Part shown: positions 1 to 64,000 of the stretch, piece by piece | Position numbering within the stretch: the stretch's first letter is position 1 | Layout: each line of letters begins with the position of its first letter | Assembly: GCA_011364925.1 (NCBI GenBank) | Contig: RDOA01000009.1 | Span: 1-64,000 of the forward strand | Direction of reading: 5' to 3' | Source of the DNA: Promethearchaeota archaeon | GTDB lineage: Archaea > Asgardarchaeota > Lokiarchaeia > Sigyniarchaeales > SOKP01 | Length of the DNA: 64,000 bases | Program-made: the position numbers and the translations under genes | Notes under the pieces: model-generated | Told to the model about the DNA's origin: nothing | Seen by the model: only the letters and a program-made list of their open reading frames with translations | Database searches by the model: none

Positions 1-228
1 TGGATCTTGATTAGCACTAAGCCTAATCAAATTTTTATCCTTTAAATCCTTAAGGATTGTATACATGGTTGAGTCCGTTGGCGTCCAAAATCCTAATGTT
101 CGTTCTTCTATTAGTTTTTTGATTTGATAACCATGTGTAGGTTCTCTCTTTAATACCATTAAAACAAAAATGTTCACGAAACCCTTTTTCATGGTTCTTT
201 CAAACTTATTTGCGATATTTTCAACCAT
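1..228 (-). CDS. PadR-family transcriptional regulator, truncated by window edge
   Basis: This is the N-terminal 76 codons of a PadR-type winged-helix repressor, read from ATG at 228 down to base 1 with no stop. The wing-helix core is visible: a helix leading to 'REPTHGYQIKKLIEE', then 'TDSTMYTILKDLKDKNLI', the classic PadR pattern in which a Tyr-containing recognition helix precedes a short beta wing. The family usually represses its own promoter or a neighbouring detoxification or transport gene. The C-terminal dimerisation helix lies outside the window. Upstream are three evenly spaced ATACATC repeats that may be its operator. The family call is secure; the ligand and target are unknown. 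Confidence 0.85.
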   Translation of the reverse strand, partial: MVENIANKFERTMKKGFVNIFVLMVLKREPTHGYQIKKLIEERTLGFWTPTDSTMYTILKDLKDKNLIRLSANQDP

Positions 229-252
229 AATTTTCATTTAAAATTTTCAAAC

Positions 253-289
253 ATACATCGAAATCTGATACATCAGTTTTTGATACATC
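253..289. promoter_or_regulatory. Three ATACATC direct repeats at 15-bp spacing, candidate PadR operator
   Basis: The heptamer ATACATC occurs at 253-259, 268-274 and 283-289, exactly 15 bp apart. The middle copy lies in the palindrome TGATACATCA (266-275). The array sits 25-61 bp upstream of the PadR start and before a TATATAAAT stretch near 302. The spacing is seen directly; the operator role is inference from PadR autoregulation. Confidence 0.45.
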
Positions 290-487
290 GGTATTCGAAG
301 TATATAAATCTTATTATTATAGAATAATTGGTCCAATGAAAAATTACTTCAATTCAAAAAATTAGGTGTAGAGATCTTGTTCGTGAAATCTATGACAGTT
401 TCGAGTGTATTATTCTAGTATTATATTGATATATTATTTAGTTTTCTCGTCTAAATATTAAAAAAAAATGTTTTAACAGTTCATAAG

Positions 488-658
488 GTGGTTTTAATAA
501 AGCTCATAACATGTCATATTCCTGAACAATATTTAGCAGGGATAGAAAATCTTGTAAATATGAATGTTTATCCTAATCGATCTGAAGTTATCAGGGTTGC
601 TATTCGAGATCTATTAAAAGCGGAGTTAGGCACAATACTTCAAAAATCACAAGAATAA
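488..658 (+). CDS. Small ribbon-helix-helix (CopG-like) DNA-binding protein
   Basis: A 56-residue ORF starts at GTG 488 and ends at TAA 656-658. The pattern is a short beta strand ('LIKLITCHIPEQYLAGI'), helix A, then 'NVYPNRSEVIRVAIRDLL', the signature of ribbon-helix-helix repressors, where PNRSEVIR marks the turn and start of helix B. Such proteins bind DNA as dimers through the N-terminal ribbon. No in-frame ATG exists upstream before a stop-free but start-less stretch, so GTG is the best start. It could be an antitoxin or a stand-alone repressor; no toxin gene is visible beside it. Target unknown. Confidence 0.7.
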   Translation: MVLIKLITCHIPEQYLAGIENLVNMNVYPNRSEVIRVAIRDLLKAELGTILQKSQE

Positions 659-678
659 ACTTCATTTTTTTTAAATTT

Positions 679-1968
679 CTATAATAATTTAAACAGTTCC
701 CTTAGTGATGTTGTCATAATGTGAGATTGGACTTGCCTAGTTCCACCTCCAATTTCTTGTATACGAGAGATTCCTAGCAGATCTTGCATTAAAGTATTGT
801 CACATACTCCTGCGCCTCCCATGAGATTTGCACATTCATACACCACTCGTTCACTTAATTTAGCACTAAGAAATTTTAGCTGAGAAGCAGTAGTTCCCAA
901 AGCTAAGTTAAAGTCCTTAGGAAGAGTGCCTAGCTGTTCCAATTTATCGTCAACCATTTTACTTACATTAAGAGTTGCTAAAGTTAGACTCGTAGTTTGT
1001 GCCCAGAGATCCGCTAAAGGAAACCCTACTCCTTGATACTTTAAAATTTCTTTATCGAATTGCTTTCTCATGTTCGCATAAATTACGGCATGGGTAATAG
1101 CGTTCCAAGCTTCCGCAATATTTAAACATACAATAGTTAATCTCTCTAAATTTAGACCTTCAAATAAGTGCGACCTTCCTTCACCAGGTTTACCTAATAC
1201 GCAATTAGAAGAAATCCTTAAATTGTTAAAGTATTCCTTGGCTATGTGCATCCTTGGAGTCCAAGGAATGTTAATGCGCTCAGCAGTCCACCCGTTCAAA
1301 GAAGTGTCAACGAGGAATTGAGCCATAGTATTTCCGTTATTTTTTTCACTAACAGCATAGACTACGGCCCATCCTGCCTTACTTCCATTAGTTTGATATA
1401 TCTTTTCTCCGTTAAGCAAAAAACTCCCATCTTCTAGTTCTTCGCAAGTGGTTTGCATCCGTACTGCATCGGATCCTCTTTCTGGTTCGGTAATAACAAT
1501 TGCTCCTACTTTTTCCCCTGTAACTAGCTCTTTTACTGCTCTCAATCGAACTTCAACATCGTCGTTATGAAGCAAAATTGGATTTACTGCTATCGCTGTA
1601 GCTCCAGTAGACATTGTTAGTTGAGGATCAAAAAATTCCATCGCTAAAATTCTCATAAATTCAGCAGTCATCCCGTATGGTTCGTAATTTAAATTTACTT
1701 TCTCAAATTTGTGCAATCGAGAGATATAACCGTGCTTGCCTATTTCTGGTACCCATTCGTAGAAATCTTCGTTATGGGTTATACAGTTATCTTTTTCAAA
1801 GTTCTCAAAAAAAGCTTGAGCTTGCTTGAGAAATTGTAGATGTTCAGATTTTAAGAAGTTCGCTAGATTGTAAGATAAGAACTTATTTCGGGTGGGTAAA
1901 GAGAGTTTTTTGAGGATCTCATCGTCAATACATTGAACTTTGCCTTTTTTACCATTCACAATCGTCAC
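679..1968 (-). CDS. Acyl-CoA dehydrogenase, isovaleryl-CoA dehydrogenase-like
   Basis: This 429-residue flavoprotein has the acyl-CoA dehydrogenase layout: an N-terminal helical domain, a middle beta domain with 'ITEPERGSDAVRMQTT' (about 159-174), and a C-terminal helical domain with 'MRKQFDKEILKYQGV' and 'LMGGAGVCDNTLMQDLLG'. It should oxidise an acyl-CoA to the enoyl-CoA, passing electrons from FAD to an electron-transfer flavoprotein. The usual catalytic Glu of the 'YEGT' motif is absent; the segment reads 'EIGGGT' (405-410), as in isovaleryl-CoA dehydrogenase ('EIGAGT'). A Glu at 275 in 'NLERL' sits where that enzyme keeps its base. It lies 20 bp after the crotonase gene, so the two probably form an operon. 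The real substrate is not determinable. Confidence 0.88.
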   Translation of the reverse strand: MTIVNGKKGKVQCIDDEILKKLSLPTRNKFLSYNLANFLKSEHLQFLKQAQAFFENFEKDNCITHNEDFYEWVPEIGKHGYISRLHKFEKVNLNYEPYGMTAEFMRILAMEFFDPQLTMSTGATAIAVNPILLHNDDVEVRLRAVKELVTGEKVGAIVITEPERGSDAVRMQTTCEELEDGSFLLNGEKIYQTNGSKAGWAVVYAVSEKNNGNTMAQFLVDTSLNGWTAERINIPWTPRMHIAKEYFNNLRISSNCVLGKPGEGRSHLFEGLNLERLTIVCLNIAEAWNAITHAVIYANMRKQFDKEILKYQGVGFPLADLWAQTTSLTLATLNVSKMVDDKLEQLGTLPKDFNLALGTTASQLKFLSAKLSERVVYECANLMGGAGVCDNTLMQDLLGISRIQEIGGGTRQVQSHIMTTSLRELFKLL

Positions 1969-1988
1969 TTTTTTACAAAAAAATTATA

Positions 1989-2798
1989 CTATATTCCTCT
2001 ATCCTTCCAATCTGGTTTTCTTTTTTGCAGAAATGCTTTCGCACCTTCGGTATGTTTATCTCGTCTAACAAACATGGACATAACTCCTTCAGTTTCAATA
2101 AAAGTTCTTTCTTCGACAGTTCGCCCTACACATCGGACAACAGTTTCTTTATCCGTGCGAATAGCTCCTTGAGGGAGTTTACATATGGACAACGCTAATT
2201 CTTTAGCTCTTTTCATAAGTTGATCGTGAGGGACCACTTCGTTGACCAAGCCTATTCGATAAGCTTCCTGAGCGTCAATTACGCGCCCAGTGATAATGAG
2301 TTCCATAGCACGCGAGTATCCAATTACAAGTGGTAATCGAACGCAGAGTCCATCCCCTGCAACAATATTCCAACGGCGTTCAGTGGCTCCAAATTTAGCT
2401 CTTTCAGAAGCTATCCGAATATCTGCTAAAAGACAATTTTCAAGGCCTGCTGCGTAAGTATAACCATTTATGGCTGCAATAATTGGTTTGAAGATGTCGA
2501 ATTTTTTAGTATAGCCGCAAAATCCATCTACTCCATGCACAGCAACTCGAAATTGATCGTAATTGTCAATTCTCTCAAGCGCAGCAGCGTCGTTAAGGTC
2601 CCAACCCGCTGAAAACGCTTTATCCCCTGCTCCCGTAAAAATAGCTACTAACGCATCATCATCATCCCTAAAAGCTTTCCACGCTTCCTGTAATTCTAAA
2701 TTAGTTTCGTGATTGATGCAATTACGAACTTCTGGTCGATTTATAGTGATTGTGACAACCTGATCCTCTTTTTCATACAAAATATTCTTAAATTTCAT
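1989..2798 (-). CDS. Enoyl-CoA hydratase/isomerase (crotonase family)
   Basis: This 269-residue protein is a crotonase-fold enzyme. The oxyanion-hole segments are visible as 'AFSAGWDLND' and 'YAAGLENCLLADIRIAS', followed by 'FGATERRWNIVAGDG' and 'LPLVIGYSRAMELIITG', the usual conserved C-terminal half. In the family, two Glu residues activate water to hydrate enoyl-CoA; Glu in 'ATERRW' matches one position, while the second site reads 'AGDGL' and is less canonical, so an isomerase or other crotonase activity is possible. It is the first gene of a two-gene minus-strand unit with the acyl-CoA dehydrogenase, whose product would be its substrate. Confidence 0.88.
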   Translation of the reverse strand: MKFKNILYEKEDQVVTITINRPEVRNCINHETNLELQEAWKAFRDDDDALVAIFTGAGDKAFSAGWDLNDAAALERIDNYDQFRVAVHGVDGFCGYTKKFDIFKPIIAAINGYTYAAGLENCLLADIRIASERAKFGATERRWNIVAGDGLCVRLPLVIGYSRAMELIITGRVIDAQEAYRIGLVNEVVPHDQLMKRAKELALSICKLPQGAIRTDKETVVRCVGRTVEERTFIETEGVMSMFVRRDKHTEGAKAFLQKRKPDWKDRGI

Positions 2799-2928
2799 TT
2801 TGAAGTCTTTTATCTGTAGATTTTAAATTAAATTTTTGAACATTTAATAAGCAATTTAGTTATTGCTTATTGTTTAAAACTTTTTAATTTTGAAGGTTTA
2901 TTAGTATTAAAAGAAACTACCATTTAAA

Positions 2929-4077
2929 TTGAAATTAATGTTAGATGAAAAATATAAAAAAGCGGGACATATTATAGTGAAATCGGGTGCAGTACCAACA
3001 CCAGTGAATCAAACCTTAATAGATATATTGAAAACTCAATTAACTGAAGAAGAATTGGATTTCATTAATGCTTTTAGAAGGAAAACATCCCAAACGATGG
3101 AGCAGTTAAAAAAGACTAGTAAATTATCCGAAACTCAGATTCTATCTTTTGTAAAAAGATTAGCAAAGAAAGGATTCATATTTAATCAACCTAATTCACA
3201 GGGAGTTATGGTTTATCGCTTGATGCCATTGTTAATGGTCGGTGCGTTCGAATACCTCTACATGAAAAAAATTGAGCGTAATAAGGTTGAGGAAAAACTT
3301 GCGAAAATGTTTTCAAAATATTTCGATGAAACCAGAGATTTTATTCAAGCGAATTATGAACAAATCCTTCCAATATTTGAGAATATGCTTCCAATTGATA
3401 GAACGATGCCAATTTTAGCTGAAACCATTCAAGGAGACCAAATAAATGTAACTATAGGCAAAGAACTTGAAGTTCCCGAGGAATTTATCTTACCAACACA
3501 GAAGATAGAAGAATTAATTGAAAAATTCGATGATATTGCTGTTGGACATTGCTTTTGTAGACACCACAGAGATTTATTAGGGAAACCCTGTAAAGTCACT
3601 AACTTGAGGGAAAATTGCTTTACATTCGGTAAATCCGCAAGGTTTGTAGAAGAACAAGGATTTGGGCGTTTGATCTCTAAGGAAGAGGCATTAAAGATTA
3701 TGAAAAAATCTGAAGATGACGGCTTAGTCCATAAAGCATTTCACCCCCATTCAGATATTACAAAAGCAGAAACAAGTATTTGCAATTGCTGTAAGGACTG
3801 TTGTGGTACTTTAGAATGGTGGAGAATGGGAATGGTTGCGTTAATCAACTCAACAAATCATTTGTCTCAAATAAACCCAGATCTATGCAGTGGTTGTGGA
3901 ATTTGCGTAGAAAAATGTCCCGTTGACGCAATAAAATTAAATGAAATTAATGTGGCTGAGGTAAACGGTGAAAATTGTGTTGGATGTGGGGTATGTGCGC
4001 ATTTTTGTCCTGAAAACGCGATCTCCTTGCTTGAAGGTATGCGAAAAGTATATGTAGCACCTCCAAAGCTAAGATAA
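2929..4077 (+). CDS. Winged-helix/four-Cys-motif dicluster ferredoxin protein
   Basis: This 382-residue protein joins an N-terminal winged-helix-like region (about 35-100, 'MEQLKKTSKLSETQILSFVKR') to a C-terminal dicluster ferredoxin: C320, C323, C326, C330 and C350, C353, C356, C360. Between them are extra cysteine groups not explained by the ferredoxin: C208, C210, C221, C230 and C285, C287, C288, C291, C292. They suggest another metal centre. A shorter paralogue at 31523-32338 keeps the same extra groups, so they are functional. It is probably a cytoplasmic electron carrier or redox-responsive regulator. Start is TTG 2929 with an alternative ATG at 2938. No clear operon partner. Confidence 0.75.
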   Translation: MKLMLDEKYKKAGHIIVKSGAVPTPVNQTLIDILKTQLTEEELDFINAFRRKTSQTMEQLKKTSKLSETQILSFVKRLAKKGFIFNQPNSQGVMVYRLMPLLMVGAFEYLYMKKIERNKVEEKLAKMFSKYFDETRDFIQANYEQILPIFENMLPIDRTMPILAETIQGDQINVTIGKELEVPEEFILPTQKIEELIEKFDDIAVGHCFCRHHRDLLGKPCKVTNLRENCFTFGKSARFVEEQGFGRLISKEEALKIMKKSEDDGLVHKAFHPHSDITKAETSICNCCKDCCGTLEWWRMGMVALINSTNHLSQINPDLCSGCGICVEKCPVDAIKLNEINVAEVNGENCVGCGVCAHFCPENAISLLEGMRKVYVAPPKLR

Positions 4078-4126
4078 TAAGATTATGTAATTCTATTATA
4101 TTTTATATTTTTTCTTTTAATCCATT

Positions 4127-5044
4127 TCATTTTAAGATTACTAAGCTGAGTGTCATGATAAACATTCCAACAATTATCCCAAGAATGGATAGGTGTTCGT
4201 ATCCTAGTGATCTTGAAGCAGGTAACAATTCGTCCAACGAAATGTATACCATTACACCAGCAACGATAGCAAGCATTGCACTTAATACAAATGGAGTAAT
4301 AAATGGAGCTAAAACGATCCAAGTAATAGCAGCACCTAATGGCTCGCTTATTCCGGAAAGAAACGACCACTTAAATGCCTTTTTCTTATTTCCTGTAACT
4401 GTATAAATAGGCACGGCGACAGCTATTCCTTCAGGAATGTTATGAAGGGCTATCGCTACTGCTAAAATGAGTCCTAATTGAACATTTGTGATTCCTCCTA
4501 TAAAAGTAGCCATTCCTTCAGGAAAATTATGAATGAAAACACCTAAAAATGTAAAAATCGATGTTTTTACGAAATTTACTTCTGAATTGCGTCCACGACC
4601 ATCGCGAGGTCGTTTTTTGGTCCCATCTCTTGGTCCTTGACGAAGTCCTCGACGATTTCGATGCTCTCTAATTTTTGGTTTTTTATGGTATAAAACATGA
4701 TGTGAATGAGGTATGCAGGATCCATTAGTGTTGGTTAACATTTCTATTGAATCTTCGAATTCATACTCGTGAGAGATAAATGCATCAATACCGAACATAA
4801 TTAACAGCCCCAGAAAGAAAAATAGTGAAGCATTTAATAATTTAAGGGATTTAATAGCTTCTTGCAATAGTTCTAAAAATGCTATCAATATCATTACTCC
4901 TGCTGAAAATCCCATTATAAAGGAAATAAATTTAGGATTAGGTTTTTTTACAATGAATGCAATAACACTTCCGATTGTGGTTGATAATCCAGCAAGTAAG
5001 CTTAAAAAGAACGCAAATAAAAAGTCTTCCAATGAAAAATTCAC
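4127..5044 (-). CDS. ZIP-family divalent metal transporter
   Basis: This 305-residue membrane protein is a ZIP transporter for zinc, iron or similar metals entering the cytoplasm. It has about eight hydrophobic segments and the two transport motifs in helices IV and V: 'HNFPEG' (H172-G177) and 'HNIPEG' (H201-G206), which supply the intramembrane metal ligands. The cytoplasmic loop between helices III and IV (about 100-160) is unusual: beyond a short 'HSHH' it is rich in Arg, Lys and Gly rather than His ('RRGLRQGPRDGTKKRPRDGR'), which might bind RNA or acidic lipids. ZupT/GufA-like length. Metal specificity cannot be read from the sequence. Confidence 0.92.
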   Translation of the reverse strand: MNFSLEDFLFAFFLSLLAGLSTTIGSVIAFIVKKPNPKFISFIMGFSAGVMILIAFLELLQEAIKSLKLLNASLFFFLGLLIMFGIDAFISHEYEFEDSIEMLTNTNGSCIPHSHHVLYHKKPKIREHRNRRGLRQGPRDGTKKRPRDGRGRNSEVNFVKTSIFTFLGVFIHNFPEGMATFIGGITNVQLGLILAVAIALHNIPEGIAVAVPIYTVTGNKKKAFKWSFLSGISEPLGAAITWIVLAPFITPFVLSAMLAIVAGVMVYISLDELLPASRSLGYEHLSILGIIVGMFIMTLSLVILK

Positions 5045-5294
5045 TAATTTAGTTATATCTAAATTAATGTAATAATAAACAATATTTAAAAGTTTTGGAA
5101 TCTAAATCTTCTATATTATCTACTTATAATTAAAATCTTTTGAAGATTTTTTACGAAAATTATTATAGCATCAATAGATTACGAAAGAAAAAGCTATGAA
5201 ATGTTTTGCGGTCAATTGAGTCTATATTGATACCATTAATAATATTGATTCATTTCACTATTTAAAGATATAACATTTGAGTTAGGATTTTTTG

Positions 5295-6323
5295 ATGAGA
5301 GAACTAAGTCAAGCTGATAAACTCTTCTTCTTTGAAAGAAGCTTTTTTACGTTAGATGGATTATGGATGATTGAAGTCGAAAATATTACTAATTGGGAGA
5401 CCGCTTTAAATATTGATTTGACTGTATGGAAAAAGGTGCTTAAAATTGTGATTCGTAGATTGAAGAAATACTTAAATTTGGTTGGAAACGATTTAAATGC
5501 CTTAGTAGACATTCTAACATTCCGATGGTCTATAGAAGGTTGGGGATACAAAGTATTGACGCGTGAACACGATAAAGTTAAAATTATAGTCAACCAATGT
5601 CCTTATAAAGGAACAATGGATCGTAATCCGGAACGTACTGAAAAGCTACCCTTAATTTGCAGAGATATGTGTATTCCTCTGTATAAATCCGTGAGTAAAG
5701 AATTTAATAAAAATATAACCTTGTATAGACCATTAAGTATGGGATTAGGAGACGATTATTGCGAGTTTTCATTTTCTTACGAAGAAACTGCTAAGGATGA
5801 TAATATACTGGGTGATCTTACTAAAAATGCGAGAAAAATTAGTAAAGAAGATAAACTTTTTTATTTTGAAAAAACTTTTCGAACTCTGGATGGAATATGG
5901 ATGATAGAATCAGAAAAAGAGCTTGGTTGGGATACGGCTCTCAAACTTGATATCATGGTGTGGCAGAAATTATATAAAATTACTTTCCGCCGAGTGAAAA
6001 AGTATTTAAAAATAAGTGGGAATACATTAGAGGATTTAGTTAATATCTTGTCTTTTATTTGGAATTGCGAAGGAAACATTCACGACATTTATGAAGTTGG
6101 AGAAAATAAGTTTACAATAAGTATTGTGGAATGTCCTTACATAGAAGCAATGAAAAGGAATCCTGAAAGGCACAACAGGATTGAGTCAATTTGTAAAGAA
6201 ATGTGTGTATCCTATTTACGCCCTGTTATTAACGAATTCAATCCTGAAATTGAAATCACTAGAGATAAATTTATAGGATTAGGGGACGTAAAGTGTAATA
6301 TTATATTAAGTTTGAAAGAATAG
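5295..6323 (+). CDS. Tandem DUF6125/ATC hydrolase-like repeat protein
   Basis: This protein of about 342 residues consists of two homologous halves, roughly 5-165 and 180-340. Each begins 'ADKLFFFER.FFTLDGLWMIE' or 'EDKLFYFEKTFRTLDGIWMIE', continues through 'W..ALN.D..VW.K..KI..RR.KKYL', and ends with 'CPY....RNPER....IC..MC' and 'GLGDDYCEF' or 'GLGDVKCNI'. The pattern resembles DUF6125 and the L-2-amino-thiazoline-4-carboxylate hydrolase-like family, which use conserved Cys residues; that assignment is from memory. Function unknown, possibly a small-molecule sensor or hydrolase. ATG 5295 is preferred to TTG 5292 because it lies just after GTTAGGA. Confidence 0.6.
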   Translation: MRELSQADKLFFFERSFFTLDGLWMIEVENITNWETALNIDLTVWKKVLKIVIRRLKKYLNLVGNDLNALVDILTFRWSIEGWGYKVLTREHDKVKIIVNQCPYKGTMDRNPERTEKLPLICRDMCIPLYKSVSKEFNKNITLYRPLSMGLGDDYCEFSFSYEETAKDDNILGDLTKNARKISKEDKLFYFEKTFRTLDGIWMIESEKELGWDTALKLDIMVWQKLYKITFRRVKKYLKISGNTLEDLVNILSFIWNCEGNIHDIYEVGENKFTISIVECPYIEAMKRNPERHNRIESICKEMCVSYLRPVINEFNPEIEITRDKFIGLGDVKCNIILSLKE

Positions 6324-6348
6324 AAAGCTTATCAGTCTTATGTTCCTT

Positions 6349-8214
6349 CTAATTATAAACTTGTTTATAAAAATCCACTTGATTTTTGACTTTAGATTTA
6401 ATTAAATCTTGTTCTAGTGGTTCTAAATTGTAAAGCTCGAAGATAATAGCATCTACATCTCTTATTTCAGATATGATTTCTTTACTAAAAAATCCATTAT
6501 TATCTAAAAGTGAGTTTGTAATTCGTTGAACGCAATCGCTTAGTTTTAGTTTTATCTTTGTTGTCGCATCCATAACAGGTAAATGTCGTATCATATATTG
6601 ATTTAGATTTATTGTTGTATTTTGTTGATTGTTAATTCCATAAAAACAGTAGAATTGAATTAAAGAAGAATTTATAATTGCGTTGAGGTATCTCAGCTCT
6701 ATTTCATCCTCACATATTAGAGAGTAGATTGAAGAAGTAAAGCATACTCTTTCTTTACTGAACACAGATTGAGGAAAAATACTGTTATGTTTAATTAACA
6801 ATTTGGGATTAATATAAAATTCGTATTTTTTGCCTTTTAGAATTTTTGGATCGACTCTTTCGATATCAAATGATTTTTCTTTTTTAAAATAATAGTAATT
6901 AAAATCCCCTTTAGCTTTTATAAAGTAGCAGCTATTATTGGTGTTTTCCTCTATAATATCTAATACTCTCTTTAATCCTTTATCTTCTTCTCCTCTGATC
7001 ATGTTTGGGATTCGCTCGATATTAAGATAATTTAAATTCCCCAAGTGTTCGATCTTGTTGATAAGTTTTAAGATAATTTTATTTGGTTTAATTCTAATGC
7101 GATTCAGCGTAAAAGTTTTAGCACTACAATATGGACAATTAAATTCGTGTGTATATACATAAATCTTTTTGGTTTGAACGCTTAAATTGCAAACTTTATT
7201 TAAACATATCCTTAAAGAATCAAATTTTTGAGCCGGGTATCGGAGAATTTTTTCATTAGGATATTGATAAATTTCCAAATCCTTTTTCTCTTTTCCTTTT
7301 TTCTCATAGAATAGGATTTGGACTTCATTTGTAGCTTTAGCGAACAAATTAGGACCGAGATCATATATTTTGAGAATATTAGCACATGATAATAACTTAT
7401 TTCTAAATTCTACATACCCTTGTCTTAATAAGAAGCTTTTTGGTACTAAGTATCCTATTATGTTATCAGTCCAATCAATGGATTTTATGATAAAAGCACA
7501 GTAAATGTCGTTATAAAAAATATTTTCTAATTTTAGTCTTTCTTTTTGTTTTTTATCCAATATATTACCATAAGGAGGATTGCCGATAACGAAATCATAT
7601 TTCTTTTCAGCTTTTAGTCTTAAACTATCTTCCAATAATATGTTTGATGCTAGGGTCGAGATTAGAGAAGAATTGTTTGGATTATTTTTATTATACGCCC
7701 ATTTAAATAATTTTAAGATACATAATTTTCTAGCGTACTCATTAATTTCGAAACCAAAAATGTTTTTCAAGATATTACATTTATTTTCAACTACATCTAA
7801 TTCTGGTTCAAGAAGTCGAATAAGTTCATAAATTTTATCTAAAGCACTTACAAGAAATGCTCCCGAACCACAGGCAGGATCGAGAACAGTAAAATTTAGC
7901 ATATTTTGTTTAACGATTCCTTTTAGATCAGGATTTAGATAGGCAATATCATCTAAACTTTTAATTTCATTACCATCAAGGCATTTATTCAAGAAAAGGA
8001 CTATTCCTTCAGAAACTATGAAGTTTGTAACAGATTCTCGTGTGTAATAAGTCCCTTCCCTTTTTCTATTTCCATGTTCACTTAAGAAATCTGATTCAAT
8101 TCTCGATAATTCTTCAAAAATCTTTGATAGGTTGATTTGGTCACCAGTTTCAATATAATTTAGGGTTGATTCGAATGCAATGTCAACATTATGGAATATA
8201 TCTCTTTCCTTCAT
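6349..8214 (-). CDS. N6-adenine DNA methyltransferase, TaqI/Eco57I type, orphan
   Basis: This 621-residue protein carries SAM-binding motif I 'DPACGSGAFLVSALDKIYEL' (112-131) and the adenine-methyltransferase catalytic motif NPPY (212-215). The start 'REGTYYTRESVTNFIV' is typical of Eco57I/PglX-related enzymes, and the C-terminal half resembles a target-recognition domain of TaqI type, with a partial zinc-knuckle 'CPYC'. No nuclease motif is seen in it and no restriction gene is adjacent, so it is probably an orphan methyltransferase or a remnant of a type IIG or BREX-like system. It should methylate adenine in a specific DNA sequence. The reading frame is intact. Confidence 0.85.
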   Translation of the reverse strand: MKERDIFHNVDIAFESTLNYIETGDQINLSKIFEELSRIESDFLSEHGNRKREGTYYTRESVTNFIVSEGIVLFLNKCLDGNEIKSLDDIAYLNPDLKGIVKQNMLNFTVLDPACGSGAFLVSALDKIYELIRLLEPELDVVENKCNILKNIFGFEINEYARKLCILKLFKWAYNKNNPNNSSLISTLASNILLEDSLRLKAEKKYDFVIGNPPYGNILDKKQKERLKLENIFYNDIYCAFIIKSIDWTDNIIGYLVPKSFLLRQGYVEFRNKLLSCANILKIYDLGPNLFAKATNEVQILFYEKKGKEKKDLEIYQYPNEKILRYPAQKFDSLRICLNKVCNLSVQTKKIYVYTHEFNCPYCSAKTFTLNRIRIKPNKIILKLINKIEHLGNLNYLNIERIPNMIRGEEDKGLKRVLDIIEENTNNSCYFIKAKGDFNYYYFKKEKSFDIERVDPKILKGKKYEFYINPKLLIKHNSIFPQSVFSKERVCFTSSIYSLICEDEIELRYLNAIINSSLIQFYCFYGINNQQNTTINLNQYMIRHLPVMDATTKIKLKLSDCVQRITNSLLDNNGFFSKEIISEIRDVDAIIFELYNLEPLEQDLIKSKVKNQVDFYKQVYN

Positions 8215-8350
8215 ACTTTTACATTATGGAGCTTATTGATAATCTATTGATAATATAGAAACCGAAAAATATAATCCTGTAGATAGTTAATTCTTATAAT
8301 GCATATTCTTTATCTTTTTATAGTTAAATTTATTTATTAATATCAGAAGC

Positions 8351-8842
8351 ATGACAAATAACGAAGATGAAAAAGACGGAGTAGCTCCGATCAAGCCTAT
8401 AATCAAAAAAATGAAAAAGGAATACGATAGAGATCCTACTGATTGGAGAGTAATTGGATCTAAAGACGATCACGGAAATACAGATACTTTTATAACTAAA
8501 AAACCAAATGCTTACTGGTTAAAATCCAAGATGCTAAATCCCTATTCATCTTTAAGTATGGGTACAGTGGTTCGTAACATCGACAATGATATCGACGAGA
8601 CGTCAGAGAAAGGGAAAGCTTTATCTCCAGACGAGATGCTTCGATTGTTTGGCATGATTGTGCCAATAAAAAAAGATCAAAGTATCGTTGCTTCAGGAAT
8701 TGAGAAATTTTCTCAACAACATGGAGACTATTTAAAAAAAATAATTGCTGAAAGAGATTCAAATCTAGGTTTCCAGATGGTAAAAAGAATTGATGAGGAG
8801 TTTACCAAAAAATATCCTCAAAGAAAGAATTTATATATTTAA
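8351..8842 (+). CDS. Conserved-looking hypothetical protein, 163 residues
   Basis: I do not recognise this family. The protein is soluble and charged, with Lys/Asp/Glu throughout and no membrane segment or cysteine. The middle contains 'NAYWLKSKMLNPYSSLSMGT' and the C-terminal third looks alpha-helical. It starts at ATG 8351, diverges from the DNA methyltransferase gene with 136 bp between their starts, and could share its promoter region. A link to the methyltransferase is possible but rests on position only. Confidence 0.55.
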   Translation: MTNNEDEKDGVAPIKPIIKKMKKEYDRDPTDWRVIGSKDDHGNTDTFITKKPNAYWLKSKMLNPYSSLSMGTVVRNIDNDIDETSEKGKALSPDEMLRLFGMIVPIKKDQSIVASGIEKFSQQHGDYLKKIIAERDSNLGFQMVKRIDEEFTKKYPQRKNLYI

Positions 8843-8901
8843 AAAATTTTGTGCTTTTCCTAGTTCCAATTTGTAATATTATAAAAAAAGATAAATATTA
8901 C

Positions 8902-9315
8902 CTATATCTTGCTTGTTAGAGTCCCGAGTTCGTCTTTACTTTTTATTATAGGTAATTTTGATGAATACTTGGAGGAATTATTTATTAATTCAGATATGAT
9001 GGCATTCATCTTTTCGGGACCAGATTTTTCTTCAAGAGTTTTTGCGAAATCTTTAACTAATGGAATTTTTAGATCGTCAACATAAAAAGATACTCCTTTT
9101 TCAACCTCTTCGAGAAGAAATTGAAAGGATAAATCCGCAGTTCTCTCAGTTACAAAAAGAGGTTCATCTTTTTCTTCAAATGTATATGAAATTTCTTTCC
9201 AACGCGTTCCACTAGCATCTACAGGAATCATTCCAAAAATATAATCGCTGGTGTAAATCCAGAAAGGAGTTCCGTTATCAAAAGATGAATCAACGATTGT
9301 TTTGAATTCACTCAT
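8902..9315 (-). CDS. Hypothetical protein, 137 residues
   Basis: Unrecognised soluble protein. The N-terminal half alternates hydrophobic and polar residues as in a beta sheet ('GTPFWIYTSDYIFGMIPVD'), and the C-terminal half is helical. No cysteines, no signal peptide and no membrane helix. It has its own promoter region between 9316 and 9439, shared divergently with nadE. Nothing in the context assigns a function. Confidence 0.55.
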   Translation of the reverse strand: MSEFKTIVDSSFDNGTPFWIYTSDYIFGMIPVDASGTRWKEISYTFEEKDEPLFVTERTADLSFQFLLEEVEKGVSFYVDDLKIPLVKDFAKTLEEKSGPEKMNAIISELINNSSKYSSKLPIIKSKDELGTLTSKI

Positions 9316-9439
9316 ACTAGATCAATATTTAATAATTAAGAGTTTTTTTTAAATGTATAATCTTATCATGATTATTTGAATTTTAGCTTTTTAATACCCT
9401 TTTATATGAATTTTTAAAAAAAAAAAGATTACTGACATT

Positions 9440-10207
9440 ATGCGGGAGCTTGATTACGAAAAATTAGTTGATGATATTCAAGACTGGATTATTACGTATG
9501 TTAAATCTGCTAAAGCTGAATATGTTGTAGTTGGATTAAGCGGTGGAATAGATAGCGCAGTTTCCGCAACCTTATGCGCAAAAGCTCTTGGGAGCGAAAG
9601 TGTTCTTGGATTGGGGCTACCTTGTGGTTCAATATCACAAGACTTTGAAGATGCTAAATTAGTTGCAAATTTTTTAGACATAGATTTTGAAATTTTTGAC
9701 ATAACGCCTATCTATGAGAAAATCCTAGAAATATCAAAAGCTATACCCAGAGAAGAGATTTTGGCTTTAGCAAATCTCAAACCCCGTCTACGCATGGCGA
9801 TGTTATATTTTGTCGGTCAAACTAAGGGTAAATGTTTGATTGTTGGAACAAGTAATCGAACAGAACTAGCAATTGGATATTTCACTAAATTTGGGGATGG
9901 AGCGGCAGATTTTGAACCTTTAGCGTCTTTATATAAGCAAGAGGTAAGAAAGGTTGCTGAGATCTTAAAAATACCTCGAAGAGTAATAACAAAAGCACCT
10001 AGTGCTGGTCTTTGGGAGGGTCAAACAGATGAAGGCGAAATTGGATTATCATACGATATTATTGACGAGATTTTGTATAGAATTGATAATAACTTAGATT
10101 TTAAAGGTTTTAATGAGAGAGACATCTCTAAAGTGAGAAAAATGATGAGCGCAGCTGAACATAAGTTAAGTATGCCACCATTCTTTGATGTTAGAAGAAC
10201 TGAATAA
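9440..10207 (+). CDS. nadE: NH3-dependent NAD+ synthetase
   Basis: This 255-residue enzyme makes NAD+ from nicotinate adenine dinucleotide, ATP and ammonia in the cytoplasm. The ATP-pyrophosphatase PP-loop 'SGGIDS' is at 34-39, followed by the family motifs 'GTSNRTELAIGYFTKFGDGAADFEPLASLYK' (split here for length: GTSNRTE, GYFTKFGDGA, LASLYK) and 'APSAGLWEGQTDEGEIG'. Length matches the short, ammonia-using class with no glutaminase domain. The gene stands alone, converging with the next minus-strand gene. Confidence 0.95.
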   Translation: MRELDYEKLVDDIQDWIITYVKSAKAEYVVVGLSGGIDSAVSATLCAKALGSESVLGLGLPCGSISQDFEDAKLVANFLDIDFEIFDITPIYEKILEISKAIPREEILALANLKPRLRMAMLYFVGQTKGKCLIVGTSNRTELAIGYFTKFGDGAADFEPLASLYKQEVRKVAEILKIPRRVITKAPSAGLWEGQTDEGEIGLSYDIIDEILYRIDNNLDFKGFNERDISKVRKMMSAAEHKLSMPPFFDVRRTE

Positions 10208-10216
10208 CAATGTAAA

Positions 10217-11599
10217 CTACAAGCTGGATATTATTCCTCTGATGTTATTAATTCGCGAAGTGATTTCAACTAGTTGCTTTTTGAGAATATTATTTTGTCG
10301 CTTAAAATCAGCTTCAGAAATCGAACCTTTATTGTAATTCTTCTCAACATCTTTAAAATTTCTTTCTAAAGAGTACCGCCTTCCTTCAAGTGCTATAAGT
10401 TCTTGATAAAGTGCATCTTTATCGTTCGGAAGGTTGGTCAAATTTGGAGTTTCCAATTCTGGTTCAGAAGGTTGACTACTCTCATTAAAATTAATAAAAG
10501 GCATTGTTGCTGAATCTTTCGTATCTTTCTCCTTCTTTTTCTTCTTATCTTCTTTTTTCTTCTCTTCTGCTATGGAAGATTTTTCAGTTAATCCAATAAT
10601 TTCTTGCGGTCTTTCTTGAGGTTTTTCTTGTGGTTTTGTCCCTACAGACGAAAATACATTGAATAGGTCGGACCCACTTGATACTATTGATTCACTTTCG
10701 ATTTCTTCAATTTTTACGGCAGATATTTTAGGTATTTCTATTAAGAAAGGTTTTGACTCAGATGTTTCTGGTGTGGTTACTTCTTTTGGTTTCTCTGGCA
10801 CCACCGAAGTAATTTTCATCTTTCCTGTTGTGAGAGGTCTATCCTCTGATTCTTCAATGACTATAGTTTCGATACTTGGGCTCTTTTTAGTGATAGGAGT
10901 TAATTCTGATTCTTCAATGGGTAATGGCATTTCTTCTGTTTCAGTTGGAGTTGGAATTAACTGTTCTTTCATTGCTTCTTGTTCTTCGTCAACAATCTGA
11001 GTTGGCATAGTTGGGATCGACTCCAACTTTTCTCTAGGTGGTTTAGCAAGCTTTTTTATAGCTGGTATTTTTATAACAGGAGGGGGTAATTTTGCATTAG
11101 GATGAGGAGTTATTTTATGTACTTCTCGTTTACGAGTTGGATGGCTAAGGGATTCTTCTTTCTTCTCTAATTCTTTTTTCAAAGAGTCAATCGTTCCCTT
11201 TAATGTGTCAATTTCTCCTTTAAACTGTTCTGAAACTTTATTAAAAATATCTGTTAAATCTATTTCCGTGTCTCCGTTTATCTGTTCATCAGAAACCTCT
11301 TCTTCTTGAGGAATTTCGGGTTCAGGAGTTATGTTTAAAATCTTCATAATCTCAGACGGAAGCGTTGTTTCTGAAAACCAAAGATCTAATGTATCCCAAT
11401 CATTCAGCTGATGTAAGATCCCCTCAATGAATTTAACTTCTTCGGGATAATTACTGGAGTCTCTTAATTTATTGAATTGAGTAATTAACATATCTTTGGC
11501 TTCGATTTCGTCGTCTGGTGTAGGCTGTCCTTCTGTAAGAAATGTAAAAATCTCTTTGACCTCTTTTAACGCAGAATTATAGTCCTCTTGCTCTGTCAT
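10217..11599 (-). CDS. Acidic low-complexity protein with C-terminal coiled coil
   Basis: This 460-residue protein is not recognised. It has a structured acidic N-terminal region (about 1-95), a short coiled coil (about 120-155, 'GEIDTLKGTIDSLKKELEKK'), a long disordered Pro/Thr/Glu/Ser-rich middle, a lysine run near 355-362, and a C-terminal helical hairpin with 'YNKGSISEADFKRQ', resembling the SHOCT-type short C-terminal motif. Such layouts are frequent for Asgard scaffold or trafficking proteins, but no specific role can be claimed. It converges with nadE, 9 bp away. Confidence 0.6.
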   Translation of the reverse strand: MTEQEDYNSALKEVKEIFTFLTEGQPTPDDEIEAKDMLITQFNKLRDSSNYPEEVKFIEGILHQLNDWDTLDLWFSETTLPSEIMKILNITPEPEIPQEEEVSDEQINGDTEIDLTDIFNKVSEQFKGEIDTLKGTIDSLKKELEKKEESLSHPTRKREVHKITPHPNAKLPPPVIKIPAIKKLAKPPREKLESIPTMPTQIVDEEQEAMKEQLIPTPTETEEMPLPIEESELTPITKKSPSIETIVIEESEDRPLTTGKMKITSVVPEKPKEVTTPETSESKPFLIEIPKISAVKIEEIESESIVSSGSDLFNVFSSVGTKPQEKPQERPQEIIGLTEKSSIAEEKKKEDKKKKKEKDTKDSATMPFINFNESSQPSEPELETPNLTNLPNDKDALYQELIALEGRRYSLERNFKDVEKNYNKGSISEADFKRQNNILKKQLVEITSRINNIRGIISSL

Positions 11600-11683
11600 G
11601 AAATATAGTATTTTATTTTATTTTTTATTCCTAGGTATAGCTTTATATTTATGTATAAAAAAACTTTTCATTAATTTATTTTT

Positions 11684-11824
11684 TTGTATAGTACTCAAGA
11701 TTTTGATAAACTTGAAAATGATCCAACTTATTTTGAATCAATGAGAAAATCGCAAAGTAATTGCGATTGTGAATTTTTAATGAATGCTGCACTCTGGCTC
11801 CTAAACGAGGAGACTCCTTTGTAA
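11684..11824 (+). CDS. Possible 46-residue small protein
   Basis: A stop-free frame runs from TTG 11684 to TAA 11822-11824. The product is acidic, with a 'NCDCEFLMNAALWLLNEE' segment that looks like an amphipathic helix preceded by two cysteines. TATATTTATG-like sequence at 11644-11655 could be a promoter. It lies in the 323-bp space between the 460-residue gene and rpsK, where otherwise I see only AT-rich sequence and T-tracts. Codon pattern is plausible, but there is no family match and no clear ribosome binding site. Confidence 0.3.
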   Translation: MYSTQDFDKLENDPTYFESMRKSQSNCDCEFLMNAALWLLNEETPL

Positions 11825-11922
11825 TTTTTTATTTAAAACTAGTTTATGTTACTATATAATAAGAGTATAATTATTTTGGGGCGATTAGATTCACAAGATT
11901 TGCTTAATCGTGAAGGAGATAA

Positions 11923-12321
11923 CTACACGCGTCTCCCGCGATGGCCTCCTTTACGTCTACAGTGGTCGTGAGATTTCGGGGTCACTTCTTCGATTCGCCC
12001 GACGCGCAAACCGGAACGCGCAAGCGCACGAATGCAAGCTTGAGCTCCTGGACCAGGGGTTTGGCTTTTGTTTCCGCCAGGTGCTCGAACTTTTATGTGG
12101 ATTCCATTTACTCCTTTATCTTTCAAGCCATTGGCTACTCGAAAACCGCATTGCATAGCTGCATAAGGATTAGATTCATCTCGGTCAGCTTTCACGACCA
12201 TTCCACCAGTGCATTTAGCGAATGTTTCGGCTCCGCTCAAATCTGTGGCTGTAACAATCGTATTGTTGTAGCTACTAAAGATATGAACGATTGCCCATTT
12301 ATCTTCTTGTTTTTTACTCAT
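11923..12321 (-). CDS. rpsK: 30S ribosomal protein S11 (uS11)
   Basis: This 132-residue protein is archaeal uS11, which sits in the platform of the small subunit near the E-site mRNA path. Landmarks are '[20 protein letters not shown]', '[16 protein letters not shown]', '[18 protein letters not shown]' and the basic C-terminus '[17 protein letters not shown]'. It is the last gene of rpsM-rpsD-rpsK, 12 bp after rpsD. In most archaea rpoD (RNA polymerase subunit D) and L18e follow; here the strand switches instead. Confidence 0.97.
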
Positions 12322-12333
12322 GGTTATTCCCTT

Positions 12334-12837
12334 TTACGCGTTTTCCTCCACAGCGGAGAGTGGACTTTTGGCGACAAACCCAACAAAATCCTCTTCATTC
12401 CTTTTTACAAGATAAGAAGGAGCGTTTACTTTTTTACCTCCAACTTGAATATGTCCATGAACGACAATCTGTCTTGCTTGATAAATCGTTTTAGCAAAAC
12501 CTTTCTCGAATACGATTGTTTGTAGTCTCCTTTTAAGGATATCTTCAACAGAGAGTAATAGTACGTCTTCGAATCCTGCTTCAGGACCCAAGACGCCAAG
12601 TTTAACTAGTTTCTTAATTAGTGTTTGCTGAACTTCTACGGCTTGTTCATGTGGTAACCTTCTTGATTGCCGAGCAATGTCTCGCCAATTTCCTAACATG
12701 GTTCGCATTTTCCAGAACTCGCGTTTGTTTCTAAGTCCATATTTACCTAAGAATTCGAGCTCTTCTCGCAACCTATCTTGTTGAAACGGATGTTTTGGTT
12801 TTTTAAACTTTTTCTTTAACCTTCTTGGATCTCCGAT
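12334..12837 (-). CDS. rpsD: 30S ribosomal protein S4 (uS4) with apparent ATC start
   Basis: This is archaeal/eukaryotic-type uS4 (about 167 residues), an rRNA-binding body protein with an S4 domain ('RRLQTIVFEKGFAKTIYQAR', 'VVHGHIQVGGKKVNAPSYLV'). The conserved archaeal N-terminus (M)GDPRR lies upstream of the first in-frame ATG/GTG/TTG and is fully encoded: the codons from 12837 read ATC GGA GAT CCA AGA AGG. No standard start exists in frame before the TGA at 12844-12846. GGTGA (12844-12848) lies exactly six bases before ATC, ideal for ribosome binding. So initiation most likely uses ATC at 12835-12837. A sequencing error (ATG read as ATC) is the alternative. It is 11 bp after rpsM. Confidence 0.93.
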   Translation of the reverse strand: MGDPRRLKKKFKKPKHPFQQDRLREELEFLGKYGLRNKREFWKMRTMLGNWRDIARQSRRLPHEQAVEVQQTLIKKLVKLGVLGPEAGFEDVLLLSVEDILKRRLQTIVFEKGFAKTIYQARQIVVHGHIQVGGKKVNAPSYLVKRNEEDFVGFVAKSPLSAVEENA

Positions 12838-12848
12838 TTTGCATCACC

Positions 12849-13334
12849 TTACTTTTGACCTAGGCTTCTCTTTTTTCGTACAACGCCAACGACTAATCCG
12901 TGGCGTCCGGTGCTCTTAGTTTTTTGGCCTCTTACTTTCAATCCTCGATGGTGTCGAACGCCTTTATAGCTTCGTATCCGTTTCATTCTATCTATATCGC
13001 GTTTCACGGATAATTCGAGTTTATTTCCAATGATGTGTAAATTCTCTCCAGAAACCAAGTCATTCTTTCGGTTTACCATCCAAGCGGGGACTCCATTACC
13101 TACGGGATCTAATATGATTTCTTCAAGCCTATTCAAATCTTTTTCGGGGATAGCCCCCATTCTCATGCTAGGATTGATTTCAGCAATCTTGATTATCGCC
13201 TGAGCGAATCTTCTTCCAATTCCACTTATTTCGGTTAATCCATGTTCTACTTTAGCGTTCCCATCCACTTGGGATCTGAGTTTTCTGAAAAAAACTTTTT
13301 CTCGAAAGTTGCTTGGTCTTGTTGTTAGGCTCAT
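12849..13334 (-). CDS. rpsM: 30S ribosomal protein S13 (uS13)
   Basis: This 161-residue protein is archaeal uS13, located in the head of the small subunit, contacting the large subunit and P-site tRNA. The helix-hairpin-helix 'LTEISGIGRRFAQAIIKIA' and the C-terminal basic tail 'YKGVRHHRGLKVRGQKTKSTGR' are diagnostic. Length is normal for archaea. It heads the three-gene ribosomal cluster on the minus strand; transcription probably starts in the 115-bp gap after the frhB-like gene. Confidence 0.97.
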   Translation of the reverse strand: MSLTTRPSNFREKVFFRKLRSQVDGNAKVEHGLTEISGIGRRFAQAIIKIAEINPSMRMGAIPEKDLNRLEEIILDPVGNGVPAWMVNRKNDLVSGENLHIIGNKLELSVKRDIDRMKRIRSYKGVRHHRGLKVRGQKTKSTGRHGLVVGVVRKKRSLGQK

Positions 13335-13449
13335 TTTACTGAAAATTTATTACTAAAAGATATAATTCTTAATATAAAATTTAATATTAATTTTATGGTT
13401 TAGGATGAGAGAAGGAATAATTAAGAAAAAATCTGAGAAAGTCGATTAT

Positions 13450-14937
13450 CTAATAGTGAGGATACCTAAGATTTTCGGTTTTTTTCTCATCGATATGTTT
13501 AGTACATTTGGTTTTCTTTGATTTGGCGATCTTTTCAAGGAGTGGTAATCCCGGTTTAACATCAGCTAATGGTTTTGATTCGATTAAATCGTTCTCTATT
13601 AGACTTTGATATAGTTCTTTTCCAGTTTCAGTTCTAATAAGCACGGAATTCCATCCGGAGGGAGATCCTATAGACCCTATTGAAATGTCAGCAGATTCGG
13701 AAGTTAAGTCAAAGCAAACTTCACAGTCTCCTCGAGCTAAATGTCCAATCTCCTTAATTGGAACTGTTAATTCTTCACCAGAATTTGAATAGACAAAAAA
13801 CTTGCCTTTATTGATATTGGTTTTTTTTACATCCTTTACATCTACTTTTAGAGCTTCACAGATTTTTACGAAGGATTCATATGAAAAAGACTCCATGCAA
13901 AAGATCCCAATACGATATTTAATTTGATTTAGCGATGGTATTCCAATGTTGTAAATTGAAGATTTTAGGAGCGCTTGCATCATGCAAGGAACTCCTACAA
14001 CAGCGAGATTTGAAGGACTTTTATTAAGATCTTTTAAAATTTTTAAATTAGGGTTACTTACGTATTTAGTCCCTGTAGTTGAGAGTACATCTTCTTTTTT
14101 CTGAAGGATTATTGGTTCTGGTCTCCAAGGAGTTCTACTCATTTTCGCTCCTAAAGCCTTATCAATATTCTTAGAATCAAAAAGGTAATATAAACATGTG
14201 CTTGTAATTCCTCCATCCTGACAAGTTTCCGCTATTTCGGATAATTTAGTTCGAGCAGAATACGCTTCTAAGTAATGACCTACTTGCGAATAATTTTTTA
14301 TTTCTGAAGCTTGATCTTGGGTCATGTTTAAAACAGTCACCGGCAAATAGCTACGAGGACATACAAAATAACATAGACCACATCTGATACACTTGTCCTC
14401 ATCAATTTTTCCGAAACCATTATATATCTCTAAGCAATTAACGGGACAAATACCGGCGCATAATCCACATCCAGAGCAATTATGAGTTTCAAAAATAGTT
14501 TTAACTGGCTCATAAATTGATTTTACTCTTGACGGATCACCATCAAATTTCACAATATCTAAATCCTTAAAGGAACTTGATTCAGGTGTGTTTTCATCCC
14601 CTTCAATTATATCATAAATTTCATTCACTCCAATTAGCTTCTCGTTTTTCAATAATTCTAATAGGCTTAATGTCTTTCTAATTTCAATAGAATTTTCTTC
14701 GGAGAATTTTCTAATTGTTTTGAAATTATTAGAATTAGATAAATAATTGAAAAGTTTATATTTCAAGAGTTCTTCATCGAACATTTTAAACAACATTTCA
14801 TCATATTGTTCCTCGTTGTAAATCCCAGAACCCAAAATTTCCTTTTTTGCGTCAATTAATACGCGGATTCGATACGAATCTACAGTAATGGCTATTGCAT
14901 TTAAGCCTTCCTTTGTAATTTTAAGTTTAGAACTCAT
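13450..14937 (-). CDS. FrhB/FdhB-like F420-dependent oxidoreductase subunit with ferredoxin domain
   Basis: This 495-residue protein combines an N-terminal helical region of about 130 residues, a dicluster ferredoxin ('CSGCGLCAGICPVNC', then 'CIRCGLCYFVCP') and a C-terminal FrhB-type domain ('ALGAKMSRTPWRPEPI', 'TGTKYVSNP', 'VGVPCMMQAL', 'FCMESFSYESF', 'ARGDCEVCFDLTSESADISIGS'). The FrhB family binds FAD and FeS clusters and exchanges hydride with coenzyme F420. It follows mvhD and hdrA, 119 bp after mvhD, with the SECIS candidate in the gap. It probably feeds electrons from F420H2 into, or takes them from, HdrA. No in-frame TGA is present here. Confidence 0.85.
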   Translation of the reverse strand: MSSKLKITKEGLNAIAITVDSYRIRVLIDAKKEILGSGIYNEEQYDEMLFKMFDEELLKYKLFNYLSNSNNFKTIRKFSEENSIEIRKTLSLLELLKNEKLIGVNEIYDIIEGDENTPESSSFKDLDIVKFDGDPSRVKSIYEPVKTIFETHNCSGCGLCAGICPVNCLEIYNGFGKIDEDKCIRCGLCYFVCPRSYLPVTVLNMTQDQASEIKNYSQVGHYLEAYSARTKLSEIAETCQDGGITSTCLYYLFDSKNIDKALGAKMSRTPWRPEPIILQKKEDVLSTTGTKYVSNPNLKILKDLNKSPSNLAVVGVPCMMQALLKSSIYNIGIPSLNQIKYRIGIFCMESFSYESFVKICEALKVDVKDVKKTNINKGKFFVYSNSGEELTVPIKEIGHLARGDCEVCFDLTSESADISIGSIGSPSGWNSVLIRTETGKELYQSLIENDLIESKPLADVKPGLPLLEKIAKSKKTKCTKHIDEKKTENLRYPHY

Positions 14938-14970
14938 TTTTATTTAACATTAGGTTGTTTTAATATTATA

Positions 14971-15004
14971 ACTAACACTCCGAAAACTCAGGCTGTGAGT
15001 TAGT
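14971..15004 (-). repeat. Inverted repeat overlapping the 3' side of the SECIS candidate
   Basis: ACTAAC (14971-14976) and GTTAGT (14999-15004) can pair in the minus-strand RNA, enclosing a smaller CTCA/TGAG hairpin followed by four U residues. The outer repeat uses the same bases as helix I of the SECIS candidate, so the two folds would exclude each other. It could be an attenuator or simply a chance repeat. Confidence 0.35.
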
Positions 15005-15046
15005 CGCCTTCTAACTACAGTTTTTTAGAAGGGTCATCCTAATTCG
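14997..15046 (-). promoter_or_regulatory. SECIS-like element with kink-turn core, in mvhD 3' UTR
   Basis: Read on the minus strand, helix I (TTAG/CTAA; 15042-15039 with 15003-15000) leads to ATGA (15037-15034), then helix II CCTTCTAA/TTAGAAGG (15032-15025 with 15014-15007), an A-rich apical loop, and CGA (15006-15004). The GA of ATGA faces the GA of CGA as tandem G.A/A.G pairs after a three-base bulge: a textbook kink-turn. Unpaired A residues lie 10-13 bases beyond the quartet, as in eukaryotic SECIS elements. Archaeal SECIS elements normally sit in 3' UTRs. It starts about 10 bases after the mvhD stop and presumably serves the five TGA codons of mvhD and hdrA. Confidence 0.75.
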
Positions 15047-15056
15047 GATTAATTTT

Positions 15057-15467
15057 TTATTTTGGTAGAGGAGGGAGTTGTTCTACTTTACGGGTAATAT
15101 CTTCCACTGATTTAATGAACTTTTCGACTTCAGCCGCCGAGCAGAAATATTGTTGAATTCGTTCTTCTTCTAGACCTAAGTGTTTGAAGAGTCTTTTTAA
15201 AAATTTTACATGCTCAAACGTGTTCGTATTTCCATTTCCAAATTCGCACTCACCTTCTTTTCAAGAAATAATGGCTACTCCGTCTGCCCCATTTAAAAAA
15301 CTCTCCATTATTAAATGTATTCCAACTCTTCCCGTACATCTTACTCTAATCAGGTGAAAATTAGTAGAATAAGATTTTCTCGTGGTACCCGTCAGATCAG
15401 CTGCTGAATAACCTCATTTTTCGCAGCCAAAGGCTATAATTTTACGATCTTTTATGTTTTCTGACAT
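15057..15467 (-). CDS. mvhD: MvhD/VhuD-like electron-transfer protein with two selenocysteines
   Basis: A 136-codon gene from ATG 15467 to TAA 15057-15059, interrupted only by TGA at 15414-15416 (residue 18) and 15261-15263 (residue 69). Both lie at conserved Cys positions: 'CEK-U-GYSAADL' matches the family motif CxxC before 'YAGADLAG', and 'IIS-U-KEGEC' matches 'GCxxGDC'. The intervening 'LIRVRCTGRVGIHLIMESFLNGADGVAI' pattern (split: RVRCTGRVG, FLNGADGVAI) is diagnostic. The family holds a [2Fe-2S] centre and passes electrons from a hydrogenase or formate dehydrogenase to HdrA. It lies 21 bp after hdrA with SECIS candidate just downstream. VhuD-type selenoproteins are known in methanogens. 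Confidence 0.9.
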
Positions 15468-15488
15468 AATTTATTTTCTCGTGTTTTT

Positions 15489-17489
15489 CTAATTTTCCAT
15501 TTTAGTAGATTTTTTTGGAATGTTTTCAATTTCAGCTTTACCGATTCCCTTGATTTCAGCTTCGAATTGATTGTCTCGATAGTATTTTAAATCAATTGCC
15601 CTCGCAGGGCATGAGGATACACAAACTCCACATCCTTTACATTTTAGCTCGTTTACTATTGCTATATTGTCTTCACCAACACTAATTGCTTCATACTCAC
15701 ATAGTTTTTCGCATCTATGACAGCCCAAACATAGATTCTCATCAACTTCTGCGATAATTAATTCTTGTGTAATAGTTTTATGGGAAAGTAAGGCTGCAGC
15801 CTTACTTGCAGCTGCTAACGCTGTAGAAACGGAATAAGGAATGTTTTTTGGACCGGCAGCGCTTCCACAGATATAAATACCCATGTTTTTTGTCTCTTGA
15901 GGTTTCAAGCACCCATGGATTTCGGTTAAGAAGCCGTTCGGACCCTTACTTAAACCTAAAACTTCGATTGCCTCCATGGTTCCTTTCGAAGGGTTCATTC
16001 CTGTTGACAATACTACTAGATCTGCTTTTATTTTAGTTAATTCTCCAGTAAGAGAAGAATATGCTCGTACCATTAAATTGTGATTTTCGTCCTCAATAAC
16101 TTCTCCTACTTTTCCCCTAATCATTCTAACATCCGCTTCTCTAATTTTTCTATAATATTCCTCGTTACCTTTATCTGTAGTTCTAATGTCGATATAAAAA
16201 ATTATAACATCCATTTCCGGGTATTCTTGTTTCAATAATTGAGCATTCTTAAGCGCTACATTACAACATACCATAGAGCAGTAGGGATTGGCTTTTAAAT
16301 CTCTAGAACCTACACACTGGATCATGACGACAGTTTTTGGCGTTTTTCCATCAGACATTCTATATATATGGCCCCCAGTTGGTCCTATAGGACTTAACAT
16401 GCTTTCTAGTTCAATTTGAGTGATGACATTTGGGTAGATCCCGTAATTATATTCGTTAGTCTCGATTATTGGATACTCATCATATCCCGTTGCAACAATT
16501 ACAGCACCCACTTTAACTTCGATTGTTTCGGGTTCTTGTTCAAATTTAATAGCTTCCGCAGGACACACGCGTTCTCAACTTTTACAATCAATACAGACAC
16601 TTTTATCCATTACTGCATATTTTGGAACTGCTTGGGGAAACGGAATATAAATCGCTCCTCTTTCGCCAATTCCGTTATAAAATTCATTTGGCACCTTTAT
16701 CGGACAGTTTTCAGTACATAATCCACATCCTGTGCATTTGCTTTCATCAACATACCTTGGATTTTTACGGATTTTAACTTTATAATCACCTGTAATACCA
16801 CTAAACCCGATTACATCACTATACGTCAGTAATGTTATGTTAGGATGCTTCGACGCGTTAACCATTATGGGAGCAAGAACTCATATACCACAATCATCAG
16901 TGGGATATATCCGATCTAATTGAGCCATTTTTCCTCCTACAGTAGCTGCTTTTTCCACCAAATACACTTGTATTCCGTGATCTGCCAAATCTAATGCTGC
17001 GTTCATCCCAGCAATTCCAGCCCCCACGATTAAAGCAGCTCTTTCAACAGGAATCTCTTTATAAGGGACGCTCTCCAATTCTCTTGCTCTGTTTATGCCG
17101 GCTCGAATTAAACGTTTTGCTTTTTCTGTAGCATGTTCCATGTCTCCTTGATGAACAAAAGAGCATTGTTCTCGTAAATTTACCATTTCAAAATAGTACG
17201 GACTTAAACCTGCTTCTTTTAACACGGCTCTATATGTGGGTTCGTGAATCTTAGGAGTGCAAGCTGCAACAACAATTCTGTTCAAACTTAATTCTAATAT
17301 ATCGTTTTTAATGATTTGTTGTCCAGGATCGCTACAAGTAAAATTATTTGTTCTTGCTATAACTACATTAGGTAATGGTTCAACAAAATCTCTAACAGCA
17401 TCGCAATCAAGGTGAGCTCCAATATTAACACCTCATCTACACACATAAACTCCTATTCTTATTTCGTCAATGGTCTGCTTTTCAGACAA
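15489..17489 (-). CDS. hdrA: Heterodisulfide reductase subunit A with three selenocysteines
   Basis: A 666-codon gene from TTG 17489 to TAG 15489-15491. HdrA binds FAD ('VGAGIAG', 156-161) and several [4Fe-4S] clusters, and splits electrons from a low-potential and a high-potential path. The frame is broken only by TGA at 17433-17435 (residue 19, 'VCR-U-GVNI', normally CxCG), 16881-16883 (residue 203, 'DDCGI-U-VLAP', the site known as Sec in some methanogens) and 16575-16577 (residue 305, 'CIDCKS-U-ERVCP', a ferredoxin cluster ligand). All three replace cysteine. A C-terminal dicluster ferredoxin keeps normal Cys. TTG lies five bases after AGGTGA. No hdrB or hdrC is in the window. The gene would be called three pseudogene pieces by routine annotation. 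Confidence 0.93.
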
Positions 17490-17723
17490 TTAGTTCACCT
17501 TAAATTAAAACATCTCCATGAAAATTATTTCAGTTTGCTTCGGTTTAATAATTTAATTAAATTCAATTGTGTTTGGAAATTATTGAATTAATTTATTTTT
17601 TCTGGTTAATTTCAACCGTATAATATTTTGTCACCGATTTAGTCCAAAATCGATATAAAAAATCATTTCAATTCTTGAATTCTATCTCATTAACTTTTTT
17701 ATGGAGCTTTCATTACACTTAGT

Positions 17724-17909
17724 ATGGTGGAGCAAGAAGAAAACAAAAAAGAAGAGTTCGCCAGAGAATTTATGACCGAAGAAGGCTTGAAAGGGAAAGC
17801 AAAACGAATAAAAATCATGAAAATTATTGATAAAGTGGGATACGATAAAGATAAAGTTAGAGTGGCATATTTACGGGCAACTATTTCTGAAAGAATTCAC
17901 CATGAATAA
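17724..17909 (+). CDS. Small charged hypothetical protein, 61 residues
   Basis: Begins at ATG 17724 and is highly charged, with an acidic start and a basic middle ('LKGKAKRIKIMKIIDKVGYDKD'). It probably forms two helices. No cysteine and no hydrophobic segment. It precedes serS by 79 bp on the same strand and may be co-transcribed. The 234 bp before it, back to hdrA, are AT-rich and should hold the divergent promoters. Not recognised; could be a nucleic-acid-associated protein. Confidence 0.5.
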   Translation: MVEQEENKKEEFAREFMTEEGLKGKAKRIKIMKIIDKVGYDKDKVRVAYLRATISERIHHE

Positions 17910-17988
17910 TTCCACTGTCTTTTAACACATAATTATTATTTTCATAAATTTTTAATATTTTAATTTAATATTTTAAAGAGAGTAAATC

Positions 17989-19272
17989 TTGCGAGACATC
18001 GAAGAATTTAGAAATAATCTGAAAAAAATTATTGAAACGGAAAAACGAAGGTTTAAGGATCCAACTAACGCTGAAAAAGTTTTAGAATACGATAAATTAT
18101 GGAGAAATGTTTTACAAGAAATTCAAGATTTAAGGCAGAAAAGAAACGAGATTTCTAGTCAAATAAATGTATACAAGAAAGAAGGGGACATTGAAAAAAC
18201 TAATCAAGCAATAGCGGATTCAATCCAGATTAAAGAGAAACTAGAAGATTTAGAAAAAAAAAGTGTAGAATACCTAGAAAAAAGAGATACTTTGCGATAC
18301 ACCATCGGAAACGACTTGCACAAGTCCGTTCCAACTGGTGAGACTGAAGAAAGCAATAAAGTCGTGAGAGAATTCGGTAAAATCTCAGAATACGATTTTC
18401 AGCCTATGTCTCATGTAGATTTAATCCAAGAAATAAATGGAGCTGACATAAAGAAAGCCTCAGAAGTGGTAGGATCAAGATTTTATTATCTAAAAGGTGA
18501 TATCGTACTCCTTAATTTAGCACTTCTCAGATTCGCTTTGGACAAATTAATTAGTAAGGGGTATTACCCATTATGGACTCCATTCTTCATCAAGCACGAA
18601 GTTATGAAAGCAGCAGCTGAGTTAGCAGATTTTGAAGAACAATTGTACAAAATTAATGATGAAGATATTTTTATGATTGCTACTTCTGAACAAACTTTAG
18701 CAGCATATCACTATGATGAAATTTTAAATCCAGATTTACTTCCATTAAAGTACGCAGGTATTTCATCGTGTTTTAGAAGAGAAGCCGGCTCACATGGAAA
18801 GGACACATTAGGAATCTTTAGAGTACATCAATTTGAAAAAGTTGAACAGTTTGTTTTCTGTAAACCAGAAAATTCTTGGACGATATTCGAAGAGCTAATA
18901 TCAAATGCAGAAGAGATTTATCGCGAACTGAAAATTCCCTATCGAATTGTAAACATTGCTTCTGGAGAGTTAAACGATAACGCAGCGATGAAATACGATC
19001 TTGAAGCGTGGTTTCCTGCCTCGAATATGTATCGAGAGCTCGTTTCATGCAGCAATTGTTTGGATTACCAAGCTAGAAAATTAAAAGTACGAATAGGGAA
19101 AGTAGGATCAACACAAAAAAAAGAAATTGCTCATACGCTTAATTGCACAGCGATTGCTACAGAACGAACGATTTGCTGCATTTTGGAAAATTATCAAAAT
19201 AAGAATGGAACAGTTTCAGTTCCAGAAGTCCTTCAAAAATATATGAATGGAAAAAAATTTATAAATTTATAA
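17989..19272 (+). CDS. serS: Seryl-tRNA synthetase
   Basis: This 427-residue class II synthetase charges tRNA-Ser, and in Sec-using organisms also tRNA-Sec as the first step of selenocysteine synthesis. It is the common bacterial/eukaryotic type, not the rare methanogen form: an N-terminal coiled-coil tRNA-binding arm (about 25-105), motif 2 'SSCFRREAGSHGKDTLGIFR' with 'HQFEKVEQF', and motif 3 'TLNCTAIATERTICCILENY'. Start is TTG 17989 (LRDIEEF), after an AAGAGAG stretch. A coiled-coil gene follows 18 bp downstream, likely in the same transcript. Confidence 0.95.
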   Translation: MRDIEEFRNNLKKIIETEKRRFKDPTNAEKVLEYDKLWRNVLQEIQDLRQKRNEISSQINVYKKEGDIEKTNQAIADSIQIKEKLEDLEKKSVEYLEKRDTLRYTIGNDLHKSVPTGETEESNKVVREFGKISEYDFQPMSHVDLIQEINGADIKKASEVVGSRFYYLKGDIVLLNLALLRFALDKLISKGYYPLWTPFFIKHEVMKAAAELADFEEQLYKINDEDIFMIATSEQTLAAYHYDEILNPDLLPLKYAGISSCFRREAGSHGKDTLGIFRVHQFEKVEQFVFCKPENSWTIFEELISNAEEIYRELKIPYRIVNIASGELNDNAAMKYDLEAWFPASNMYRELVSCSNCLDYQARKLKVRIGKVGSTQKKEIAHTLNCTAIATERTICCILENYQNKNGTVSVPEVLQKYMNGKKFINL

Positions 19273-19290
19273 CGCAACATTAACCTAAAA

Positions 19291-20523
19291 ATGCCTGAAA
19301 TTATATTAGAAGAATTTGAAGATTTTTATAAAGAACAGCTTGAATCGCAATTCTCTAAAGTGAAAAAAGTTGTAAAAAAACAAATCTCCGAAATTCGAGA
19401 TAATTTACTTGAAATAAAAGTATGCACAGATCATTTTTTAGAAGCTGGAGAAGGTAAAATAGAAGAAAAATCGATGAAATCTTTGCATTTTTTTTCTGAC
19501 AGAATTAAAAAGGAAATTGATGAAATTGAAGTTCCCGAAGAAGATATCACCTATGATTCGATGAATGATTTATTAAACTCAATAAAAAGACTCTTTACAA
19601 ATATTAACGATATAGCCAAGAAATCGCTTCCTAAATTTCAGAAGCAAGTACAAGCAGAAATAAAAGAGTTAAGTTATAAAACACGAAAGCTTGGAAATAA
19701 GCAAAAGGAGATGGACGATTTTTTAAGGAAAAAATATACTGACCTAAAGGATGCTGAATATCTGCTAAAAAAGATCCCTAAGTTATTTAGTCTTAAGGAT
19801 AATATTGAGCACGTAAAAGCAGATTTGGTAAGTTTTGAAAAGGAACTAGAAGAAAGAAAGAAAGAGCAAGAAGATTTAACGAAGATGCTTTCAACCATTG
19901 AAAAAAATGAACTTTTCAAGGAGCTTGATAAAAAAGAAGAAGAGCTCTCACAGTTAAGAATGAAGGTAAACAATCAATTTGGATTTAAAAAAGCTTTAAA
20001 GAAGTTGAAATTTGAATTGGAAAAAGACACGATACACATTCCGAATGTTAATGTATATTTTTTAAAAGATTTTTTGAAAAGTCCTATAAACGCGTTGATG
20101 AAAGAAAGCAGAGATTTACCGAAATTTCAGGCAATACTAGTCCAGCTAAGACATGTTTTAGAAGAAAATAAGTTAAACCTTAAAACTGATGTAAAAGACA
20201 AAACGATTCAACAAATTAACGCAATCTTTGATGAAAAATCAATTCAGGATGATATTGATAATTTAAAAGAATATTATAGCGAGATCGATGGTATTAAGAA
20301 AAAAATAGAAACCGAGGGATTAGCTGTTCAAAGGGAAGATATCAAAAATAAGATTTCCACAAATACAGTTAAGTTAGAGCACCTGGAACATGATCTTGAT
20401 AGGAAAAACAAAGACTATTTAAGACATTTATCTTCTTTAAAAACTGAAAGAGAAGAAATTCAGAATTCAATAAGTAAGATAATAAATCAAGAAATAAAAA
20501 TAAATATTACATTTAGTTTCTGA
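19291..20523 (+). CDS. Long coiled-coil protein, function unknown
   Basis: This 410-residue protein is almost wholly alpha-helical coiled coil, rich in Glu, Lys and Leu, with heptad-like stretches through 60-230 and 290-400. It lacks ATPase motifs, cysteine hooks and membrane segments, so it is not an SMC or Rad50 protein. A short globular part may lie at 225-270 ('IHIPNVNVYFLKDFLKSP'). Position directly behind serS suggests co-expression only. It could be a structural or tethering protein. Confidence 0.65.
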   Translation: MPEIILEEFEDFYKEQLESQFSKVKKVVKKQISEIRDNLLEIKVCTDHFLEAGEGKIEEKSMKSLHFFSDRIKKEIDEIEVPEEDITYDSMNDLLNSIKRLFTNINDIAKKSLPKFQKQVQAEIKELSYKTRKLGNKQKEMDDFLRKKYTDLKDAEYLLKKIPKLFSLKDNIEHVKADLVSFEKELEERKKEQEDLTKMLSTIEKNELFKELDKKEEELSQLRMKVNNQFGFKKALKKLKFELEKDTIHIPNVNVYFLKDFLKSPINALMKESRDLPKFQAILVQLRHVLEENKLNLKTDVKDKTIQQINAIFDEKSIQDDIDNLKEYYSEIDGIKKKIETEGLAVQREDIKNKISTNTVKLEHLEHDLDRKNKDYLRHLSSLKTEREEIQNSISKIINQEIKINITFSF

Positions 20524-20529
20524 AATTCT

Positions 20530-21258
20530 TTATCTTGTTTTACTTATTTTAAATTGCCGGTTATTTTTGAGACTCTTTTTATGTAATGCTAATTTTAGGT
20601 TATTCTTCAAAAATTTATATGTTTCAGTGTCATTTTGATTGAAGAGTTTAAGATATTCAAATCCTAATAATAAATCCTGCTTAATATCGATATCAAATCC
20701 TGCTCTAAAAGAGTCGTAAATCGCATATTTTAGATTCATTTTTTGAGCTTTTAACATAAGTGCTACAAAAGAAGGAACATCCGGATCAGAGAAATATGTC
20801 GGTAAAATGTCAGGAGGATTTCTTCCAAATATTGATATTCCTGCTGAATGAATAGCTGGGCAAATTACAAGTTGATTTATTTTCATTAATCTGCTTATAT
20901 CTTCGAAATTTTGTACCGATATTAAGATCACATCTAAAAATGTAAAAACCGTACTCATTGCGTTAAAGTTTTTAATAGCGATATTATTTAGATCGCTTAT
21001 TACTTCATCAAATGATTTTCGCGGTTTTGTGAGTTTTTCTTTTATTCCAATTAATCCAAAGCCTTCTGCTAATTCTAAAATCTCGGAATCGTGACAATAA
21101 ACGATCTTTTGATCAAAAGAATTAAGAGTTACAACTTTATTTGCTAAATCTTTAAACATAGCAATTGTTAGATCTTTAAGCAATTCTTTCGGAAAGCAAT
21201 CTCGAAGGCGAGATTTTGTCCTTGATAAAGGAGCAATAGGAATTAAAAGAATACTCAT
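20530..21258 (-). CDS. cofC: 2-phospho-L-lactate guanylyltransferase-like protein
   Basis: This 242-residue protein resembles CofC, which activates 2-phospho-L-lactate (or a related acid) with GTP during coenzyme F420 synthesis. Family features are the start 'LLIPIAPLSRTKSRLRDCF', the substrate-pocket region 'VICPAIHSAGISIFGRNPP' and the late motif 'YAIYDSFRAGFDIDIKQDLL'. The central 'TFLDVILIS' segment is where the family usually has a metal-binding Asp pair and is less canonical. It fits the F420-linked FrhB-like protein nearby. It converges with the coiled-coil gene, 6 bp away. Confidence 0.8.
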   Translation of the reverse strand: MSILLIPIAPLSRTKSRLRDCFPKELLKDLTIAMFKDLANKVVTLNSFDQKIVYCHDSEILELAEGFGLIGIKEKLTKPRKSFDEVISDLNNIAIKNFNAMSTVFTFLDVILISVQNFEDISRLMKINQLVICPAIHSAGISIFGRNPPDILPTYFSDPDVPSFVALMLKAQKMNLKYAIYDSFRAGFDIDIKQDLLLGFEYLKLFNQNDTETYKFLKNNLKLALHKKSLKNNRQFKISKTR

Positions 21259-21309
21259 AATGAAATTTAGGCAAAAATAGAATATAAAATGTATTGAAAA
21301 AAGATAACT

Positions 21310-21867
21310 TTACTTCATATTATTTAAAATTTGAATAGACAAACTTTCAAAAGCAAGGTCTACATTTTCATTTAGTTTCGCAGAAGTTTCGAAATATTGT
21401 ACGCCTAACTTTTTTACTTTATCATCAATTATAGATTTTTCCACTTTTCTTTCTAAGTCTGATTTGTTTCCAACTAGGATATATGGAACATCACCGCTGA
21501 GTTCTTTTAACTTCGAAAGCCAAAAATCAATATCTTCGAATGAGGATAATTTATTTAAGTTAAAAACTATCATAGCACCTACTGCTTGAACAAAATAATA
21601 TTCGTTGCTGTATAGCTTATCATGTTGACCTCCTAGATCCCAGAAAAAGAGTTTTAAACCTTTCTCTTTAATGTCTTTTTTCAGTTCAGGATTCTCCAAT
21701 TGGAGTTTATCAACAATCTTGCTTAATTCAATCTCTTTAATCAGAAAATTTGCCCCTGCCGTTGGTACAGCATCTTCGTTAAATTTGCCATCAACATATC
21801 GAGCTAATAAGCTGGTTTTACCAACTGATGCATTTCCGCATAAAATAACCTTCCCTCGGTACGAAAT
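21310..21867 (-). CDS. Arf/Rab-like small GTPase with apparent ATT start
   Basis: A small Ras-superfamily GTPase of about 185 residues. G1 is GNASVGKT (11-18), G2 Thr 36, G3 WDLGGQ (76-81, Arf-style), G4 NKSD (134-137) and G5 TSAK (161-164). About 20 extra residues separate switch I from G3. There is no C-terminal Cys for prenylation. The P-loop lies upstream of the first ATG/GTG/TTG in frame; the only starts available are ATT 21867-21865, ten bases after GGAGG, or ATA 21873-21871, four bases after it, with a TAA just before. ATT gives MSYRGKV-type N-terminus. Asgard archaea encode many such GTPases, proposed to act at membranes. Confidence 0.9.
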   Translation of the reverse strand: MSYRGKVILCGNASVGKTSLLARYVDGKFNEDAVPTAGANFLIKEIELSKIVDKLQLENPELKKDIKEKGLKLFFWDLGGQHDKLYSNEYYFVQAVGAMIVFNLNKLSSFEDIDFWLSKLKELSGDVPYILVGNKSDLERKVEKSIIDDKVKKLGVQYFETSAKLNENVDLAFESLSIQILNNMK

Positions 21868-21959
21868 AGTTATTTAACCTCCTCCTAACTTCTTATTATT
21901 TATATAATATAACATAATTTTTATTTCCTAACATTTGCTCTTTTTTGATTTTCATTTAT

Positions 21960-22814
21960 TTATGTTTGGTAAGGTGTTTTTGCAGGAGTTAATTTTATCT
22001 CTTTTGTTTCTGAACTTATAAAATGCCTAAATAAATGTTCATACCCAATAAGCTGGTTCTTCTTGCCATTTTCTAACCATAAGCCGGATGTATACTCCGG
22101 AGCTTCTTTTACTTGATCAAGCGTTGTTAATAAAAATCCATAATCCGCAATCAATAAACCGAAAGGAATCACGCTATCACCCTCAATAGAATGAATCCTT
22201 ACGGAAATCTTTAACAATTTTTTTACCTCTTCCTTTAATTCGTCAAAATACTTTAAAGCGATTACTACTTCTACATCAGACGCGAACTTCTTATTCCATA
22301 GTTCTTTTAAAATCCATTCATATCCTCCTAATTCTTTTATCAACAAATCTGGAGTGATGATAAAATAGATTCTGTTCTCAGCCGTACTAATTAATTCTCT
22401 TACTTTTTTTCTAATTTTTTCTCTAGAATTAATTGCCCATACTCTAGGCTCTGTTTCTTCTTTGTCAATCTCCAAATCAGCTATAGCTTTTTCAATTGTT
22501 AATGTTTCCTCTATAAGTCTTTTGTAATCTTCTCGTAATGATTTAAATATTTTTGGTAAGGGGATTATCTGATAATTTGCTCCTCGTTTAACTGGTTCTT
22601 TCTGGATAAATCCCTTTTCAATCAATCGATTAAGACTATCGTAAACTCTAGCACGGTCAACATCAGAAAATTTTGCAATATCTGCGGGACTCAAAATTTT
22701 GTATTTCGCAAGAGCTAATAAGACTTTTGAATCATTTTTCGTGAAGCCTAACGATTGTAGAGCATATTCAATATCAGATTCTTCAAGTTTTACATTATCA
22801 TGATGAAATGGCAA
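21960..22814 (-). CDS. TrmB-family transcriptional regulator
   Basis: This 284-residue protein has an N-terminal winged helix of TrmB type ('LGFTKNDSKVLLALAKYKIL', 'SPADIAKFSDVDRARVYDSL', 'LIEKGFIQKE') followed by a helix linker and a C-terminal sensor region ('ENRIYFIITPDLLIKELGGY', 'IPFGLLIADYGFLLTT'). TrmB proteins are archaeal regulators of sugar uptake and metabolism that bind palindromic operators. It is divergent from the histone gene with a 542-bp gap holding two perfect inverted repeats. Effector unknown. Confidence 0.85.
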   Translation of the reverse strand: MPFHHDNVKLEESDIEYALQSLGFTKNDSKVLLALAKYKILSPADIAKFSDVDRARVYDSLNRLIEKGFIQKEPVKRGANYQIIPLPKIFKSLREDYKRLIEETLTIEKAIADLEIDKEETEPRVWAINSREKIRKKVRELISTAENRIYFIITPDLLIKELGGYEWILKELWNKKFASDVEVVIALKYFDELKEEVKKLLKISVRIHSIEGDSVIPFGLLIADYGFLLTTLDQVKEAPEYTSGLWLENGKKNQLIGYEHLFRHFISSETKEIKLTPAKTPYQT

Positions 22815-23041
22815 GATAGGAAACTGTTTGTGTTTTAATTTGTATTAAATATCTAATTTTAGTACTACTATTTATACATTTTTAAAAAAATTAAAACAAA
22901 GATAACTCATTGGGATTCCCAGTTTTGCAAAAAGTTCTGAATTTTATATGAGGTTGCTCTATTGGTTAAATAGATTATTATTTAATTTTCAGGTGTAGAT
23001 GCTATTAAAAGATTTGATTTTTGAATTTTTGCATAATATTA

Positions 23042-23058
23042 AATCTTTAATAAAGATT
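23042..23058. promoter_or_regulatory. Perfect 17-bp palindrome, candidate operator
   Basis: AATCTTTAATAAAGATT is an 8+8 inverted repeat about a single base. It lies 228 bp upstream of the trmB-like start and 299 bp upstream of the histone start. Its form fits a dimeric regulator such as TrmB, but chance is possible in AT-rich DNA. Confidence 0.35.
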
Positions 23059-23080
23059 CAATTATCACCGTAACAAGTTA

Positions 23081-23100
23081 ATGAATTTTTTTAAATTCAT
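23081..23100. repeat. Perfect 8-bp hairpin with TTTT loop
   Basis: ATGAATTTTTTTAAATTCAT folds as an 8-bp stem with a four-base loop. It lies 22 bp from the 17-bp palindrome. It may be a terminator, an operator or chance. Confidence 0.3.
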
Positions 23101-23253
23101 AATCTAGTGAAGTTATATAATCAAAAAAATTTTATTTCCTATTTAATAAATTCAAAAATTTTTACTTAATAATGCTATTTTGTCGGTCAAATAATATTTA
23201 GCAAATTTTAGATCCGCAATAAATAATTGAGAAAATTTCCATAAACTATTGTT

Positions 23254-23276
23254 CCGAAACACAATATTTATATAAT
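23254..23276 (+). promoter_or_regulatory. Histone gene promoter (BRE/TATA)
   Basis: A purine-rich CCGAAAC (23254-23260) precedes TTTATATAAT (23267-23276), matching archaeal BRE and TATA elements. Transcription would start about 25 bp on, near 23300, leaving a leader of roughly 55 bases before the GGAGG and ATG of the histone gene. Confidence 0.55.
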
Positions 23277-23356
23277 AGAAATTCGTAGTTATTATTAATT
23301 ATAAATCTATATTAAAACAATTTTAAGCTAAACCAAAAATAGTGGAGGAATATATT

Positions 23357-23593
23357 ATGGCTAAAAAGAAAGCTCCTGCTAAAAAGAAAGCTGAGAGTTA
23401 TATCGCTAAGGCACCAATTCGAAGATTAATGAAAAAGGAAGGCGCTGATCTAGTAGCAGCAGATGCTTTAGATAAACTTATCGGTTTTCTTGAAAAGAAG
23501 GCGGCAGACGCAACAAAAGAAGCTATTAAACTTACGAAAGCAGACAAAAGAAAGAGAGTCACTGCTTCTGATATTCGTAGAGCTACTCGATAG
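23357..23593 (+). CDS. Archaeal histone with lysine-rich N-terminal tail
   Basis: This 78-residue protein is a histone-fold DNA-binding protein. After a basic tail ('MAKKKAPAKKKAESYIAKA', about 19 residues) comes the fold: 'PIRRLMKKEGADLVAADALDKL' (split: PIRRLMKKEGAD, VAADALDKL), the long central helix, and the closing 'LTKADKRKRVTASDIRRATR' with the diagnostic R-T pair. Most archaeal histones lack tails, whereas Asgard members often have them. ATG 23357 is chosen over the in-phase GTG 23342 because GTGGAGG itself is the ribosome binding site, eight bases before ATG. A BRE/TATA promoter is at 23254-23276. Confidence 0.95.
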   Translation: MAKKKAPAKKKAESYIAKAPIRRLMKKEGADLVAADALDKLIGFLEKKAADATKEAIKLTKADKRKRVTASDIRRATR

Positions 23594-23636
23594 AAAGTTT
23601 TAGTTAAAAATACAATATTTTTTTTCTTATCTTAAA

Positions 23637-24158
23637 TTATTTAAAATTTTCAAAGTACTCTTTATTTAAAAATTTACTAATATTTTTGCTAAGTTTCTTC
23701 ATTACTGAATCTAAACCTTCTGGAAGTACTCTTGTTTTACCCACGATGTCAATAAAGCCCAGCTCGGTTCCATATCTTGGAATTACATGAATGTGTAAAT
23801 GTTCAATGCTTCCTCCAGCGAAATTTCCTTGATTGATACCAATATTGTAACCTTTTGGAGCGTACAACTCATCAAGTAATAATTGCAAGCCTTGCACCGT
23901 TCTATTCAGATGTAACAATTCAGTTTTAGTTAATTCGGTAAATTTAGTAATGTGTCTATTTGGTACGCACATAAGATGCCCAGGGTTAAAGGGGTATAGA
24001 TTTAATACTACAAAACATATATTGTCTTCATAAATTTTTAAGGAGACTACTTTTTCATCGTTATTCTTAATTGAACATAGAATGCAATCAACATCTGGTC
24101 TTGATTTACCTTGAACATATTCAAGTTTTCCAAACGCTTGCAGCCATCTTTCGAAAAT
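23637..24158 (-). CDS. HIT-family nucleotide hydrolase with apparent ATT start
   Basis: A histidine-triad protein of about 173 residues that probably hydrolyses dinucleoside polyphosphates or adenylated compounds. The triad is 'EHLHIHVIPRY', and the upstream part 'DCILCSI', 'YEDNICFVVLNLYPFNPGHL' is typical of the family. The first in-frame ATG (23972) would delete this essential N-terminal half. Going upstream, the frame is open to TGA 24165-24167, with no ATG, GTG or TTG; ATT at 24158-24156 lies exactly six bases after GGTGA (24165-24169). This is the same spacing as for the ATC start of rpsD. A one-base insertion joining GTG 24166 to this frame is the alternative. Confidence 0.88.
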   Translation of the reverse strand: MFERWLQAFGKLEYVQGKSRPDVDCILCSIKNNDEKVVSLKIYEDNICFVVLNLYPFNPGHLMCVPNRHITKFTELTKTELLHLNRTVQGLQLLLDELYAPKGYNIGINQGNFAGGSIEHLHIHVIPRYGTELGFIDIVGKTRVLPEGLDSVMKKLSKNISKFLNKEYFENFK

Positions 24159-24187
24159 TAAATTTCACCCAATAAATGTCTAAATAT

Positions 24188-24718
24188 CTATGAGTACAAT
24201 GAAAAATCGGAGTTAAATTCCGGTGATTTCTCCATTTCTTCTGGTTTTACCTTTCCTGAGCAATATTCATTAAGAATCATATTAATATAAGCGGAACATG
24301 TGAAAACTTTTCTGATGCTTTTAAAAAAAGAATTTTTAGATATAGTACCATCTTTTTTGAGAAAGATCTGTTCACTTATTTCATATCTAAAGTTCTTAGG
24401 GTCGATTCTGAAAAAAACATCTTTAGCAAGGAAAAATTTGCGGATATTCATAAAGAAGCTTGTTTTTCTATTTTCTTCAAGTGAATTTAAGGCTTCAATA
24501 TGCTGAGGAGAAATTTGGATATTGTTAGAGATGATAATTAAATCTTTATTTTTTGGTTTTATCACTACCATTTTTTGGGCAATTGGACCAGGTGGAAAAA
24601 CAAATTGAAAACCAAATTCAAGTTTCTTATCATCAGGCGGAATTTTATTTCTTAGAAGTCCTTCATCTAATAGATACTCTTGGATTAGATTTTTTATACT
24701 ACTCTCGCTATCTGTCAT
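24188..24718 (-). CDS. DUF2299-like hypothetical protein
   Basis: This 176-residue protein has an N-terminal helix ('IKNLIQEYLLDEGLL') and then alternating beta strands ('FGFQFVFPPGPIAQKMVVIK', 'KDLIIISNNIQIS'), resembling the archaeal DUF2299 family, which has a fold like type III secretion chaperones. The assignment is by pattern memory. No catalytic residues are evident. The HIT gene follows about 30 bp downstream on the same strand, so they may be co-transcribed. Confidence 0.55.
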   Translation of the reverse strand: MTDSESSIKNLIQEYLLDEGLLRNKIPPDDKKLEFGFQFVFPPGPIAQKMVVIKPKNKDLIIISNNIQISPQHIEALNSLEENRKTSFFMNIRKFFLAKDVFFRIDPKNFRYEISEQIFLKKDGTISKNSFFKSIRKVFTCSAYINMILNEYCSGKVKPEEMEKSPEFNSDFSLYS

Positions 24719-24841
24719 TATGAATTTTAATCTTTGATTTGATATAAACCATATTTTTTTAATCTATGACTTGTTTTGCTTAAAATTCAAGTAATTGATT
24801 TTAATCAATTATTAGAGGAAGACAATCGTTTATGTAAGAGA

Positions 24842-25204
24842 TCAGTATTTTCCTTTAGGTCTTGGTTGAGGTTTAATCCCCGCAATTTTTAATTTTTCAA
24901 TGTTTTTGACAAGATCATCTGAGCTTGAACAGAAGGTTACATGAAGGGAGTCATAATCTATGAACATTGTTCCTACTATCCCCAAACCCATTAGGCGATT
25001 ATCTTGATCGATAAAAGTGTGGTCAATATTCATTTTAATCGCTTTTTTATCGTTATCAAGTTCCACCAGCTGAGGTTGACAGGCAGTGTATCCCGATCCT
25101 CTTTTAGTTAATAAATAATTCATTATCGCAAAATCTAATTCATCATTAATCTCTCCGTTTACTTGAAGTATCTTTTTGACTACAGGAGGGTTTGCTGATG
25201 ACAT
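24842..25204 (-). CDS. Hypothetical protein, 120 residues
   Basis: Unrecognised small soluble protein with mixed alpha/beta character. The centre 'DQDNRLMGLGIVGTMFIDYD' looks like two beta strands and a turn, and the C-terminus is basic and Pro-rich ('GIKPQPRPKGKY'). It follows the DUF211-like gene by 48 bp on the same strand and may share its transcript. Confidence 0.55.
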   Translation of the reverse strand: MSSANPPVVKKILQVNGEINDELDFAIMNYLLTKRGSGYTACQPQLVELDNDKKAIKMNIDHTFIDQDNRLMGLGIVGTMFIDYDSLHVTFCSSSDDLVKNIEKLKIAGIKPQPRPKGKY

Positions 25205-25252
25205 TTTTTTATTAATTCAAATTGGAAAAAATGAAAAAAAATAGATAAACAG

Positions 25253-25510
25253 CTAACGATTATCTATTTGGACTCTGTCGACGCTATGTAAGGCACAATT
25301 ATTATTTTCTAATGTCTCTTTAATGGCTTCGAGTGATAATTCGTCTGAACCTTTTATCGTTATAAATATTGAAGTTGTATTCTGATCAATCTCATCCGTT
25401 TTAATCTGGACAAAAAGAACTCCCGGTATTTCCTCTAACGCTTGAGCAAGTCCATAGTTTGAAGGAACATGAGGTTTTAGGACATCTAAGTCAAACTCAA
25501 TACGACCCAT
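25253..25510 (-). CDS. DUF211-family protein
   Basis: This 85-residue protein matches the archaeal DUF211 pattern: 'LDVLKPHVPSNYGLAQALEE', a central 'QIKTDEIDQNTTSIFITIKG' and the end 'ENNNCALHSVDRV'. The family has a ferredoxin-like fold that assembles into rings or larger oligomers; the biochemical role is unknown. Length is normal. It lies in a long run of minus-strand genes. Confidence 0.8.
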   Translation of the reverse strand: MGRIEFDLDVLKPHVPSNYGLAQALEEIPGVLFVQIKTDEIDQNTTSIFITIKGSDELSLEAIKETLENNNCALHSVDRVQIDNR

Positions 25511-25584
25511 TATTTACATTTAAACCTTTTTTGAATTATATTTTGTAAAGTATAAAATTATTTGATTAATAGATTAAATTGTAT

Positions 25585-26301
25585 TTATAATTTATTTTTA
25601 TTCAATTGTAAAAATTCTCCAAGAGTTTTTATCAATTCGTTTGGTATTTCGTGTAGTTCAACAACTTTGTCTGCTTCTGCAAATAAATCTCTTTTTATAA
25701 AGCTAGGAATTTTAGTGTTTAATGCGATAGATTTCGATTTAGTTAATAGAGCCGCTTCGATATCGCGCCCAGTATCACCAATGACGACAATTTCGTCCAA
25801 ATCTATGCCAATTCTCTCACATATATATTTTAAGTGATCGGGGTGAGGTTTTAGATTCTTTATATCATCACGACCAGCGACAACTTCAAAAAAGTGGCTA
25901 ATTCCTGCTGTTTCAAGTGAAATTATCGCATTTCTATGCGTATTGTAAGTGAACACTGCTTGCTTTAATCCGCAATCTTGTGCAAATTCTAAGACCTTCA
26001 AAATTCCCTCTGTTAATGTTGCCTTAATAGCTGCGTCGTGTTCAATCAATATTACCGCGTTGTTCACTTCCTTTATAATTTCTTCGATCTTCTCATTAGA
26101 AAACCCTAGATTAGATAGGGTTACTCTCGAAGCTTTTACAATTTCTAAAAGCGGAGTTATACTAGAAAGATTGTCATTAGGAATTCCGTAAGATCGTAGG
26201 ATTTTAATAGCTTTCCTTCGTGCTTTTATCGAATTAATTCTAAAATCAATTAAAGTCCCGTCTAAGTCCCAAACTATAGCTTTTATTGGTTTTCCCTTCA
26301 T
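25585..26301 (-). CDS. HAD-family phosphatase, phosphoglycolate phosphatase-like
   Basis: This 238-residue hydrolase has the HAD motif I 'VWDLDGTLIDF' with the nucleophile Asp, motif II 'AVFTYNTH' in the usual Ser/Thr place, a motif III Lys in 'NLKPHPDH', and motif IV 'VVIGDTGRDIEAA'. It should dephosphorylate a small sugar or acid phosphate. Its ATG directly follows the stop of the ThpR gene, so translation is probably coupled. Substrate unknown. Confidence 0.88.
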   Translation of the reverse strand: MKGKPIKAIVWDLDGTLIDFRINSIKARRKAIKILRSYGIPNDNLSSITPLLEIVKASRVTLSNLGFSNEKIEEIIKEVNNAVILIEHDAAIKATLTEGILKVLEFAQDCGLKQAVFTYNTHRNAIISLETAGISHFFEVVAGRDDIKNLKPHPDHLKYICERIGIDLDEIVVIGDTGRDIEAALLTKSKSIALNTKIPSFIKRDLFAEADKVVELHEIPNELIKTLGEFLQLNKNKL

Positions 26302-26874
26302 TTAATATACCAGGTCAGAATAAATAGGTCCTTCAGGAGTAAGAACAGATTTTTTCAATTTCACTTGGTCGACATTATAAGGTCCAAACTCTAAATCCTT
26401 ATTTTCATCAATTAGGTTTTTTAAAGCGCTAAAATTTTGATAATTTATCTTGTCTTTTTTCAGTCTTCCTATTGTTAAATGAGGTTTAAACTGCATTCTT
26501 TTATCCTTTTGAATGCTCAACTTCTCAGCTAAAAGATGTTCGATGGAGTTTTTAACTTCTTGCAAGAGTTGAATATTTCCGATAAGTTTTACCCATATTA
26601 CTGAGAATTTGTTAAATTGTCCTACACCTTTTAGTGTATATTCAAATATTTTTCCGTTAAAGATTTTTGCATTTACTTCTTCATTTATTATCTTATATAT
26701 TTTTGGTGCTAAGGAATCTGAAATGTTACCTAAAAATTTTATAGTCATATGAAGGTTTTCTGGCTCTACAAGTTTCAATTTGGGTTGATTTTGTTTTAAA
26801 CGCGTAGAAAACGATTTAATTTTTTCAATAGTGTAAGTATCATTTAACTCAATTGCTATAAATGCTCTAATCAT
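26302..26874 (-). CDS. thpR: RNA 2',3'-cyclic phosphodiesterase (2H family)
   Basis: This protein of about 190 residues is a two-histidine phosphoesterase. The family motifs HxT appear as 'ENLHMTIKFLG' and 'FKPHLTIGRLK', placing two catalytic histidines in the cleft. ThpR opens 2',3'-cyclic phosphates on RNA and in older work was called 2'-5' RNA ligase. ATG 26874 ('MIRAFIAIEL') is preferred to the TTG at 26889 because GTGAG lies six bases before it. The next gene (HAD) starts immediately after its stop. Confidence 0.88.
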   Translation of the reverse strand: MIRAFIAIELNDTYTIEKIKSFSTRLKQNQPKLKLVEPENLHMTIKFLGNISDSLAPKIYKIINEEVNAKIFNGKIFEYTLKGVGQFNKFSVIWVKLIGNIQLLQEVKNSIEHLLAEKLSIQKDKRMQFKPHLTIGRLKKDKINYQNFSALKNLIDENKDLEFGPYNVDQVKLKKSVLTPEGPIYSDLVY

Positions 26875-26904
26875 AATGAACTCACGCAAAAGTATAGAAT
26901 ATTT

Positions 26905-27867
26905 TTACCTTTTAATTTTTCCAGGCAAATAGAAATCATATTGTTTTCTTAGTATCTTGGTTTTAATAAACCTATCGATTTTTCTTGAATTTTGAAAGAT
27001 AACCCATATCCTTTTATCATTTGTATAATATTTTTGAACTTCTTCAAATGTAATGGCTTTTATATCAAATTCGCTCGCTTCTTGTTCAAAAAATTCATTT
27101 ATCTGTTGAATTAACCCAGGAATAAGCTCAGATTTCTGCTCTTTGAAGAAATTAGCTATTAAATCAATAGTTACCAAACGCCAATCATAATATCGGTCAA
27201 CTACTTCATCAAGAAATGCCACTTTTACGAGATATCGTAAAAAGGAGGGAGTGCTTTTTAAAAAAAGTTTTGCGTCCATCGCTTCTTCTCCGTTTTGTCT
27301 AAACATCGGAGTGGAGGTGTCAAAATAATTTAATTCAGTGTTATCGTAAATTTTTGGATTTTTTGGATCGTAACCGATTACAGCAAAATTAGAAATTTGG
27401 CCATCTAACCCTAAATCTATTGTATCGTGATTATTACTATATTCCCATACTTTTTTCATGTCTCTCATCACAAGAAGAACCAAAGAATTTATATCTCCTT
27501 CACTTAACTCGTGAATCACGCGGTTTCCTACTGACTCTGACATGACTTTTTTTTGTACGCAATAGAACCTTATCTTTTCGTTTTCGTCTTTAAACCACGC
27601 AACATCGTATTCAGGAATATTTAATCCTACTTCCTTTGATAAGATTCTGCTATATTCGTTATAGGCCCAAATATGTCTTTCTACTTGTTCTTCGTTATCA
27701 AAAATTGGAATACGTTTGTAAGCTAATTGTTCTGGATCTCCTACGATCTCAAACACAAGGCTTATTTCCCCATAACCTAAGATTTTTATTGGTACTTCCC
27801 CTGTTTCTGGATTGTAGGTATCAATTGAATTTTCTAACCGTCTTAAAAGCTCAATATCGATTTTCAT
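26905..27867 (-). CDS. Protein-kinase-like protein of unknown substrate
   Basis: This 320-residue protein resembles the protein kinase/aminoglycoside phosphotransferase fold: a glycine-rich loop 'ILGYGEISLVFEI', a candidate ATP-binding Lys in 'LAYKRIPIF', a catalytic-loop-like 'GLDGQISNFAVI' (Asp...Asn) and a metal-binding-like 'NYFDTSTP'. It may match DUF6206, from memory. The usual HRD or HxD is replaced by LDG, so activity is uncertain. It precedes thpR by about 30 bp. Confidence 0.6.
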   Translation of the reverse strand: MKIDIELLRRLENSIDTYNPETGEVPIKILGYGEISLVFEIVGDPEQLAYKRIPIFDNEEQVERHIWAYNEYSRILSKEVGLNIPEYDVAWFKDENEKIRFYCVQKKVMSESVGNRVIHELSEGDINSLVLLVMRDMKKVWEYSNNHDTIDLGLDGQISNFAVIGYDPKNPKIYDNTELNYFDTSTPMFRQNGEEAMDAKLFLKSTPSFLRYLVKVAFLDEVVDRYYDWRLVTIDLIANFFKEQKSELIPGLIQQINEFFEQEASEFDIKAITFEEVQKYYTNDKRIWVIFQNSRKIDRFIKTKILRKQYDFYLPGKIKR

Positions 27868-27942
27868 ATCAAATCAATTCTCTCATTTATTATTTAATGA
27901 AATTACCTTAAATCTTTATATACTTAACTCTAAATTTTACGA

Positions 27943-28986
27943 TTAGTATTTCCCTAATTTATCAACTAAAGTTCTAGCAATACCTAAATTTCTACTTGCC
28001 ATAAATAAAGGTTCCCATGGCCACTCGCACCCTGCTGCATATTGATACATACCCCCGGGTTTTCCTAATTCAATTGTTTTTTCAATTTCATTGCTTACCT
28101 CGCTAGGTGAATAGGTTTGATTACCTAAAATTTGAGTATTCGTATTACCTCTAATACAATTACGTGTTTCGATCTTTTCCTTTGCTATTTTCAAGTCTAT
28201 TTGGTAATCTAAGTCTAAAATTGATGCGTTTGTACTTGATACTAATTTCAACATGTCTCTGCCTTCTTTGTCAATCACACCATTATCACCGCAAATATGA
28301 TATAGCACAGGTATATCATGTTGAATCGTGTCAAAAAGGATTTTCGTTGCTTCCAAACAGCATTTTTCATATCTATAAGGTCCAATTTGTGAGATAGCTG
28401 AATCACCAGCCCCAATTATGTGAGCTCCTGCTTCTATTTGCATTTTTGCGAATTCTTTTTGAATTGGTAGGACTCGATTAATAAGTGATATAATCCTTTT
28501 ATCCCAGTCGTCATGACGGCATATCTTTAATACATTAACTAAATCGAATAAGCAACATATCTCGGCAAAGGGAGCTTCAATCCATCCAATAACGCATTGA
28601 TCTCCACCTACTCTCTCAGATAATATTTTTACGGCATTTACTCTATTGATTATTCTTTGACTAGAAAGTAAATCAGGTTCTTCAACAGAATCAAATTCAG
28701 TTGGATTTAAATGTGATTTAGCTACTGGAGTATGACTAGACCAATCAATTTCCACACCCCACGCGCTAGCCTCGCGATAAGCATCTGTTGAAACATTAAC
28801 ATGATCAATTCCGAAAAAATCAGCACACTTTATCTGGGCATCAGCTAAGTTTTCTGGTTTCTGACAGTATTTATAGTTATAGTCTAAATTAGAAAGCGAT
28901 GCTGCTAAGTGCATAATAAATGGATTGAAAGGTATTTTTTCAGGGATACCCTTTATTGCTGATAAAGTTAATTCTAATGAATTCAT
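27943..28986 (-). CDS. URO-D superfamily methyltransferase, MtaA-like
   Basis: This 347-residue protein belongs to the uroporphyrinogen decarboxylase superfamily. It keeps the zinc-ligand set of the methylcobamide methyltransferases: H230 and C232 in 'YHICGDN' and C320 in 'AAGCEWPW'. Such enzymes move methyl groups between corrinoid proteins and a thiol. Since no other methanogenesis genes are seen, the acceptor could be a thiol other than coenzyme M or a pterin. It is followed by no corrinoid protein gene in the window. The VOC gene lies 23 bp upstream on the same strand. Confidence 0.8.
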   Translation of the reverse strand: MNSLELTLSAIKGIPEKIPFNPFIMHLAASLSNLDYNYKYCQKPENLADAQIKCADFFGIDHVNVSTDAYREASAWGVEIDWSSHTPVAKSHLNPTEFDSVEEPDLLSSQRIINRVNAVKILSERVGGDQCVIGWIEAPFAEICCLFDLVNVLKICRHDDWDKRIISLINRVLPIQKEFAKMQIEAGAHIIGAGDSAISQIGPYRYEKCCLEATKILFDTIQHDIPVLYHICGDNGVIDKEGRDMLKLVSSTNASILDLDYQIDLKIAKEKIETRNCIRGNTNTQILGNQTYSPSEVSNEIEKTIELGKPGGMYQYAAGCEWPWEPLFMASRNLGIARTLVDKLGKY

Positions 28987-29009
28987 GCGAAATTAATATA
29001 CCAAGTTTT

Positions 29010-29489
29010 TTATTTTCTAATTCTTTTCGTTCTAGTCTGTTGAAATTCAATATATACTCCAAAATCATCGTATGTGTCAATGTAGGCTACTTTTTGCACA
29101 CCCGCAGTAATTCCTTCATGAACTACCGAGTATCCTCTCATCACATATTCTTCTACAATCGCATCGACATCATCTACAAATATGCCAAAATGATGAAGCC
29201 CTTCTTTCCCAGCATCAATAAATTCCTTGAAAATACAGTTACCAGATATAAGTTGTATTAATTCAACTTGGACATTCAAAGACCTACTAAACCCAATTGT
29301 AGTTTGAACAGTAGTTTCTTTTCCTCTATAGTTGTACTTAGTAGGTTTATTCTCGAGAAAAGCAAATTTTGGTAAACCTAAGTTTTCCTCTAAAATTTTA
29401 GCTTGTTTTCTAATGTCCTTATATATGTATCCTAACTGGTTAATTTTTAACTTTCCAAGATTTAATTCGTTCATTAATTCTTGACTCAA
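29010..29489 (-). CDS. VOC-superfamily protein, glyoxalase/epimerase-like
   Basis: This 159-residue protein has the paired beta-alpha-beta modules of the vicinal-oxygen-chelate fold. The first module holds 'INQLGYIYKDIRKQAKILEE' and the second 'LHHFGIFVDDVDAIVEEYVM' with the metal-ligand His of 'GLHHFGI' and Glu of 'GVYIEFQQ'. It resembles methylmalonyl-CoA epimerase, but the first metal His is not obvious. It would be co-transcribed with the MtaA-like gene. TTG 29489 or ATG 29474 could be the start. Confidence 0.75.
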   Translation of the reverse strand: MSQELMNELNLGKLKINQLGYIYKDIRKQAKILEENLGLPKFAFLENKPTKYNYRGKETTVQTTIGFSRSLNVQVELIQLISGNCIFKEFIDAGKEGLHHFGIFVDDVDAIVEEYVMRGYSVVHEGITAGVQKVAYIDTYDDFGVYIEFQQTRTKRIRK

Positions 29490-29563
29490 ACAATAATTTC
29501 TACAAAAATCTTTATAATAATAATTTTGGATAACTTTTTATTTATATTATTTTTTTTTCTCTC

Positions 29564-31447
29564 ATGGAAAATTATAGTAAAGCTAACATACCGAAACCAG
29601 AATATCCCAGACCTCAATTTGTCAGAGAGGGCAAATGGATTAATCTTAATGGAGAATGGAATTTTAGTTTTGATGATGCCAACATAGGTCTAAAAGAACG
29701 ATGGTACAAAAAGGAAAACTCGCAGTATTTCGAAAGAAAGATCATAGTTCCTTTTTGTTTCCAAAGTAAATTGAGTGGTATCGAAGATAATTCTTTTCAT
29801 GAAATTTTATGGTACAGCAGAGAATTTGTTATTCCTGAACAGCTTAGAAACAAGAAGGTATTACTCCATTTTGGAGCAATTGATTACAAAAGTATTATTT
29901 ATTTAAATGGTGAATATGTAGGCTCTCACGAAGGAGGGTATATCGGATTTTCGCTAGATATTACGAATTATCTTGAAGATATTAATACTTTGGTTGTTAG
30001 AGTGGAAGATCCAAGTCAGGATCTTGAGATTCCTAGAGGTAAGCAATTTTGGAAAAAAGATCCTGAGTTGATCTTTTATCCAAGAGTATCAGGTATATGG
30101 CAAACTGTTTGGTTAGAATTTATGGATCCCGAATTTCATATTGATTATCTAAAAATTATTCCAAATATCGATAAATCTGAAATCGTATTCGAGATTACTA
30201 TTCTTGGGATTGGAATTCCAAATTTAATGTTACAAGTTGAAATTATTTTTAAGAATCAGATCATTGCTCAAGAAGATATTAATCTAGATTTCATCGGGAA
30301 AATCGAACGGGGAAGAATTAAGAATGTATTAAAAGAGAGGATTGAAATTTTCCATAAGGATATGTTTTTTGAAAATCCTAATCGCTTTAAATTTAAAATA
30401 AAAATTCCAGAGGAAAATTTATTTCTTTGGGATATTGTTCATCCGAATTTATATGATTTAACGCTAAAGGTGCGAAATGAAGAAACCAACGATATTTATG
30501 ACGAAATTTCCAGTTATTTTGGCATAAGAACCATTTCAATATCGAATGACAGAAATAAGTCGCGACAGATTTTGCTAAATGGTAAACCGCTTTATCAAAA
30601 GTTGTTTTTAGTGCAAGGATACTGGCCTAATAGCTTATATACTCCCCCTTCTGATGAGGCTATTAAAAAAGATATTCAATATATTATCGATTTCGGATTC
30701 AATGGTCTAAGAACGCATCAGAAAGTCTTTGACTCTCGATTCTTATATTGGTGCGATAAAATGGGAGTTTTAGTGTGGGGAGAAATTGGTAATTCGTTTC
30801 GTTTCTCTGTGAAATCACAACTTAGACTTATTAACGAATTTGTAGCTGAAATTGAGCGAGATTTTAATCATCCATCGATAATTACTTGGGTTCCATTAAA
30901 CGAAGGATGGGGTATTTCTGGAGCAGAAAAAGACCCAAAAAGAGGTTATTTTACATCGTCATTGTACTTGCTAGTTAAATCAATCGATTCTACTCGATTA
31001 ATTATAGATGACGATGGATGGTGGCATACTGAAAATAATGATGTATGTACTCGACACTTATATCCCCCCAACGATATATTACCGGAAACATTAGAAGACG
31101 AATTAAAGAGTCATAGAAGGACTATTGAGAAAATTTATCTAAAATCATATCAATATAATGGAGAACCAGTTATTTATAGTGAAATAGGTGGAATTGGTTA
31201 TGATTTTAATGAGAATATAGAAAATAAGTGGGGTTATGGTAACTTAATCGAAGACGCTGAGACTTTTTTCGAAAAAGTGGTGGAATTGCTTAGAAAATTC
31301 GACGCGAGAAAAGATTGGATTCAAGGTTTTTGTTATACTGAGCTTTACGATCAATTTCAAGAAATCAATGGTTTATTAACTTTCGACCGAAAACCTAAAT
31401 TTCCCCCACATAAATTAAAAGAAAGATTAGATACTATGTTTTTTTAA
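29564..31447 (+). CDS. Glycoside hydrolase family 2 enzyme (beta-galactosidase/glucuronidase-like)
   Basis: This 627-residue enzyme shows the GH2 layout: jelly-roll sugar-binding domain (about 20-185, 'INLNGEWNF', 'YLNGEYVGSHEGGYIGFSLD'), immunoglobulin-like domain (about 190-325) and TIM barrel (about 335-610). The acid/base is E447 in 'WVPLNEGW' and the nucleophile E540 in 'PVIYSEIGG'. It lacks a signal peptide, so it acts in the cytoplasm, hydrolysing an imported beta-linked sugar. A GPH-type transporter lies 5 kb downstream. Length is on the short side for the family, typical of compact GH2 members. Confidence 0.93.
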   Translation: MENYSKANIPKPEYPRPQFVREGKWINLNGEWNFSFDDANIGLKERWYKKENSQYFERKIIVPFCFQSKLSGIEDNSFHEILWYSREFVIPEQLRNKKVLLHFGAIDYKSIIYLNGEYVGSHEGGYIGFSLDITNYLEDINTLVVRVEDPSQDLEIPRGKQFWKKDPELIFYPRVSGIWQTVWLEFMDPEFHIDYLKIIPNIDKSEIVFEITILGIGIPNLMLQVEIIFKNQIIAQEDINLDFIGKIERGRIKNVLKERIEIFHKDMFFENPNRFKFKIKIPEENLFLWDIVHPNLYDLTLKVRNEETNDIYDEISSYFGIRTISISNDRNKSRQILLNGKPLYQKLFLVQGYWPNSLYTPPSDEAIKKDIQYIIDFGFNGLRTHQKVFDSRFLYWCDKMGVLVWGEIGNSFRFSVKSQLRLINEFVAEIERDFNHPSIITWVPLNEGWGISGAEKDPKRGYFTSSLYLLVKSIDSTRLIIDDDGWWHTENNDVCTRHLYPPNDILPETLEDELKSHRRTIEKIYLKSYQYNGEPVIYSEIGGIGYDFNENIENKWGYGNLIEDAETFFEKVVELLRKFDARKDWIQGFCYTELYDQFQEINGLLTFDRKPKFPPHKLKERLDTMFF

Positions 31448-31522
31448 ACTAATTTTATATTTATTACAGAATAATAGATATTAAGGTTAGATCAGTTAAG
31501 AATTAATGAGATTGAAAGTCGT

Positions 31523-32338
31523 ATGGCAAGACCTCTCTGGTTTGTTAAATTATTAGAAAAAACTTTTCCAAACATTAAACTAATTGCTAAATTAACAAGG
31601 ATTCCAATATTGAGAAAAATCCTTGATTTATTACTTTTTGAAGGAGACAACCTTATTTATTTGACAAAGGACAAGGTTATTTCAATAAATCAAGAAGTCG
31701 AAAAGCAAGCGGAAATGGTATTACCTTCAAAAGTTTTAGAACACTTTATAGAAAAAGCAAACTATCATTGGATAATGAATTTTTGTATATGTCGAGAATC
31801 AATGCGTTGTAAGGATTACCCAATCGAACTAGGATGTTTATTTCTCGGGGAAGCCGTTTTAGGTATTAATCCTCAATTAGGACGGCGTGTAACAAAGGAA
31901 GAAGCACTTGAACACTTACGAAAATGTAAAGAGGCGGGATTGGTACACATGATTGGAAGAAATCTTTTAGATAAGCAATGGTTGGGCGTAAATCCTGGGC
32001 ATAAACTTCTAAGCATATGCAACTGCGACCCATGTTGCTGCTTATGGAGAATCTCTTCCATCATTTCTCCTAAGATTGGTTCTAAGGTACAGAGAATGCC
32101 TGGTGTGAGCGTGAAAGTCACAGAAAATTGTATAGGGTGCGGGATCTGCATGCAAGATATATGTTTTGTAGATGCTATCCATATGGTCAATAATCATGCA
32201 AGAATTAGTAAAGAATGTAAAGGTTGCGGACGTTGCGTTGAATTATGTCCCCAAAATGCTATTGAACTCGTGATAGACGATAAAGAATTTGTTAAAAAAT
32301 CAATTGAACAAATTGAAAAACTCGTTGATGTCACCTAG
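31523..32338 (+). CDS. Dicluster ferredoxin with extra cysteine-rich region
   Basis: This 271-residue protein is a shorter paralogue of the protein at 2929-4077 without the N-terminal winged helix. Two ferredoxin clusters lie at C203, C206, C209, C214 (unusual four-residue last gap and no following Pro) and C232, C235, C238, C242. Extra cysteines C88, C90, C96, C105 and C166, C168, C171-C173 match the extra groups of the larger paralogue, as does 'TKEEALEHLRKCKEAGLVH'. They probably bind another metal centre. Likely a cytoplasmic redox protein of unknown partner. Confidence 0.75.
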   Translation: MARPLWFVKLLEKTFPNIKLIAKLTRIPILRKILDLLLFEGDNLIYLTKDKVISINQEVEKQAEMVLPSKVLEHFIEKANYHWIMNFCICRESMRCKDYPIELGCLFLGEAVLGINPQLGRRVTKEEALEHLRKCKEAGLVHMIGRNLLDKQWLGVNPGHKLLSICNCDPCCCLWRISSIISPKIGSKVQRMPGVSVKVTENCIGCGICMQDICFVDAIHMVNNHARISKECKGCGRCVELCPQNAIELVIDDKEFVKKSIEQIEKLVDVT

Positions 32339-32372
32339 TTTTATATCTTATCCTTCCTAATTCTTTAATGAA

Positions 32373-33500
32373 ATGAGGATTAAGAACTTTAAATTGGAGG
32401 AGTATTTCGCGAAATACGAGTTTAATGTTGAATATTCGCTATGTTCCTCAGATTGTGAATCATTTAGCGTAGATGAATTATTGACCTTAGAAAAAGAATC
32501 AATAGATGATCTTAAGAAAGTTTGGTTAGGATACACCGAATCTACTGGTAATCCGTTATTAAGGGAAAAAATTTCTCAGATATATAGTAATATTAACCCT
32601 GAGGAGGTAATTGTGTTTAGTGGGGCTGAAGAAGCGATTTTTGTTTTGATGAATGTTCTTTTAAACAAAGACGATCATCTAATCGTTCAATATCCTGCTT
32701 ATCAATCTCTCTACGAAATTGCTACGGCTATTGGATGCAAAGTGACTAAATGGTTAATGGATGAGGAGAAACATTGGGAACTCAATCTACAATTTTTAGA
32801 ATCGAGCATAACATCTTCTACAAAATGTATTGTAGTTAATTTCCCTCATAATCCCAGTGGTTTCTTGCCTACTAAAGATTTCTACAAAAAATTAATTAAT
32901 ATCGCTCAAGAGCATAATATTTATTTACTTTCTGACGAAGTCTATAAATTTTTAGAGTATGTTAAAGCTGATAGATTACCATCTGCTTGCGATCTCTACG
33001 ATAAAAGTTGCTCTATAGGAGTCATGTCAAAATCTTACGGTTTAGCCGGATTGAGAATTGGTTGGCTAGCGACGAGAGATAAAGCACTCTATAAGAAAAT
33101 TGCTTCATTCAAAAATTATACAACAATTTGTAATAGTGCCTTGAGTGAATTTTTTGCTATCTTAGCTCTACGCAACAGAAATAAGATTTTAAAGAGAAAT
33201 CTGGAAATTATTAATCGTAATTTAATCCTCTTAGATAGCTTTTTTAATAAGTATGATAAAATATTTGCTTGGATAAAACCTAGAGCAGGTTCTATAGCTT
33301 TCCCAAGGCTACTTATAGGAGATACTGTAGAAGATTTCTGCTTAGGTCTCCTGAAAGAAAAAAGTGTGTTGTTGATGCCAAGTACTAACTATGAATATGG
33401 TAATCGTCACTTTAGAATCGGATTTGGAAGGAAAAATATGCCAGAAGCATTACAGAAGTTAGAGGAATATCTAAAAGAACAATACAAAGAATATCTTTGA
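32373..33500 (+). CDS. Class I/II PLP-dependent aminotransferase
   Basis: This 375-residue enzyme has the fold-type I aminotransferase signature: the PLP lysine K220 in 'GVMSKSYGLAGLRIGW', the cofactor-binding 'NFPHNPSG' (N160) and 'LSDEVYKFLEY' (D188, Y191), and a C-terminal Arg for the substrate carboxylate in 'FRIGFGR'. It transfers an amino group between an amino acid and a 2-oxo acid. Substrate is not evident; aspartate, aromatic or alanine-type are all possible. It follows the ferredoxin gene by 34 bp. Confidence 0.9.
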   Translation: MRIKNFKLEEYFAKYEFNVEYSLCSSDCESFSVDELLTLEKESIDDLKKVWLGYTESTGNPLLREKISQIYSNINPEEVIVFSGAEEAIFVLMNVLLNKDDHLIVQYPAYQSLYEIATAIGCKVTKWLMDEEKHWELNLQFLESSITSSTKCIVVNFPHNPSGFLPTKDFYKKLINIAQEHNIYLLSDEVYKFLEYVKADRLPSACDLYDKSCSIGVMSKSYGLAGLRIGWLATRDKALYKKIASFKNYTTICNSALSEFFAILALRNRNKILKRNLEIINRNLILLDSFFNKYDKIFAWIKPRAGSIAFPRLLIGDTVEDFCLGLLKEKSVLLMPSTNYEYGNRHFRIGFGRKNMPEALQKLEEYLKEQYKEYL

Positions 33501-33509
33501 ATAATATTC

Positions 33510-34394
33510 TTATATTTCAATCCCATTCATTTTCGCGAGAACCTTATAGAGTCCATGACTGCCCATATTCTCTAAACCTAAAGCCATAGCGTACATATAA
33601 AATTGATAAGCGAGAGCGAGCCCTGGTAAAGACAAGTGCATATTACTTGCTTCCTTTAGTGCGATCCCCATATCTTTCACAAAATGTTTAATAAAAAATC
33701 CTGGTTCAAAATTACCATTGGCAATCCTAGGACCTAAATTGTTTATTGACCAACAACCTGCTGCTCCTTTTCCTATAACATTAATTACTTCCTCTAAGTC
33801 GTTTCCTGCTTTATGAGCGTATAAAAGGGATTCAACAGTTCCTATCATAGTGGAGGCTATGAGAATTTGATTACTCATTTTAGTATGTTGACCCGCTCCC
33901 GCTTTACCCATATAGGAAAGGTTTTCTCCCATCAATTCAAAAAAAGGCAAAACTTTTTCGTACGTCTCTTTATCACCACCAATCATTATAGCGAGTTTAC
34001 CACTTCTGGCTCCAACATCTCCTCCAGAAACTGGTGCATCTAAAGATGACACTCCTATTTTTTTTGCTTCTTTATATATTTTTTGGGCTAGTGAGGGCTC
34101 AGAAGTCGTCATATCGACTACTATTGAACCATTTTTTATCGATTTTAAAATTCCATTTTCTCCTAAATATACTTCTTCTACATCATTAGGGAATCCGACA
34201 ATTGTAAACACAATATCGCTTTTTTCTGCAATTTCTCTAGTATTCGAGCACCAATTTGCACCCATGTTAACTAATTCTTTAGCTTTTTCTTTGGTCCGAT
34301 TATACACATTAATCTGATACCCTGCGGTTAAAATGTGATTACACATAGATTTTCCCATAACTCCAGTTCCTATCCAACCTACTTTCTCATTCAT
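33510..34394 (-). CDS. 3-hydroxyisobutyrate dehydrogenase-family oxidoreductase
   Basis: This enzyme of about 294 residues is a beta-hydroxyacid dehydrogenase. The NAD(P)-binding 'GWIGTGVMGKSM' starts near residue 4, followed by the substrate motif 'DAPVSGGDVGARSGKLAIMI' and the catalytic Lys region 'GAGQHTKMSNQ'. It oxidises short hydroxyacids such as 3-hydroxyisobutyrate or tartronate semialdehyde to the aldehyde, or works in reverse. ATG 34394 is preferred over upstream ATGs at 34403 and 34406, as the Rossmann fold begins directly after it. It converges with the aminotransferase gene. Confidence 0.9.
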   Translation of the reverse strand: MNEKVGWIGTGVMGKSMCNHILTAGYQINVYNRTKEKAKELVNMGANWCSNTREIAEKSDIVFTIVGFPNDVEEVYLGENGILKSIKNGSIVVDMTTSEPSLAQKIYKEAKKIGVSSLDAPVSGGDVGARSGKLAIMIGGDKETYEKVLPFFELMGENLSYMGKAGAGQHTKMSNQILIASTMIGTVESLLYAHKAGNDLEEVINVIGKGAAGCWSINNLGPRIANGNFEPGFFIKHFVKDMGIALKEASNMHLSLPGLALAYQFYMYAMALGLENMGSHGLYKVLAKMNGIEI

Positions 34395-34494
34395 ATCTCT
34401 CATCATTATACTTAGATTATTTCACAGATAACACTATTATTATTAAGATAAGCAAATTTCTAAACTTTGCTTATTGAACCTACTTAATTTTAAC

Positions 34495-35943
34495 TTACTG
34501 CCAAAACAGATTTCCTTTTTTGACATTTTCAATCCTGGTTCTATGTTTAAGTGCAGATACTGCTTGAACAGCTTCTTTAATTGAGTGAAAAACGGGAATA
34601 TAAGCGAGTTCCAGAGACTCGATGATTAGAGTATATTTTTGAACATAAGGAACAAAACATACTACGGGTTTATTTTTTGCTGATACAACATTTGCTATCC
34701 TTCGACCGATTTGAAATGAGATATTCGGAGGATAGGGGAGAAGCAGTAGTATAATTCCTTCAATACGTTCAATATCTGATAAATATCTTATTACATTTTC
34801 AATATCTGTGTCAATTACAGAACCTGTTAAGTCAATTGGATTGTTAAAAGAAGCTATATCCCTTGATGAAGGATTTATTAACTCTTTTAGATCTTTTTTC
34901 TCTTGTCTTTCAATATGAACCGCATTCAAACCGTAACTTTTGAGCATATCAGACGCAATGACACCATGTCCCCCAGATACAGATACAATTACAACATTTC
35001 CGTATGTTATAACATTTTTTCCAAAAGGATTTTTTCGATGGGATAGAATATCATATACTTTTAAGCATGTTAATAGCTCTCGTTCTGAGTTAGGGTGAAT
35101 TATTTGATATTGCCTCAACGCAGCGCTTAAAATTTTATAGTCTCCTGCTAAACTGGCAGTGTGTGATTGAGTAGCAACTTTTCCTTCTCTAGTTTTCCCT
35201 CCAAAAAAAGTAACTACAGTATCTTCAGACTCTTTAGCTAATTGTAAAAATTGTCTCGCCTTACCTTCTTTGAATCCCTCCAAATAGAAAGCAATGTTTG
35301 AAGTCTCACGGTCAACCTTACTAAAATACTCTAATAACATTACTTCATCGACAACGGCGCGGTTTCCAATTGAAACTGCTGTTGATACTCCTATGTTTCT
35401 CTCACTAAATTTTACAAAAAATTGATCAACTAAAACCCCTCCCGATTGGCTAATTAAAGCTACAGATCCTTTTGGAGGTCGAGTGATTCGTTCTGTAGGT
35501 AAAAATATCGTATCAACAGTAGGACTCGCGTAAACTCCTAAGCAATTTGGACCAAGTACTGCAATATCATTATCAAACGCAAGCTTTTCAAGATATTGTT
35601 GTCTTTTTTTTCCCTTTCCGCCAATTTCAGCAAATCCGCCACCAATAATAACGCACGAAGGGATATTTAAATCAACACAGTCTTGAACATAGTCTAAGGT
35701 ATCATCAGGTCCAACAGCAATTACTAATAAGTCAGGAATCTCGGGTAACTTGTCTAATTTTTCATATAGTTTGATCCCTTCAATGTCTCCCCCAGTTGGA
35801 TAGATACCATACACTTCTACTTCCATTTCAAATTCATTCTTTAATAAAACAATTCTTCCAGGACTCAATGGATTCTTTTTCGAAATTCCGACAACAGCCA
35901 TCGATTTTGGTTTAAAGAGTTTTTCTAAATTCATTTCAAGCAC
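34495..35943 (-). CDS. ADP-forming acyl-CoA synthetase alpha subunit
   Basis: This 482-residue protein matches the alpha subunit of NDP-forming acetyl-CoA (or acyl-CoA) synthetase, which makes ATP from acyl-CoA, ADP and phosphate in archaeal fermentation. It has the CoA-binding domain ('MAVVGISKKNPLSPGRIVL', 'VIAVGPDD', 'PSCVIIGGGF'), the succinyl-CoA-ligase-like domain ('VLGPNCLGVY', 'LISQSGGVL') and the phospho-His in 'TQSHTASLAGD'. The beta (ATP-grasp) subunit is not in the window. Start is GTG 35943 or ATG 35934. Confidence 0.88.
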   Translation of the reverse strand: MLEMNLEKLFKPKSMAVVGISKKNPLSPGRIVLLKNEFEMEVEVYGIYPTGGDIEGIKLYEKLDKLPEIPDLLVIAVGPDDTLDYVQDCVDLNIPSCVIIGGGFAEIGGKGKKRQQYLEKLAFDNDIAVLGPNCLGVYASPTVDTIFLPTERITRPPKGSVALISQSGGVLVDQFFVKFSERNIGVSTAVSIGNRAVVDEVMLLEYFSKVDRETSNIAFYLEGFKEGKARQFLQLAKESEDTVVTFFGGKTREGKVATQSHTASLAGDYKILSAALRQYQIIHPNSERELLTCLKVYDILSHRKNPFGKNVITYGNVVIVSVSGGHGVIASDMLKSYGLNAVHIERQEKKDLKELINPSSRDIASFNNPIDLTGSVIDTDIENVIRYLSDIERIEGIILLLLPYPPNISFQIGRRIANVVSAKNKPVVCFVPYVQKYTLIIESLELAYIPVFHSIKEAVQAVSALKHRTRIENVKKGNLFWQ

Positions 35944-36065
35944 AAGGTGAAATCTAAAATATATTAGTGTACAGATTTCTATAATATTTAATTTTGTCTT
36001 TGAAATATGTGATAAATCAATTCTCCTCTTATATAAAGTGTTGATGGTTAAATGGGATTTCCCAG

Positions 36066-36187
36066 AGTTTAAAATTCAATACTTTTGACAATACTGTTAA
36101 AATCTCGCTGTTTAACTATTCATTATAGTTTAAAATTCAATAGTTTTGACACTACTGTTAAAATCTTACTGCTTAACTATTTATTAT
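36066..36187. repeat. Tandem direct repeat, two 61-bp copies
   Basis: The unit starting AGTTTAAAATTCAATA occurs at 36066-36126 and again at 36127-36187, end to end, with six mismatches by eye. It lies in the 300-bp divergent region between the acyl-CoA synthetase gene and the transporter, where I see no gene. It could duplicate a regulatory site or be a recent slippage event. Confidence 0.75.
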
Positions 36188-36243
36188 CTGTAAAATTGAA
36201 TAAATTTAATAAAAAATTTGTAACTTATTTCAAAGTGATAATT

Positions 36244-37632
36244 TTGAGCGAAAAAGGAAAGAAAACGGGAAGAATTGCAGCGGTTTTTAGCTTTGGGAAT
36301 ATCGCGGATATAACAGCTTATCAATCCTTCATACTTTTGATTTTCACATTCTATTATTCCGTTGTTGGAATTCAAATTGAACTTGTTACTATCGGATTTA
36401 TTATCTGGTCATTTTGGAACATGATAAATGACCCAATATTGGGTTATATTTCTGATAGAACTCATACAAAATATGGACGACGCAGACCATGGGTTATGAT
36501 TGCTTTCATTCCATTATCAATTATAATGATATTCTTGTTTACGCCTCTTTTACCCATTGGGATTGCAAACCAAATCGGAAATTTTGCTTACTTTCTCATT
36601 ATAATTATTGTTTTTGAGCTATTTTACACAATGTATAGTTTAAATGTAACATCAATGTTTCCAGAAGTTTTTTTATCCCAAAAAGAAAGAACTCAAGCGA
36701 ATAATATCCGAGCAGTATATACAATTATAGGATTGATTGTCGCTTTTCTTCTTCCAGGAATGATTATACAAGATTTCACAGATGCCACATATCTCAATCA
36801 ATACCAAGCTTTTGGTGCAATTGCTTGTACTGTTATTGCAATCACAGCGCTCATATTTTTAATGTTTGGTCCTAAAGAAAAGGAAGAATTTCAAAAGGAT
36901 TACGAGAATGCTTTCAGCTTTGGCAAATCTATCATATATTGTATTAAAAGTAAATCTTTTAGATGGTATATAATAGCAGAACTATGTAATTGGGCTGTTT
37001 ATGGAATGCTTCCGACAATAGTACCGTTATATGCAAAGTTTGTGCTTGGTGCCGAAGGATTTATGACTTCTTTACTATTAGGTTTAACTTTTATTTCAGC
37101 AGCGTTATTTATGACAGTATTATGGAAACCTGTAGTAAGGAGGTGGGGGAATAAAAGAGCATGGATCTTATCTATGTCAATATGGGCAGCTTCATTGCTA
37201 CCCTTAATGTTTATCTCTGATTATATCTCTGGTATGGTCGTGTTCTTTTTAATCGGTATAGGATTATCAGGTTCGCTATATATTATAGATTTAATTGTTG
37301 CGGATATTATCGATGAAGACGAAGTTTCAACAGGAATAAGGAGAGAGGCTGGTTATTATGGGGTAAACGCTTTAATATTGAGATTTTCAAATGTAATAGT
37401 AATTGTCGCAATAGGAACTGTCTTATCTACTGTCGGTTGGCAAGTTTTTGAACCGTCTATGGTGACTCCAAGTGTATTATTTGGATTAAGATCACTAATG
37501 TTCATCTTCCCTGCAATTGCATTACTTATTGCTATATTAGCTATGACTCAGTATCCCCTGCATGGAGAAAGACTCAAAGATGTCAAACTTAAGCGCGAGG
37601 AAATACATCAACAGAAGAAGGCAAGAATTTAA
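36244..37632 (+). CDS. GPH-type sugar:cation symporter (MFS)
   Basis: A membrane protein of about 462 residues with 12 predicted helices. The segment 'MINDPILGYISDRTHTKYGR' followed by RRPW is the signature of the glycoside-pentoside-hexuronide symporters (MelB-like). It imports a sugar or glycoside with Na+ or H+. TTG 36244 ('SEKGKKTGRIAAVF') is preferred to the far upstream ATG, which would translate the 61-bp repeats; GTGAT lies six bases before it. It may supply the GH2 enzyme upstream. Confidence 0.88.
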   Translation: MSEKGKKTGRIAAVFSFGNIADITAYQSFILLIFTFYYSVVGIQIELVTIGFIIWSFWNMINDPILGYISDRTHTKYGRRRPWVMIAFIPLSIIMIFLFTPLLPIGIANQIGNFAYFLIIIIVFELFYTMYSLNVTSMFPEVFLSQKERTQANNIRAVYTIIGLIVAFLLPGMIIQDFTDATYLNQYQAFGAIACTVIAITALIFLMFGPKEKEEFQKDYENAFSFGKSIIYCIKSKSFRWYIIAELCNWAVYGMLPTIVPLYAKFVLGAEGFMTSLLLGLTFISAALFMTVLWKPVVRRWGNKRAWILSMSIWAASLLPLMFISDYISGMVVFFLIGIGLSGSLYIIDLIVADIIDEDEVSTGIRREAGYYGVNALILRFSNVIVIVAIGTVLSTVGWQVFEPSMVTPSVLFGLRSLMFIFPAIALLIAILAMTQYPLHGERLKDVKLKREEIHQQKKARI

Positions 37633-37746
37633 AAATTTTAAATTAACTTTTTTTATTTTTAATCGATAAGAATTATCTTTTAATTTATTGATTAAAAGTA
37701 TTTGAATAAAAAATAGAGAAGAAAATAAAAAGATTAAGAAAAAAAA

Positions 37747-38634
37747 TCAGAATTCGTATCCACATTTCTTACATACATGCTTTTTAGCGTACATGGGTAT
37801 GTGGCCTACGTACGATAAAACTTTAGTTTTATCTTCAATTTGCTTAATTGCGTTACCAGTAGATCCGCACATAGGGCAGGTTGTTCTTTCTTCACTAGCA
37901 AAACCACCTGAACCCAATTCTGGAGGTTTCAGTTCTGTTAGTTCACTTTCAACTTCTTCTAAGTGAGCAGTCTGAGCGCTGATTAGTTTTTCCTTATCGC
38001 CTACCAAATCGGTAAGTTCTTGAATTTTCGTGTCTTTTTGAAGTAAAATGTTATTTAAGTCCGTTAATTGATTGTTTAGGGATGTGTTTTCGTCTTGAGT
38101 AATGGTCAGTTTGTTATTTAATTCTTGAATTTCGGCAGTTAATTCATCGTGTTCTTCTTTACTCTCTGAAGCAGTTCCTTCTAAACCTTGTATTTGAGAT
38201 TTAGAATTTTCTAATTCAGAAGAGAGATCTGAGATTGTACCGCCAAGTTCCTCGATTTTTCCTTCAAGCTCGCTTATTTTAGAGTTTGCGCTATCGAGTT
38301 TAGGGATTAACGCTTCAAGTTCGCTTATTTTAGTGTTTGCGCTATTCAGATCAGCGGAAGTTTGAACCAATTTTGATTTAGTATCACTAAGTTCTGCTTT
38401 CGTGCTATCCAGAGTTGTTTTTGTGTTTTTTACTTCGTTTGTAGTACTTTCAAGGCTAGTGCCCGTAGATTTAAGAGTACTCTGTGTTTTATTTAAATCG
38501 TTTTTTGTGTCCGTCAGTTGCTTTTCTAAATCGTTAACTTTAGCGCGTAAATCTAACAGAAAACGGCCCTCAACTTTCTGACCTTTATCAGGATGTTCTT
38601 CAGCTTTTTGCCAATCTATCGAAATTTTTCTCAC
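37747..38634 (-). CDS. Coiled-coil protein with C-terminal zinc ribbon
   Basis: This 295-residue protein is mostly a long coiled coil (about 25-235) built of near-repeats such as 'TKSKLVQTSADLNSANTKIS' with many Thr, Ser and Asn. The C-terminal 50 residues hold a zinc ribbon: 'CPMCGSTG' and 'CKKCGYEF', with a hydrophobic strand between. GTG 38634 is the start. The layout suggests a rod-like dimer presenting a metal-binding head. No function known. Confidence 0.7.
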   Translation of the reverse strand: MRKISIDWQKAEEHPDKGQKVEGRFLLDLRAKVNDLEKQLTDTKNDLNKTQSTLKSTGTSLESTTNEVKNTKTTLDSTKAELSDTKSKLVQTSADLNSANTKISELEALIPKLDSANSKISELEGKIEELGGTISDLSSELENSKSQIQGLEGTASESKEEHDELTAEIQELNNKLTITQDENTSLNNQLTDLNNILLQKDTKIQELTDLVGDKEKLISAQTAHLEEVESELTELKPPELGSGGFASEERTTCPMCGSTGNAIKQIEDKTKVLSYVGHIPMYAKKHVCKKCGYEF

Positions 38635-38822
38635 TCTCTTGTACGATTATTGATTTAATTTGTAGGTTGTATTATTTTTTATTATATTGTATATAATGGA
38701 TCTATTTTAAAAATCTATTTTAAAATAAATTAATAATGTATAATAACAATTGTGTAAAATTTATTTAACTTACGGTTGTTATAATATAATAATAGCGATT
38801 CATCTGTTTATTGTGAATTAAT

Positions 38823-39686
38823 GTGGAAAGAGAAGAAGATTTAAAAATTAACTTAGAATTTATATCAACCTCTGGAGTTTACAAAACTCCTTTCTCTTTA
38901 ATAATCATCGTTCAGTTATTTATCGGAGGATTAGTATTGTTGGTTATTAATTTGTGGTTTATAAATAGTCTTTATTATCTTTTAACAGGTACAGAATTTT
39001 ATTCATTTGGATTAAAAGCAGAATGGTATTATTGGCTACTGCTTCCTCTAAACATTTATGGCAATATTTTTCTATTTGTATTTACTGTTATTTTATTTTC
39101 GGCGAGCATTTTTAAGTTATTAAATTTAATTTCAAAACCTAAAGAAGGAGTGTTTGTAAGAGGGAGTAAAGAGTGGAAGTATATGCATAGACGATTTTGG
39201 ACCGTTTATTTTCCCATTTGGTTAGCTCGAGCCCTTCCTTTACCTTGGCTCGACATAATTGCTTATAGATTTTTTGGTACCCGCGTAGGAAAAAGCGTTG
39301 TTCTATACGAAGGATATATAGATCCAGAGTTTGTAGAAATCGGTGATTTTACTATGACATCACTCAATATTTGCATTTTTTCTCATCTAATCTATCATGA
39401 CAAGGTGATTATTAAGAAAGTAAAAATTGGTAAAGCGTGTGTTGTAGGACCTCACACTATTGTCTCTCCGGGCACTGTTATGGAAGATTTTGCGGTGTTG
39501 GGTGTAAATAGTTATACAAAGATTAACCAAAATCTAAAAGGGAATTTAATCCATGTGGGCACACCAGTAAGTATTACACTGCCTATTCAATCAGTAGAAG
39601 AATCTCAACAGAAAGCTGTAAAGGTAAAAGAAGATATTACTAATTCTGAAGGAGCTCCACTTGATTCAAATTTAAAGGAGGTTTGA
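38823..39686 (+). CDS. Membrane-anchored left-handed beta-helix acyltransferase
   Basis: This 287-residue protein has two or three membrane helices (about 25-50 and 70-100) followed by hexapeptide repeats forming a left-handed beta helix ('RFFGTRVGKSVVLYEGYIDP', 'KVKIGKACVVGPHTIVSPGT', 'VLGVNSYTKINQN'). Such enzymes transfer acetyl or acyl groups, with a His as base. It is followed 3 bp later by a paralogue and then a phosphoesterase, so the three form an operon, probably modifying a cell-envelope lipid or glycan. Start GTG 38823. Confidence 0.75.
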   Translation: MEREEDLKINLEFISTSGVYKTPFSLIIIVQLFIGGLVLLVINLWFINSLYYLLTGTEFYSFGLKAEWYYWLLLPLNIYGNIFLFVFTVILFSASIFKLLNLISKPKEGVFVRGSKEWKYMHRRFWTVYFPIWLARALPLPWLDIIAYRFFGTRVGKSVVLYEGYIDPEFVEIGDFTMTSLNICIFSHLIYHDKVIIKKVKIGKACVVGPHTIVSPGTVMEDFAVLGVNSYTKINQNLKGNLIHVGTPVSITLPIQSVEESQQKAVKVKEDITNSEGAPLDSNLKEV

Positions 39687-39689
39687 AAG

Positions 39690-40427
39690 TTGTTCCAACC
39701 AGCTAGCTTGAAGGGTGAATCCCCAGTACCCATTGATGAACGAATCAGAAATAGGTATTTATTACTCTATATCTTAATTATTATCCTAAGTTTCATTCCA
39801 TGCTCTCTTTTTGAATATTGGTATGTAGTTTATTTATGGAATGAGACACTTATTTGGTTGTTTTTTTTGTTTCTCCTCCTTAACGCGCTAGGAGCAATCT
39901 ATATAGTGCAATTTAGTGCGTTATTAACTTCAGTTTTAATCTTGAAAGTTGTAAATCTTATTCATTCCCCAAAAGAGGGAATATTTAAGCGATCCTTAGA
40001 AGATCGCGATTATCTCTTTTGGAACATCAGAAACATAATCAAAAAGTGGCCATTATACATTATAGCTTCAAATCCATTTCCTTGGTTTAAAAATCGTTTT
40101 ACCCTAAGGTTTTTTGGAGTGAAAATTGGAAGAGGAACTATTTGCGATAACAGCTGGATATCGTCAGAATTCGTTTCAATTGGAAAAAATGTCATTATAG
40201 GAATGAACTCATCGATTCTAAGTTTTGGAATTGAACAAGAGAATTTTATTCTGAAGAAAGTAAGAGTCGAAAATAATGTGCTTATCGGGGCAAAGTGTGT
40301 TCTTTTACCTGGTACGATTGTAAGACAAAACGCACGCCTTTCAGCTCATTCTTATACAAATCATAATGCTGTTTTAGAAGAAAACTTAATTTATACAGGA
40401 CACCCTGCTAAAATACAAAACGATTAG
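39690..40427 (+). CDS. Membrane-anchored left-handed beta-helix protein, paralogue
   Basis: This 245-residue protein repeats the layout of its neighbour: two membrane helices (about 25-50, 55-90), the shared 'L.HSPKEGIFKRS' linker, then hexapeptide repeats ('RFFGVKIGRGTICDNSWISS', 'VRVENNVLIGAKCVLLPGTI', 'HSYTNHNAVLEENLIYTGHP'). Start TTG 39690, preceded by AAGGAGG. The two probably act as a heteromer or on related substrates. The tight spacing (3 and 4 bp) to both neighbours indicates an operon. Confidence 0.75.
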   Translation: MFQPASLKGESPVPIDERIRNRYLLLYILIIILSFIPCSLFEYWYVVYLWNETLIWLFFLFLLLNALGAIYIVQFSALLTSVLILKVVNLIHSPKEGIFKRSLEDRDYLFWNIRNIIKKWPLYIIASNPFPWFKNRFTLRFFGVKIGRGTICDNSWISSEFVSIGKNVIIGMNSSILSFGIEQENFILKKVRVENNVLIGAKCVLLPGTIVRQNARLSAHSYTNHNAVLEENLIYTGHPAKIQND

Positions 40428-40431
40428 AAAT

Positions 40432-42027
40432 ATGATAACCGAAAAAAGCGTAAAAATCAATAGTCTTAATAATAAAAAGTCTAAAAAGAGACTAGTAATC
40501 ATATCTGATACACATATTACTCACGCTGCAGGAGCTTTTAATCTTCACGCTTTTAATGTGGGAATTGAGAAAATAAATAAAATTAAGAATACATCGATTT
40601 ACTTAAACTTAGGAGATGTTACCCATCTCGGTACTTTACTGGACTATGAATACGCTTTGGACCAGTTTAAGAAATTTAAACCGGTGTCTAAAAGTCCTAT
40701 AATGGTGTTAATTGGAAACCACGATGCGCTGAATGTAGGTTATTTATTATTCGAAGAAATGATTGGAAGACGACACTATGCTTATGAAGACGATGATATT
40801 TACATTCTTGGGATAGATAGCACAAAACCGGATTTACCAGGAGGTATAATTCATCACAATATAATAAATTCAGTTAGAGAAGAGTTAGAAAAACCCGAAA
40901 GAGAAAATAAGTTTAAAGTTGTGTGTTTTCACCATCAATTAATACCCATACCTTATACAGGAAAAGAACGCTCGGCGATAGATGATTCTGGAGACATGCT
41001 TAAAATGCTTTTAGAAGCTAAAGCAGATTTAGTTCTAAACGGTCATAGACACACATCTAATCTTTATACGGTTAGTAGTAGTGACAAGGATTTGTTCATT
41101 TTCAATGCGGGAACCTTTTCGTGCAATAAAACACGGTATCGAGAAATGTTTACCTATTCTATTATCGATATAGAGGGCAGCGATCTTAAGTTTAAAGTGA
41201 TTCCCGTTTTAGATTCAAATGCTACTCGTGAAATATTGCGGGAAGTAAACTATTACATTCCTCTGCAAATAGAAAAAAACCAGAAACCTATTGCAAGGTT
41301 TATCCAATTATGCAACTCATTAGTTTCAGAACCTTTGAAGAACGAAGTCAGCAATTTTGACGTAGCAATTAAGCGAATTAATCAAATTGATGGTGTTGAT
41401 TTAGTCGTACACACGGGAAATTTAACAAAGAACAGTTTTAAAGAAGAATTTAGATTAGCAAAAGATAAACTACATCAGCTTAATTATCCTTTTATAGTCG
41501 TTCCCGGATATACCGACTCTAAACCGCACGCTTGGGAATATTGGAAACAAAATTTCGGAGAATTTAACCCTTTATTTGAGAATGAAAAGATATATTTTCA
41601 GGGTATGAATTCTACTACTTTAGATTCAAAGGATGGATTTGTAGGTCGGAAAAAGTTAAGTAATTTCATTGATAAAGTATTATCACTAGGCCATCAGAAA
41701 TTATTTGGGGTGTGCTTTTTCCACAATTTAATTCCAACTCCTTTAAGCGTGTGGAGAACTGAATTAAATGATTCAGGGGATGTGTTATCTCAGTTTGCTA
41801 ACTCACATATAGATTTAGTGTTAAATTCATCTCCAAGCATATCTTTTAACATAAAAATTGAAAATACTATTTTTTCTAATGGTGGAAACTTAGAAAGCAT
41901 GTATTTTAACGAGGTTTTCATCGAAATTGAGATATTTAAGAAAGGTTTAGTAGTAGTAAAGGAACATAACTTAAAAACAGGAAAAGTAAATGTTATTGGT
42001 AATTATTACTTAACAATCCTAATCTAA
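40432..42027 (+). CDS. Tandem metallophosphoesterase with degenerate second domain
   Basis: This 531-residue protein contains two calcineurin-like phosphoesterase domains. The first (20-270) keeps the metal ligands: 'SDTHITH' (D26, H28), 'LNLGDVTH', 'IGNHDAL' (95-100), 'CFHHQLIP' and 'NGHRHTS'. The second (about 290-530) aligns through 'VCFFHNLIPTPLSVWRTELN' but has lost them: GD is now GN in 'HTGNLTK', GNHD is 'PGYTD', and GHxH is 'NSSPS'. It is probably a structural or regulatory half. It is in an operon with two envelope-type acyltransferases, so a phospholipid or sugar-nucleotide substrate is plausible. Confidence 0.82.
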   Translation: MITEKSVKINSLNNKKSKKRLVIISDTHITHAAGAFNLHAFNVGIEKINKIKNTSIYLNLGDVTHLGTLLDYEYALDQFKKFKPVSKSPIMVLIGNHDALNVGYLLFEEMIGRRHYAYEDDDIYILGIDSTKPDLPGGIIHHNIINSVREELEKPERENKFKVVCFHHQLIPIPYTGKERSAIDDSGDMLKMLLEAKADLVLNGHRHTSNLYTVSSSDKDLFIFNAGTFSCNKTRYREMFTYSIIDIEGSDLKFKVIPVLDSNATREILREVNYYIPLQIEKNQKPIARFIQLCNSLVSEPLKNEVSNFDVAIKRINQIDGVDLVVHTGNLTKNSFKEEFRLAKDKLHQLNYPFIVVPGYTDSKPHAWEYWKQNFGEFNPLFENEKIYFQGMNSTTLDSKDGFVGRKKLSNFIDKVLSLGHQKLFGVCFFHNLIPTPLSVWRTELNDSGDVLSQFANSHIDLVLNSSPSISFNIKIENTIFSNGGNLESMYFNEVFIEIEIFKKGLVVVKEHNLKTGKVNVIGNYYLTILI

Positions 42028-42043
42028 TTGTATTTGGCTTGTT

Positions 42044-43264
42044 ATGACAAATAATATTCTTCTGAAACAATACAATTTGGTTTTAATAAGATACGCAGAG
42101 ATTTGGCTTAAATCACAGAAAGTTAAAATCCGTATGCTGAATTATCTAATGAACAACATCAAGAATATACTAACGCGAAAAAGTATACCATTTAATAAGT
42201 ATCAGATAAGCAAAGATTCTTCAAGAGTTTTTTTCTTTTTTAATAATAAAGATATTCCAGACGCGATAAATGTAATAAAAAATACATTCGGAGTTCATTC
42301 TATTAGTCCAGCAATTAGAACATCAAACAACATCGAAAATATTACAGAAAGAACGATTGAGGTTGCACATGATGTGCTGGAAAAGAACGATTCTTTTGCA
42401 TTAAGGGTAAAGAGGTCTGGAAATCATACATATACTTCAATGGAAGTCGCTCAAATTGTTGGTAAAGCTATCTTAGATAAATTTTCTGATTTCAACCTAA
42501 AAGTTAATCTCACACAGCCCAAAAAACAAATCTTTATAGAAGTGAGAGGGGATTTTACATACATCTTTTCTCAAGTAATAAAGAGTAAATGGGGGGGGCT
42601 TCCAATAGAACCACAAAAAAAAATGTTTGTAATGGATGTCGGGAGACTTAACGATCTAATAGCAGGATTTTTGTTGTTAAGAAGGGGTGGAGAGATCTAT
42701 CCAATTTTAATTGATGTTAATGACAACAAAGCTCATGAGGAGATGTGGTTATCGAATTGGAAAGAAGTAAGTGAATATATCCCTTATAGTCGATTTCGTT
42801 TGATCAAAATCAATATTCACCATATTCTAAAGAAAATTGCTTCGGAATTGGAGTTTCTTCACTATATTTGTGGTATTTGTAGGTTAATTAGGTTTGAAAT
42901 TGTATCCAAAATTCTGAACAATCCGAGTTTTCATTTTCAGAATAAAATTAGAGCAAGTGTAGACGGGATTAGTTTGAATTGTTCGAGTCTTTGTCCTGAT
43001 TCAATTGACTTAGAATCTTTAGTACATAATAGTTTAATTTCGAATGTTCCAATATTTACACCGGCAATAGGCTTTAGTAATAGAACATTAGGTGAATTAG
43101 GAACGAAAATATCCCCCAAATTGAATGAATTTGACTATTGCCCTTTCACCCCAGAAAAACAAGAATTTAATGTGATTAAAATAAAGGAGATATACGATAG
43201 ATTGAAAATTGACAAAATAATTGAAGATAGCATAGCAGATAGGTTAGAATTAAAAATTTTATAA
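42044..43264 (+). CDS. ThiI-like protein lacking the PP-loop
   Basis: This 406-residue protein has the ThiI layout: N-terminal ferredoxin-like part, THUMP domain (about 60-170) and ATP-pyrophosphatase domain (from about 185). ThiI adenylates U8 of tRNA, then transfers sulfur. The ATP-binding PP-loop, normally SGGxDS, reads 'MDVGRLND' (197-204): the Ser, one Gly and the Asp-Ser are gone although flanks ('GGLPIEPQKK', 'AGFLLLRRGG') still align. A CxxC near 276-279 ('YICGICR') is kept. It thus cannot bind ATP conventionally. A ubiquitin-like gene follows. Confidence 0.82.
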   Translation: MTNNILLKQYNLVLIRYAEIWLKSQKVKIRMLNYLMNNIKNILTRKSIPFNKYQISKDSSRVFFFFNNKDIPDAINVIKNTFGVHSISPAIRTSNNIENITERTIEVAHDVLEKNDSFALRVKRSGNHTYTSMEVAQIVGKAILDKFSDFNLKVNLTQPKKQIFIEVRGDFTYIFSQVIKSKWGGLPIEPQKKMFVMDVGRLNDLIAGFLLLRRGGEIYPILIDVNDNKAHEEMWLSNWKEVSEYIPYSRFRLIKINIHHILKKIASELEFLHYICGICRLIRFEIVSKILNNPSFHFQNKIRASVDGISLNCSSLCPDSIDLESLVHNSLISNVPIFTPAIGFSNRTLGELGTKISPKLNEFDYCPFTPEKQEFNVIKIKEIYDRLKIDKIIEDSIADRLELKIL

Positions 43265-43368
43265 GTGAATTATTTAGAAATTTATTATTTTTCATTATAA
43301 ATAAGCTTAAAAGTAAGTCTAATTTACTAAAATTGACTAAATTAGGAATAGAATTGGTGTAAAGTCTA

Positions 43369-43650
43369 ATGGTTAAAGTTGATTTGAATTTGTTAAACAT
43401 ATTCGTGCTACGAGTTAAGAAAAGTAAGATTCAATACGAGGGAGATACCGTAGGCGACATCATTTCCCAATTTCTTGCAGAATATAAAGATCTCTTAGAT
43501 GATAGTATTCTAACTAAAAATAAGAAGAAGTTAAATCCACAAATGGTAATTTTACTCAACGGTAGAAACATTACCTACATGAAAAATTATAAAACAAAAC
43601 TAAATGACGGAGATCAAATCTATTTATCTTTTCCTATATCGGGAGGTTAA
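43369..43650 (+). CDS. Ubiquitin-like (MoaD/ThiS/SAMP-type) protein ending in GG
   Basis: This 93-residue protein has the beta-grasp pattern of sulfur-carrier or modifier proteins, with 'ILLNGRNITYMKNYKTKLND' and the end 'GDQIYLSFPISGG'. A C-terminal Gly-Gly is activated by an E1-like enzyme to a thiocarboxylate, or to form an isopeptide. Archaeal SAMPs do both. It starts at ATG 43369 just 105 bp after the ThiI-like gene on the same strand, which suggests sulfur delivery to, or modification of, that protein. No E1 gene is in the window. Confidence 0.85.
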   Translation: MVKVDLNLLNIFVLRVKKSKIQYEGDTVGDIISQFLAEYKDLLDDSILTKNKKKLNPQMVILLNGRNITYMKNYKTKLNDGDQIYLSFPISGG

Positions 43651-43813
43651 TCTATTTATAGAACACAATAATAAAATTCGATATCGCTTTCAAAAATTCC
43701 CTAAAAAGTAATAATTTATTAATTCCTTCTACTATAAATATGTTGTAGGATTTTTTCCGACAATTTCTAAAAGAAAATTTTAAGATTTATTGCGTGGATT
43801 CTGGTAATAAAAG

Positions 43814-44746
43814 ATGAAGAAAATTGCTTTTATGGGGCTTGACTATGCGGGCAAGACCAGCATCATTACTGCGATCACAAAAAGGTTTGGTTTTGAAGAA
43901 GAAATATTGAATTTACTCCCTACCAGAAAAATTGCTCGAGATGCATTTAAATTCTTAGGTATCGAATTTACTCGTCTTGATTTCGGTGGCCAATTGCAAT
44001 ACAGAGAGGAATATCTGAAACATCCAACTAAGTACATTAGCGGAACCGATTTATTGTTCTACGTTATCGATGCTCAAGATTACGATAGATACGTTGAGAC
44101 TATAGATTATCTTGACCAAATTTTGCTTTTTCTAAAGGAGGATCAAGAATACCCTCCGTTGTGCATATTACTTCATAAATTCGATCCCGAACTAACTCGT
44201 GAAAAAGTAATAAATCAAAGAGTTTTAACAATTAAGCAAGCTCTTCTACGTTATAGTCATGATTTCGACATATTTTTCTTTGAGACTTCAATTTACGATA
44301 TAAAATCGATAATGGATGCTTTCTCCTCAGGTCTATCATTATTGTTTGACAAAATAGAGATGGTTTCTCGTTTGTTTTCTCGAATTAGCAAGAATTACAA
44401 CTCGATTTTGATGGCCCTCTTTGATTCTAAGGGGATAACAATAGGAGAATATTATAGGCCTCATTTACACTTAACGGAAAAAATTCGGATTTATGATAAA
44501 TACTTGGAAGTCCAAAAAAGAATTTTAACTGAAAACAGAAAGCGTTTGGAGTTTTCAGATAAATTTGATGATGGAAATAGATATTCAGGATTGGTAGAAG
44601 CGTTGAAGTTTGGAAATCTAGACTTTTATTTGCTTTTCATAATAGAAGAAGACGAAGAACATCTGGAAAAAACTATTGAAGTCTTAGACAAATTAGAATC
44701 AGCAAAAGCTCAAATGGAATCCATAATAATAGAATTAATTCAGTGA
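43814..44746 (+). CDS. Rag/Gtr-like GTPase with C-terminal roadblock-like domain
   Basis: This 310-residue protein has an N-terminal small GTPase domain with G1 'GLDYAGKTS' (8-16), G3 'DFGGQ' (56-60) and G4 'HKFD' (121-124), where the His in place of Asn is the hallmark of Rag/Gtr GTPases (HKMD). The C-terminal part (about 195-310) shows alternating strands and helices ('NYNSILMALFDSKGITIGEY', 'LDFYLLFIIEED') like the roadblock/longin domain of RagA-D. In eukaryotes Rag GTPases recruit TORC1 to lysosomes. Here it may act in nutrient or membrane signalling. Rag-like genes have been reported in Lokiarchaeota. Confidence 0.82.
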   Translation: MKKIAFMGLDYAGKTSIITAITKRFGFEEEILNLLPTRKIARDAFKFLGIEFTRLDFGGQLQYREEYLKHPTKYISGTDLLFYVIDAQDYDRYVETIDYLDQILLFLKEDQEYPPLCILLHKFDPELTREKVINQRVLTIKQALLRYSHDFDIFFFETSIYDIKSIMDAFSSGLSLLFDKIEMVSRLFSRISKNYNSILMALFDSKGITIGEYYRPHLHLTEKIRIYDKYLEVQKRILTENRKRLEFSDKFDDGNRYSGLVEALKFGNLDFYLLFIIEEDEEHLEKTIEVLDKLESAKAQMESIIIELIQ

Positions 44747-44782
44747 AATGAGCATATTAATTTTACCTGAATCCTTAATTCA

Positions 44783-45031
44783 CTAAAAGGTCAATTGAAT
44801 TGTTATTGCTTCTTCACCCTTTAAATGAACTGGTCCAATTGTTTTCTTTGGAATTTTGGTAATTCCTCTCGTTATTATCTTTTTTACTACTTCTTTATTT
44901 AAATCATCAGGATTATATCTTATGAAATTAATTAATTGAGAGGAAATTTCCTCAATTGCTTTATCGTAAAGATTAGACTCAGAATATAATTCTTTATTCA
45001 ATTCGCTTAAGACAATAATTTTACCGAGCAT
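44783..45031 (-). CDS. Hypothetical protein, 82 residues
   Basis: A small mixed-charge protein with a helical N-terminal half and a beta-like end ('KEEAITIQLTF' region). It converges with the Rag-like GTPase gene, 36 bp away, and precedes the tRNA gene on the same strand. I do not recognise it. The codon usage looks like a real gene. Confidence 0.5.
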   Translation of the reverse strand: MLGKIIVLSELNKELYSESNLYDKAIEEISSQLINFIRYNPDDLNKEVVKKIITRGITKIPKKTIGPVHLKGEEAITIQLTF

Positions 45032-45066
45032 TTCAACATCCTATATTTCATTTAATTGGGTAATAG

Positions 45067-45171
45067 CGCAGATGGAGGGATTCGAACCCCCGAGCGCTTA
45101 CGCGCACCGGCTTTAACGGATATAAGGTAATACTCTCGAAGCCGGCGTCTTACCAGCTAGGCTACATCTGC
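45067..45171 (-). tRNA. tRNA-Ser(CGA) with 22-base intron
   Basis: On the minus strand, the acceptor GCAGATG (from 45171) pairs with CATCTGC, followed by discriminator G (45067) and no encoded CCA. The anticodon stem CCGGC/GCCGG encloses TT-CGA-G, then a 22-base insert at 45113-45134, then A: an intron at the canonical 37/38 position. A long variable arm (GCGC-GTAA-GCGC) marks class II, and the T arm has GGTTCGAATCC. Anticodon CGA (45136-45138) reads UCG. G73 is typical of serine tRNAs. Confidence 0.93.
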
Positions 45172-45259
45172 TTTAAATAATGTACGTAATTAGGATTAGT
45201 TAAAAGGAATATAAATTTTTTTCTAAAACCTTTATTTATCGATTATAATAGTATAAAAA

Positions 45260-45559
45260 CTAAGAGTTTGGAACATAAATCTTTAACTTTAATCCAGGAT
45301 CTAATAATTTTATTAAACCTTCTTCTTCGTATTGCTTCAATAACAATTTAACCGTTGAGATTCTTAAGTCATACCTCAATGCCATATCAGATGCCAGTAT
45401 GGACTTCCTTTTAGGAAGGGATTCTCGGATCTCTTTCTCTATAGCAATAGGAATAAACGCATCTCTTTCTACAATACTAATCTGTTTTGTTCTACCGTAC
45501 TTCCTTCTTAAATTAAGAGTAGCTTTTCGGACTAATAACTTCTCTTCTTTTTCAGACAT
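45260..45559 (-). CDS. Ribosomal protein eS25-like
   Basis: This 99-residue protein resembles archaeal/eukaryotic eS25, a winged-helix protein of the small-subunit head. The late segment 'DLRISTVKLLLKQYEEEGLIKLL' followed by a basic beta wing is typical, and a basic N-terminal region precedes it. Next to tRNA-Ser and the Bud23-like gene the position makes sense. A generic winged-helix regulator is the alternative. Confidence 0.7.
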   Translation of the reverse strand: MSEKEEKLLVRKATLNLRRKYGRTKQISIVERDAFIPIAIEKEIRESLPKRKSILASDMALRYDLRISTVKLLLKQYEEEGLIKLLDPGLKLKIYVPNS

Positions 45560-45712
45560 AGTTCCACCATTAAAATAACGAAATGTTAAAAATTAAAGCT
45601 CTAATCAAATTATTAAATATTTAAATTTTAATAAAATTTGCGATTTACAAAACGAATTAAGAAAGCTATTTTCAGATTAATTCATTGATCATATCAATTA
45701 GGGATATCCAAT

Positions 45713-46345
45713 TTGAACAACGATTATTTTTTTGATGTCAAAAAAAAACGACCTGAAGAATTATTTGAGAGCGTGTTAGATTATTTTAAAGATGAAACCC
45801 TCTTTAATTATGCCACATCTAAATCAATTATGCGTACCCAAAGAAAGATAACATTAAGAACGCTAGAATTGTTAGAGCTTAAAAATAATCAACATTTAAT
45901 TCTTGATGCTGGTTGTGGTCCTGGATTTGTAGCGATGTACTTGGATGAATTAGGCTATAAAACAATTGCTTTAGACTTAATACTGAACTTCCTTAAATTT
46001 TATGAAATTCAAGATTTAAATCCTGTACTTGCTGACATGTGTTATCCTCCATTTCAGCCAGATGTCTTCGATGCCATTATTTCTATTTCAGCTTTACAAT
46101 GGATTTATATACATCTTAATCTAAAGAAAAAGAGAGAGGATTTAATTAATCTTTTTAAAATGTTTTATACGATTCTGAAGCCCAAAGGAAAAGCAGTCTT
46201 TCAATTTTATCCAAAAGATAAAATGGTAATGGATAATATTGGAGATTTGATATCTAAAAACACAAAATTTAACGGAAATTTTGTGATTGACAATCCTAAT
46301 AGCCCTAAAAAAAGAAAGATTTATTTACTCTTAAAAAAAGAGTAA
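45713..46345 (+). CDS. Bud23-like rRNA methyltransferase
   Basis: This 210-residue SAM-dependent methyltransferase has motif I 'LDAGCGPGFVAMYLDE', an acidic end of strand 2 ('IALDL') and 'ADMCYPPFQPDVFDAIISIS'. The segment 'ISALQWI' and the late 'VIDNPNSPKKRKIYLLL' match eukaryotic Bud23/WBSCR22 ('VDYPNS...KKFYL'), which makes m7G in 18S rRNA near the P/E site. It therefore probably modifies 16S rRNA in this archaeon. Start TTG 45713. No Trm112 partner is seen in the window. Confidence 0.8.
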   Translation: MNNDYFFDVKKKRPEELFESVLDYFKDETLFNYATSKSIMRTQRKITLRTLELLELKNNQHLILDAGCGPGFVAMYLDELGYKTIALDLILNFLKFYEIQDLNPVLADMCYPPFQPDVFDAIISISALQWIYIHLNLKKKREDLINLFKMFYTILKPKGKAVFQFYPKDKMVMDNIGDLISKNTKFNGNFVIDNPNSPKKRKIYLLLKKE

Positions 46346-46518
46346 TAATAAAATAGTTTATCATCATAATACATACAACTTTAGCATTTAGGATAGCATA
46401 AGATTTTAATTAAGTATTTTTATAAATTTGTTAAAAATCTCAATATTCTAAAAATTTGCTTTAAACAGGATTTTGATAACCTTTATTAAAGTAGCTTTAT
46501 AGGAGGTACGTTTTAAAT

Positions 46519-47631
46519 ATGCCTGTGGGTTTAGTGGTTATGAAATGGGATGATCGTGTTGGGACAGAGATTTTAACTAAGTATCCCGAAGAATTGGCGA
46601 TAACCGATAAAACATTGATGCAAGTATATAGTACGCACGAGTACAGCGGAGAATCAGGGATGATTAGCTTAATGGTTGGATCTCTAAATATCGCATCATA
46701 TTACACTGGACCAGATAAAGGCTACTACTTACTGCTATTATTGAATATAGATGATGATCCCGATACATATGAGGGAGGATTAATCACAGCTTCTAGGACT
46801 GTTTTAGAAAACCTTGAAAACGATGCATACAAACAAATGATTCCCTTTCTTTATAGGAGACTTTCCGTATTCCCGACTTTAACTAATGAACAACAACTTG
46901 CAGAATTTTATCAAGATGAAGTAAAACGTTTGATTTTAGACCGTTTGCGAGAAGAAGGCACAGTTTCTAAATCAGAATTAACAATTTGGCTTAAAGATAG
47001 ATACAAACATGGATTCGTAGATTTAGAAGGTGCTATTTTAGAACTCATTAAAAAAGATATCGTTAAGGAATCATCAGTGAAAGGAATACCTTCTGAGTTA
47101 CTCTTTCTGACGAATGATCTATTGGTGATGAGAATTCCTGCAACAGTTCTTTATAAATCACCTAGTGATAGAGGTTTACCTTCCCAATTTAGTAAAGATT
47201 ATTTAACGGAAACAAGGAATTATTTTCAGAAGTACCATCCTTCTGAGGAGGATAACCTTAGAATAGCGCAAATGTTCAGTGATCCTCAGGCATATGAAGT
47301 CTTGAGATTATTGAGAACTGCAATTGTAACAAAGAACGATCTTGAAAAATTGAAGAAGAAAGGAGTTGAAGACATTGATAATATTCTGAGATTACTTTGG
47401 GAAAATCAGATGATTCTGGTTTTTAGAGACGATAAAAATACTGAATATTATGCTCTTCTTACGGATTTTCTTATACAATTAATTTTCCCTAAATATTTAT
47501 TAAATGTAATTAAATCTGAATACGATACTAAATCAAAAGCAGAGCATGTTTTAATAGAATACCTTAATGTTCTTGAAGACACCTATTTAGGTTTAAAATC
47601 GATTGTTAAATCAAGAAAAAAAGCTAAATAG
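46519..47631 (+). CDS. Longin/roadblock-like plus winged-helix protein, copy 1
   Basis: This 370-residue protein has an N-terminal domain of about 125 residues ('GLVVMKWDDRVGTEILTKYP', 'GYYLLLLLNIDDDPDTYEGG') with a strand-helix order like longin/roadblock sensors, and two winged-helix-like parts (about 130-215, 'VSKSELTIWLKDRYKHGFVD'; about 265-345, 'VLRLLRTAIVTKNDLEKLKK'). It has no membrane segment. A close paralogue lies at 52143-53246, on the other side of the giant surface protein. GGAGGTACG precedes its ATG. Function unknown; likely an adaptor or regulator for the membrane protein. Confidence 0.7.
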   Translation: MPVGLVVMKWDDRVGTEILTKYPEELAITDKTLMQVYSTHEYSGESGMISLMVGSLNIASYYTGPDKGYYLLLLLNIDDDPDTYEGGLITASRTVLENLENDAYKQMIPFLYRRLSVFPTLTNEQQLAEFYQDEVKRLILDRLREEGTVSKSELTIWLKDRYKHGFVDLEGAILELIKKDIVKESSVKGIPSELLFLTNDLLVMRIPATVLYKSPSDRGLPSQFSKDYLTETRNYFQKYHPSEEDNLRIAQMFSDPQAYEVLRLLRTAIVTKNDLEKLKKKGVEDIDNILRLLWENQMILVFRDDKNTEYYALLTDFLIQLIFPKYLLNVIKSEYDTKSKAEHVLIEYLNVLEDTYLGLKSIVKSRKKAK

Positions 47632-47835
47632 GAATGGCTATTCGTTCCTTATTATATTTCTTCTAATTTTGGAAATTTTCAAATTGATTTTTAGGTTTAA
47701 AAACGAATAATTGCTTATATTAGGTTTATTAAGATTCTTTTTACTAATAATTAAATATGCAAAAAGGTACTTATAAAGTTAAAAAGTTCTTATTTTAAAG
47801 CATATCTAAAAAAAAACATAAATAGGTAAATGTAA

Positions 47836-50800
47836 ATGAATGTTAGAAAAAAACAAAAATTCAAAATGACACTGGTTTTACTTACGATCTTAATTCCAAC
47901 TGCTACATTTTCTATGATTTTATTTAATCAAGGAAATTATGGCGACAAAAATAATATGATATCTGATGGAGCGGAAAATCCGTTTGATAGGGAAGGAGGA
48001 GATAACTATTATCCCAGAACTTCCGAAATCACTCATTTGAATGACAAATATGATTTATCTATCTGGTGGAATAAGACTTATAGGTTCAGAATTGGTTTTG
48101 TTTTAGAAGAAACTGAAGGAATTGATCGCTATCAACCTGTTGATGTGTTTTTTACATTCAGAGAGGATGAACATTATGAAAACACTGAAAGACTCGTTAG
48201 CTTTAACGCAACGGGAAACGATGAGTGGAGCGATCCATTACCGTTGCAAATGTGGAACATAACTAAATATCCCGCGACGAATTTTATAGAATCCTGTACA
48301 GTAACATTTCTCGCAAATGTTTCAGCTAATACAAACAAAACGTATTTTCTTTATTACAATGAAAATAATGCGGGAATTGAACAAATTGTATATAATACTG
48401 GTTTCACAAGCGAGAAATCGGGGTTGACTCTAACTGTAACAGTAGGAACTGACTATCAAGTGGTCCTAAAGCAAGGATTAGCGTCAACGCAGTTAATAAG
48501 AGAAGGATTAAATTATCACCAAGATGAGTCTTTAGCTCCAGAAAAGCAATTATCAGATCCAAGCTTGAAATTTTTGGCTCATTTTGAGAATTCAGTTTCT
48601 GATTCGTCAGGGAACGAACCAGATGGAACTATCAATGGTGATCCTCAATATATAACGGGAATAGTACAATATGGAATGGATTTTGACGGAAATGATTTTG
48701 TAAGTTATGCTAATGGCCTTGAAAGCATAGGAGATCCACTAAACGGCCTTAGCAACGAATTTACGGTATGTTTTTGGATTAACCCCGATGATTTATCAGG
48801 TGGAGCAACTAATCACCAAACTGAGAATGTAGTGGCAGCTAAAGCTAGTGATTCATACAATGATAACTTTGAATTGGGAGTGAACAACGAAGGAAACATC
48901 CATGTTTATCTTGATACCGAGACCAGAGATACCTTTGCTGATTTTGCCCCCGCTGGAACAATTACTACTACAGGTGGGTGGTATTTTGTCGCTTTTAGAT
49001 ATCAACAGGGGATTGCTGAAGTAAGGATTGTTCAAATAAACAATCCAAGCAATCCAAATAATGATATCTGGTGGTCAATGCCTAATTGGAATGGAGCAGA
49101 CGATCTTGATGAAGCTGATGGTAGTCCGTTCACTATTGGAGCTTCTGAGCACATAGATCAATTTTTCAAAGGCGCAATTGACGAGTTTGCCGTTTACAAT
49201 ATATATCTTTCTGATCAAGAAGTTGAAGATTTTAAATACGGTTCAATGCCCTCTTCGATTCAATCAATAACAGAATTAGAGAATGGTCCCGTATTTTCCA
49301 GCTATGACGTTAAATGGACAACTACGTTTGATATGCATATTGAAGATACTTGTACATTTTACTACGATTATGAACTATGGAATCTAGAACGAAGTATTTA
49401 CTTTGAAAACGAATTCAACTACACGATTGATAGAATGTTTGCTTTAAATACAAATTATAATTTTACGGTAGTTGATGATCACGAGGACTTGTTATACATC
49501 TACGATGGTATTATCCAAAAAGACATAACTTCCGCGGGATTTGTTGCTGAAAATTATACTATTGTTCATAACGCTCCAGATGCATCTAAAGATGCAATAG
49601 GAGTGTTCATTGAAGGATATGAATTATCTGATCCCGCCCATACATCGATATCGTACCTTAAAGGTGATGTAATTTACGATAATGGTGATGTTGAGTTTAT
49701 ACCCGGTTCATTAAACGATTTTGATAATAGCGTTGGGAACGAATCCTATCAACTAAAGATCAATTTCTGGGAATTGGCAGGAAGTGTTAATAAATCAGGA
49801 AATTTAGATAATACTGGCATGATCCAATATTTTGACGACACATTGTTATCCTTACGGGAAGAAGTAGACGTTTTTATTTATCAACAGGATAGCCTTTTCT
49901 ACAGCATCGACGTAAATGTGACTGATATTGATGGAAAATTAGTTCCAGACGCGACAGTAACCGTTTGGAATGCATCTGATTATACTACCTTCTGGACTCA
50001 AGACACAGATGCGTTTGGTCGTACTATTTTTAATCGATTTGAAAACGGACTTTATGTAGTAAATGTGTCTTACGTAAGATATGGCCAAACTCTTAGCATC
50101 ACAAATCCACAAGTTATTGAACTTAATGAAACTAATGTAGATACGTTTGGAGTATATTACCTTAGCTTTACTAATGTAAAGTTAACTTCTTTAGAGTTAA
50201 AGTTTCAGCGAGAAGATATGGGTACGATTCAAGAGGACGTAGTCGGTGCTAACATCACTTTTTCGATTGACGACGGTTCTGGATCAGTTATATTAGGATA
50301 TGAACTTACTAACTCCACTGGTGTTACTATATTTAGATGGGCTAATCTGACAGATGCTAATAGTGGAAATGTGAGTCTTACGGTTAATTGGCACGGCGAG
50401 AATTATGAAGATTTAGCTTGTGCTGATGATCTAAACCCTTCAGATATCGCTAGTATAACTTTACCCTTTTATCAATATCTCTATTCCGTTATAAATGTAT
50501 CTACTGGAAATACTTATCAATCTTTCCTAACAGTCAATGAAAGTGGAACAATAGATGTGATGTTAGGAGACCCATTGAGTCTTTGGGTAAATTACACTCA
50601 ACAAAAGAATTTGGATCCAATAACTCCAATTGAAGGTGGAACTGTAAGCTATAATATAAAAATCGGTACGCTACAAATTAATTCAGGAACACTCACATTT
50701 TCTGAAACGGGAAATGGTGTCTACAGTCTTTATATCGATACTTCAAATCCTGTAGAACCTGCTGGTGCGAATTGGTTATCCAGTGAGACATATACAATGG

Positions 50801-52143
50801 AAATAACTGCTTCTAAACCAGGATATACTACAATCCAAACATCGATCACTTTTACACTTTTGGATAAATTGACAGCTTTAAGTGCAAGTGATCCCACGCC
50901 TCAAGTTTATTACAACGATCCCATATCTTTCAATGTACATTATACAGATGTTTATGCTGAACCTGACCAAGATATCGATGGTGCTACAGTTCAATTTGTT
51001 GCAATTGGAGTTACGGGTGTTAATGGATATTTAACACCGTTAGGATCTGGTCTATACTCCTTTAATCTTGATAGTTCGGTTTTTCCGACTCACGGAGATT
51101 ATATATTGCAAATTACTGCTTTTAAGCAGAATTACGAAACTCAAACGATTTATCTTCCGCTCTCAATAGAAAAGATAAATACAAGACTTAACGATTCCGC
51201 TGCAATATATGATACTTACAATGTTTTTATAGGCGTTGAAAAGATTTTTTACTTTGAGTATACAGTTGAATCGTCAGGAATAGGATTATCAGGTGTTTCT
51301 CTAAGTGAATGCGCATGGGAAAAAGCAGTCAGCGGAGTCGTTGTAGATAGCGGTGTGGCTTCTTTAAATAGTATGGGTAATGGAATGTATTCGTTAGATT
51401 TAAACACTGAAAACTTAGAAATCGCGACCTATACTCTCATAATAAGATTAGGGGAAAATAACTATGTCGAAAGAGATGCAATCATATTCTTGAATATAAT
51501 TCCTAGAGATATTCATGTAGATGTGGATGATTTAATATCAGTAGTTTCTGGTAATAAACTGTCAATTGATATTTCGATATTTGATGCCATTGATAATTCA
51601 CCTTTACAAAATGCGGAAGTAATTTTAGAATTGAACAATGTAACTTATGGCTACTTTGATGATATTGGTGGTGGCACTTACTCAATAACTATTCCTGATT
51701 CCGATCTTATTGATGCTTTTATCGCTAATGTATTCATACAAGCTAATATAATCGTGAATAAAGTTAACTATAGTCAAACAACCAAATCATTTGCAATAGA
51801 AGTAAAAATGACAGAGATTTTCCCAGGCTTTCCAATGTTTTACTTTCTAATGTTGATTGGTGCCGTTGTTGCTGTGGTTGCTGCTCTTGTTATATCTCGT
51901 CAAGTGCGTAGAGCTAGGATACCCACATTTGTCAAGAAGGCAAGAGAGATGACTAAAAACATAAAAGGAAGGAAAGGCATATCAGATTCGCTTTTATATC
52001 CATCTAAAGAAGAATACATTGTTAAAAAACTAGGAGATAAGTGGGAATTGCTTGATTTGTCTTTGGTAGATATTCTAGGTGTCAGCACAAAGAAGAAAAA
52101 GAACTTGCCAGAACCAACTGAATTTGAGGGAGGTGGATTATAG
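47836..52143 (+). CDS. Giant surface protein: signal, DUF2341, LamG, Ig-like repeats, C-terminal membrane anchor
   Basis: This 1435-residue protein has an N-terminal signal/anchor (about 11-30), a DUF2341-like domain (about 75-180, 'YRFRIGFVLEETEG'), a LamG/concanavalin-like domain (about 245-415, 'LKFLAHFENSVSDSSGNEPD', 'GGWYFVAFRY', 'AIDEFAVYN'), a carboxypeptidase-regulatory-like fold ('DGKLVPDATVTVW'), and several Ig-like repeats with 'DATVQF'-type motifs ('GGTVSYNI', 'GATVQFVAIG', 'NAEVILELN'). A membrane helix (about 1332-1354) is followed by RQVRRAR and a 75-residue cytoplasmic tail. It should project outside the cell to bind glycans or proteins. The stop overlaps the next gene's GTG by one base. 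Confidence 0.85.
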   Translation: MNVRKKQKFKMTLVLLTILIPTATFSMILFNQGNYGDKNNMISDGAENPFDREGGDNYYPRTSEITHLNDKYDLSIWWNKTYRFRIGFVLEETEGIDRYQPVDVFFTFREDEHYENTERLVSFNATGNDEWSDPLPLQMWNITKYPATNFIESCTVTFLANVSANTNKTYFLYYNENNAGIEQIVYNTGFTSEKSGLTLTVTVGTDYQVVLKQGLASTQLIREGLNYHQDESLAPEKQLSDPSLKFLAHFENSVSDSSGNEPDGTINGDPQYITGIVQYGMDFDGNDFVSYANGLESIGDPLNGLSNEFTVCFWINPDDLSGGATNHQTENVVAAKASDSYNDNFELGVNNEGNIHVYLDTETRDTFADFAPAGTITTTGGWYFVAFRYQQGIAEVRIVQINNPSNPNNDIWWSMPNWNGADDLDEADGSPFTIGASEHIDQFFKGAIDEFAVYNIYLSDQEVEDFKYGSMPSSIQSITELENGPVFSSYDVKWTTTFDMHIEDTCTFYYDYELWNLERSIYFENEFNYTIDRMFALNTNYNFTVVDDHEDLLYIYDGIIQKDITSAGFVAENYTIVHNAPDASKDAIGVFIEGYELSDPAHTSISYLKGDVIYDNGDVEFIPGSLNDFDNSVGNESYQLKINFWELAGSVNKSGNLDNTGMIQYFDDTLLSLREEVDVFIYQQDSLFYSIDVNVTDIDGKLVPDATVTVWNASDYTTFWTQDTDAFGRTIFNRFENGLYVVNVSYVRYGQTLSITNPQVIELNETNVDTFGVYYLSFTNVKLTSLELKFQREDMGTIQEDVVGANITFSIDDGSGSVILGYELTNSTGVTIFRWANLTDANSGNVSLTVNWHGENYEDLACADDLNPSDIASITLPFYQYLYSVINVSTGNTYQSFLTVNESGTIDVMLGDPLSLWVNYTQQKNLDPITPIEGGTVSYNIKIGTLQINSGTLTFSETGNGVYSLYIDTSNPVEPAGANWLSSETYTMEITASKPGYTTIQTSITFTLLDKLTALSASDPTPQVYYNDPISFNVHYTDVYAEPDQDIDGATVQFVAIGVTGVNGYLTPLGSGLYSFNLDSSVFPTHGDYILQITAFKQNYETQTIYLPLSIEKINTRLNDSAAIYDTYNVFIGVEKIFYFEYTVESSGIGLSGVSLSECAWEKAVSGVVVDSGVASLNSMGNGMYSLDLNTENLEIATYTLIIRLGENNYVERDAIIFLNIIPRDIHVDVDDLISVVSGNKLSIDISIFDAIDNSPLQNAEVILELNNVTYGYFDDIGGGTYSITIPDSDLIDAFIANVFIQANIIVNKVNYSQTTKSFAIEVKMTEIFPGFPMFYFLMLIGAVVAVVAALVISRQVRRARIPTFVKKAREMTKNIKGRKGISDSLLYPSKEEYIVKKLGDKWELLDLSLVDILGVSTKKKKNLPEPTEFEGGGL

Positions 52144-53246
52144 TGCCCGTTGGTTTAGTTGTTATGAAATGGGATGAGCGCATCGGTACTGAAATCTTAG
52201 CCAAATATCCCGAGGAAATAGTCATAACTGATAAAACACTGATGCAAGTGTATAGCACGCACGAGTATAGTGGAGAGTCAGGGATGATCAGTTTAATGGT
52301 TGGTTCTTTAAATATCGCTTCTTACTACACTGGACCAGAAAAGGGATACTACATTCTCATGCTTTTAAATCTCGACGATGATCCTGATGCTTATGAAGGG
52401 GGCCTAGCTGACACAGCCAGGATAATATTGCAAAATCTAGAAGATGAGGCATTTATAAAACTCGTTCCTTCATTATTCCGCAGACTTTCGGTTTACCCAA
52501 CATTAAATGATGAACAACGATTAGCGATGACATATCAAGATGAAATTAAACGCATGATTATCAATCGGTTAAGGGAAGAAGGGGTTGTCTCCAAATCCGA
52601 GCTAATGGTTTGGTTAAAAGACAGATATAAGCAAGGATTTGTTGACTTAGAAGGCGTATTAAGCGAATTGATTAAGAGGGAACTTATTAAAGAAACCTCT
52701 GTTAAAGGGATGCCTTCTGAGTTGATCTTTCTTACAAACGACATCTTAATGTTGAGAGTTCCTCCCGTAAAATTGCTCAAAGATCCAGGAGATAAAGGTC
52801 TACCTGCAAAGCTTGTTTCTGATTATAAAATGGAGATCAAAAAATATTTTCTTAACTATCGACCATCTGAACAGGACAATCTCAGGTTAATTGATAACAT
52901 TATTAATCCCCAAGTTTACGAAACACTGCGTTTGTTAAGAACGGCAATTGTAACTAAAAATGATCTCGAGAAATTGAAAAAGAAAGGTGTTGATGATATT
53001 GACGAAGTTTTGAAAATGCTTTGGGAAACTCAAATGATTCAAGTGTTTCAAGACGATAGAAACAATGAGTATTACGCCTTACTTTCAGATTTTTATGTGG
53101 ATAAAATCTTTCCGAAATATTTAATGAATGTCATTAAATCTGAATATGAGAAAAAATCAAAAGCAGATCAAGTCTTAGTTGAATACCTAAATATTCTCGA
53201 GAATACATATATCAATTTAAAATCAGCTGTTAAATCAAAAGATTAA
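52143..53246 (+). CDS. Longin/roadblock-like plus winged-helix protein, copy 2
   Basis: This 367-residue protein is very similar to copy 1 over its whole length; the first 75 residues are almost identical ('LMQVYSTHEYSGESGMISLM', 'VGSLNIASYYTGP'). DNA third positions differ, so the duplication is old or conserved by selection. Its GTG start (52143) overlaps the TAG of the surface protein, indicating translational coupling and a functional link. Two winged-helix-like parts follow the sensor-like domain. It may act on the cytoplasmic tail of the surface protein. Confidence 0.7.
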   Translation: MPVGLVVMKWDERIGTEILAKYPEEIVITDKTLMQVYSTHEYSGESGMISLMVGSLNIASYYTGPEKGYYILMLLNLDDDPDAYEGGLADTARIILQNLEDEAFIKLVPSLFRRLSVYPTLNDEQRLAMTYQDEIKRMIINRLREEGVVSKSELMVWLKDRYKQGFVDLEGVLSELIKRELIKETSVKGMPSELIFLTNDILMLRVPPVKLLKDPGDKGLPAKLVSDYKMEIKKYFLNYRPSEQDNLRLIDNIINPQVYETLRLLRTAIVTKNDLEKLKKKGVDDIDEVLKMLWETQMIQVFQDDRNNEYYALLSDFYVDKIFPKYLMNVIKSEYEKKSKADQVLVEYLNILENTYINLKSAVKSKD

Positions 53247-53270
53247 TTTTTTTTTATTTTCATTTTTTTT
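53247..53270 (+). terminator. T-rich terminator after the copy 2 gene
   Basis: A run of T interrupted by a few A and C bases follows directly after the stop, the usual form of archaeal intrinsic terminators. It ends the surface-protein operon. Confidence 0.5.
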
Positions 53271-53347
53271 ATTTCGTTACGTTTTTCAATTTTTCATAAC
53301 TATAGTTCTTAAAAAACCTAATACAATTTCAATAAAAAATTAAATTT

Positions 53348-54703
53348 GTGATAATATTGGCTGAATATGATAATTTTGATTTAGAAAATCTAGCAAAACC
53401 AAATGCACTCCCTGAAGATATCGATTATGAGACTCATATAATTGCTACTTATAGCGCAATGCTTCATCGAAAAATGGATGCTTTTTATATGATGCAAGCG
53501 GTATGTGTTGAGCAATCAACTGGTACATTTGTCCCTGTTCCCGCGGAAACCCCTGAACAACGAAGAAAGCATGTAGCGAAAGTTATTGGGTGGTGGAGAG
53601 TCCCTGATTTTGAGTATGAGGGTGCTGAAGATTTTTTTGGTAGTCCTAAAATGTATCAATATGTAGTTCAAATTGCATATCCGTTAAACTTTAAACCCCA
53701 ATTCCCAATGTTATTTACGACAATTTATGGAAATATATCAATGGGTGGACCACTTAAGATGCTTGATGTCCGATTCCCAAAAGCGTTTCTAAAAGAGTTC
53801 AAGGGTCCAAAATTCGGAGATGTTGGGGTTCGAAAGATACTAGGAGTTAAAGAAAGACCACTTTTGAATAACATGATTAAACCTTGCGTCTACTCTGATC
53901 CAAAAATAGGAGCAGATTTAGCGTATCAAGCAGCTGTTGGAGGATGTGATGTCATAAAAGATGACGAATTAATAGCTGATGTGGATTTTAATCCAATCAC
54001 TGAAAGAGTTACTGCTTTTATGGAAGCTTTGGATAGAGCTGATTCTGAGAAAGGAGAAAAAACTCTTTATACCGTTAATATCACCGACAGAGTAGAACGG
54101 ATGTTTGAATTAGCAGATATTGTGCAAGAACATGGCGCCAATGCGTTAATGGTAAATCACATATCGGTAGGTTATTCTGCGTTGAGAAAATTAGCAGAAG
54201 ATCCTTCCGTAAAGGTTCCAATACTAGGACATATGGATTTTGCTGGTTCCTTATTCCAAGATCCCTTAAGCGGAGTTTCAAGTCCACTGGTACTTGGTAA
54301 ATTTGGGAGATTAGCTGGTTGTGATTTCATAGTGCACCCTGCCCCTTATGGCAAAGCCCCTACTTTAGTTGATAGATTCAAAGAGACTGCACGTCAAATG
54401 GTAATGCCGATGCGAAACGCTCCGCATATTAAAAGAACGATGCCGATGCCAAGTGGAGGAATAACTCAAAGTCTTGTCGAGAAATGTGTGAATGATTTAG
54501 GCACTAATATTATGATTGGTAGTGGCGGAGGAATTCACGCGCATCCAGATGGTCCAATAGCAGGAGCTAAAGCTTTTAGACAAGCCATCGATGCTGTAAT
54601 GAAAGGAATTCCAGCAAGAGATTATGCGAAAGATCATAAAGAGTTAGCTGTAGCATTAGGTTTGTTTGGTATTGGAAAAAAGACAGAATTTACGTCAGTC
54701 TAA
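53348..54703 (+). CDS. RuBisCO-like protein (form IV type)
   Basis: This 451-residue protein has the RuBisCO large-subunit fold. Kept residues: 'EQSTGT' (E55, T60), N129 in 'YGNIS', K178 in 'MIKPC', the carbamylated-Lys motif 'IKDDE' (K204-E207), H295, H330, K336, 'PSGGI' and 'GSGGGIHAHPDG'. Lost or changed: TrpW66 is Phe, the second Lys of KPK is C180, and the Arg after His294 is Met. These changes argue against CO2 fixation; RuBisCO-like proteins act as enolases or isomerases in sulfur-sugar or thio-sugar salvage. Start GTG 53348, or TTG 53360. The gene stands alone. Confidence 0.85.
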   Translation: MIILAEYDNFDLENLAKPNALPEDIDYETHIIATYSAMLHRKMDAFYMMQAVCVEQSTGTFVPVPAETPEQRRKHVAKVIGWWRVPDFEYEGAEDFFGSPKMYQYVVQIAYPLNFKPQFPMLFTTIYGNISMGGPLKMLDVRFPKAFLKEFKGPKFGDVGVRKILGVKERPLLNNMIKPCVYSDPKIGADLAYQAAVGGCDVIKDDELIADVDFNPITERVTAFMEALDRADSEKGEKTLYTVNITDRVERMFELADIVQEHGANALMVNHISVGYSALRKLAEDPSVKVPILGHMDFAGSLFQDPLSGVSSPLVLGKFGRLAGCDFIVHPAPYGKAPTLVDRFKETARQMVMPMRNAPHIKRTMPMPSGGITQSLVEKCVNDLGTNIMIGSGGGIHAHPDGPIAGAKAFRQAIDAVMKGIPARDYAKDHKELAVALGLFGIGKKTEFTSV

Positions 54704-54710
54704 AGATAAA

Positions 54711-54735
54711 ACTTTTTTTTAATTATTTTTATTAT
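54711..54735. terminator. Shared T/A-rich convergent terminator
   Basis: An eight-T run with TTATTTTTATTATTATTA lies between the converging RuBisCO-like and LRR genes and can serve both directions. Confidence 0.4.
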
Positions 54736-54737
54736 TA

Positions 54738-55736
54738 TTATCCGTTTGTACCAAATCTCTTATCCAATCTTTCTTCCAAATCTATTAAGGAGTTTTCTTT
54801 AAGAATTCTAGTATTCGGGCTAAAATCTGTACTTTGTATATAGTTAGCAAGGTCATTTCCTCTTAAATCAATTAGTTCTAAAAGTGGGATTTGTTTCAAG
54901 TATTCAATGTTTTGTGGGTCACTTAACTTATTGTTTGATAAGTCAAGATGCGTTAAACTTTTCATTTCAACCAGAGCTTTAAGGTCGTGAATTTGGTTAT
55001 TTGCAAGATTCAAATTTTGCAGATTTTGTAGATTTTTCAAACCTATTATCTTAGATACAGAATCAATGTTGTTTTTCCAGCCCCAGGGTGTCCCCTTGAC
55101 TTCAAATTCGAGATAGTCGGATAAATCTAATCCATTAATCAATACATCTTCAGAATTTAGTTCAAAATATACATTTGGGAACTCTTTGATTAATTGCCTA
55201 ATTGTAAAGAAGTTGATAAGAATGTCGCCAAGTTGTTTATTTGAATAAGCATTGATTTTATTCCTCTTAATTAAAGGCTTTAGAGCTTCTTTATATTTTC
55301 TATTTTCATAACCTTTCTCAGCATTTATATATTGAAGCTTCCTAATCTTCTTTAATTGGTCTATTAATTCTGCTCTGGACTCTTTAGAGTCGATTTTCAC
55401 TAAAGCTTTAACAACTGTCAATAAACACTGAAAGGATTTTTCGTGTCGAATCGTCCATTTAAATATAGCTAAACTTTTATTGATATGGTGTTCACATAAA
55501 TAAATAGCAGCAGCGTTCCGAATAATTTCACTTGAATCAGAAGTTAATAAGCTCTCAAATAGATCATATAAATTCTCATTTACAAATTCCTTATTACCTA
55601 GAACTTTAATTGATTCTTCTCTTATCTTATCATTATCATAATTCTCAAGGATAGAAGCTAATAGATTAATAGCTGTGTCTTTACTTAGTTTGTTATTTAT
55701 ATATTCTTTATAAATAGTATTAGGACTTAATTCCAT
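54738..55736 (-). CDS. HEAT-like/leucine-rich repeat protein
   Basis: This 332-residue protein has an N-terminal helical repeat part (about 1-190, 'IIRNAAAIYLCEHHINKSLA') and four leucine-rich repeats at about 225-310 ('LQNLNLANNQIHDLKAL', 'LTHLDLSNNKLSD'). The N-terminal part is homologous to that of the LRR protein at 62372-63760 ('ELIRNEAALILCHEYKQKAL'). Asgard genomes often have such proteins; they probably bind proteins. No enzyme motif is seen. Confidence 0.8.
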   Translation of the reverse strand: MELSPNTIYKEYINNKLSKDTAINLLASILENYDNDKIREESIKVLGNKEFVNENLYDLFESLLTSDSSEIIRNAAAIYLCEHHINKSLAIFKWTIRHEKSFQCLLTVVKALVKIDSKESRAELIDQLKKIRKLQYINAEKGYENRKYKEALKPLIKRNKINAYSNKQLGDILINFFTIRQLIKEFPNVYFELNSEDVLINGLDLSDYLEFEVKGTPWGWKNNIDSVSKIIGLKNLQNLQNLNLANNQIHDLKALVEMKSLTHLDLSNNKLSDPQNIEYLKQIPLLELIDLRGNDLANYIQSTDFSPNTRILKENSLIDLEERLDKRFGTNG

Positions 55737-55805
55737 GATGTATTAATGAATATAATGAGTAATATAGGAAATTTAATTAAATAAAGGTAATAAGTAATAA
55801 AAAAG

Positions 55806-57083
55806 TTAGGTAAATTTTCTTCCAGAGATTTGTCCAACTAATTCTCTAATAGTGGCTTTCATTTTATTAAAGGGTCTTAAGTTTCCAGAGAAGGGAGTAT
55901 CAATTCCATGGTGTAAAATAGGTTCCAGATGGGTTTCAATTTTCTGTACCTTCTTCAAATTTCCTTCAGTTAGGCAGGAAAGAAAATAATCGTTCTTATA
56001 TTTTTTAAAAGTTAAAAATCTATATCTTTGAAATCCTAATTTAACCGCGATCCAACGAGGATAAGCTCCGGTATTTCCTAATGTATTCGCAGCTATCGCT
56101 TCTATTTTTGCGGTAAGCAATGATTCCTTCATCTCTATTTCTTCGGCAGGATTTTCGTATTTTACGGGTAATTCAACGTTTAACTGTTCCTCGTTATCGA
56201 GTAAAAGTGAAATCACGCCTATTGACATGGAAGATAAGCCAACGTAATCTAATCTGATCCAATCGTCTACAGATGGAATCTCTTGATCTGTAAATATGTA
56301 ATCTTGTAGTTGTAAATATTCTTTAAAAATAGCATAAAGGCTACCAGTGAATTTTTTCTCAATGTCGAACTTGTCAATTATACTTAAGTTGTTGACATCT
56401 TTATCGCGAACTAATTCTGAGAAATACTTTTCCATCTGCTTGAGAAACCATTTTCCTTTTTTATCGGGAAACTTTCCGTAAAGAATGTAAATGATATCGT
56501 CTTTTTCAAAGAATTGACATTTTTCTACCTCACCACCTTCAGATTTGAGAAGCATCTTATCTAGATTCCCTCTTAAGATGCTTGTTGCGATAAAATCTAA
56601 ATTATTCGTTAATTCTAATAAATATAAAAGCCTCTTATTTGTCGCAAATAGAGGAGTTCTATCTACGGAAGTAACTCCGCATAATCTTACGTACTCCTTC
56701 TTATCTTCATCTAAAGAAATCTTATCGTCATCTAAAGAAATTTTTGCATCTCTCTCTTTTTTCCTTACACCCTGTATCCTTGAGGAAGCTGTTTCAGTCT
56801 TAGGTATAAATTCTTGCGGTTCAAGCTTTTTCGACTCATTTTCTGTGTTATTTGTGTAGCTAAAGATATTAGATAAAAATTTCTTGCAGATTGGACAGTA
56901 TTTATCTTTTGGATATGGTTTCACCATCTTATATCCACAATTTTCACATGTAATACTTTCACGATCGGATGAAAATAAAAGTTTTTTATCCTGCTTTTTT
57001 ATCTCTTTCTGCTTCTCTTCTTTCTTCTCTTCCTTCTTTTTCTTATCTTTTTTCTTCTTCTTTGAATTAGTGATTAAAATCAA
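55806..57083 (-). CDS. Lysine-tailed zinc-ribbon protein with possible longin-like region
   Basis: This 425-residue protein starts with a very lysine/glutamate-rich segment ('SKKKKKDKKKKEEKKEEKQK'), then a zinc ribbon ('CENCGYKM', 'CPICKKFL'), a linker with repeated 'DDKISLDEDK', and a large C-terminal region of mixed alpha/beta pattern that could hold two longin- or roadblock-like domains ('TPLFATNKRLLYLLE'; 'GFQRYRFLTFKKYKNDYFLS'). TTG 57083 lies only one base after GGAG; ATC 57074 would be ten bases after it. Not recognised as a known family. Confidence 0.6.
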   Translation of the reverse strand: MILITNSKKKKKDKKKKEEKKEEKQKEIKKQDKKLLFSSDRESITCENCGYKMVKPYPKDKYCPICKKFLSNIFSYTNNTENESKKLEPQEFIPKTETASSRIQGVRKKERDAKISLDDDKISLDEDKKEYVRLCGVTSVDRTPLFATNKRLLYLLELTNNLDFIATSILRGNLDKMLLKSEGGEVEKCQFFEKDDIIYILYGKFPDKKGKWFLKQMEKYFSELVRDKDVNNLSIIDKFDIEKKFTGSLYAIFKEYLQLQDYIFTDQEIPSVDDWIRLDYVGLSSMSIGVISLLLDNEEQLNVELPVKYENPAEEIEMKESLLTAKIEAIAANTLGNTGAYPRWIAVKLGFQRYRFLTFKKYKNDYFLSCLTEGNLKKVQKIETHLEPILHHGIDTPFSGNLRPFNKMKATIRELVGQISGRKFT

Positions 57084-57178
57084 ACTCCGCGACTAATTTA
57101 AATTTGCTTCAGATAAATAAATCTAATACTTAATTGATATGTAAAGGTAATAAAAAATTTTGTATTAATATATTGGGT

Positions 57179-58270
57179 TTATAGATATTTTTCAGCAATA
57201 GAATTAAAAGCATCTATAAATTGATCATTTTCATCTTTGGTCCCGATAGTGACTCTTAAATAATTATAAAGTCCTGGTTTACTGAAATGTCTCACCATAA
57301 TTTTGAGGTCTTTTAAGTCCCATAAAAACTTTAAGGTTGTTGATTTATCATCAAATTTAACGAATATAAAGTTCGCATCCGAAGGAAGAACGCTGATTCC
57401 ATTATAGCCATTCAATTTTTCTGAGAGTCTCTTTCTTTCTGCAATTATTTTATTATTTTGTTCGTAGACCTTATTCCTATGTCTGATACAAGAGATGGCT
57501 GCGAGTTGTGCTATATAATTAGTATTATATGGTAATTTAACACGATTCATTTCCTTAATGATCAGTGCATCCGCTAAAGCGTATCCAATTCTTAAAGAAG
57601 CCATTGAGAATGTTTTTGAGAAACTTCGACAAACTATTAAATTTTTTACATCTTTTAATAATGAAAGACAGGTAGTTTCAGAAAAATCTGCGTATGCTTC
57701 GTCTATTACAACAATTCCAGGAAACTGGGAGCAAATTTTAAGAATTGTATTATTATCAAAGGATTTTCCATTTGGATCGTTTGGAGAGTTTATAAACATT
57801 AACTTCCCTTTTTGGTTATAGGCACTATCTGGTATAGAAAAATCGTCATTTAGTTTTATTTCGTTAATTTTTGCATCGTAAAGATTAGCTAGAACTCTAT
57901 ACATGCTAAAAGAGGGATAGAATATAATTACCTCATCTCCCGGATTAACAAACACTTTAAATATAGTATCTAAAACTTCATCTGAACCATTTCCTATAAA
58001 CACCGTATTTCTATTAGTTAAGGTGTCTTTGTCTCTTAAAAGTTGGTTTAGAATTGCTTTACGAAGCTCAAGAGCAAATGGGTCGGGGTACTTTTTTAGC
58101 AAAGATTCATCTTTTAAAGCAGAATTTATATCTTCGAGAATTTCTTTGATTGGGGGGTACGCATTTTCGTTTATATTTAATTGTATCCAACCTTCAGTCT
58201 CTGCGTGCTCCTCCGTTTCATAAGAAGTAAACTTTTGAAGATGCTCTCTGAATAACTTTTCGATTTCCAT
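57179..58270 (-). CDS. hisC: Histidinol-phosphate aminotransferase
   Basis: This 363-residue PLP enzyme matches HisC: 'NENAYPP' near the N-terminus, 'GNGSDEVLD', 'FYPSFSMYR', 'NSPNDPNGKS', 'VIDEAYADFSE', the PLP lysine K219 in 'CRSFSKTFSMASLRIGYA', and C-terminal 'YLRVTIGT'. It converts imidazole-acetol phosphate to histidinol phosphate in histidine synthesis; related enzymes use aromatic acids. No other his genes are adjacent. ATG is preceded by AAGGT. Confidence 0.92.
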   Translation of the reverse strand: MEIEKLFREHLQKFTSYETEEHAETEGWIQLNINENAYPPIKEILEDINSALKDESLLKKYPDPFALELRKAILNQLLRDKDTLTNRNTVFIGNGSDEVLDTIFKVFVNPGDEVIIFYPSFSMYRVLANLYDAKINEIKLNDDFSIPDSAYNQKGKLMFINSPNDPNGKSFDNNTILKICSQFPGIVVIDEAYADFSETTCLSLLKDVKNLIVCRSFSKTFSMASLRIGYALADALIIKEMNRVKLPYNTNYIAQLAAISCIRHRNKVYEQNNKIIAERKRLSEKLNGYNGISVLPSDANFIFVKFDDKSTTLKFLWDLKDLKIMVRHFSKPGLYNYLRVTIGTKDENDQFIDAFNSIAEKYL

Positions 58271-58493
58271 TTTGTTAACCTTGTATTTAGAAATAGATTA
58301 ATTGCCAGTTAATTCTTAATGGTTAATAGTTAAAGTTACAAATTACTACCATTTATTTTTTGTCTTTATGCTCATTCTTTTTCAGTTTGAAAAAAAAAAC
58401 ATGATTGAAAAACCAATTTTTAAATGTATCAAATCTATTAATTTTATATTATTATTCAATGATGATAAAGATTTATTGTTGAGGAGTCTATTC

Positions 58494-59387
58494 ATGGAAT
58501 TCGCAATGATGTTTCAAGTTTTAGAAGGCGGAGTAAGCGAGCCTATCAAATGGTCAAAGGATAATCTTACGCCTGATAGTAATATAATCATATTAGACGA
58601 AGGTTCTTCTTCGCTTTATTTGTGGTATGGGTCTAAACAAGGCTTAGTTTCGAGGAGAACTGCTCTTAGGCAAGCAGAATCGTTAAAAGGACATGGATTT
58701 TCAGTTGGCAAGAGTATTGTTGGACGAGATATTAAAAATTTAAAAGAAATCGATCAAAGAAAAATTGGTCGTGTGCCCGAAATTGATGAAATAAACGACG
58801 AACTCCAGACACTTTTATCCAGAAAATTTAAACCATTAGACGATTACACTGTTACCTTTGAATTGGAAGCAGAAATCCCTTCAGCTGTTAGATCTGCACC
58901 GAAGCTTGAACCTAAATTTGAGCCTAAACCTGAACCAAAATATACACCCGAACCCGTTCCCCAACCCGTTGGTATGGCGGAACCGATTAAAAAAGTAAAA
59001 CCCCCCGAACCAAAAATGCTACGTGCCTCTGAATATGACACTGAAATCGATATTCCAACATCTAGCACACCCATCGAAAAAAATATTGTAAAACCTCCCC
59101 CAGTTCCTTTGGAACAAAAACCTCTCTTTTCAGAAGCTAAAGAAGAGCTTGATGTTCAAGCAAAGATTGGATTTGTGTTAATTGGAGTACTGGACCACTA
59201 TGACGATATATGGGTTTCGAAGAAAGAAGATGGGGGGTATTCTGTTGAACATATGGATGGAAAAGTATGTGAATTCTCAATTTTCGAAGGAAAAATTAAG
59301 TTCACTTCAGATTCTTTTTCAGGAATTTCTACCAAAATTAAATCGGAAATCCAAAAGAAATTTGTAGAGCTTTCAAAATTAATCTAA
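58494..59387 (+). CDS. Gelsolin-like domain protein with proline-rich linker
   Basis: A protein of about 297 residues. Residues 1-95 match a gelsolin-type domain: 'IIILDEGSSSLYLWYGSKQG' (like LD-x-I-x-W-x-G) followed by a helix 'RRTALRQAESLKGH'. Then comes a Pro/Glu/Lys-rich linker (about 130-215, 'EPKPEPKYTPEPVPQP') and a C-terminal 75-residue alpha/beta domain ('GFVLIGVLDHYDDIWVSKKE'). Gelsolin domains regulate actin, and Asgard archaea have actin, profilin and gelsolin homologues. ATG 58494 is chosen because GAGGAG lies eight bases upstream; ATG 58368 has no such site. Confidence 0.7.
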   Translation: MEFAMMFQVLEGGVSEPIKWSKDNLTPDSNIIILDEGSSSLYLWYGSKQGLVSRRTALRQAESLKGHGFSVGKSIVGRDIKNLKEIDQRKIGRVPEIDEINDELQTLLSRKFKPLDDYTVTFELEAEIPSAVRSAPKLEPKFEPKPEPKYTPEPVPQPVGMAEPIKKVKPPEPKMLRASEYDTEIDIPTSSTPIEKNIVKPPPVPLEQKPLFSEAKEELDVQAKIGFVLIGVLDHYDDIWVSKKEDGGYSVEHMDGKVCEFSIFEGKIKFTSDSFSGISTKIKSEIQKKFVELSKLI

Positions 59388-59503
59388 AAATTTTTTTCCT
59401 AATTTTTTAACATTGATGTTTAAATCTTAAGCTTATTTCTTAAATAATAAGAATTTCAATTATGACTTAACATTAATCTTAGAAAAAAGTATAACATAAT
59501 ACA

Positions 59504-61261
59504 ATGAAATTTAAAAATTTAGCAGTGCTTTTTTCAGACCTAGAATCTACATCAAAGAGACTCGAAATGATAGATTTCTTGTCTAAATTCTTTGAAGAAG
59601 TAAAATCAAGTAATGAATTTCAGGATTTAGATAAAATTATATACTTACTGCAAGGTGAGTTAGTTTCAAACATTAAACAATTCCCTAAAATTGGGATTGC
59701 TGAGAAGATGATTATTGAAGCTTTGTCTCTCCACTCTGGTATAGATAAAAAGAAAATAAAAGAAATTCTGATAAAGAAGGGGGATATCGGAGCTACTGCA
59801 GAATTAATATTAGCCAAAAAGAAAAAGCAAAAATCTCTATTCGATTTCGAAGAGAAACCAGAGGAATCTCTCCCTTCTCTAGAAATTTCAGAATTGTATT
59901 CAGCTTTACAAAAAATCGCTTTGAGTGAAGGAGTAGGATCACAAGATATAAAATTAGGGATACTAAGGGGTTTAATGAGAAAGTGCTCGCCATTAGAAAA
60001 TAAGTATTTACTCCGAATAATTACCTCAACATTAAGAGTCGGAGTGTCAACTTTGACGATAATTGATGGTTTAGCTATAGGATTTACTGGTGTTAAAGAG
60101 AACAGGAACTTTATCGAAATGGCATATAATTTGCATCCTGATTTAGGGGATATTACAAAAATTCTAGCAAAAAAAGGGATTGGTGAAGTTCAAAAAATTG
60201 GAATAACTTATGGAATACCTATCAGAATGATGTTGGCTTCAAGAGTTCCTTATGGAGAAATAATCGAGAAACTTGGAAGTCCTTTTATTGCAGAGTATAA
60301 ATTAGATGGAGAAAGACTTCAAATTCACAAACAAGGCCAAGATATAAAATTATTTTCTCGAAGATTGCTTGAAATATCTGAACAATACCCTGATGTATGT
60401 CAGACGATAAATGAAAATATCCAAGTCGATAATGTCATTATCGAGGGAGAAGTTGTTGCCATGGATTCCGTTTACGAAAAAATGCTACCATTTCAAGTAC
60501 TCAGTAAAAGACGGCGAAAATATGATGTAGAAGGTGTCATGAAGGAAGTCCCCGTTTGCCTTTTCCTATTTGATTTGTTAAAGTATAAAGACGAATCTTT
60601 TATTGATAAACCATTCCTTGTACGAAGGAAAAAATTGGAGGAAATTGTATTAGAAAGAGATGAATTACGTATAGTTAAATCAGTCTTAATCAATAATACT
60701 GATGAACTCTTAGAGTTTTTTAACATTGCTAGAAATGAAGGAAATGAGGGTGTTATGGCTAAATCTATCAAAGATAATTCTGTTTATCAAGCAGGAAATA
60801 GAGGTTTTCTGTGGATAAAATTAAAAGGATTAGAGGGAGGAAAGCTAAAAGATACGGTTGATGTTGTATTAATTGGAGCTTTTTACGGAAAAGGTCGTAG
60901 AACTGGTGTGTATGGAACTTACATCGGAGCGGTATATGACCCCATAAATGGAATCTTTATTGCTTTTACTAGATTTTTTTCAGGATTGACAGATGAACTT
61001 TCAGAGTCCCTAACCAAACAAATGGAGACATATAAAACAGAAAAAAAACCTAAAAATGTTATTTGTGAAGATATTCCAGATGTTTGGCTGGAACCAGAAA
61101 TCGTGGTGGAAATTTTTGGAGATGAGATAACAGTTAGTGAGAAATTTCCCGCTTTAGGTTATTCTATGAGATTCCCTGTCTTCCAAAGAGTTCGTCCTGA
61201 AAAAGGTCCCGTAGATATAACAACAGTCGATGAAATTAAAAGCCTGTATGAATCTCAATAA
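59504..61261 (+). CDS. lig: ATP-dependent DNA ligase
   Basis: This 585-residue enzyme is the archaeal replicative type: N-terminal DNA-binding domain (about 1-220), nucleotidyltransferase domain with K266 in 'AEYKLDGERLQIHKQG', and an OB domain ('VDVVLIGAFYGKGRRTGVYG'). Other motifs are 'IIEGEVVAMD', 'EGNEGVMAKS' and 'WIKLKG'. It seals nicks after AMP transfer to the lysine. Length fits the family. It stands alone, with a 117-bp leader region. Confidence 0.96.
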   Translation: MKFKNLAVLFSDLESTSKRLEMIDFLSKFFEEVKSSNEFQDLDKIIYLLQGELVSNIKQFPKIGIAEKMIIEALSLHSGIDKKKIKEILIKKGDIGATAELILAKKKKQKSLFDFEEKPEESLPSLEISELYSALQKIALSEGVGSQDIKLGILRGLMRKCSPLENKYLLRIITSTLRVGVSTLTIIDGLAIGFTGVKENRNFIEMAYNLHPDLGDITKILAKKGIGEVQKIGITYGIPIRMMLASRVPYGEIIEKLGSPFIAEYKLDGERLQIHKQGQDIKLFSRRLLEISEQYPDVCQTINENIQVDNVIIEGEVVAMDSVYEKMLPFQVLSKRRRKYDVEGVMKEVPVCLFLFDLLKYKDESFIDKPFLVRRKKLEEIVLERDELRIVKSVLINNTDELLEFFNIARNEGNEGVMAKSIKDNSVYQAGNRGFLWIKLKGLEGGKLKDTVDVVLIGAFYGKGRRTGVYGTYIGAVYDPINGIFIAFTRFFSGLTDELSESLTKQMETYKTEKKPKNVICEDIPDVWLEPEIVVEIFGDEITVSEKFPALGYSMRFPVFQRVRPEKGPVDITTVDEIKSLYESQ

Positions 61262-61285
61262 TAACTAGTCAAATTAATTTGAGTG

Positions 61286-62278
61286 TTAAATTAGTTCATT
61301 ATATGTCTCATAAATAGCTTTAGCAGTTTCTTTTATGTCTAACTTATTCGCGGTATTGAAACCGTTTAGGGCAATCCTTTTTCTCTCTTCAGGATTGTTT
61401 ATCAAATAATAGATTTTTTCAACAAATTCTTTGTTATTTCTCGCTTTGAGACAGTTTTCACCATTAAAAAACCTACCCATATAAGTCGGTAAATCACGAA
61501 TTACAACGGGTAAACCACAACTCATTGCTTCTAAGATTGCGATACCTTCTCCCTCATAATATGACGGAAAACAGAAGATATCACCTCCAGAGTAAGCTGC
61601 AGTTATATCCTTAACATAACCAGGCATAAATAAGTTACTCGTGTTAACCATAAAATCTGGTTGAATCAACGGAAATGCACGTTTCCCCACCCATAAGAAT
61701 GAATGTTCGGTAATTTCTCTTGAGAATTCGATAAAGTCATAAAAACCCTTTCTTTCTATGGGCATTCCCACGCACATTACGGTTGTATTATTGAGGTTAT
61801 ACTCTCTTCTAAATTGTTTTCTTTTCTCAAGAGAGGCCTTAAATCGTTCTGTGTCAACTCCATTTGAAATAATCTTTATTGGCTTATCGACTCTGAGCTC
61901 TCTCCTCACAATATTTCGAGAGTGTTGAGTTGGGCAGATTACGACATCACCAAATTTATAATATCTAGTAATATACAACTTAAAAAGCGCAGAGATTTGT
62001 TTTGAAAATAAAAATGCATTATCAGTATCATAGTGAGTTTGGTGAGCAGATATTATGATTGGTTTCTTCAATTTGATTGCTTTTTTCATTAGATGAAATG
62101 TTATAGGAAAACAGCCATGAGAGTGAACTAGATCATAATCTTTTCCGTAATAATTAAACATAACCTTCGCATATTTCTTAATTTCGTCTGCTTGGGTCAT
62201 AGTAGCAACTAAAGCTCCATTAATGCCAACAAATTTCCGAAAAAGATGGAATTCAGATAAGAAATTTACCTTTAGCAT
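61286..62278 (-). CDS. Glycosyltransferase family 4, possibly lipid glucosyltransferase
   Basis: This 330-residue enzyme is a GT-B fold retaining glycosyltransferase. N-terminal acceptor side has 'VHSHGCFPITFHLM' and 'ISAHQTHYDTD'; the donor side has 'CVGMPIERKGF', the conserved Glu pair region 'PSYYEGEGIAILEAMSCGLP' and 'SNGVDTERF'. The mix resembles 1,2-diacylglycerol 3-glucosyltransferases, so glycolipid synthesis is possible. The first 35 residues lack the usual Gly-rich first loop. It converges with the ligase gene. Confidence 0.85.
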   Translation of the reverse strand: MLKVNFLSEFHLFRKFVGINGALVATMTQADEIKKYAKVMFNYYGKDYDLVHSHGCFPITFHLMKKAIKLKKPIIISAHQTHYDTDNAFLFSKQISALFKLYITRYYKFGDVVICPTQHSRNIVRRELRVDKPIKIISNGVDTERFKASLEKRKQFRREYNLNNTTVMCVGMPIERKGFYDFIEFSREITEHSFLWVGKRAFPLIQPDFMVNTSNLFMPGYVKDITAAYSGGDIFCFPSYYEGEGIAILEAMSCGLPVVIRDLPTYMGRFFNGENCLKARNNKEFVEKIYYLINNPEERKRIALNGFNTANKLDIKETAKAIYETYNELI

Positions 62279-62371
62279 TTTAATAATAAAATTGTTAAAC
62301 TCATTTGTGTATAATAAACCGTATTTTTTAAACTCATTAGACCACGCTTAATAAATATATGAGATACATAT

Positions 62372-63760
62372 TCATAAAAATACATTAATTCCTAATGTTT
62401 CCAACTTCTTTATATTTTCGGTGTTTATGTCAAGATCATTGTCACCAAGATATAACTCTTCTAAGCTTTCAAGATTGTATATAGATCGTGGAAGTAACTT
62501 CAATTTATTCCTTGCTAAATTTAATATTTTTAACTTTTTTAAATTTCCAATTGTTTCTGGTATAGATTCTAAATTGTTGTCTCCTAAATTTAAAATTTCT
62601 AAAGAAGATAAGGAATCGATTAAAGAAGGAACTTGGACTAATTCGTTTCTCTCAAGATCTAAGGATTTAAGCGAGCGCAAAAGAGTAATTGATAGTGGAA
62701 GATTCGTTAGCAAGTTCCAACTCAAATTTAAAATCTCTAATGATTTAAGAGAAGAAATAGAATTAGGAATATCAACTAGTTTATTATCATGAAGATTTAA
62801 TTCTTTAAGATTTTTTAAATTCCCTATATTATAAGGTAACATTTTTAGTTGGTTCAATCTTAAGTTCAGATGTTCTAGAGCCTCTAATGAACAAATGGAA
62901 TCTGGTAGATTTTGGAGCTCATTCTTCCAAAGTAATAATTCTTTTAAATGCAAAAGAGAACCTATAGATGTTGGAAGTTTATTTATATAGTTTACATTTA
63001 GGTTAAGTGATTCCAAGGAAGTTAAAGAACAGATCCATTCAGGAATTTCGGTAATTTGATTATATCTTAAAGCCAATTTCTTAAGATTTGTAAGATGTTT
63101 TAAAACATTGGGTAGTTTTGTTAAGCCTTTAAAAATAAAATCTAACTCTATAATTTTGCATTTATTTACGGTGTATTTCAATCTCCAGTAAGATTTTTTT
63201 AAAAATACTAAAGAAAAGTAATTTCTTAAGATATCTGCTAACTCATCTATAGTAAAATCTCTGCCTAATGAAGTAGATTTTAAGTTTTCAAGATCTATCC
63301 GAAAATCTTTATCGATAATCGCTTTTATTTCGTGAATTAAAATTAATTTAGCTGTTGGTTCATTATTTTTCAATAGATTATTGATTATCTTAATTAAGGA
63401 ATGATAAATTGTTTCTAAACAAAGGGGAGATTCTTCATGATGTAAAGCCCACCTTATTGGTTCTAAGGCCTTTTGTTTGTATTCATGACATAAAATAAGA
63501 GCAGCTTCATTTCTTATTAACTCGTCTGTATCCGATATAAGTAAATTTTCAAAGAAGTTCATCATAGTCTCACTATTGTCTTCAAGACTGCCAAATTCAA
63601 TACTAATTTCTCGTAATACTTGAAGGCTTTCTAATCTATGTTTGACATTTGTACTGTTTTCAATTAATGCTATTAAGTGCTGAGTAGCTGATTGCTTGTC
63701 TAAGATGTTCTTTTTTAATTTATCAAGAATTATTGATGGTGTACGGCTCTTAATGCTCAT
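62372..63760 (-). CDS. HEAT-like/leucine-rich repeat protein
   Basis: This 462-residue protein has an N-terminal helical repeat part (about 1-190) and about ten 23-residue leucine-rich repeats (about 205-455) of the form 'LKELNLHDNKLVDIPNSISS', the type seen in Shoc2-like and plant PIRL proteins. It is homologous at the N-terminus to the LRR protein at 54738-55736. The downstream partial gene continues a family array. No GTPase (Roc) or kinase domain is attached. Confidence 0.85.
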   Translation of the reverse strand: MSIKSRTPSIILDKLKKNILDKQSATQHLIALIENSTNVKHRLESLQVLREISIEFGSLEDNSETMMNFFENLLISDTDELIRNEAALILCHEYKQKALEPIRWALHHEESPLCLETIYHSLIKIINNLLKNNEPTAKLILIHEIKAIIDKDFRIDLENLKSTSLGRDFTIDELADILRNYFSLVFLKKSYWRLKYTVNKCKIIELDFIFKGLTKLPNVLKHLTNLKKLALRYNQITEIPEWICSLTSLESLNLNVNYINKLPTSIGSLLHLKELLLWKNELQNLPDSICSLEALEHLNLRLNQLKMLPYNIGNLKNLKELNLHDNKLVDIPNSISSLKSLEILNLSWNLLTNLPLSITLLRSLKSLDLERNELVQVPSLIDSLSSLEILNLGDNNLESIPETIGNLKKLKILNLARNKLKLLPRSIYNLESLEELYLGDNDLDINTENIKKLETLGINVFL

Positions 63761-63767
63761 CCCTCAA

Positions 63768-64000
63768 TTATTTAAAGATATTTAAACCTTTCTTTTCTAA
63801 CTCGCTTAAGAAGTTTGGTATTTCTTCAATATCAGTGAAGTTTAAATCTAAGATTCTTAAAGATGTAAGATTTTCTAAGGTTTTTGGGAGACACTTTACT
63901 CTATTCCCCCATAAACATAACTCTTCTAGAGATTTTAGCGATCCAATCCAACTAGGTAAACTTTCAAAACGATTCCAGCTCAGATTTAATACTTTTAAAT
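63768..64000 (-). CDS. Leucine-rich repeat protein, truncated by window edge
   Basis: Only the C-terminal 77 codons are present, ending at TAA 63768-63770. They hold three leucine-rich repeats ('LKVLNLSWNRFESLPSWIGS', 'LEELCLWGNRVKCLP', 'LRILDLNFTDIEEIP') of the same 23-residue type as the next gene. It ends 7 bp before the start of that gene, so the two are in one operon and probably arose by tandem duplication. Confidence 0.85.
   Translation of the reverse strand, partial: LKVLNLSWNRFESLPSWIGSLKSLEELCLWGNRVKCLPKTLENLTSLRILDLNFTDIEEIPNFLSELEKKGLNIFK

Follow-up and report, generated by a model that had tools for sequence, protein, structure and literature searches.

A selenocysteine (Sec) insertion (SECIS) element that folds as a three-way junction very probably serves the hdrA–mvhD transcript of this Lokiarchaeial genome, as judged from evidence that is computational throughout. 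The window, i.e., the whole 64,000-nucleotide stretch of DNA that was analyzed, carries hdrA and mvhD with a gap of only 21 nt between them. A single element lies 3' of both genes, with five UGA codons upstream in total, and the start codon of the downstream gene (13450-14937) is only ~40 nt past the outer stem, P1. The genes and the parts of the element are listed here; A2 and the selD set are alignments of relatives described below.

15489..17489, minus strand: hdrA, in-frame UGA codons at 17435-17433, 16883-16881, and 16577-16575; Pfam Fer4 and FAD domains
15057..15467, minus strand: mvhD/frhD (FlpD family), in-frame UGA codons at 15416-15414 and 15263-15261; Pfam FlpD E 2.6e-39
15043..15048, minus strand: P1 5' strand UCCGAA, outer closing stem, partner 14979-14984; double changes at 5/5 pairs (A2) and 4/5 (selD); found by unguided RNAalifold
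15039..15042, minus strand: kink-turn collar 5' strand UUAG (helix I of the preliminary description); 1-5 bp retained, mean 2.5 versus 0.36 in shuffles
15034..15038, minus strand: bulge GAU (15038-15036) plus GA; AUGA core at 15037-15034, invariant in 48 orthologues
15025..15032, minus strand: P2 5' strand CCUUCUAA; double changes at 8/8 pairs
15015..15024, minus strand: apical loop AAAACUGUAG, 10 nt, with leading unpaired A's; AA opens the apical loop in 78/78 elements
15007..15014, minus strand: P2 3' strand UUAGAAGG; double changes at 8/8 pairs
15004..15006, minus strand: CGA opposite AUGA; in most orthologues AA replaces GA
15000..15003, minus strand: collar 3' strand CUAA, whose last two A's can pair in P3 instead
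14985..15001, minus strand: P3 hairpin AACUCA-CAGCC-UGAGUU, loop GC at 14993-14992; double changes at 4/5 pairs; GC in 70/78 loops
14979..14984, minus strand: P1 3' strand UUCGGA, on the same basis as the P1 5' strand

The conserved element spans ~15048 to 14979. The preliminary description of this DNA had placed a eukaryote-like kink-turn SECIS at 14997-15046; the element does reside there, but that range is too short. The core is exactly as it was described: AUGA, a facing CGA, a three-base bulge, an 8-bp stem, and unpaired A's 10 nt further on are all present. Specifically, the first unpaired A of the apical loop is 15024, 10 nt past AUGA on the minus strand. At the level of sequence, the kink-turn is recognizable by its GAU bulge, GA/GA, a collar of 1-5 bp, and P2. 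Published type I eSECIS-like elements have a 5'-GA_[G/A]A-3' core preceded by AU, an upper stem of 7-15 bp, an apical loop of 8-20 nt, and a position downstream of a UGA-containing selenoprotein gene. The window copy possesses that core with its AU, a stem of 8 bp, a loop of 10 nt, and a location downstream of hdrA (three UGA) and mvhD (two UGA).

The nearest relatives of the window are metagenome-assembled genomes of Lokiarchaeota. Relatives were gathered from mvhD orthologues and paralogues, selD, and hydrogenase and peroxiredoxin-like genes. Alignment A1 contains 48 distinct mvhD orthologue sequences aligned by MAFFT. Alignment A2 contains paralogues, vhuU, and others aligned by covariance model; it is fitted to the structure and so biased towards P1, P2, and P3. 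The selD sequences were aligned separately, by MAFFT alone. Across A1, double-sided changes occur at 8/8 pairs of P2 and at 4/5 pairs of P3 (columns 58-62 with 68-72). On four of five measures the A1 structure outscores each of 500 shuffles. Its covariation score, its number of double-sided changes, and its paired percentage also exceed those of every slid version. P1 is near-invariant among the orthologues and thus has to be judged on more distant relatives. There, double changes appear at 5/5 P1 pairs in the structure-fitted A2 and at 4/5 in the MAFFT-only selD set, and the P1 sequence is replaced wholly while pairing is kept: UCCGAA/UUCGGA, GGUUACC/GGUAACC, GAUUAUU/AAUAAUC, GACG/CGUC, and UUGGCUU/AAGCCAA.

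The three-way junction is also recovered without alignment. The set comprises 78 nonredundant elements, of common ancestry, that follow mvhD, selD, vhuU, and peroxiredoxin-like genes. For each element, the best P1 plus P3 around the kink-turn hairpin was scored against 200 shuffles of its flanks that preserved dinucleotides and were searched identically. At p<=0.05 per element, P1 and P3 are jointly significant in 62/78, P1 alone in 54/78, and P3 alone in 38/78; the remaining 16/78 are not individually significant in the joint test. P3 starts 1-6 nt past the quartet in 75/78, and its loop, closing bases included, contains GC in 70/78 versus 19% of shuffle hairpins, mostly as UGC or AGC. In selD and hydrogenase genes the kink-turn hairpin was picked partly with P1 and P3 in view, and this choice, together with the common ancestry of the 78, means that combined Fisher values are not readable as probabilities. 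More weight belongs to the recurrence of the structure across gene families that are unrelated. Omitted from the counts were hydrogenase loci with no convincing element (L124, L125, L134, L141, and L144-L146) and three loci at which the parser mispicked the element (L131, L113, and L169); the L131 element is matched by the covariance model.

Could the element be a plain two-stem, eukaryote-like SECIS, in which the kink-turn hairpin and a lower stem suffice and P3 is filler in a long internal loop? The core is indeed the most conserved part, and RNAalifold run on the full 48-row MAFFT alignment returns P2 as its sole helix, because some rows have P1 and P3 displaced by 1-2 columns. Published models (PMC11227280, PMC13188914) likewise need no P3, and P1 would equal the published lower stem. 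Given 33 evenly spaced orthologue rows (32 distinct) and no guidance, RNAalifold returns exactly P1, P2, and P3 under two scoring schemes. Mere filler is at odds with a hairpin that varies in sequence yet stays paired across unrelated gene families, that keeps its position 1-6 nt after the quartet, and that has a GC loop in 70/78 elements. We consider the simpler structure improbable.

Two features of the core depart from the preliminary description. Helices I and II had both been expected to covary in homologous spacers. Helix II does so at 8/8 pairs; helix I does so only partly, with 1-5 bp kept. Its innermost G-C is invariant in the orthologues, and the third pair out (column 16) is broken in 17/48. 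Helix I is best seen as a short kink-turn collar inside the junction. The tandem G.A/A.G pairs, likewise, are genuine in the window copy and 11 others, all of which have G opposite the A of AUGA, but they are a minority state: that base is A in 36/48 orthologues, nearest relatives included, giving A.A. Tandem G.A/A.G pairs are therefore not typical of mvhD. Two variant loci were encountered. An mvhD orthologue (L065, about 420-511 +) has AUGC instead of AUGA and should be without the G.A pair, with P1, P2, and P3 retained. An mvhD relative of another family (L090, 300-384 -) apparently has an element without AUGA that keeps the P2 and P3 hairpins and a UGC loop.

The window copy had been called a clear example, and its fit is good beyond chance: P2 changes doubly at 8/8 pairs, the 119-nt spacer after mvhD folds with z = -2.99 versus shuffles, and R1, the covariance model built from A1, scores the element at 85.9 bits (E 1e-14 in its own genome), the model itself including the window element. 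In the isolated 70 nt, pair probability is 0.73 for P1 and ~0.5 for P3. With 3' context, a lower-energy fold (-22.0 kcal/mol) beats the junction (-17.1 kcal/mol), which we count against the junction, although the energy model has no kink-turn or tertiary terms and the difference is not decisive either way. In the minimum-energy fold, a downstream GUGUUAG takes up the P3 region; this fold was ruled out on the grounds that the GUGUUAG partner is not retained in relatives.

P3 might instead have a different role, for example as a transcription terminator or in translational control of the downstream gene, whose start codon is, after all, only ~40 nt past P1. We regard this as very improbable: P3 follows the kink-turn hairpin at mvhD, selD, vhuU, and two further UGA-containing families irrespective of the neighboring gene, and ten Cys-only mvhD paralogues give no match to the model. 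Least probable of all is that a GAA_A element of the methanogen kind, located elsewhere in the 3' region, does the work; at sequence level, the search already refutes this. While the host is an archaeon and GAA_A-like structures occur in 3.4% of Asgard selenoprotein genes (PMC11227280), the search yielded a single weak match inside the next gene with one G-C pair (~1 expected by chance) and none with two G-C pairs. The preliminary description was correct that the element does not follow the methanogen plan, as GAA_A matches in the 3' region are at chance level.

The three-way junction tracks UGA-containing genes. Searched against its own genome (3.9 Mb, 112 contigs), R1 gives eight matches below E 1e-4. 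Three are at mvhD copies (one being that of the window); the others are at vhuU, at a peroxiredoxin-like selenoprotein gene, at a piece of hdrA close to the end of a contig, and at two loci through which the new families were recognized. Of the 14 mvhD relatives in this genome, four carry two UGA codons; the other 10 are Cys-only, and R1 matches none of these. The fourth UGA-containing mvhD copy (L004) has the junction by parsing and falls below the R1 threshold. Two selD genes with UGA are also present. Across the class, R1 matches at E<=0.01 in 70/83 genomes, and the three-way junction exists outside the class as well, e.g., at L158, L161, and L162.

Several side observations concern these loci. 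At L179 (G000:C98:486-575 +), a SECIS immediately follows a C-terminal fragment of hdrA, and no mvhD intervenes; hdrA can therefore own an element. At L191 and L194, both 3' of the small membrane selenoprotein described below, and at L184 (vhuU), the reading frame terminates at a UGA that is part of the AUGA core or adjoins it. In these three cases the UGA in the SECIS region seems to be a stop codon, though the UGA upstream encodes Sec. Regarding the machinery, no tRNA-Sec match exceeds the Rfam threshold in the window's own genome, which counts against our best explanation. Two sub-threshold matches to the Rfam tRNA-Sec model proved to be tRNA-Gly and tRNA-Leu. Separately, 45067-45171 on the minus strand of the window is a 105-nt Rfam tRNA match that ARAGORN does not call and that is possibly an intron-containing tRNA.

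How might such an element work? The anatomy itself is shown by the analysis, as are its conservation and its link to UGA-containing genes: P1 closes the element, and inside it come a kink-turn arm and then P3. The arm comprises the short collar, the three-base bulge, AUGA facing GA or AA, P2, and the A-led apical loop. An L7Ae-type kink-turn-binding protein, or Asgard EFSec itself, could bind the AUGA core; the RNA-binding domain of SBP2 is a member of the L7Ae kink-turn-binding family. P3 with its GC loop could offer a second contact or set the angle of the kinked arm. Once assembled, the complex would supply Sec-tRNA to ribosomes that have reached any of the five UGA codons in hdrA and mvhD, which lie as far as ~2.4 kb upstream. 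One element would serve both hdrA and mvhD, as also proposed in PMC11227280.

The two loci revealed by the full-form covariance model point to what are apparently new selenoprotein families. The first, L204 (G000:C32:33102-33563 +), is a 154-aa frame with two adjacent UGA codons (HAD-UU-AD), and it has a paralogue at G000:C39:19298-19765 -. Homologues exist in 60/226 Asgard genomes, all within the class. No full-length copy without the UGA codons was found in the 226 genomes; stop-free matches are fragments too short to reach the site. In 18/18 aligned copies, TGA stands at both positions, and seven of the 37 invariant columns lie past UU. Third codon positions vary most after UU, as expected of coding sequence. 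A SECIS-like hairpin lies around or just past the frame end in 17/18 aligned copies, and, with P2 picked without P1/P3 information, 8/16 distinct elements are individually significant.

Pfam and PDB sequence searches with this tandem-UGA protein return nothing. AlphaFold2 models it with pLDDT 85.6 and pTM 0.84, and SAMP1, Urm1, and MoaD are among the top structural matches, with probabilities of 0.93-1.00, E values of only 0.004-0.02, and TM 0.43/0.69 at best. A ubiquitin-like beta-grasp fold is thus likely rather than proven. In the model, UU comes four residues past the last strand, which would place it about where SAMP1, Urm1, and MoaD end in Gly-Gly. As to surroundings, the C39 paralogue has, no more than a few kb away, a frame that looks aldehyde:ferredoxin oxidoreductase-like by eye; the other locus adjoins thioredoxin-like, ferredoxin, and arsenite transporter-like frames.

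The second family, exemplified by L187 (G000:C41:11754-11936 -), is a predicted ~61-aa membrane protein with one hydrophobic segment and GGG-U near its C-terminus; in layout alone it resembles eukaryotic SelK/SelS. It occurs in 17 Lokiarchaeial genomes with one TGA each, and in 14 aligned copies the TGA follows an invariant GGG. The SECIS is directly 3' of the stop in most copies. Support for P1 and P3 is weaker here, with 2/9 individually significant. Neither new family is among those in PMC11227280 or in the available part of PMC13188914.

Asgard SECIS elements are widely taken as a link between archaeal and eukaryotic Sec insertion. If the three-way junction is their true form, two-stem search models are incomplete, minimal constructs trimmed to the kink-turn hairpin might fail on that account, and a helix was lost on the way to the eukaryotic element. 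The full form also supplies a strict, testable search model, one that has yielded two apparent selenoprotein families. We put forward, as less likely than not, a broader picture: the Asgard SECIS would be a three-way-junction RNA with two hands, the kink-turn and the P3 loop, at both of which EFSec or an Asgard-specific factor would read it; eukaryotes would have kept P1 and P2 and lost P3; the methanogen element may be, as a guess, a remnant of P1 and P3; and the full form would mark additional selenoproteins, among them a ubiquitin-like protein that has two neighboring Sec residues at roughly the position of the customary Gly-Gly tail.

Several known systems invite comparison, the closest being Asgard type I eSECIS-like elements (PMC11227280; Mariotti et al. 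2016, as cited there). Asgard eSECIS-like elements accompany 85.1% of Asgard selenoprotein genes, type I being those of hdrA/frhD, with one element common to both genes (Huang et al. 2024, PMC11227280). The first eukaryote-like elements in Lokiarchaeota came from earlier work, Mariotti 2016 among it, as cited in PMC11227280. The preliminary description refers to Mariotti et al. 2016, and the shared hdrA–frhD element is already published too (PMC11227280), so the central claim of that description is not new. Type I elements share with ours AUGA facing GA or AA (AUGA_AA variants being known in Lokiarchaeia; PMC11227280), the 7-15 bp upper stem, the A-rich apical loop, the 3' location, and the sharing by hdrA and frhD. 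They differ in that the form published in PMC11227280 has two stems and an internal loop, whereas here there are P3, with its conserved GC loop, and a closing P1. A 2026 review presents the same two-stem model (PMC13188914). A literature search combining SECIS with three-way junctions found no paper on Asgard elements, and the third hairpin is unmentioned in the consulted passages of the Asgard SECIS papers located by full text.

Methanogen eaSECIS elements share the 3' location and archaeal Sec machinery. Unlike ours, they have a GAA_A bulge with a G-C clamp, and a Lokiarchaeal vhuU element is inactive in Methanococcus maripaludis (PMC11881835). That inactivity counts against our best explanation, though it is compatible with a need for an Asgard factor, and it cannot be enlisted for or against P3.

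For the eukaryotic plan, SECISearch3 gave no significant results on Asgard genes, and SBP2 is reported absent from Asgard genomes (Huang et al., PMC11227280). Rfam finds no SECIS family in the whole window at the gathering threshold, nor by cmscan of 14900-15500 at E<=10. The preliminary description had assigned the element to the eukaryotic plan. As regards the core, that assignment stands: the kink-turn quartet, AUGA, the 8-bp upper stem, and the unpaired A's opening the apical loop are shared. The two-helix plan as a whole does not apply, since the eukaryotic SECIS has two helices, one internal loop, and no third hairpin, whereas here P3 sits within a closing outer stem, no Rfam SECIS matches at E = 10, the quartet is often AUGA_AA, and SBP2 is unreported in Asgard archaea. 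Finally, kink-turns inside three-way junctions, called k-junctions, exist elsewhere, e.g., in the TPP riboswitch. There, in an unrelated RNA and with other partner helices, a kink-turn collar likewise opens into a junction.

Follow-up and report, generated by a model that had tools for sequence, protein, structure and literature searches.

The giant surface protein encoded in the 64,000-nucleotide stretch of Asgard archaeal DNA analysed here (the window) and the longin/winged-helix (wH) protein encoded directly behind it belong together, as judged from sequence, in an Asgard module that spans the phylum and also occurs in the form of natural fusions. The mechanism proposed for this module, with a probability of roughly 55%, is that of a type-I surface protein and a longin/wH adaptor, which would dock on the tail of the surface protein and position or switch an Arf/Rag-type GTPase. 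The direct observations behind it are the linkage and the coupled reading frames of the two genes, their fusion, the homology of the tails, the model-based longin fold and the recurrent adjacency of longin-Arf GTPases. Asgard genomes are rich in longins and small GTPases, which raises the question of which regulator matches which GTPase and what roles they have in the absence of organelles. The matching is hard because, according to PMC10933270, the Asgard GTPase genes are generally not operonic with longin genes; the partners considered here are directly testable, since operons and natural fusions support a matched set of surface protein, longin/wH protein and longin-Arf GTPase. The central locus contains the following features:

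46519..47631, plus strand: copy 1, a longin/wH protein of 370 aa (ORF call, tree)
47836..52143, plus strand: giant single-anchor surface protein of 1435 aa (ORF call, tail-based homologues)
52129..52135, plus strand: Shine-Dalgarno-like GGAGGTG of copy 2, within the tail codons for EGGGL (junction sequence)
52143..53246, plus strand: copy 2, a longin/wH protein of 367 aa with a GTG start (ORF call, junction)

The three open reading frames that the preliminary description had placed between 46519 and 53246 (copy 1, the 1435-residue giant and copy 2) were all recovered as given there, including the flanking of the giant by two close paralogues, which are 69-70% identical, and the coupling of the second paralogue by 1 bp. 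The TAG of the giant (52141-52143) shares its last base with the GTG of copy 2 (52143-52145) in the junction ...GGGAGGTGGATTATAGTGCCC..., and the stretch upstream of this GTG, GGGAGGTGGATTATAGTG, contains the GGAGGTG in the last tail codons of the giant. Among 41 tight surface/longin-wH pairs, 24 overlap by 1 bp and 7 abut, with a Shine-Dalgarno-like motif among the final 20 nt of the surface gene in 38 of the 41. A conserved GGG at the C-terminus of many tails was considered as a protein motif and rejected, since it reflects the Shine-Dalgarno sequence of the gene that follows.

The giant itself is composed of the following parts:

47869..47925, plus strand: signal-peptide-like hydrophobic segment, residues 12-30 (hydropathy)
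48742..49224, plus strand: Laminin_G_3/concanavalin-like domain, residues 303-463 (Pfam 7.6e-16)
49906..50094, plus strand: weak CarboxypepD_reg/Ig-like match, residues 691-753 (Pfam 0.0013, below cut-off)
51838..51894, plus strand: transmembrane (TM) helix, residues 1335-1353 (hydropathy 2.86)
51910..52140, plus strand: cytoplasmic tail with the juxtamembrane motif RIPxFVKK...IK...IS...GDKWExLxLSLxDILG (TM-tail profile, E 1e-38)

Hydropathy predicts one membrane helix near the C-terminus, and the earlier claim of a single anchor with ectodomains and a 75-residue cytoplasmic tail is borne out by this helix, the LamG domain and a tail roughly 77-82 residues long; the Ig-like match at residues 691-753 is the first of several weak segments of this kind. 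An FtsW match (2e-4) spanning the TM helix was dismissed. The predicted type-I plan, with a signal-peptide-like (SP) N-terminus, one C-terminal TM helix and a basic tail, is shared by almost every homologue whose N-terminus is complete, and the tail search recovered homologues of the giant in 22 of 23 genera. In the two longin/wH branches closest to that of the window, the partner surface proteins (SP plus a single TM helix) range from 537 to 4963 aa.

The neighbourhoods of about 100 loci were read, and in the two branches nearest to the window almost every longin/wH gene lies directly 3' of a gene for a protein with SP and a single TM helix. An alignment of TM helix and tail was built from 36 sequences and its profile was searched against 58 related genomes, blind to the neighbours; together with the surface-protein sequences it gives the tail core consensus RIPxFVKKxRxMxxxIKxxKxIS...KEExIxKxLGDKWExLGLSLEDILG. 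A longin/wH gene follows directly downstream on the same strand, mostly 28-69 bp past the end of the profile match, at 63 of the 64 tail matches with E<=1e-20, and the single unlinked match ends 164 bp before the contig end. The linkage is therefore not due to chance, and the 64 tails do not stand for 64 independent events, since the profile seeds were picked by adjacency and many of the genomes are closely related. It spans many genera, with no complete counter-example at E<=1e-20, while the weaker tail matches include surface proteins without a neighbouring longin/wH gene. Thus, the conserved linkage in Asgard relatives, the lack of which had been named as grounds for abandoning the idea, was found for the pair of surface protein and longin/wH protein.

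A second branch of longin/wH proteins, 26-30% identical to those of the window, is also encoded 3' of surface proteins; these have tails of the form FKYPPMVRKIRKLRKKIRKGKK...REEI. The profiles of both kinds of tail match one another (hhalign 93-96%, E 3e-7; score 37.4 versus a maximum of 21.4 in 200 column shuffles), and by this profile comparison the tails of the two branches are homologous. When the giant locus is compared with seven relatives, the identity amounts to 75-87% in the tail core and 83-96% in the longin/wH protein, but to 10-79% in the ectodomain; accordingly, the tail and the longin/wH protein have been kept while the ectodomain was swapped, and many different ectodomains share one tail. 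The mean charge is -9 for the longin domain, and +8 and +12 for the tails, although this complementarity is weak evidence because juxtamembrane basic residues are general in inside-facing tails. The acidic longin domain, the basic tail and the fusions taken together suggest that the adaptor may bind the tail.

The fusions unite SP, ectodomain, TM helix, tail and longin/wH protein in single frames of up to about 2650 aa in several genera. Genome G034 has four of them in tandem, about 2650 aa each (two were read whole), G188 has at least three, and the fusion of G182 is 2087 aa long; that of G185 (550 aa) comprises TM helix, tail and longin/wH protein with almost no ectodomain, and that of G019 counts 727 aa with an open end. 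In a quick tree of 95 sequences all fused members group in a single clade (SH-aLRT 98), so that one fusion followed by spread and tandem duplication is the simplest account, and several independent fusions were rejected on this ground.

The longin/wH family was found in all 58 related genomes by a protein search with copy 1; across the phylum, at E<=1e-20, 135 of 195 genomes carry it, and so do 41 of 57 genera. Surface proteins are its neighbours in families f8, f9 and f11 as well, in part with the longin gene ahead of the surface gene. The scan of named genomes gave one relative only, Candidatus Lokiarchaeota archaeon YT5_023, evidently the same assembly as G021, and the viral contigs searched contained no relatives of the family. 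Adjacency alone never proves interaction, and in family f1 the pair is syntenic together with flanking housekeeping genes, as would be expected if the genes were merely co-expressed neighbours without physical or functional interaction. However, the fusions, the tail homology across branches, the selective conservation of the tail and the occurrence of both gene orders in different lineages make such hitchhiking highly improbable.

The longin/wH proteins carry no Pfam or NCBIfam name in either copy, and the following domains were assigned to them:

46519..46878, plus strand: longin domain of copy 1, residues 1-120 (alignment with copy 2)
52143..52502, plus strand: longin domain of copy 2, residues 1-120 (AF2 model mb4a9ba471d1b, fold search)
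52509..52757, plus strand: proposed winged helix 1 of copy 2, residues 123-205 (Pfam eWH_GTF3C1 0.018 only)
52893..53117, plus strand: winged helix 2 of copy 2, residues 251-325 (PH1932 E 0.004; HTH_20/HTH_5 in members)

The AF2 models are weak because their alignment held four sequences: the model of the whole copy 2 (pLDDT 37) was left out of fold matching, and that of residues 1-120 is of low confidence (pLDDT 51, pTM 0.46). The latter has the topology b-b-a-b-b-b-a-a, which is the longin order, with the elements E4-11, E15-22, H30-39, E47-53, E56-62, E69-75, H85-99 and H104-117. With this pLDDT 51 model as the query, VIA gave Z of 11.1 for Lst4, 10.9 for a Lokiarchaeota longin, 10.7 for NPRL2 (119 residues, rmsd 2.7) and 8.2 for the SRX longin (7obq_y), where Z of 7 to 8 is the typical best score without a clear match; the 50 listed rows, from Z 11.1 to 8, were mostly longins. 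Further fold matches were NPRL3, FLCN, C9orf72, TRAPP, DENN, and the AP and COPI subunits, and Foldseek ranked GATOR1/SEAC entries (NPRL2/NPRL3-type longins) 1 to 7. The assignment rests on the fold, because no known longin appeared among the PDB or Pfam profile matches of the N-domain or of the family alignment. Three PDB matches of the longin-domain profile were attributed to chance. A longin/roadblock-like sensor had been claimed, of which the fold matches support the longin and not the roadblock, since the model and the alignment begin with strand b1 rather than with the N-terminal helix that precedes the sheet in a roadblock; the likeness to small-GTPase regulators, claimed at the same time, agrees with the matches to Lst4 and the NPRL2/NPRL3 longins.

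The two claimed winged helices fared unequally. The second is backed by a PDB profile match to PH1932 (E 0.004 over 248-312) and by HTH_20 (9.9e-8) in one family member, but the first is a candidate with no more than hints, as no sequence match rose above noise in the profile searches with 43 members: eWH_GTF3C1 appeared in 3 of the 43, and its 0.018 match in copy 2 was dismissed. The likeness of winged helix 2 to archaeal transcription regulators (PH1932; HTH_20 in members) would also suit a membrane-tethered transcription regulator like CadC/ToxR, in which sensing would fall to the surface protein and DNA binding, via the winged helices, to its partner or the fused cytoplasmic part. Such a regulator is improbable, as the putative recognition helices GFVDLEGVLSELIKREL and GVDDIDEVLKMLWETQ are acidic on average (mean net charge -1.4 and -1.3, 43 members), which argues against DNA binding, and neither the longin domain nor the GTPase link would be explained. 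Moreover, the winged helices of ESCRT-II-type proteins bind proteins (PMC10936438).

Upstream of the pair lies a further GTPase gene:

43814..44746, plus strand: Rag/Gtr1-like GTPase of 310 aa (Pfam Gtr1_RagA 1.3e-24, above cut-off)

This GTPase, which phmmer also matches to the solved GTP-binding protein 8yl2 (4.4e-33), had been reported 2 kb upstream; it is present, 1.77 kb from copy 1, but it is not in the operon of the pair because a minus-strand tRNA, a minus-strand S25-like ORF and a methyltransferase intervene. In family f1, six or more genera keep a Rag-like GTPase close to the pair, although this synteny among housekeeping genes is weaker evidence since the methyltransferase, the S25-like and other unrelated genes are equally kept, and the Rag-like GTPase is an unproven candidate for module membership.

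The plan of NPRL2 and NPRL3, the GATOR1 (SEACIT) subunits that provide the longin GAP of RagA, is a longin plus a winged helix, and the tandem paralogues of the window with a syntenic Rag-like GTPase nearby, as well as the longin fold and its Foldseek ranking, recall them. Copies 1 and 2 could then be a GATOR1/FLCN-like longin GAP, acting as an NPRL2-NPRL3-like heterodimer on the Rag-like GTPase. However, the b4-b5 loop (columns 64-69), to which we assign Arg78 of NPRL2, holds an arginine in at most 3 of 43 sequences. In NPRL2 this Arg78 on a longin loop is catalytic (PMC8534245), and a GAP role of this type is less likely because the corresponding loop lacks a conserved arginine. Copy 1, in addition, occurs in only 3 genomes, by which a heterodimer of both copies is not general, and the minus-strand genes separate the Rag-like gene from the pair, so that the GAP reading is quite unlikely. 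The copies differ from NPRL2/NPRL3 also in being coupled to a TM surface protein and in the undetectable sequence similarity.

A GTPase of another type is found more closely associated with the family. The genome of the window has a second surface/longin pair (contig C24, locus L065), and next to it, as at several other loci, stands an Arf-type GTPase whose N-terminal domain comprises 120 residues. Its N-domain is probably an AP-sigma-like longin, with AP-2 sigma as the best PDB match (E 0.08, in register) and Pfam Clat_adaptor_s (E 0.015, residues 1-122) in one member of the family; as hhalign gave no match between this N-domain and that of the longin/wH proteins, the two longin-like domains are separate families. 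In the 58 genomes, 17 of 66 strong matches to the longin-Arf GTPase lie less than 6 kb from a longin/wH gene, where about 0.7 would be expected; 16 are within 1 kb, and 9 of the 17 were not seeds. The orientation varies between convergent, divergent and same-strand. In families f10 and f17, both outside the class of the window, all six loci read (L061, L119-L123) have the longin-Arf gene on the strand of the longin/wH gene and 12-41 bp downstream of it, followed in five of them (L119-L123) by a gene for a protein of about 110 aa. No surface protein was found nearby in these six loci, and the surface link may therefore be secondary. At locus L132 a longin-Arf gene stands among three tandem surface/longin pairs, and at L058 a Ras-like gene comes 3 bp after a surface gene, with the genes of a 158-aa protein and of a Rag-like GTPase next in the row. 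Across all loci fetched, such GTPases make up a background of 39 among 1182 genes, and most surface/longin-wH pairs, that of the window included, have no adjacent GTPase.

In eukaryotes, Arf recruits longin-containing adaptors that read the tails of cargo. The longin/wH protein might likewise be an adaptor that sorts, clusters or places a passive surface protein and is recruited by the longin-Arf GTPase, the surface protein being set, for example, in protrusions by a coat-adaptor- or tether-like longin/wH protein. The AP-sigma-like N-domain of the Arf partner speaks for such a role, as does the tail, which is conserved more strongly than any other part of the surface protein and is common to many ectodomains; longins, an Arf-family GTPase and the tails of single-pass membrane proteins co-occur in the Asgard module as they do in the AP/COPI coats. 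However, the strict 1:1 co-translation and the fusion of the adaptor with its 'cargo' suit a dedicated subunit more than a reusable sorter, and no coat large subunit, or large adaptin, was seen in the neighbourhood. The Asgard partner differs also in having longin and Arf in one chain, with the longin/wH protein as the proposed reader of the tail. The cargo role is thus doubtful, though it deserves serious consideration.

The preferred mechanism, that of an adaptor between surface protein and GTPase, would start from an adhesin or receptor at the surface that is translated together with, or fused to, a cytoplasmic longin/wH adaptor, whose acidic longin domain would dock on the conserved basic tail at the plasma membrane. 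A small GTPase of the Arf/Rag type would be recruited by the other face of the longin and by the winged helices; the likeliest one is the longin-Arf GTPase, held by longin-longin pairing, and the surface protein would position or switch this GTPase where the cell touches its surroundings. Here the longin-longin pairing, the direction of regulation and the ligand are what we infer. A broader reading, which we hold tentatively and at somewhat less than even odds, is that Asgard transmembrane receptors signal directly to Arf/Rag-type GTPases via a dedicated, tail-binding longin/wH adaptor, as an outside-in or surface-placement switch predating the eukaryotic longin-GTPase and cargo-adaptor systems. 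If true, the eukaryote-like longin-GTPase machinery would have been at the plasma membrane, reading the tails of surface proteins, before endomembranes. The SRalpha/SRbeta pair and the longin SNAREs also have longins at a membrane beside a GTPase or a TM anchor, whereas in the Asgard module a giant protein, with its ectodomain and conserved tail, serves as the anchor.

Asgard longins, which are numerous in Loki, longin-GTPase fusions and Rag-like GTPases have already been described (PMC10933270), and PMC9834061 counts an 'NPRL2-like longin domain' as one of the trafficking-type proteins that are enriched in Ca. L. ossiferum; the longin/wH family may be part of this longin inventory. The coupling or fusion of longins to surface proteins was not found in a partial search of the literature, which included passages of PMC10933270 and PMC9834061. 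The surface-protein linkage and the fusions are thereby an addition to the known longin-based GTPase modules, with a fair chance that they represent a new kind of receptor system. The irregular surface proteins seen on Lokiarchaeia (PMC9834061) would gain a candidate cytoplasmic connection.

The unit of a giant with two copies, as originally conceived, is reduced to the giant with copy 2. Copy 1, found in 3 of the 58 genomes and without a surface protein of its own, forms a clade with the copies of G021 and G014 (support 99, tree of 95 sequences), sister to the clade of copy 2, and is by its place in this tree a recent duplicate. It was rejected as a conserved partner for its presence in 3 genomes, for which reason the general mechanism cannot depend on it, and it could pair with copy 2. 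In the family as a whole, the arginines R205 (43 of 43 members) and R266 (40 of 43) are conserved and are candidates for function.

The conserved basic tail of the window's giant surface protein is also carried by a surface protein of 4963 aa in a related genome (locus L135, 355-15246), behind which a longin/winged-helix (longin/wH) gene is interrupted by the contig end. Fused surface-longin/wH genes occur in tandem on contig C9 of genome G034 (loci L070 and L071), as four frames of about 2650 aa spaced about 8.3 kb apart, and in an array of several copies on contigs of G188, suggesting recent expansion and variation.

A weakly coiled-coil protein of about 110 aa, downstream of the operon of longin/wH and longin-Arf GTPase genes at L119-L123 (families f10 and f17, outside the window's class), is its putative third component. 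In several genera, the distant surface/longin pairs are followed by a protein of 640-667 aa, of which the L085 representative, the sole one scanned, combines a TrmB-type winged helix with a coiled coil:

L085, 7459-9390
L086, 10578-12497
L083, 1304-3307
L098, 1082-3085

The longin/wH proteins of L090, L091, L095 and L096, extended C-terminally by 200-300 aa (with TPR repeats in L096), are without linkage to surface proteins. Stand-alone homologues of about 125 aa match the family's longin domain (hhalign, 99.8%), three of the four near longin-Arf GTPases:

L040, 600-977
L058, 7733-8119
L059, 5802-6188
L081, 6248-6625

Other genes of the window are the following:

42044-43264, +, 406-aa protein, ThiI/THUMP-like in looks, as judged by eye
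43369-43650, +, 93-aa ubiquitin-like or sulfur-carrier-like protein with a Gly-Gly end
44783-45031, -, 82-aa ORF
45067-45171, -, tRNA gene of 105 bases
53348-54703, +, RuBisCO-like protein (RuBisCO_large, 1.2e-45), immediately behind copy 2
54738-55736, -, protein with both HEAT and leucine-rich repeats

The pairing of the 406-aa and 93-aa genes is retained in relatives. The 82-aa ORF matches only the N-terminal ~71 residues of proteins of 356-362 aa in the same position in relatives, and looks like a truncated remnant in the window's genome. The tRNA gene, detected by Rfam (43.6 bits) although not called by ARAGORN, probably contains an intron. The top NCBIfam match of the RuBisCO-like protein, below cut-off, is the MtnW-type enolase, and some close relatives have in its place a paralogue just 54% identical.
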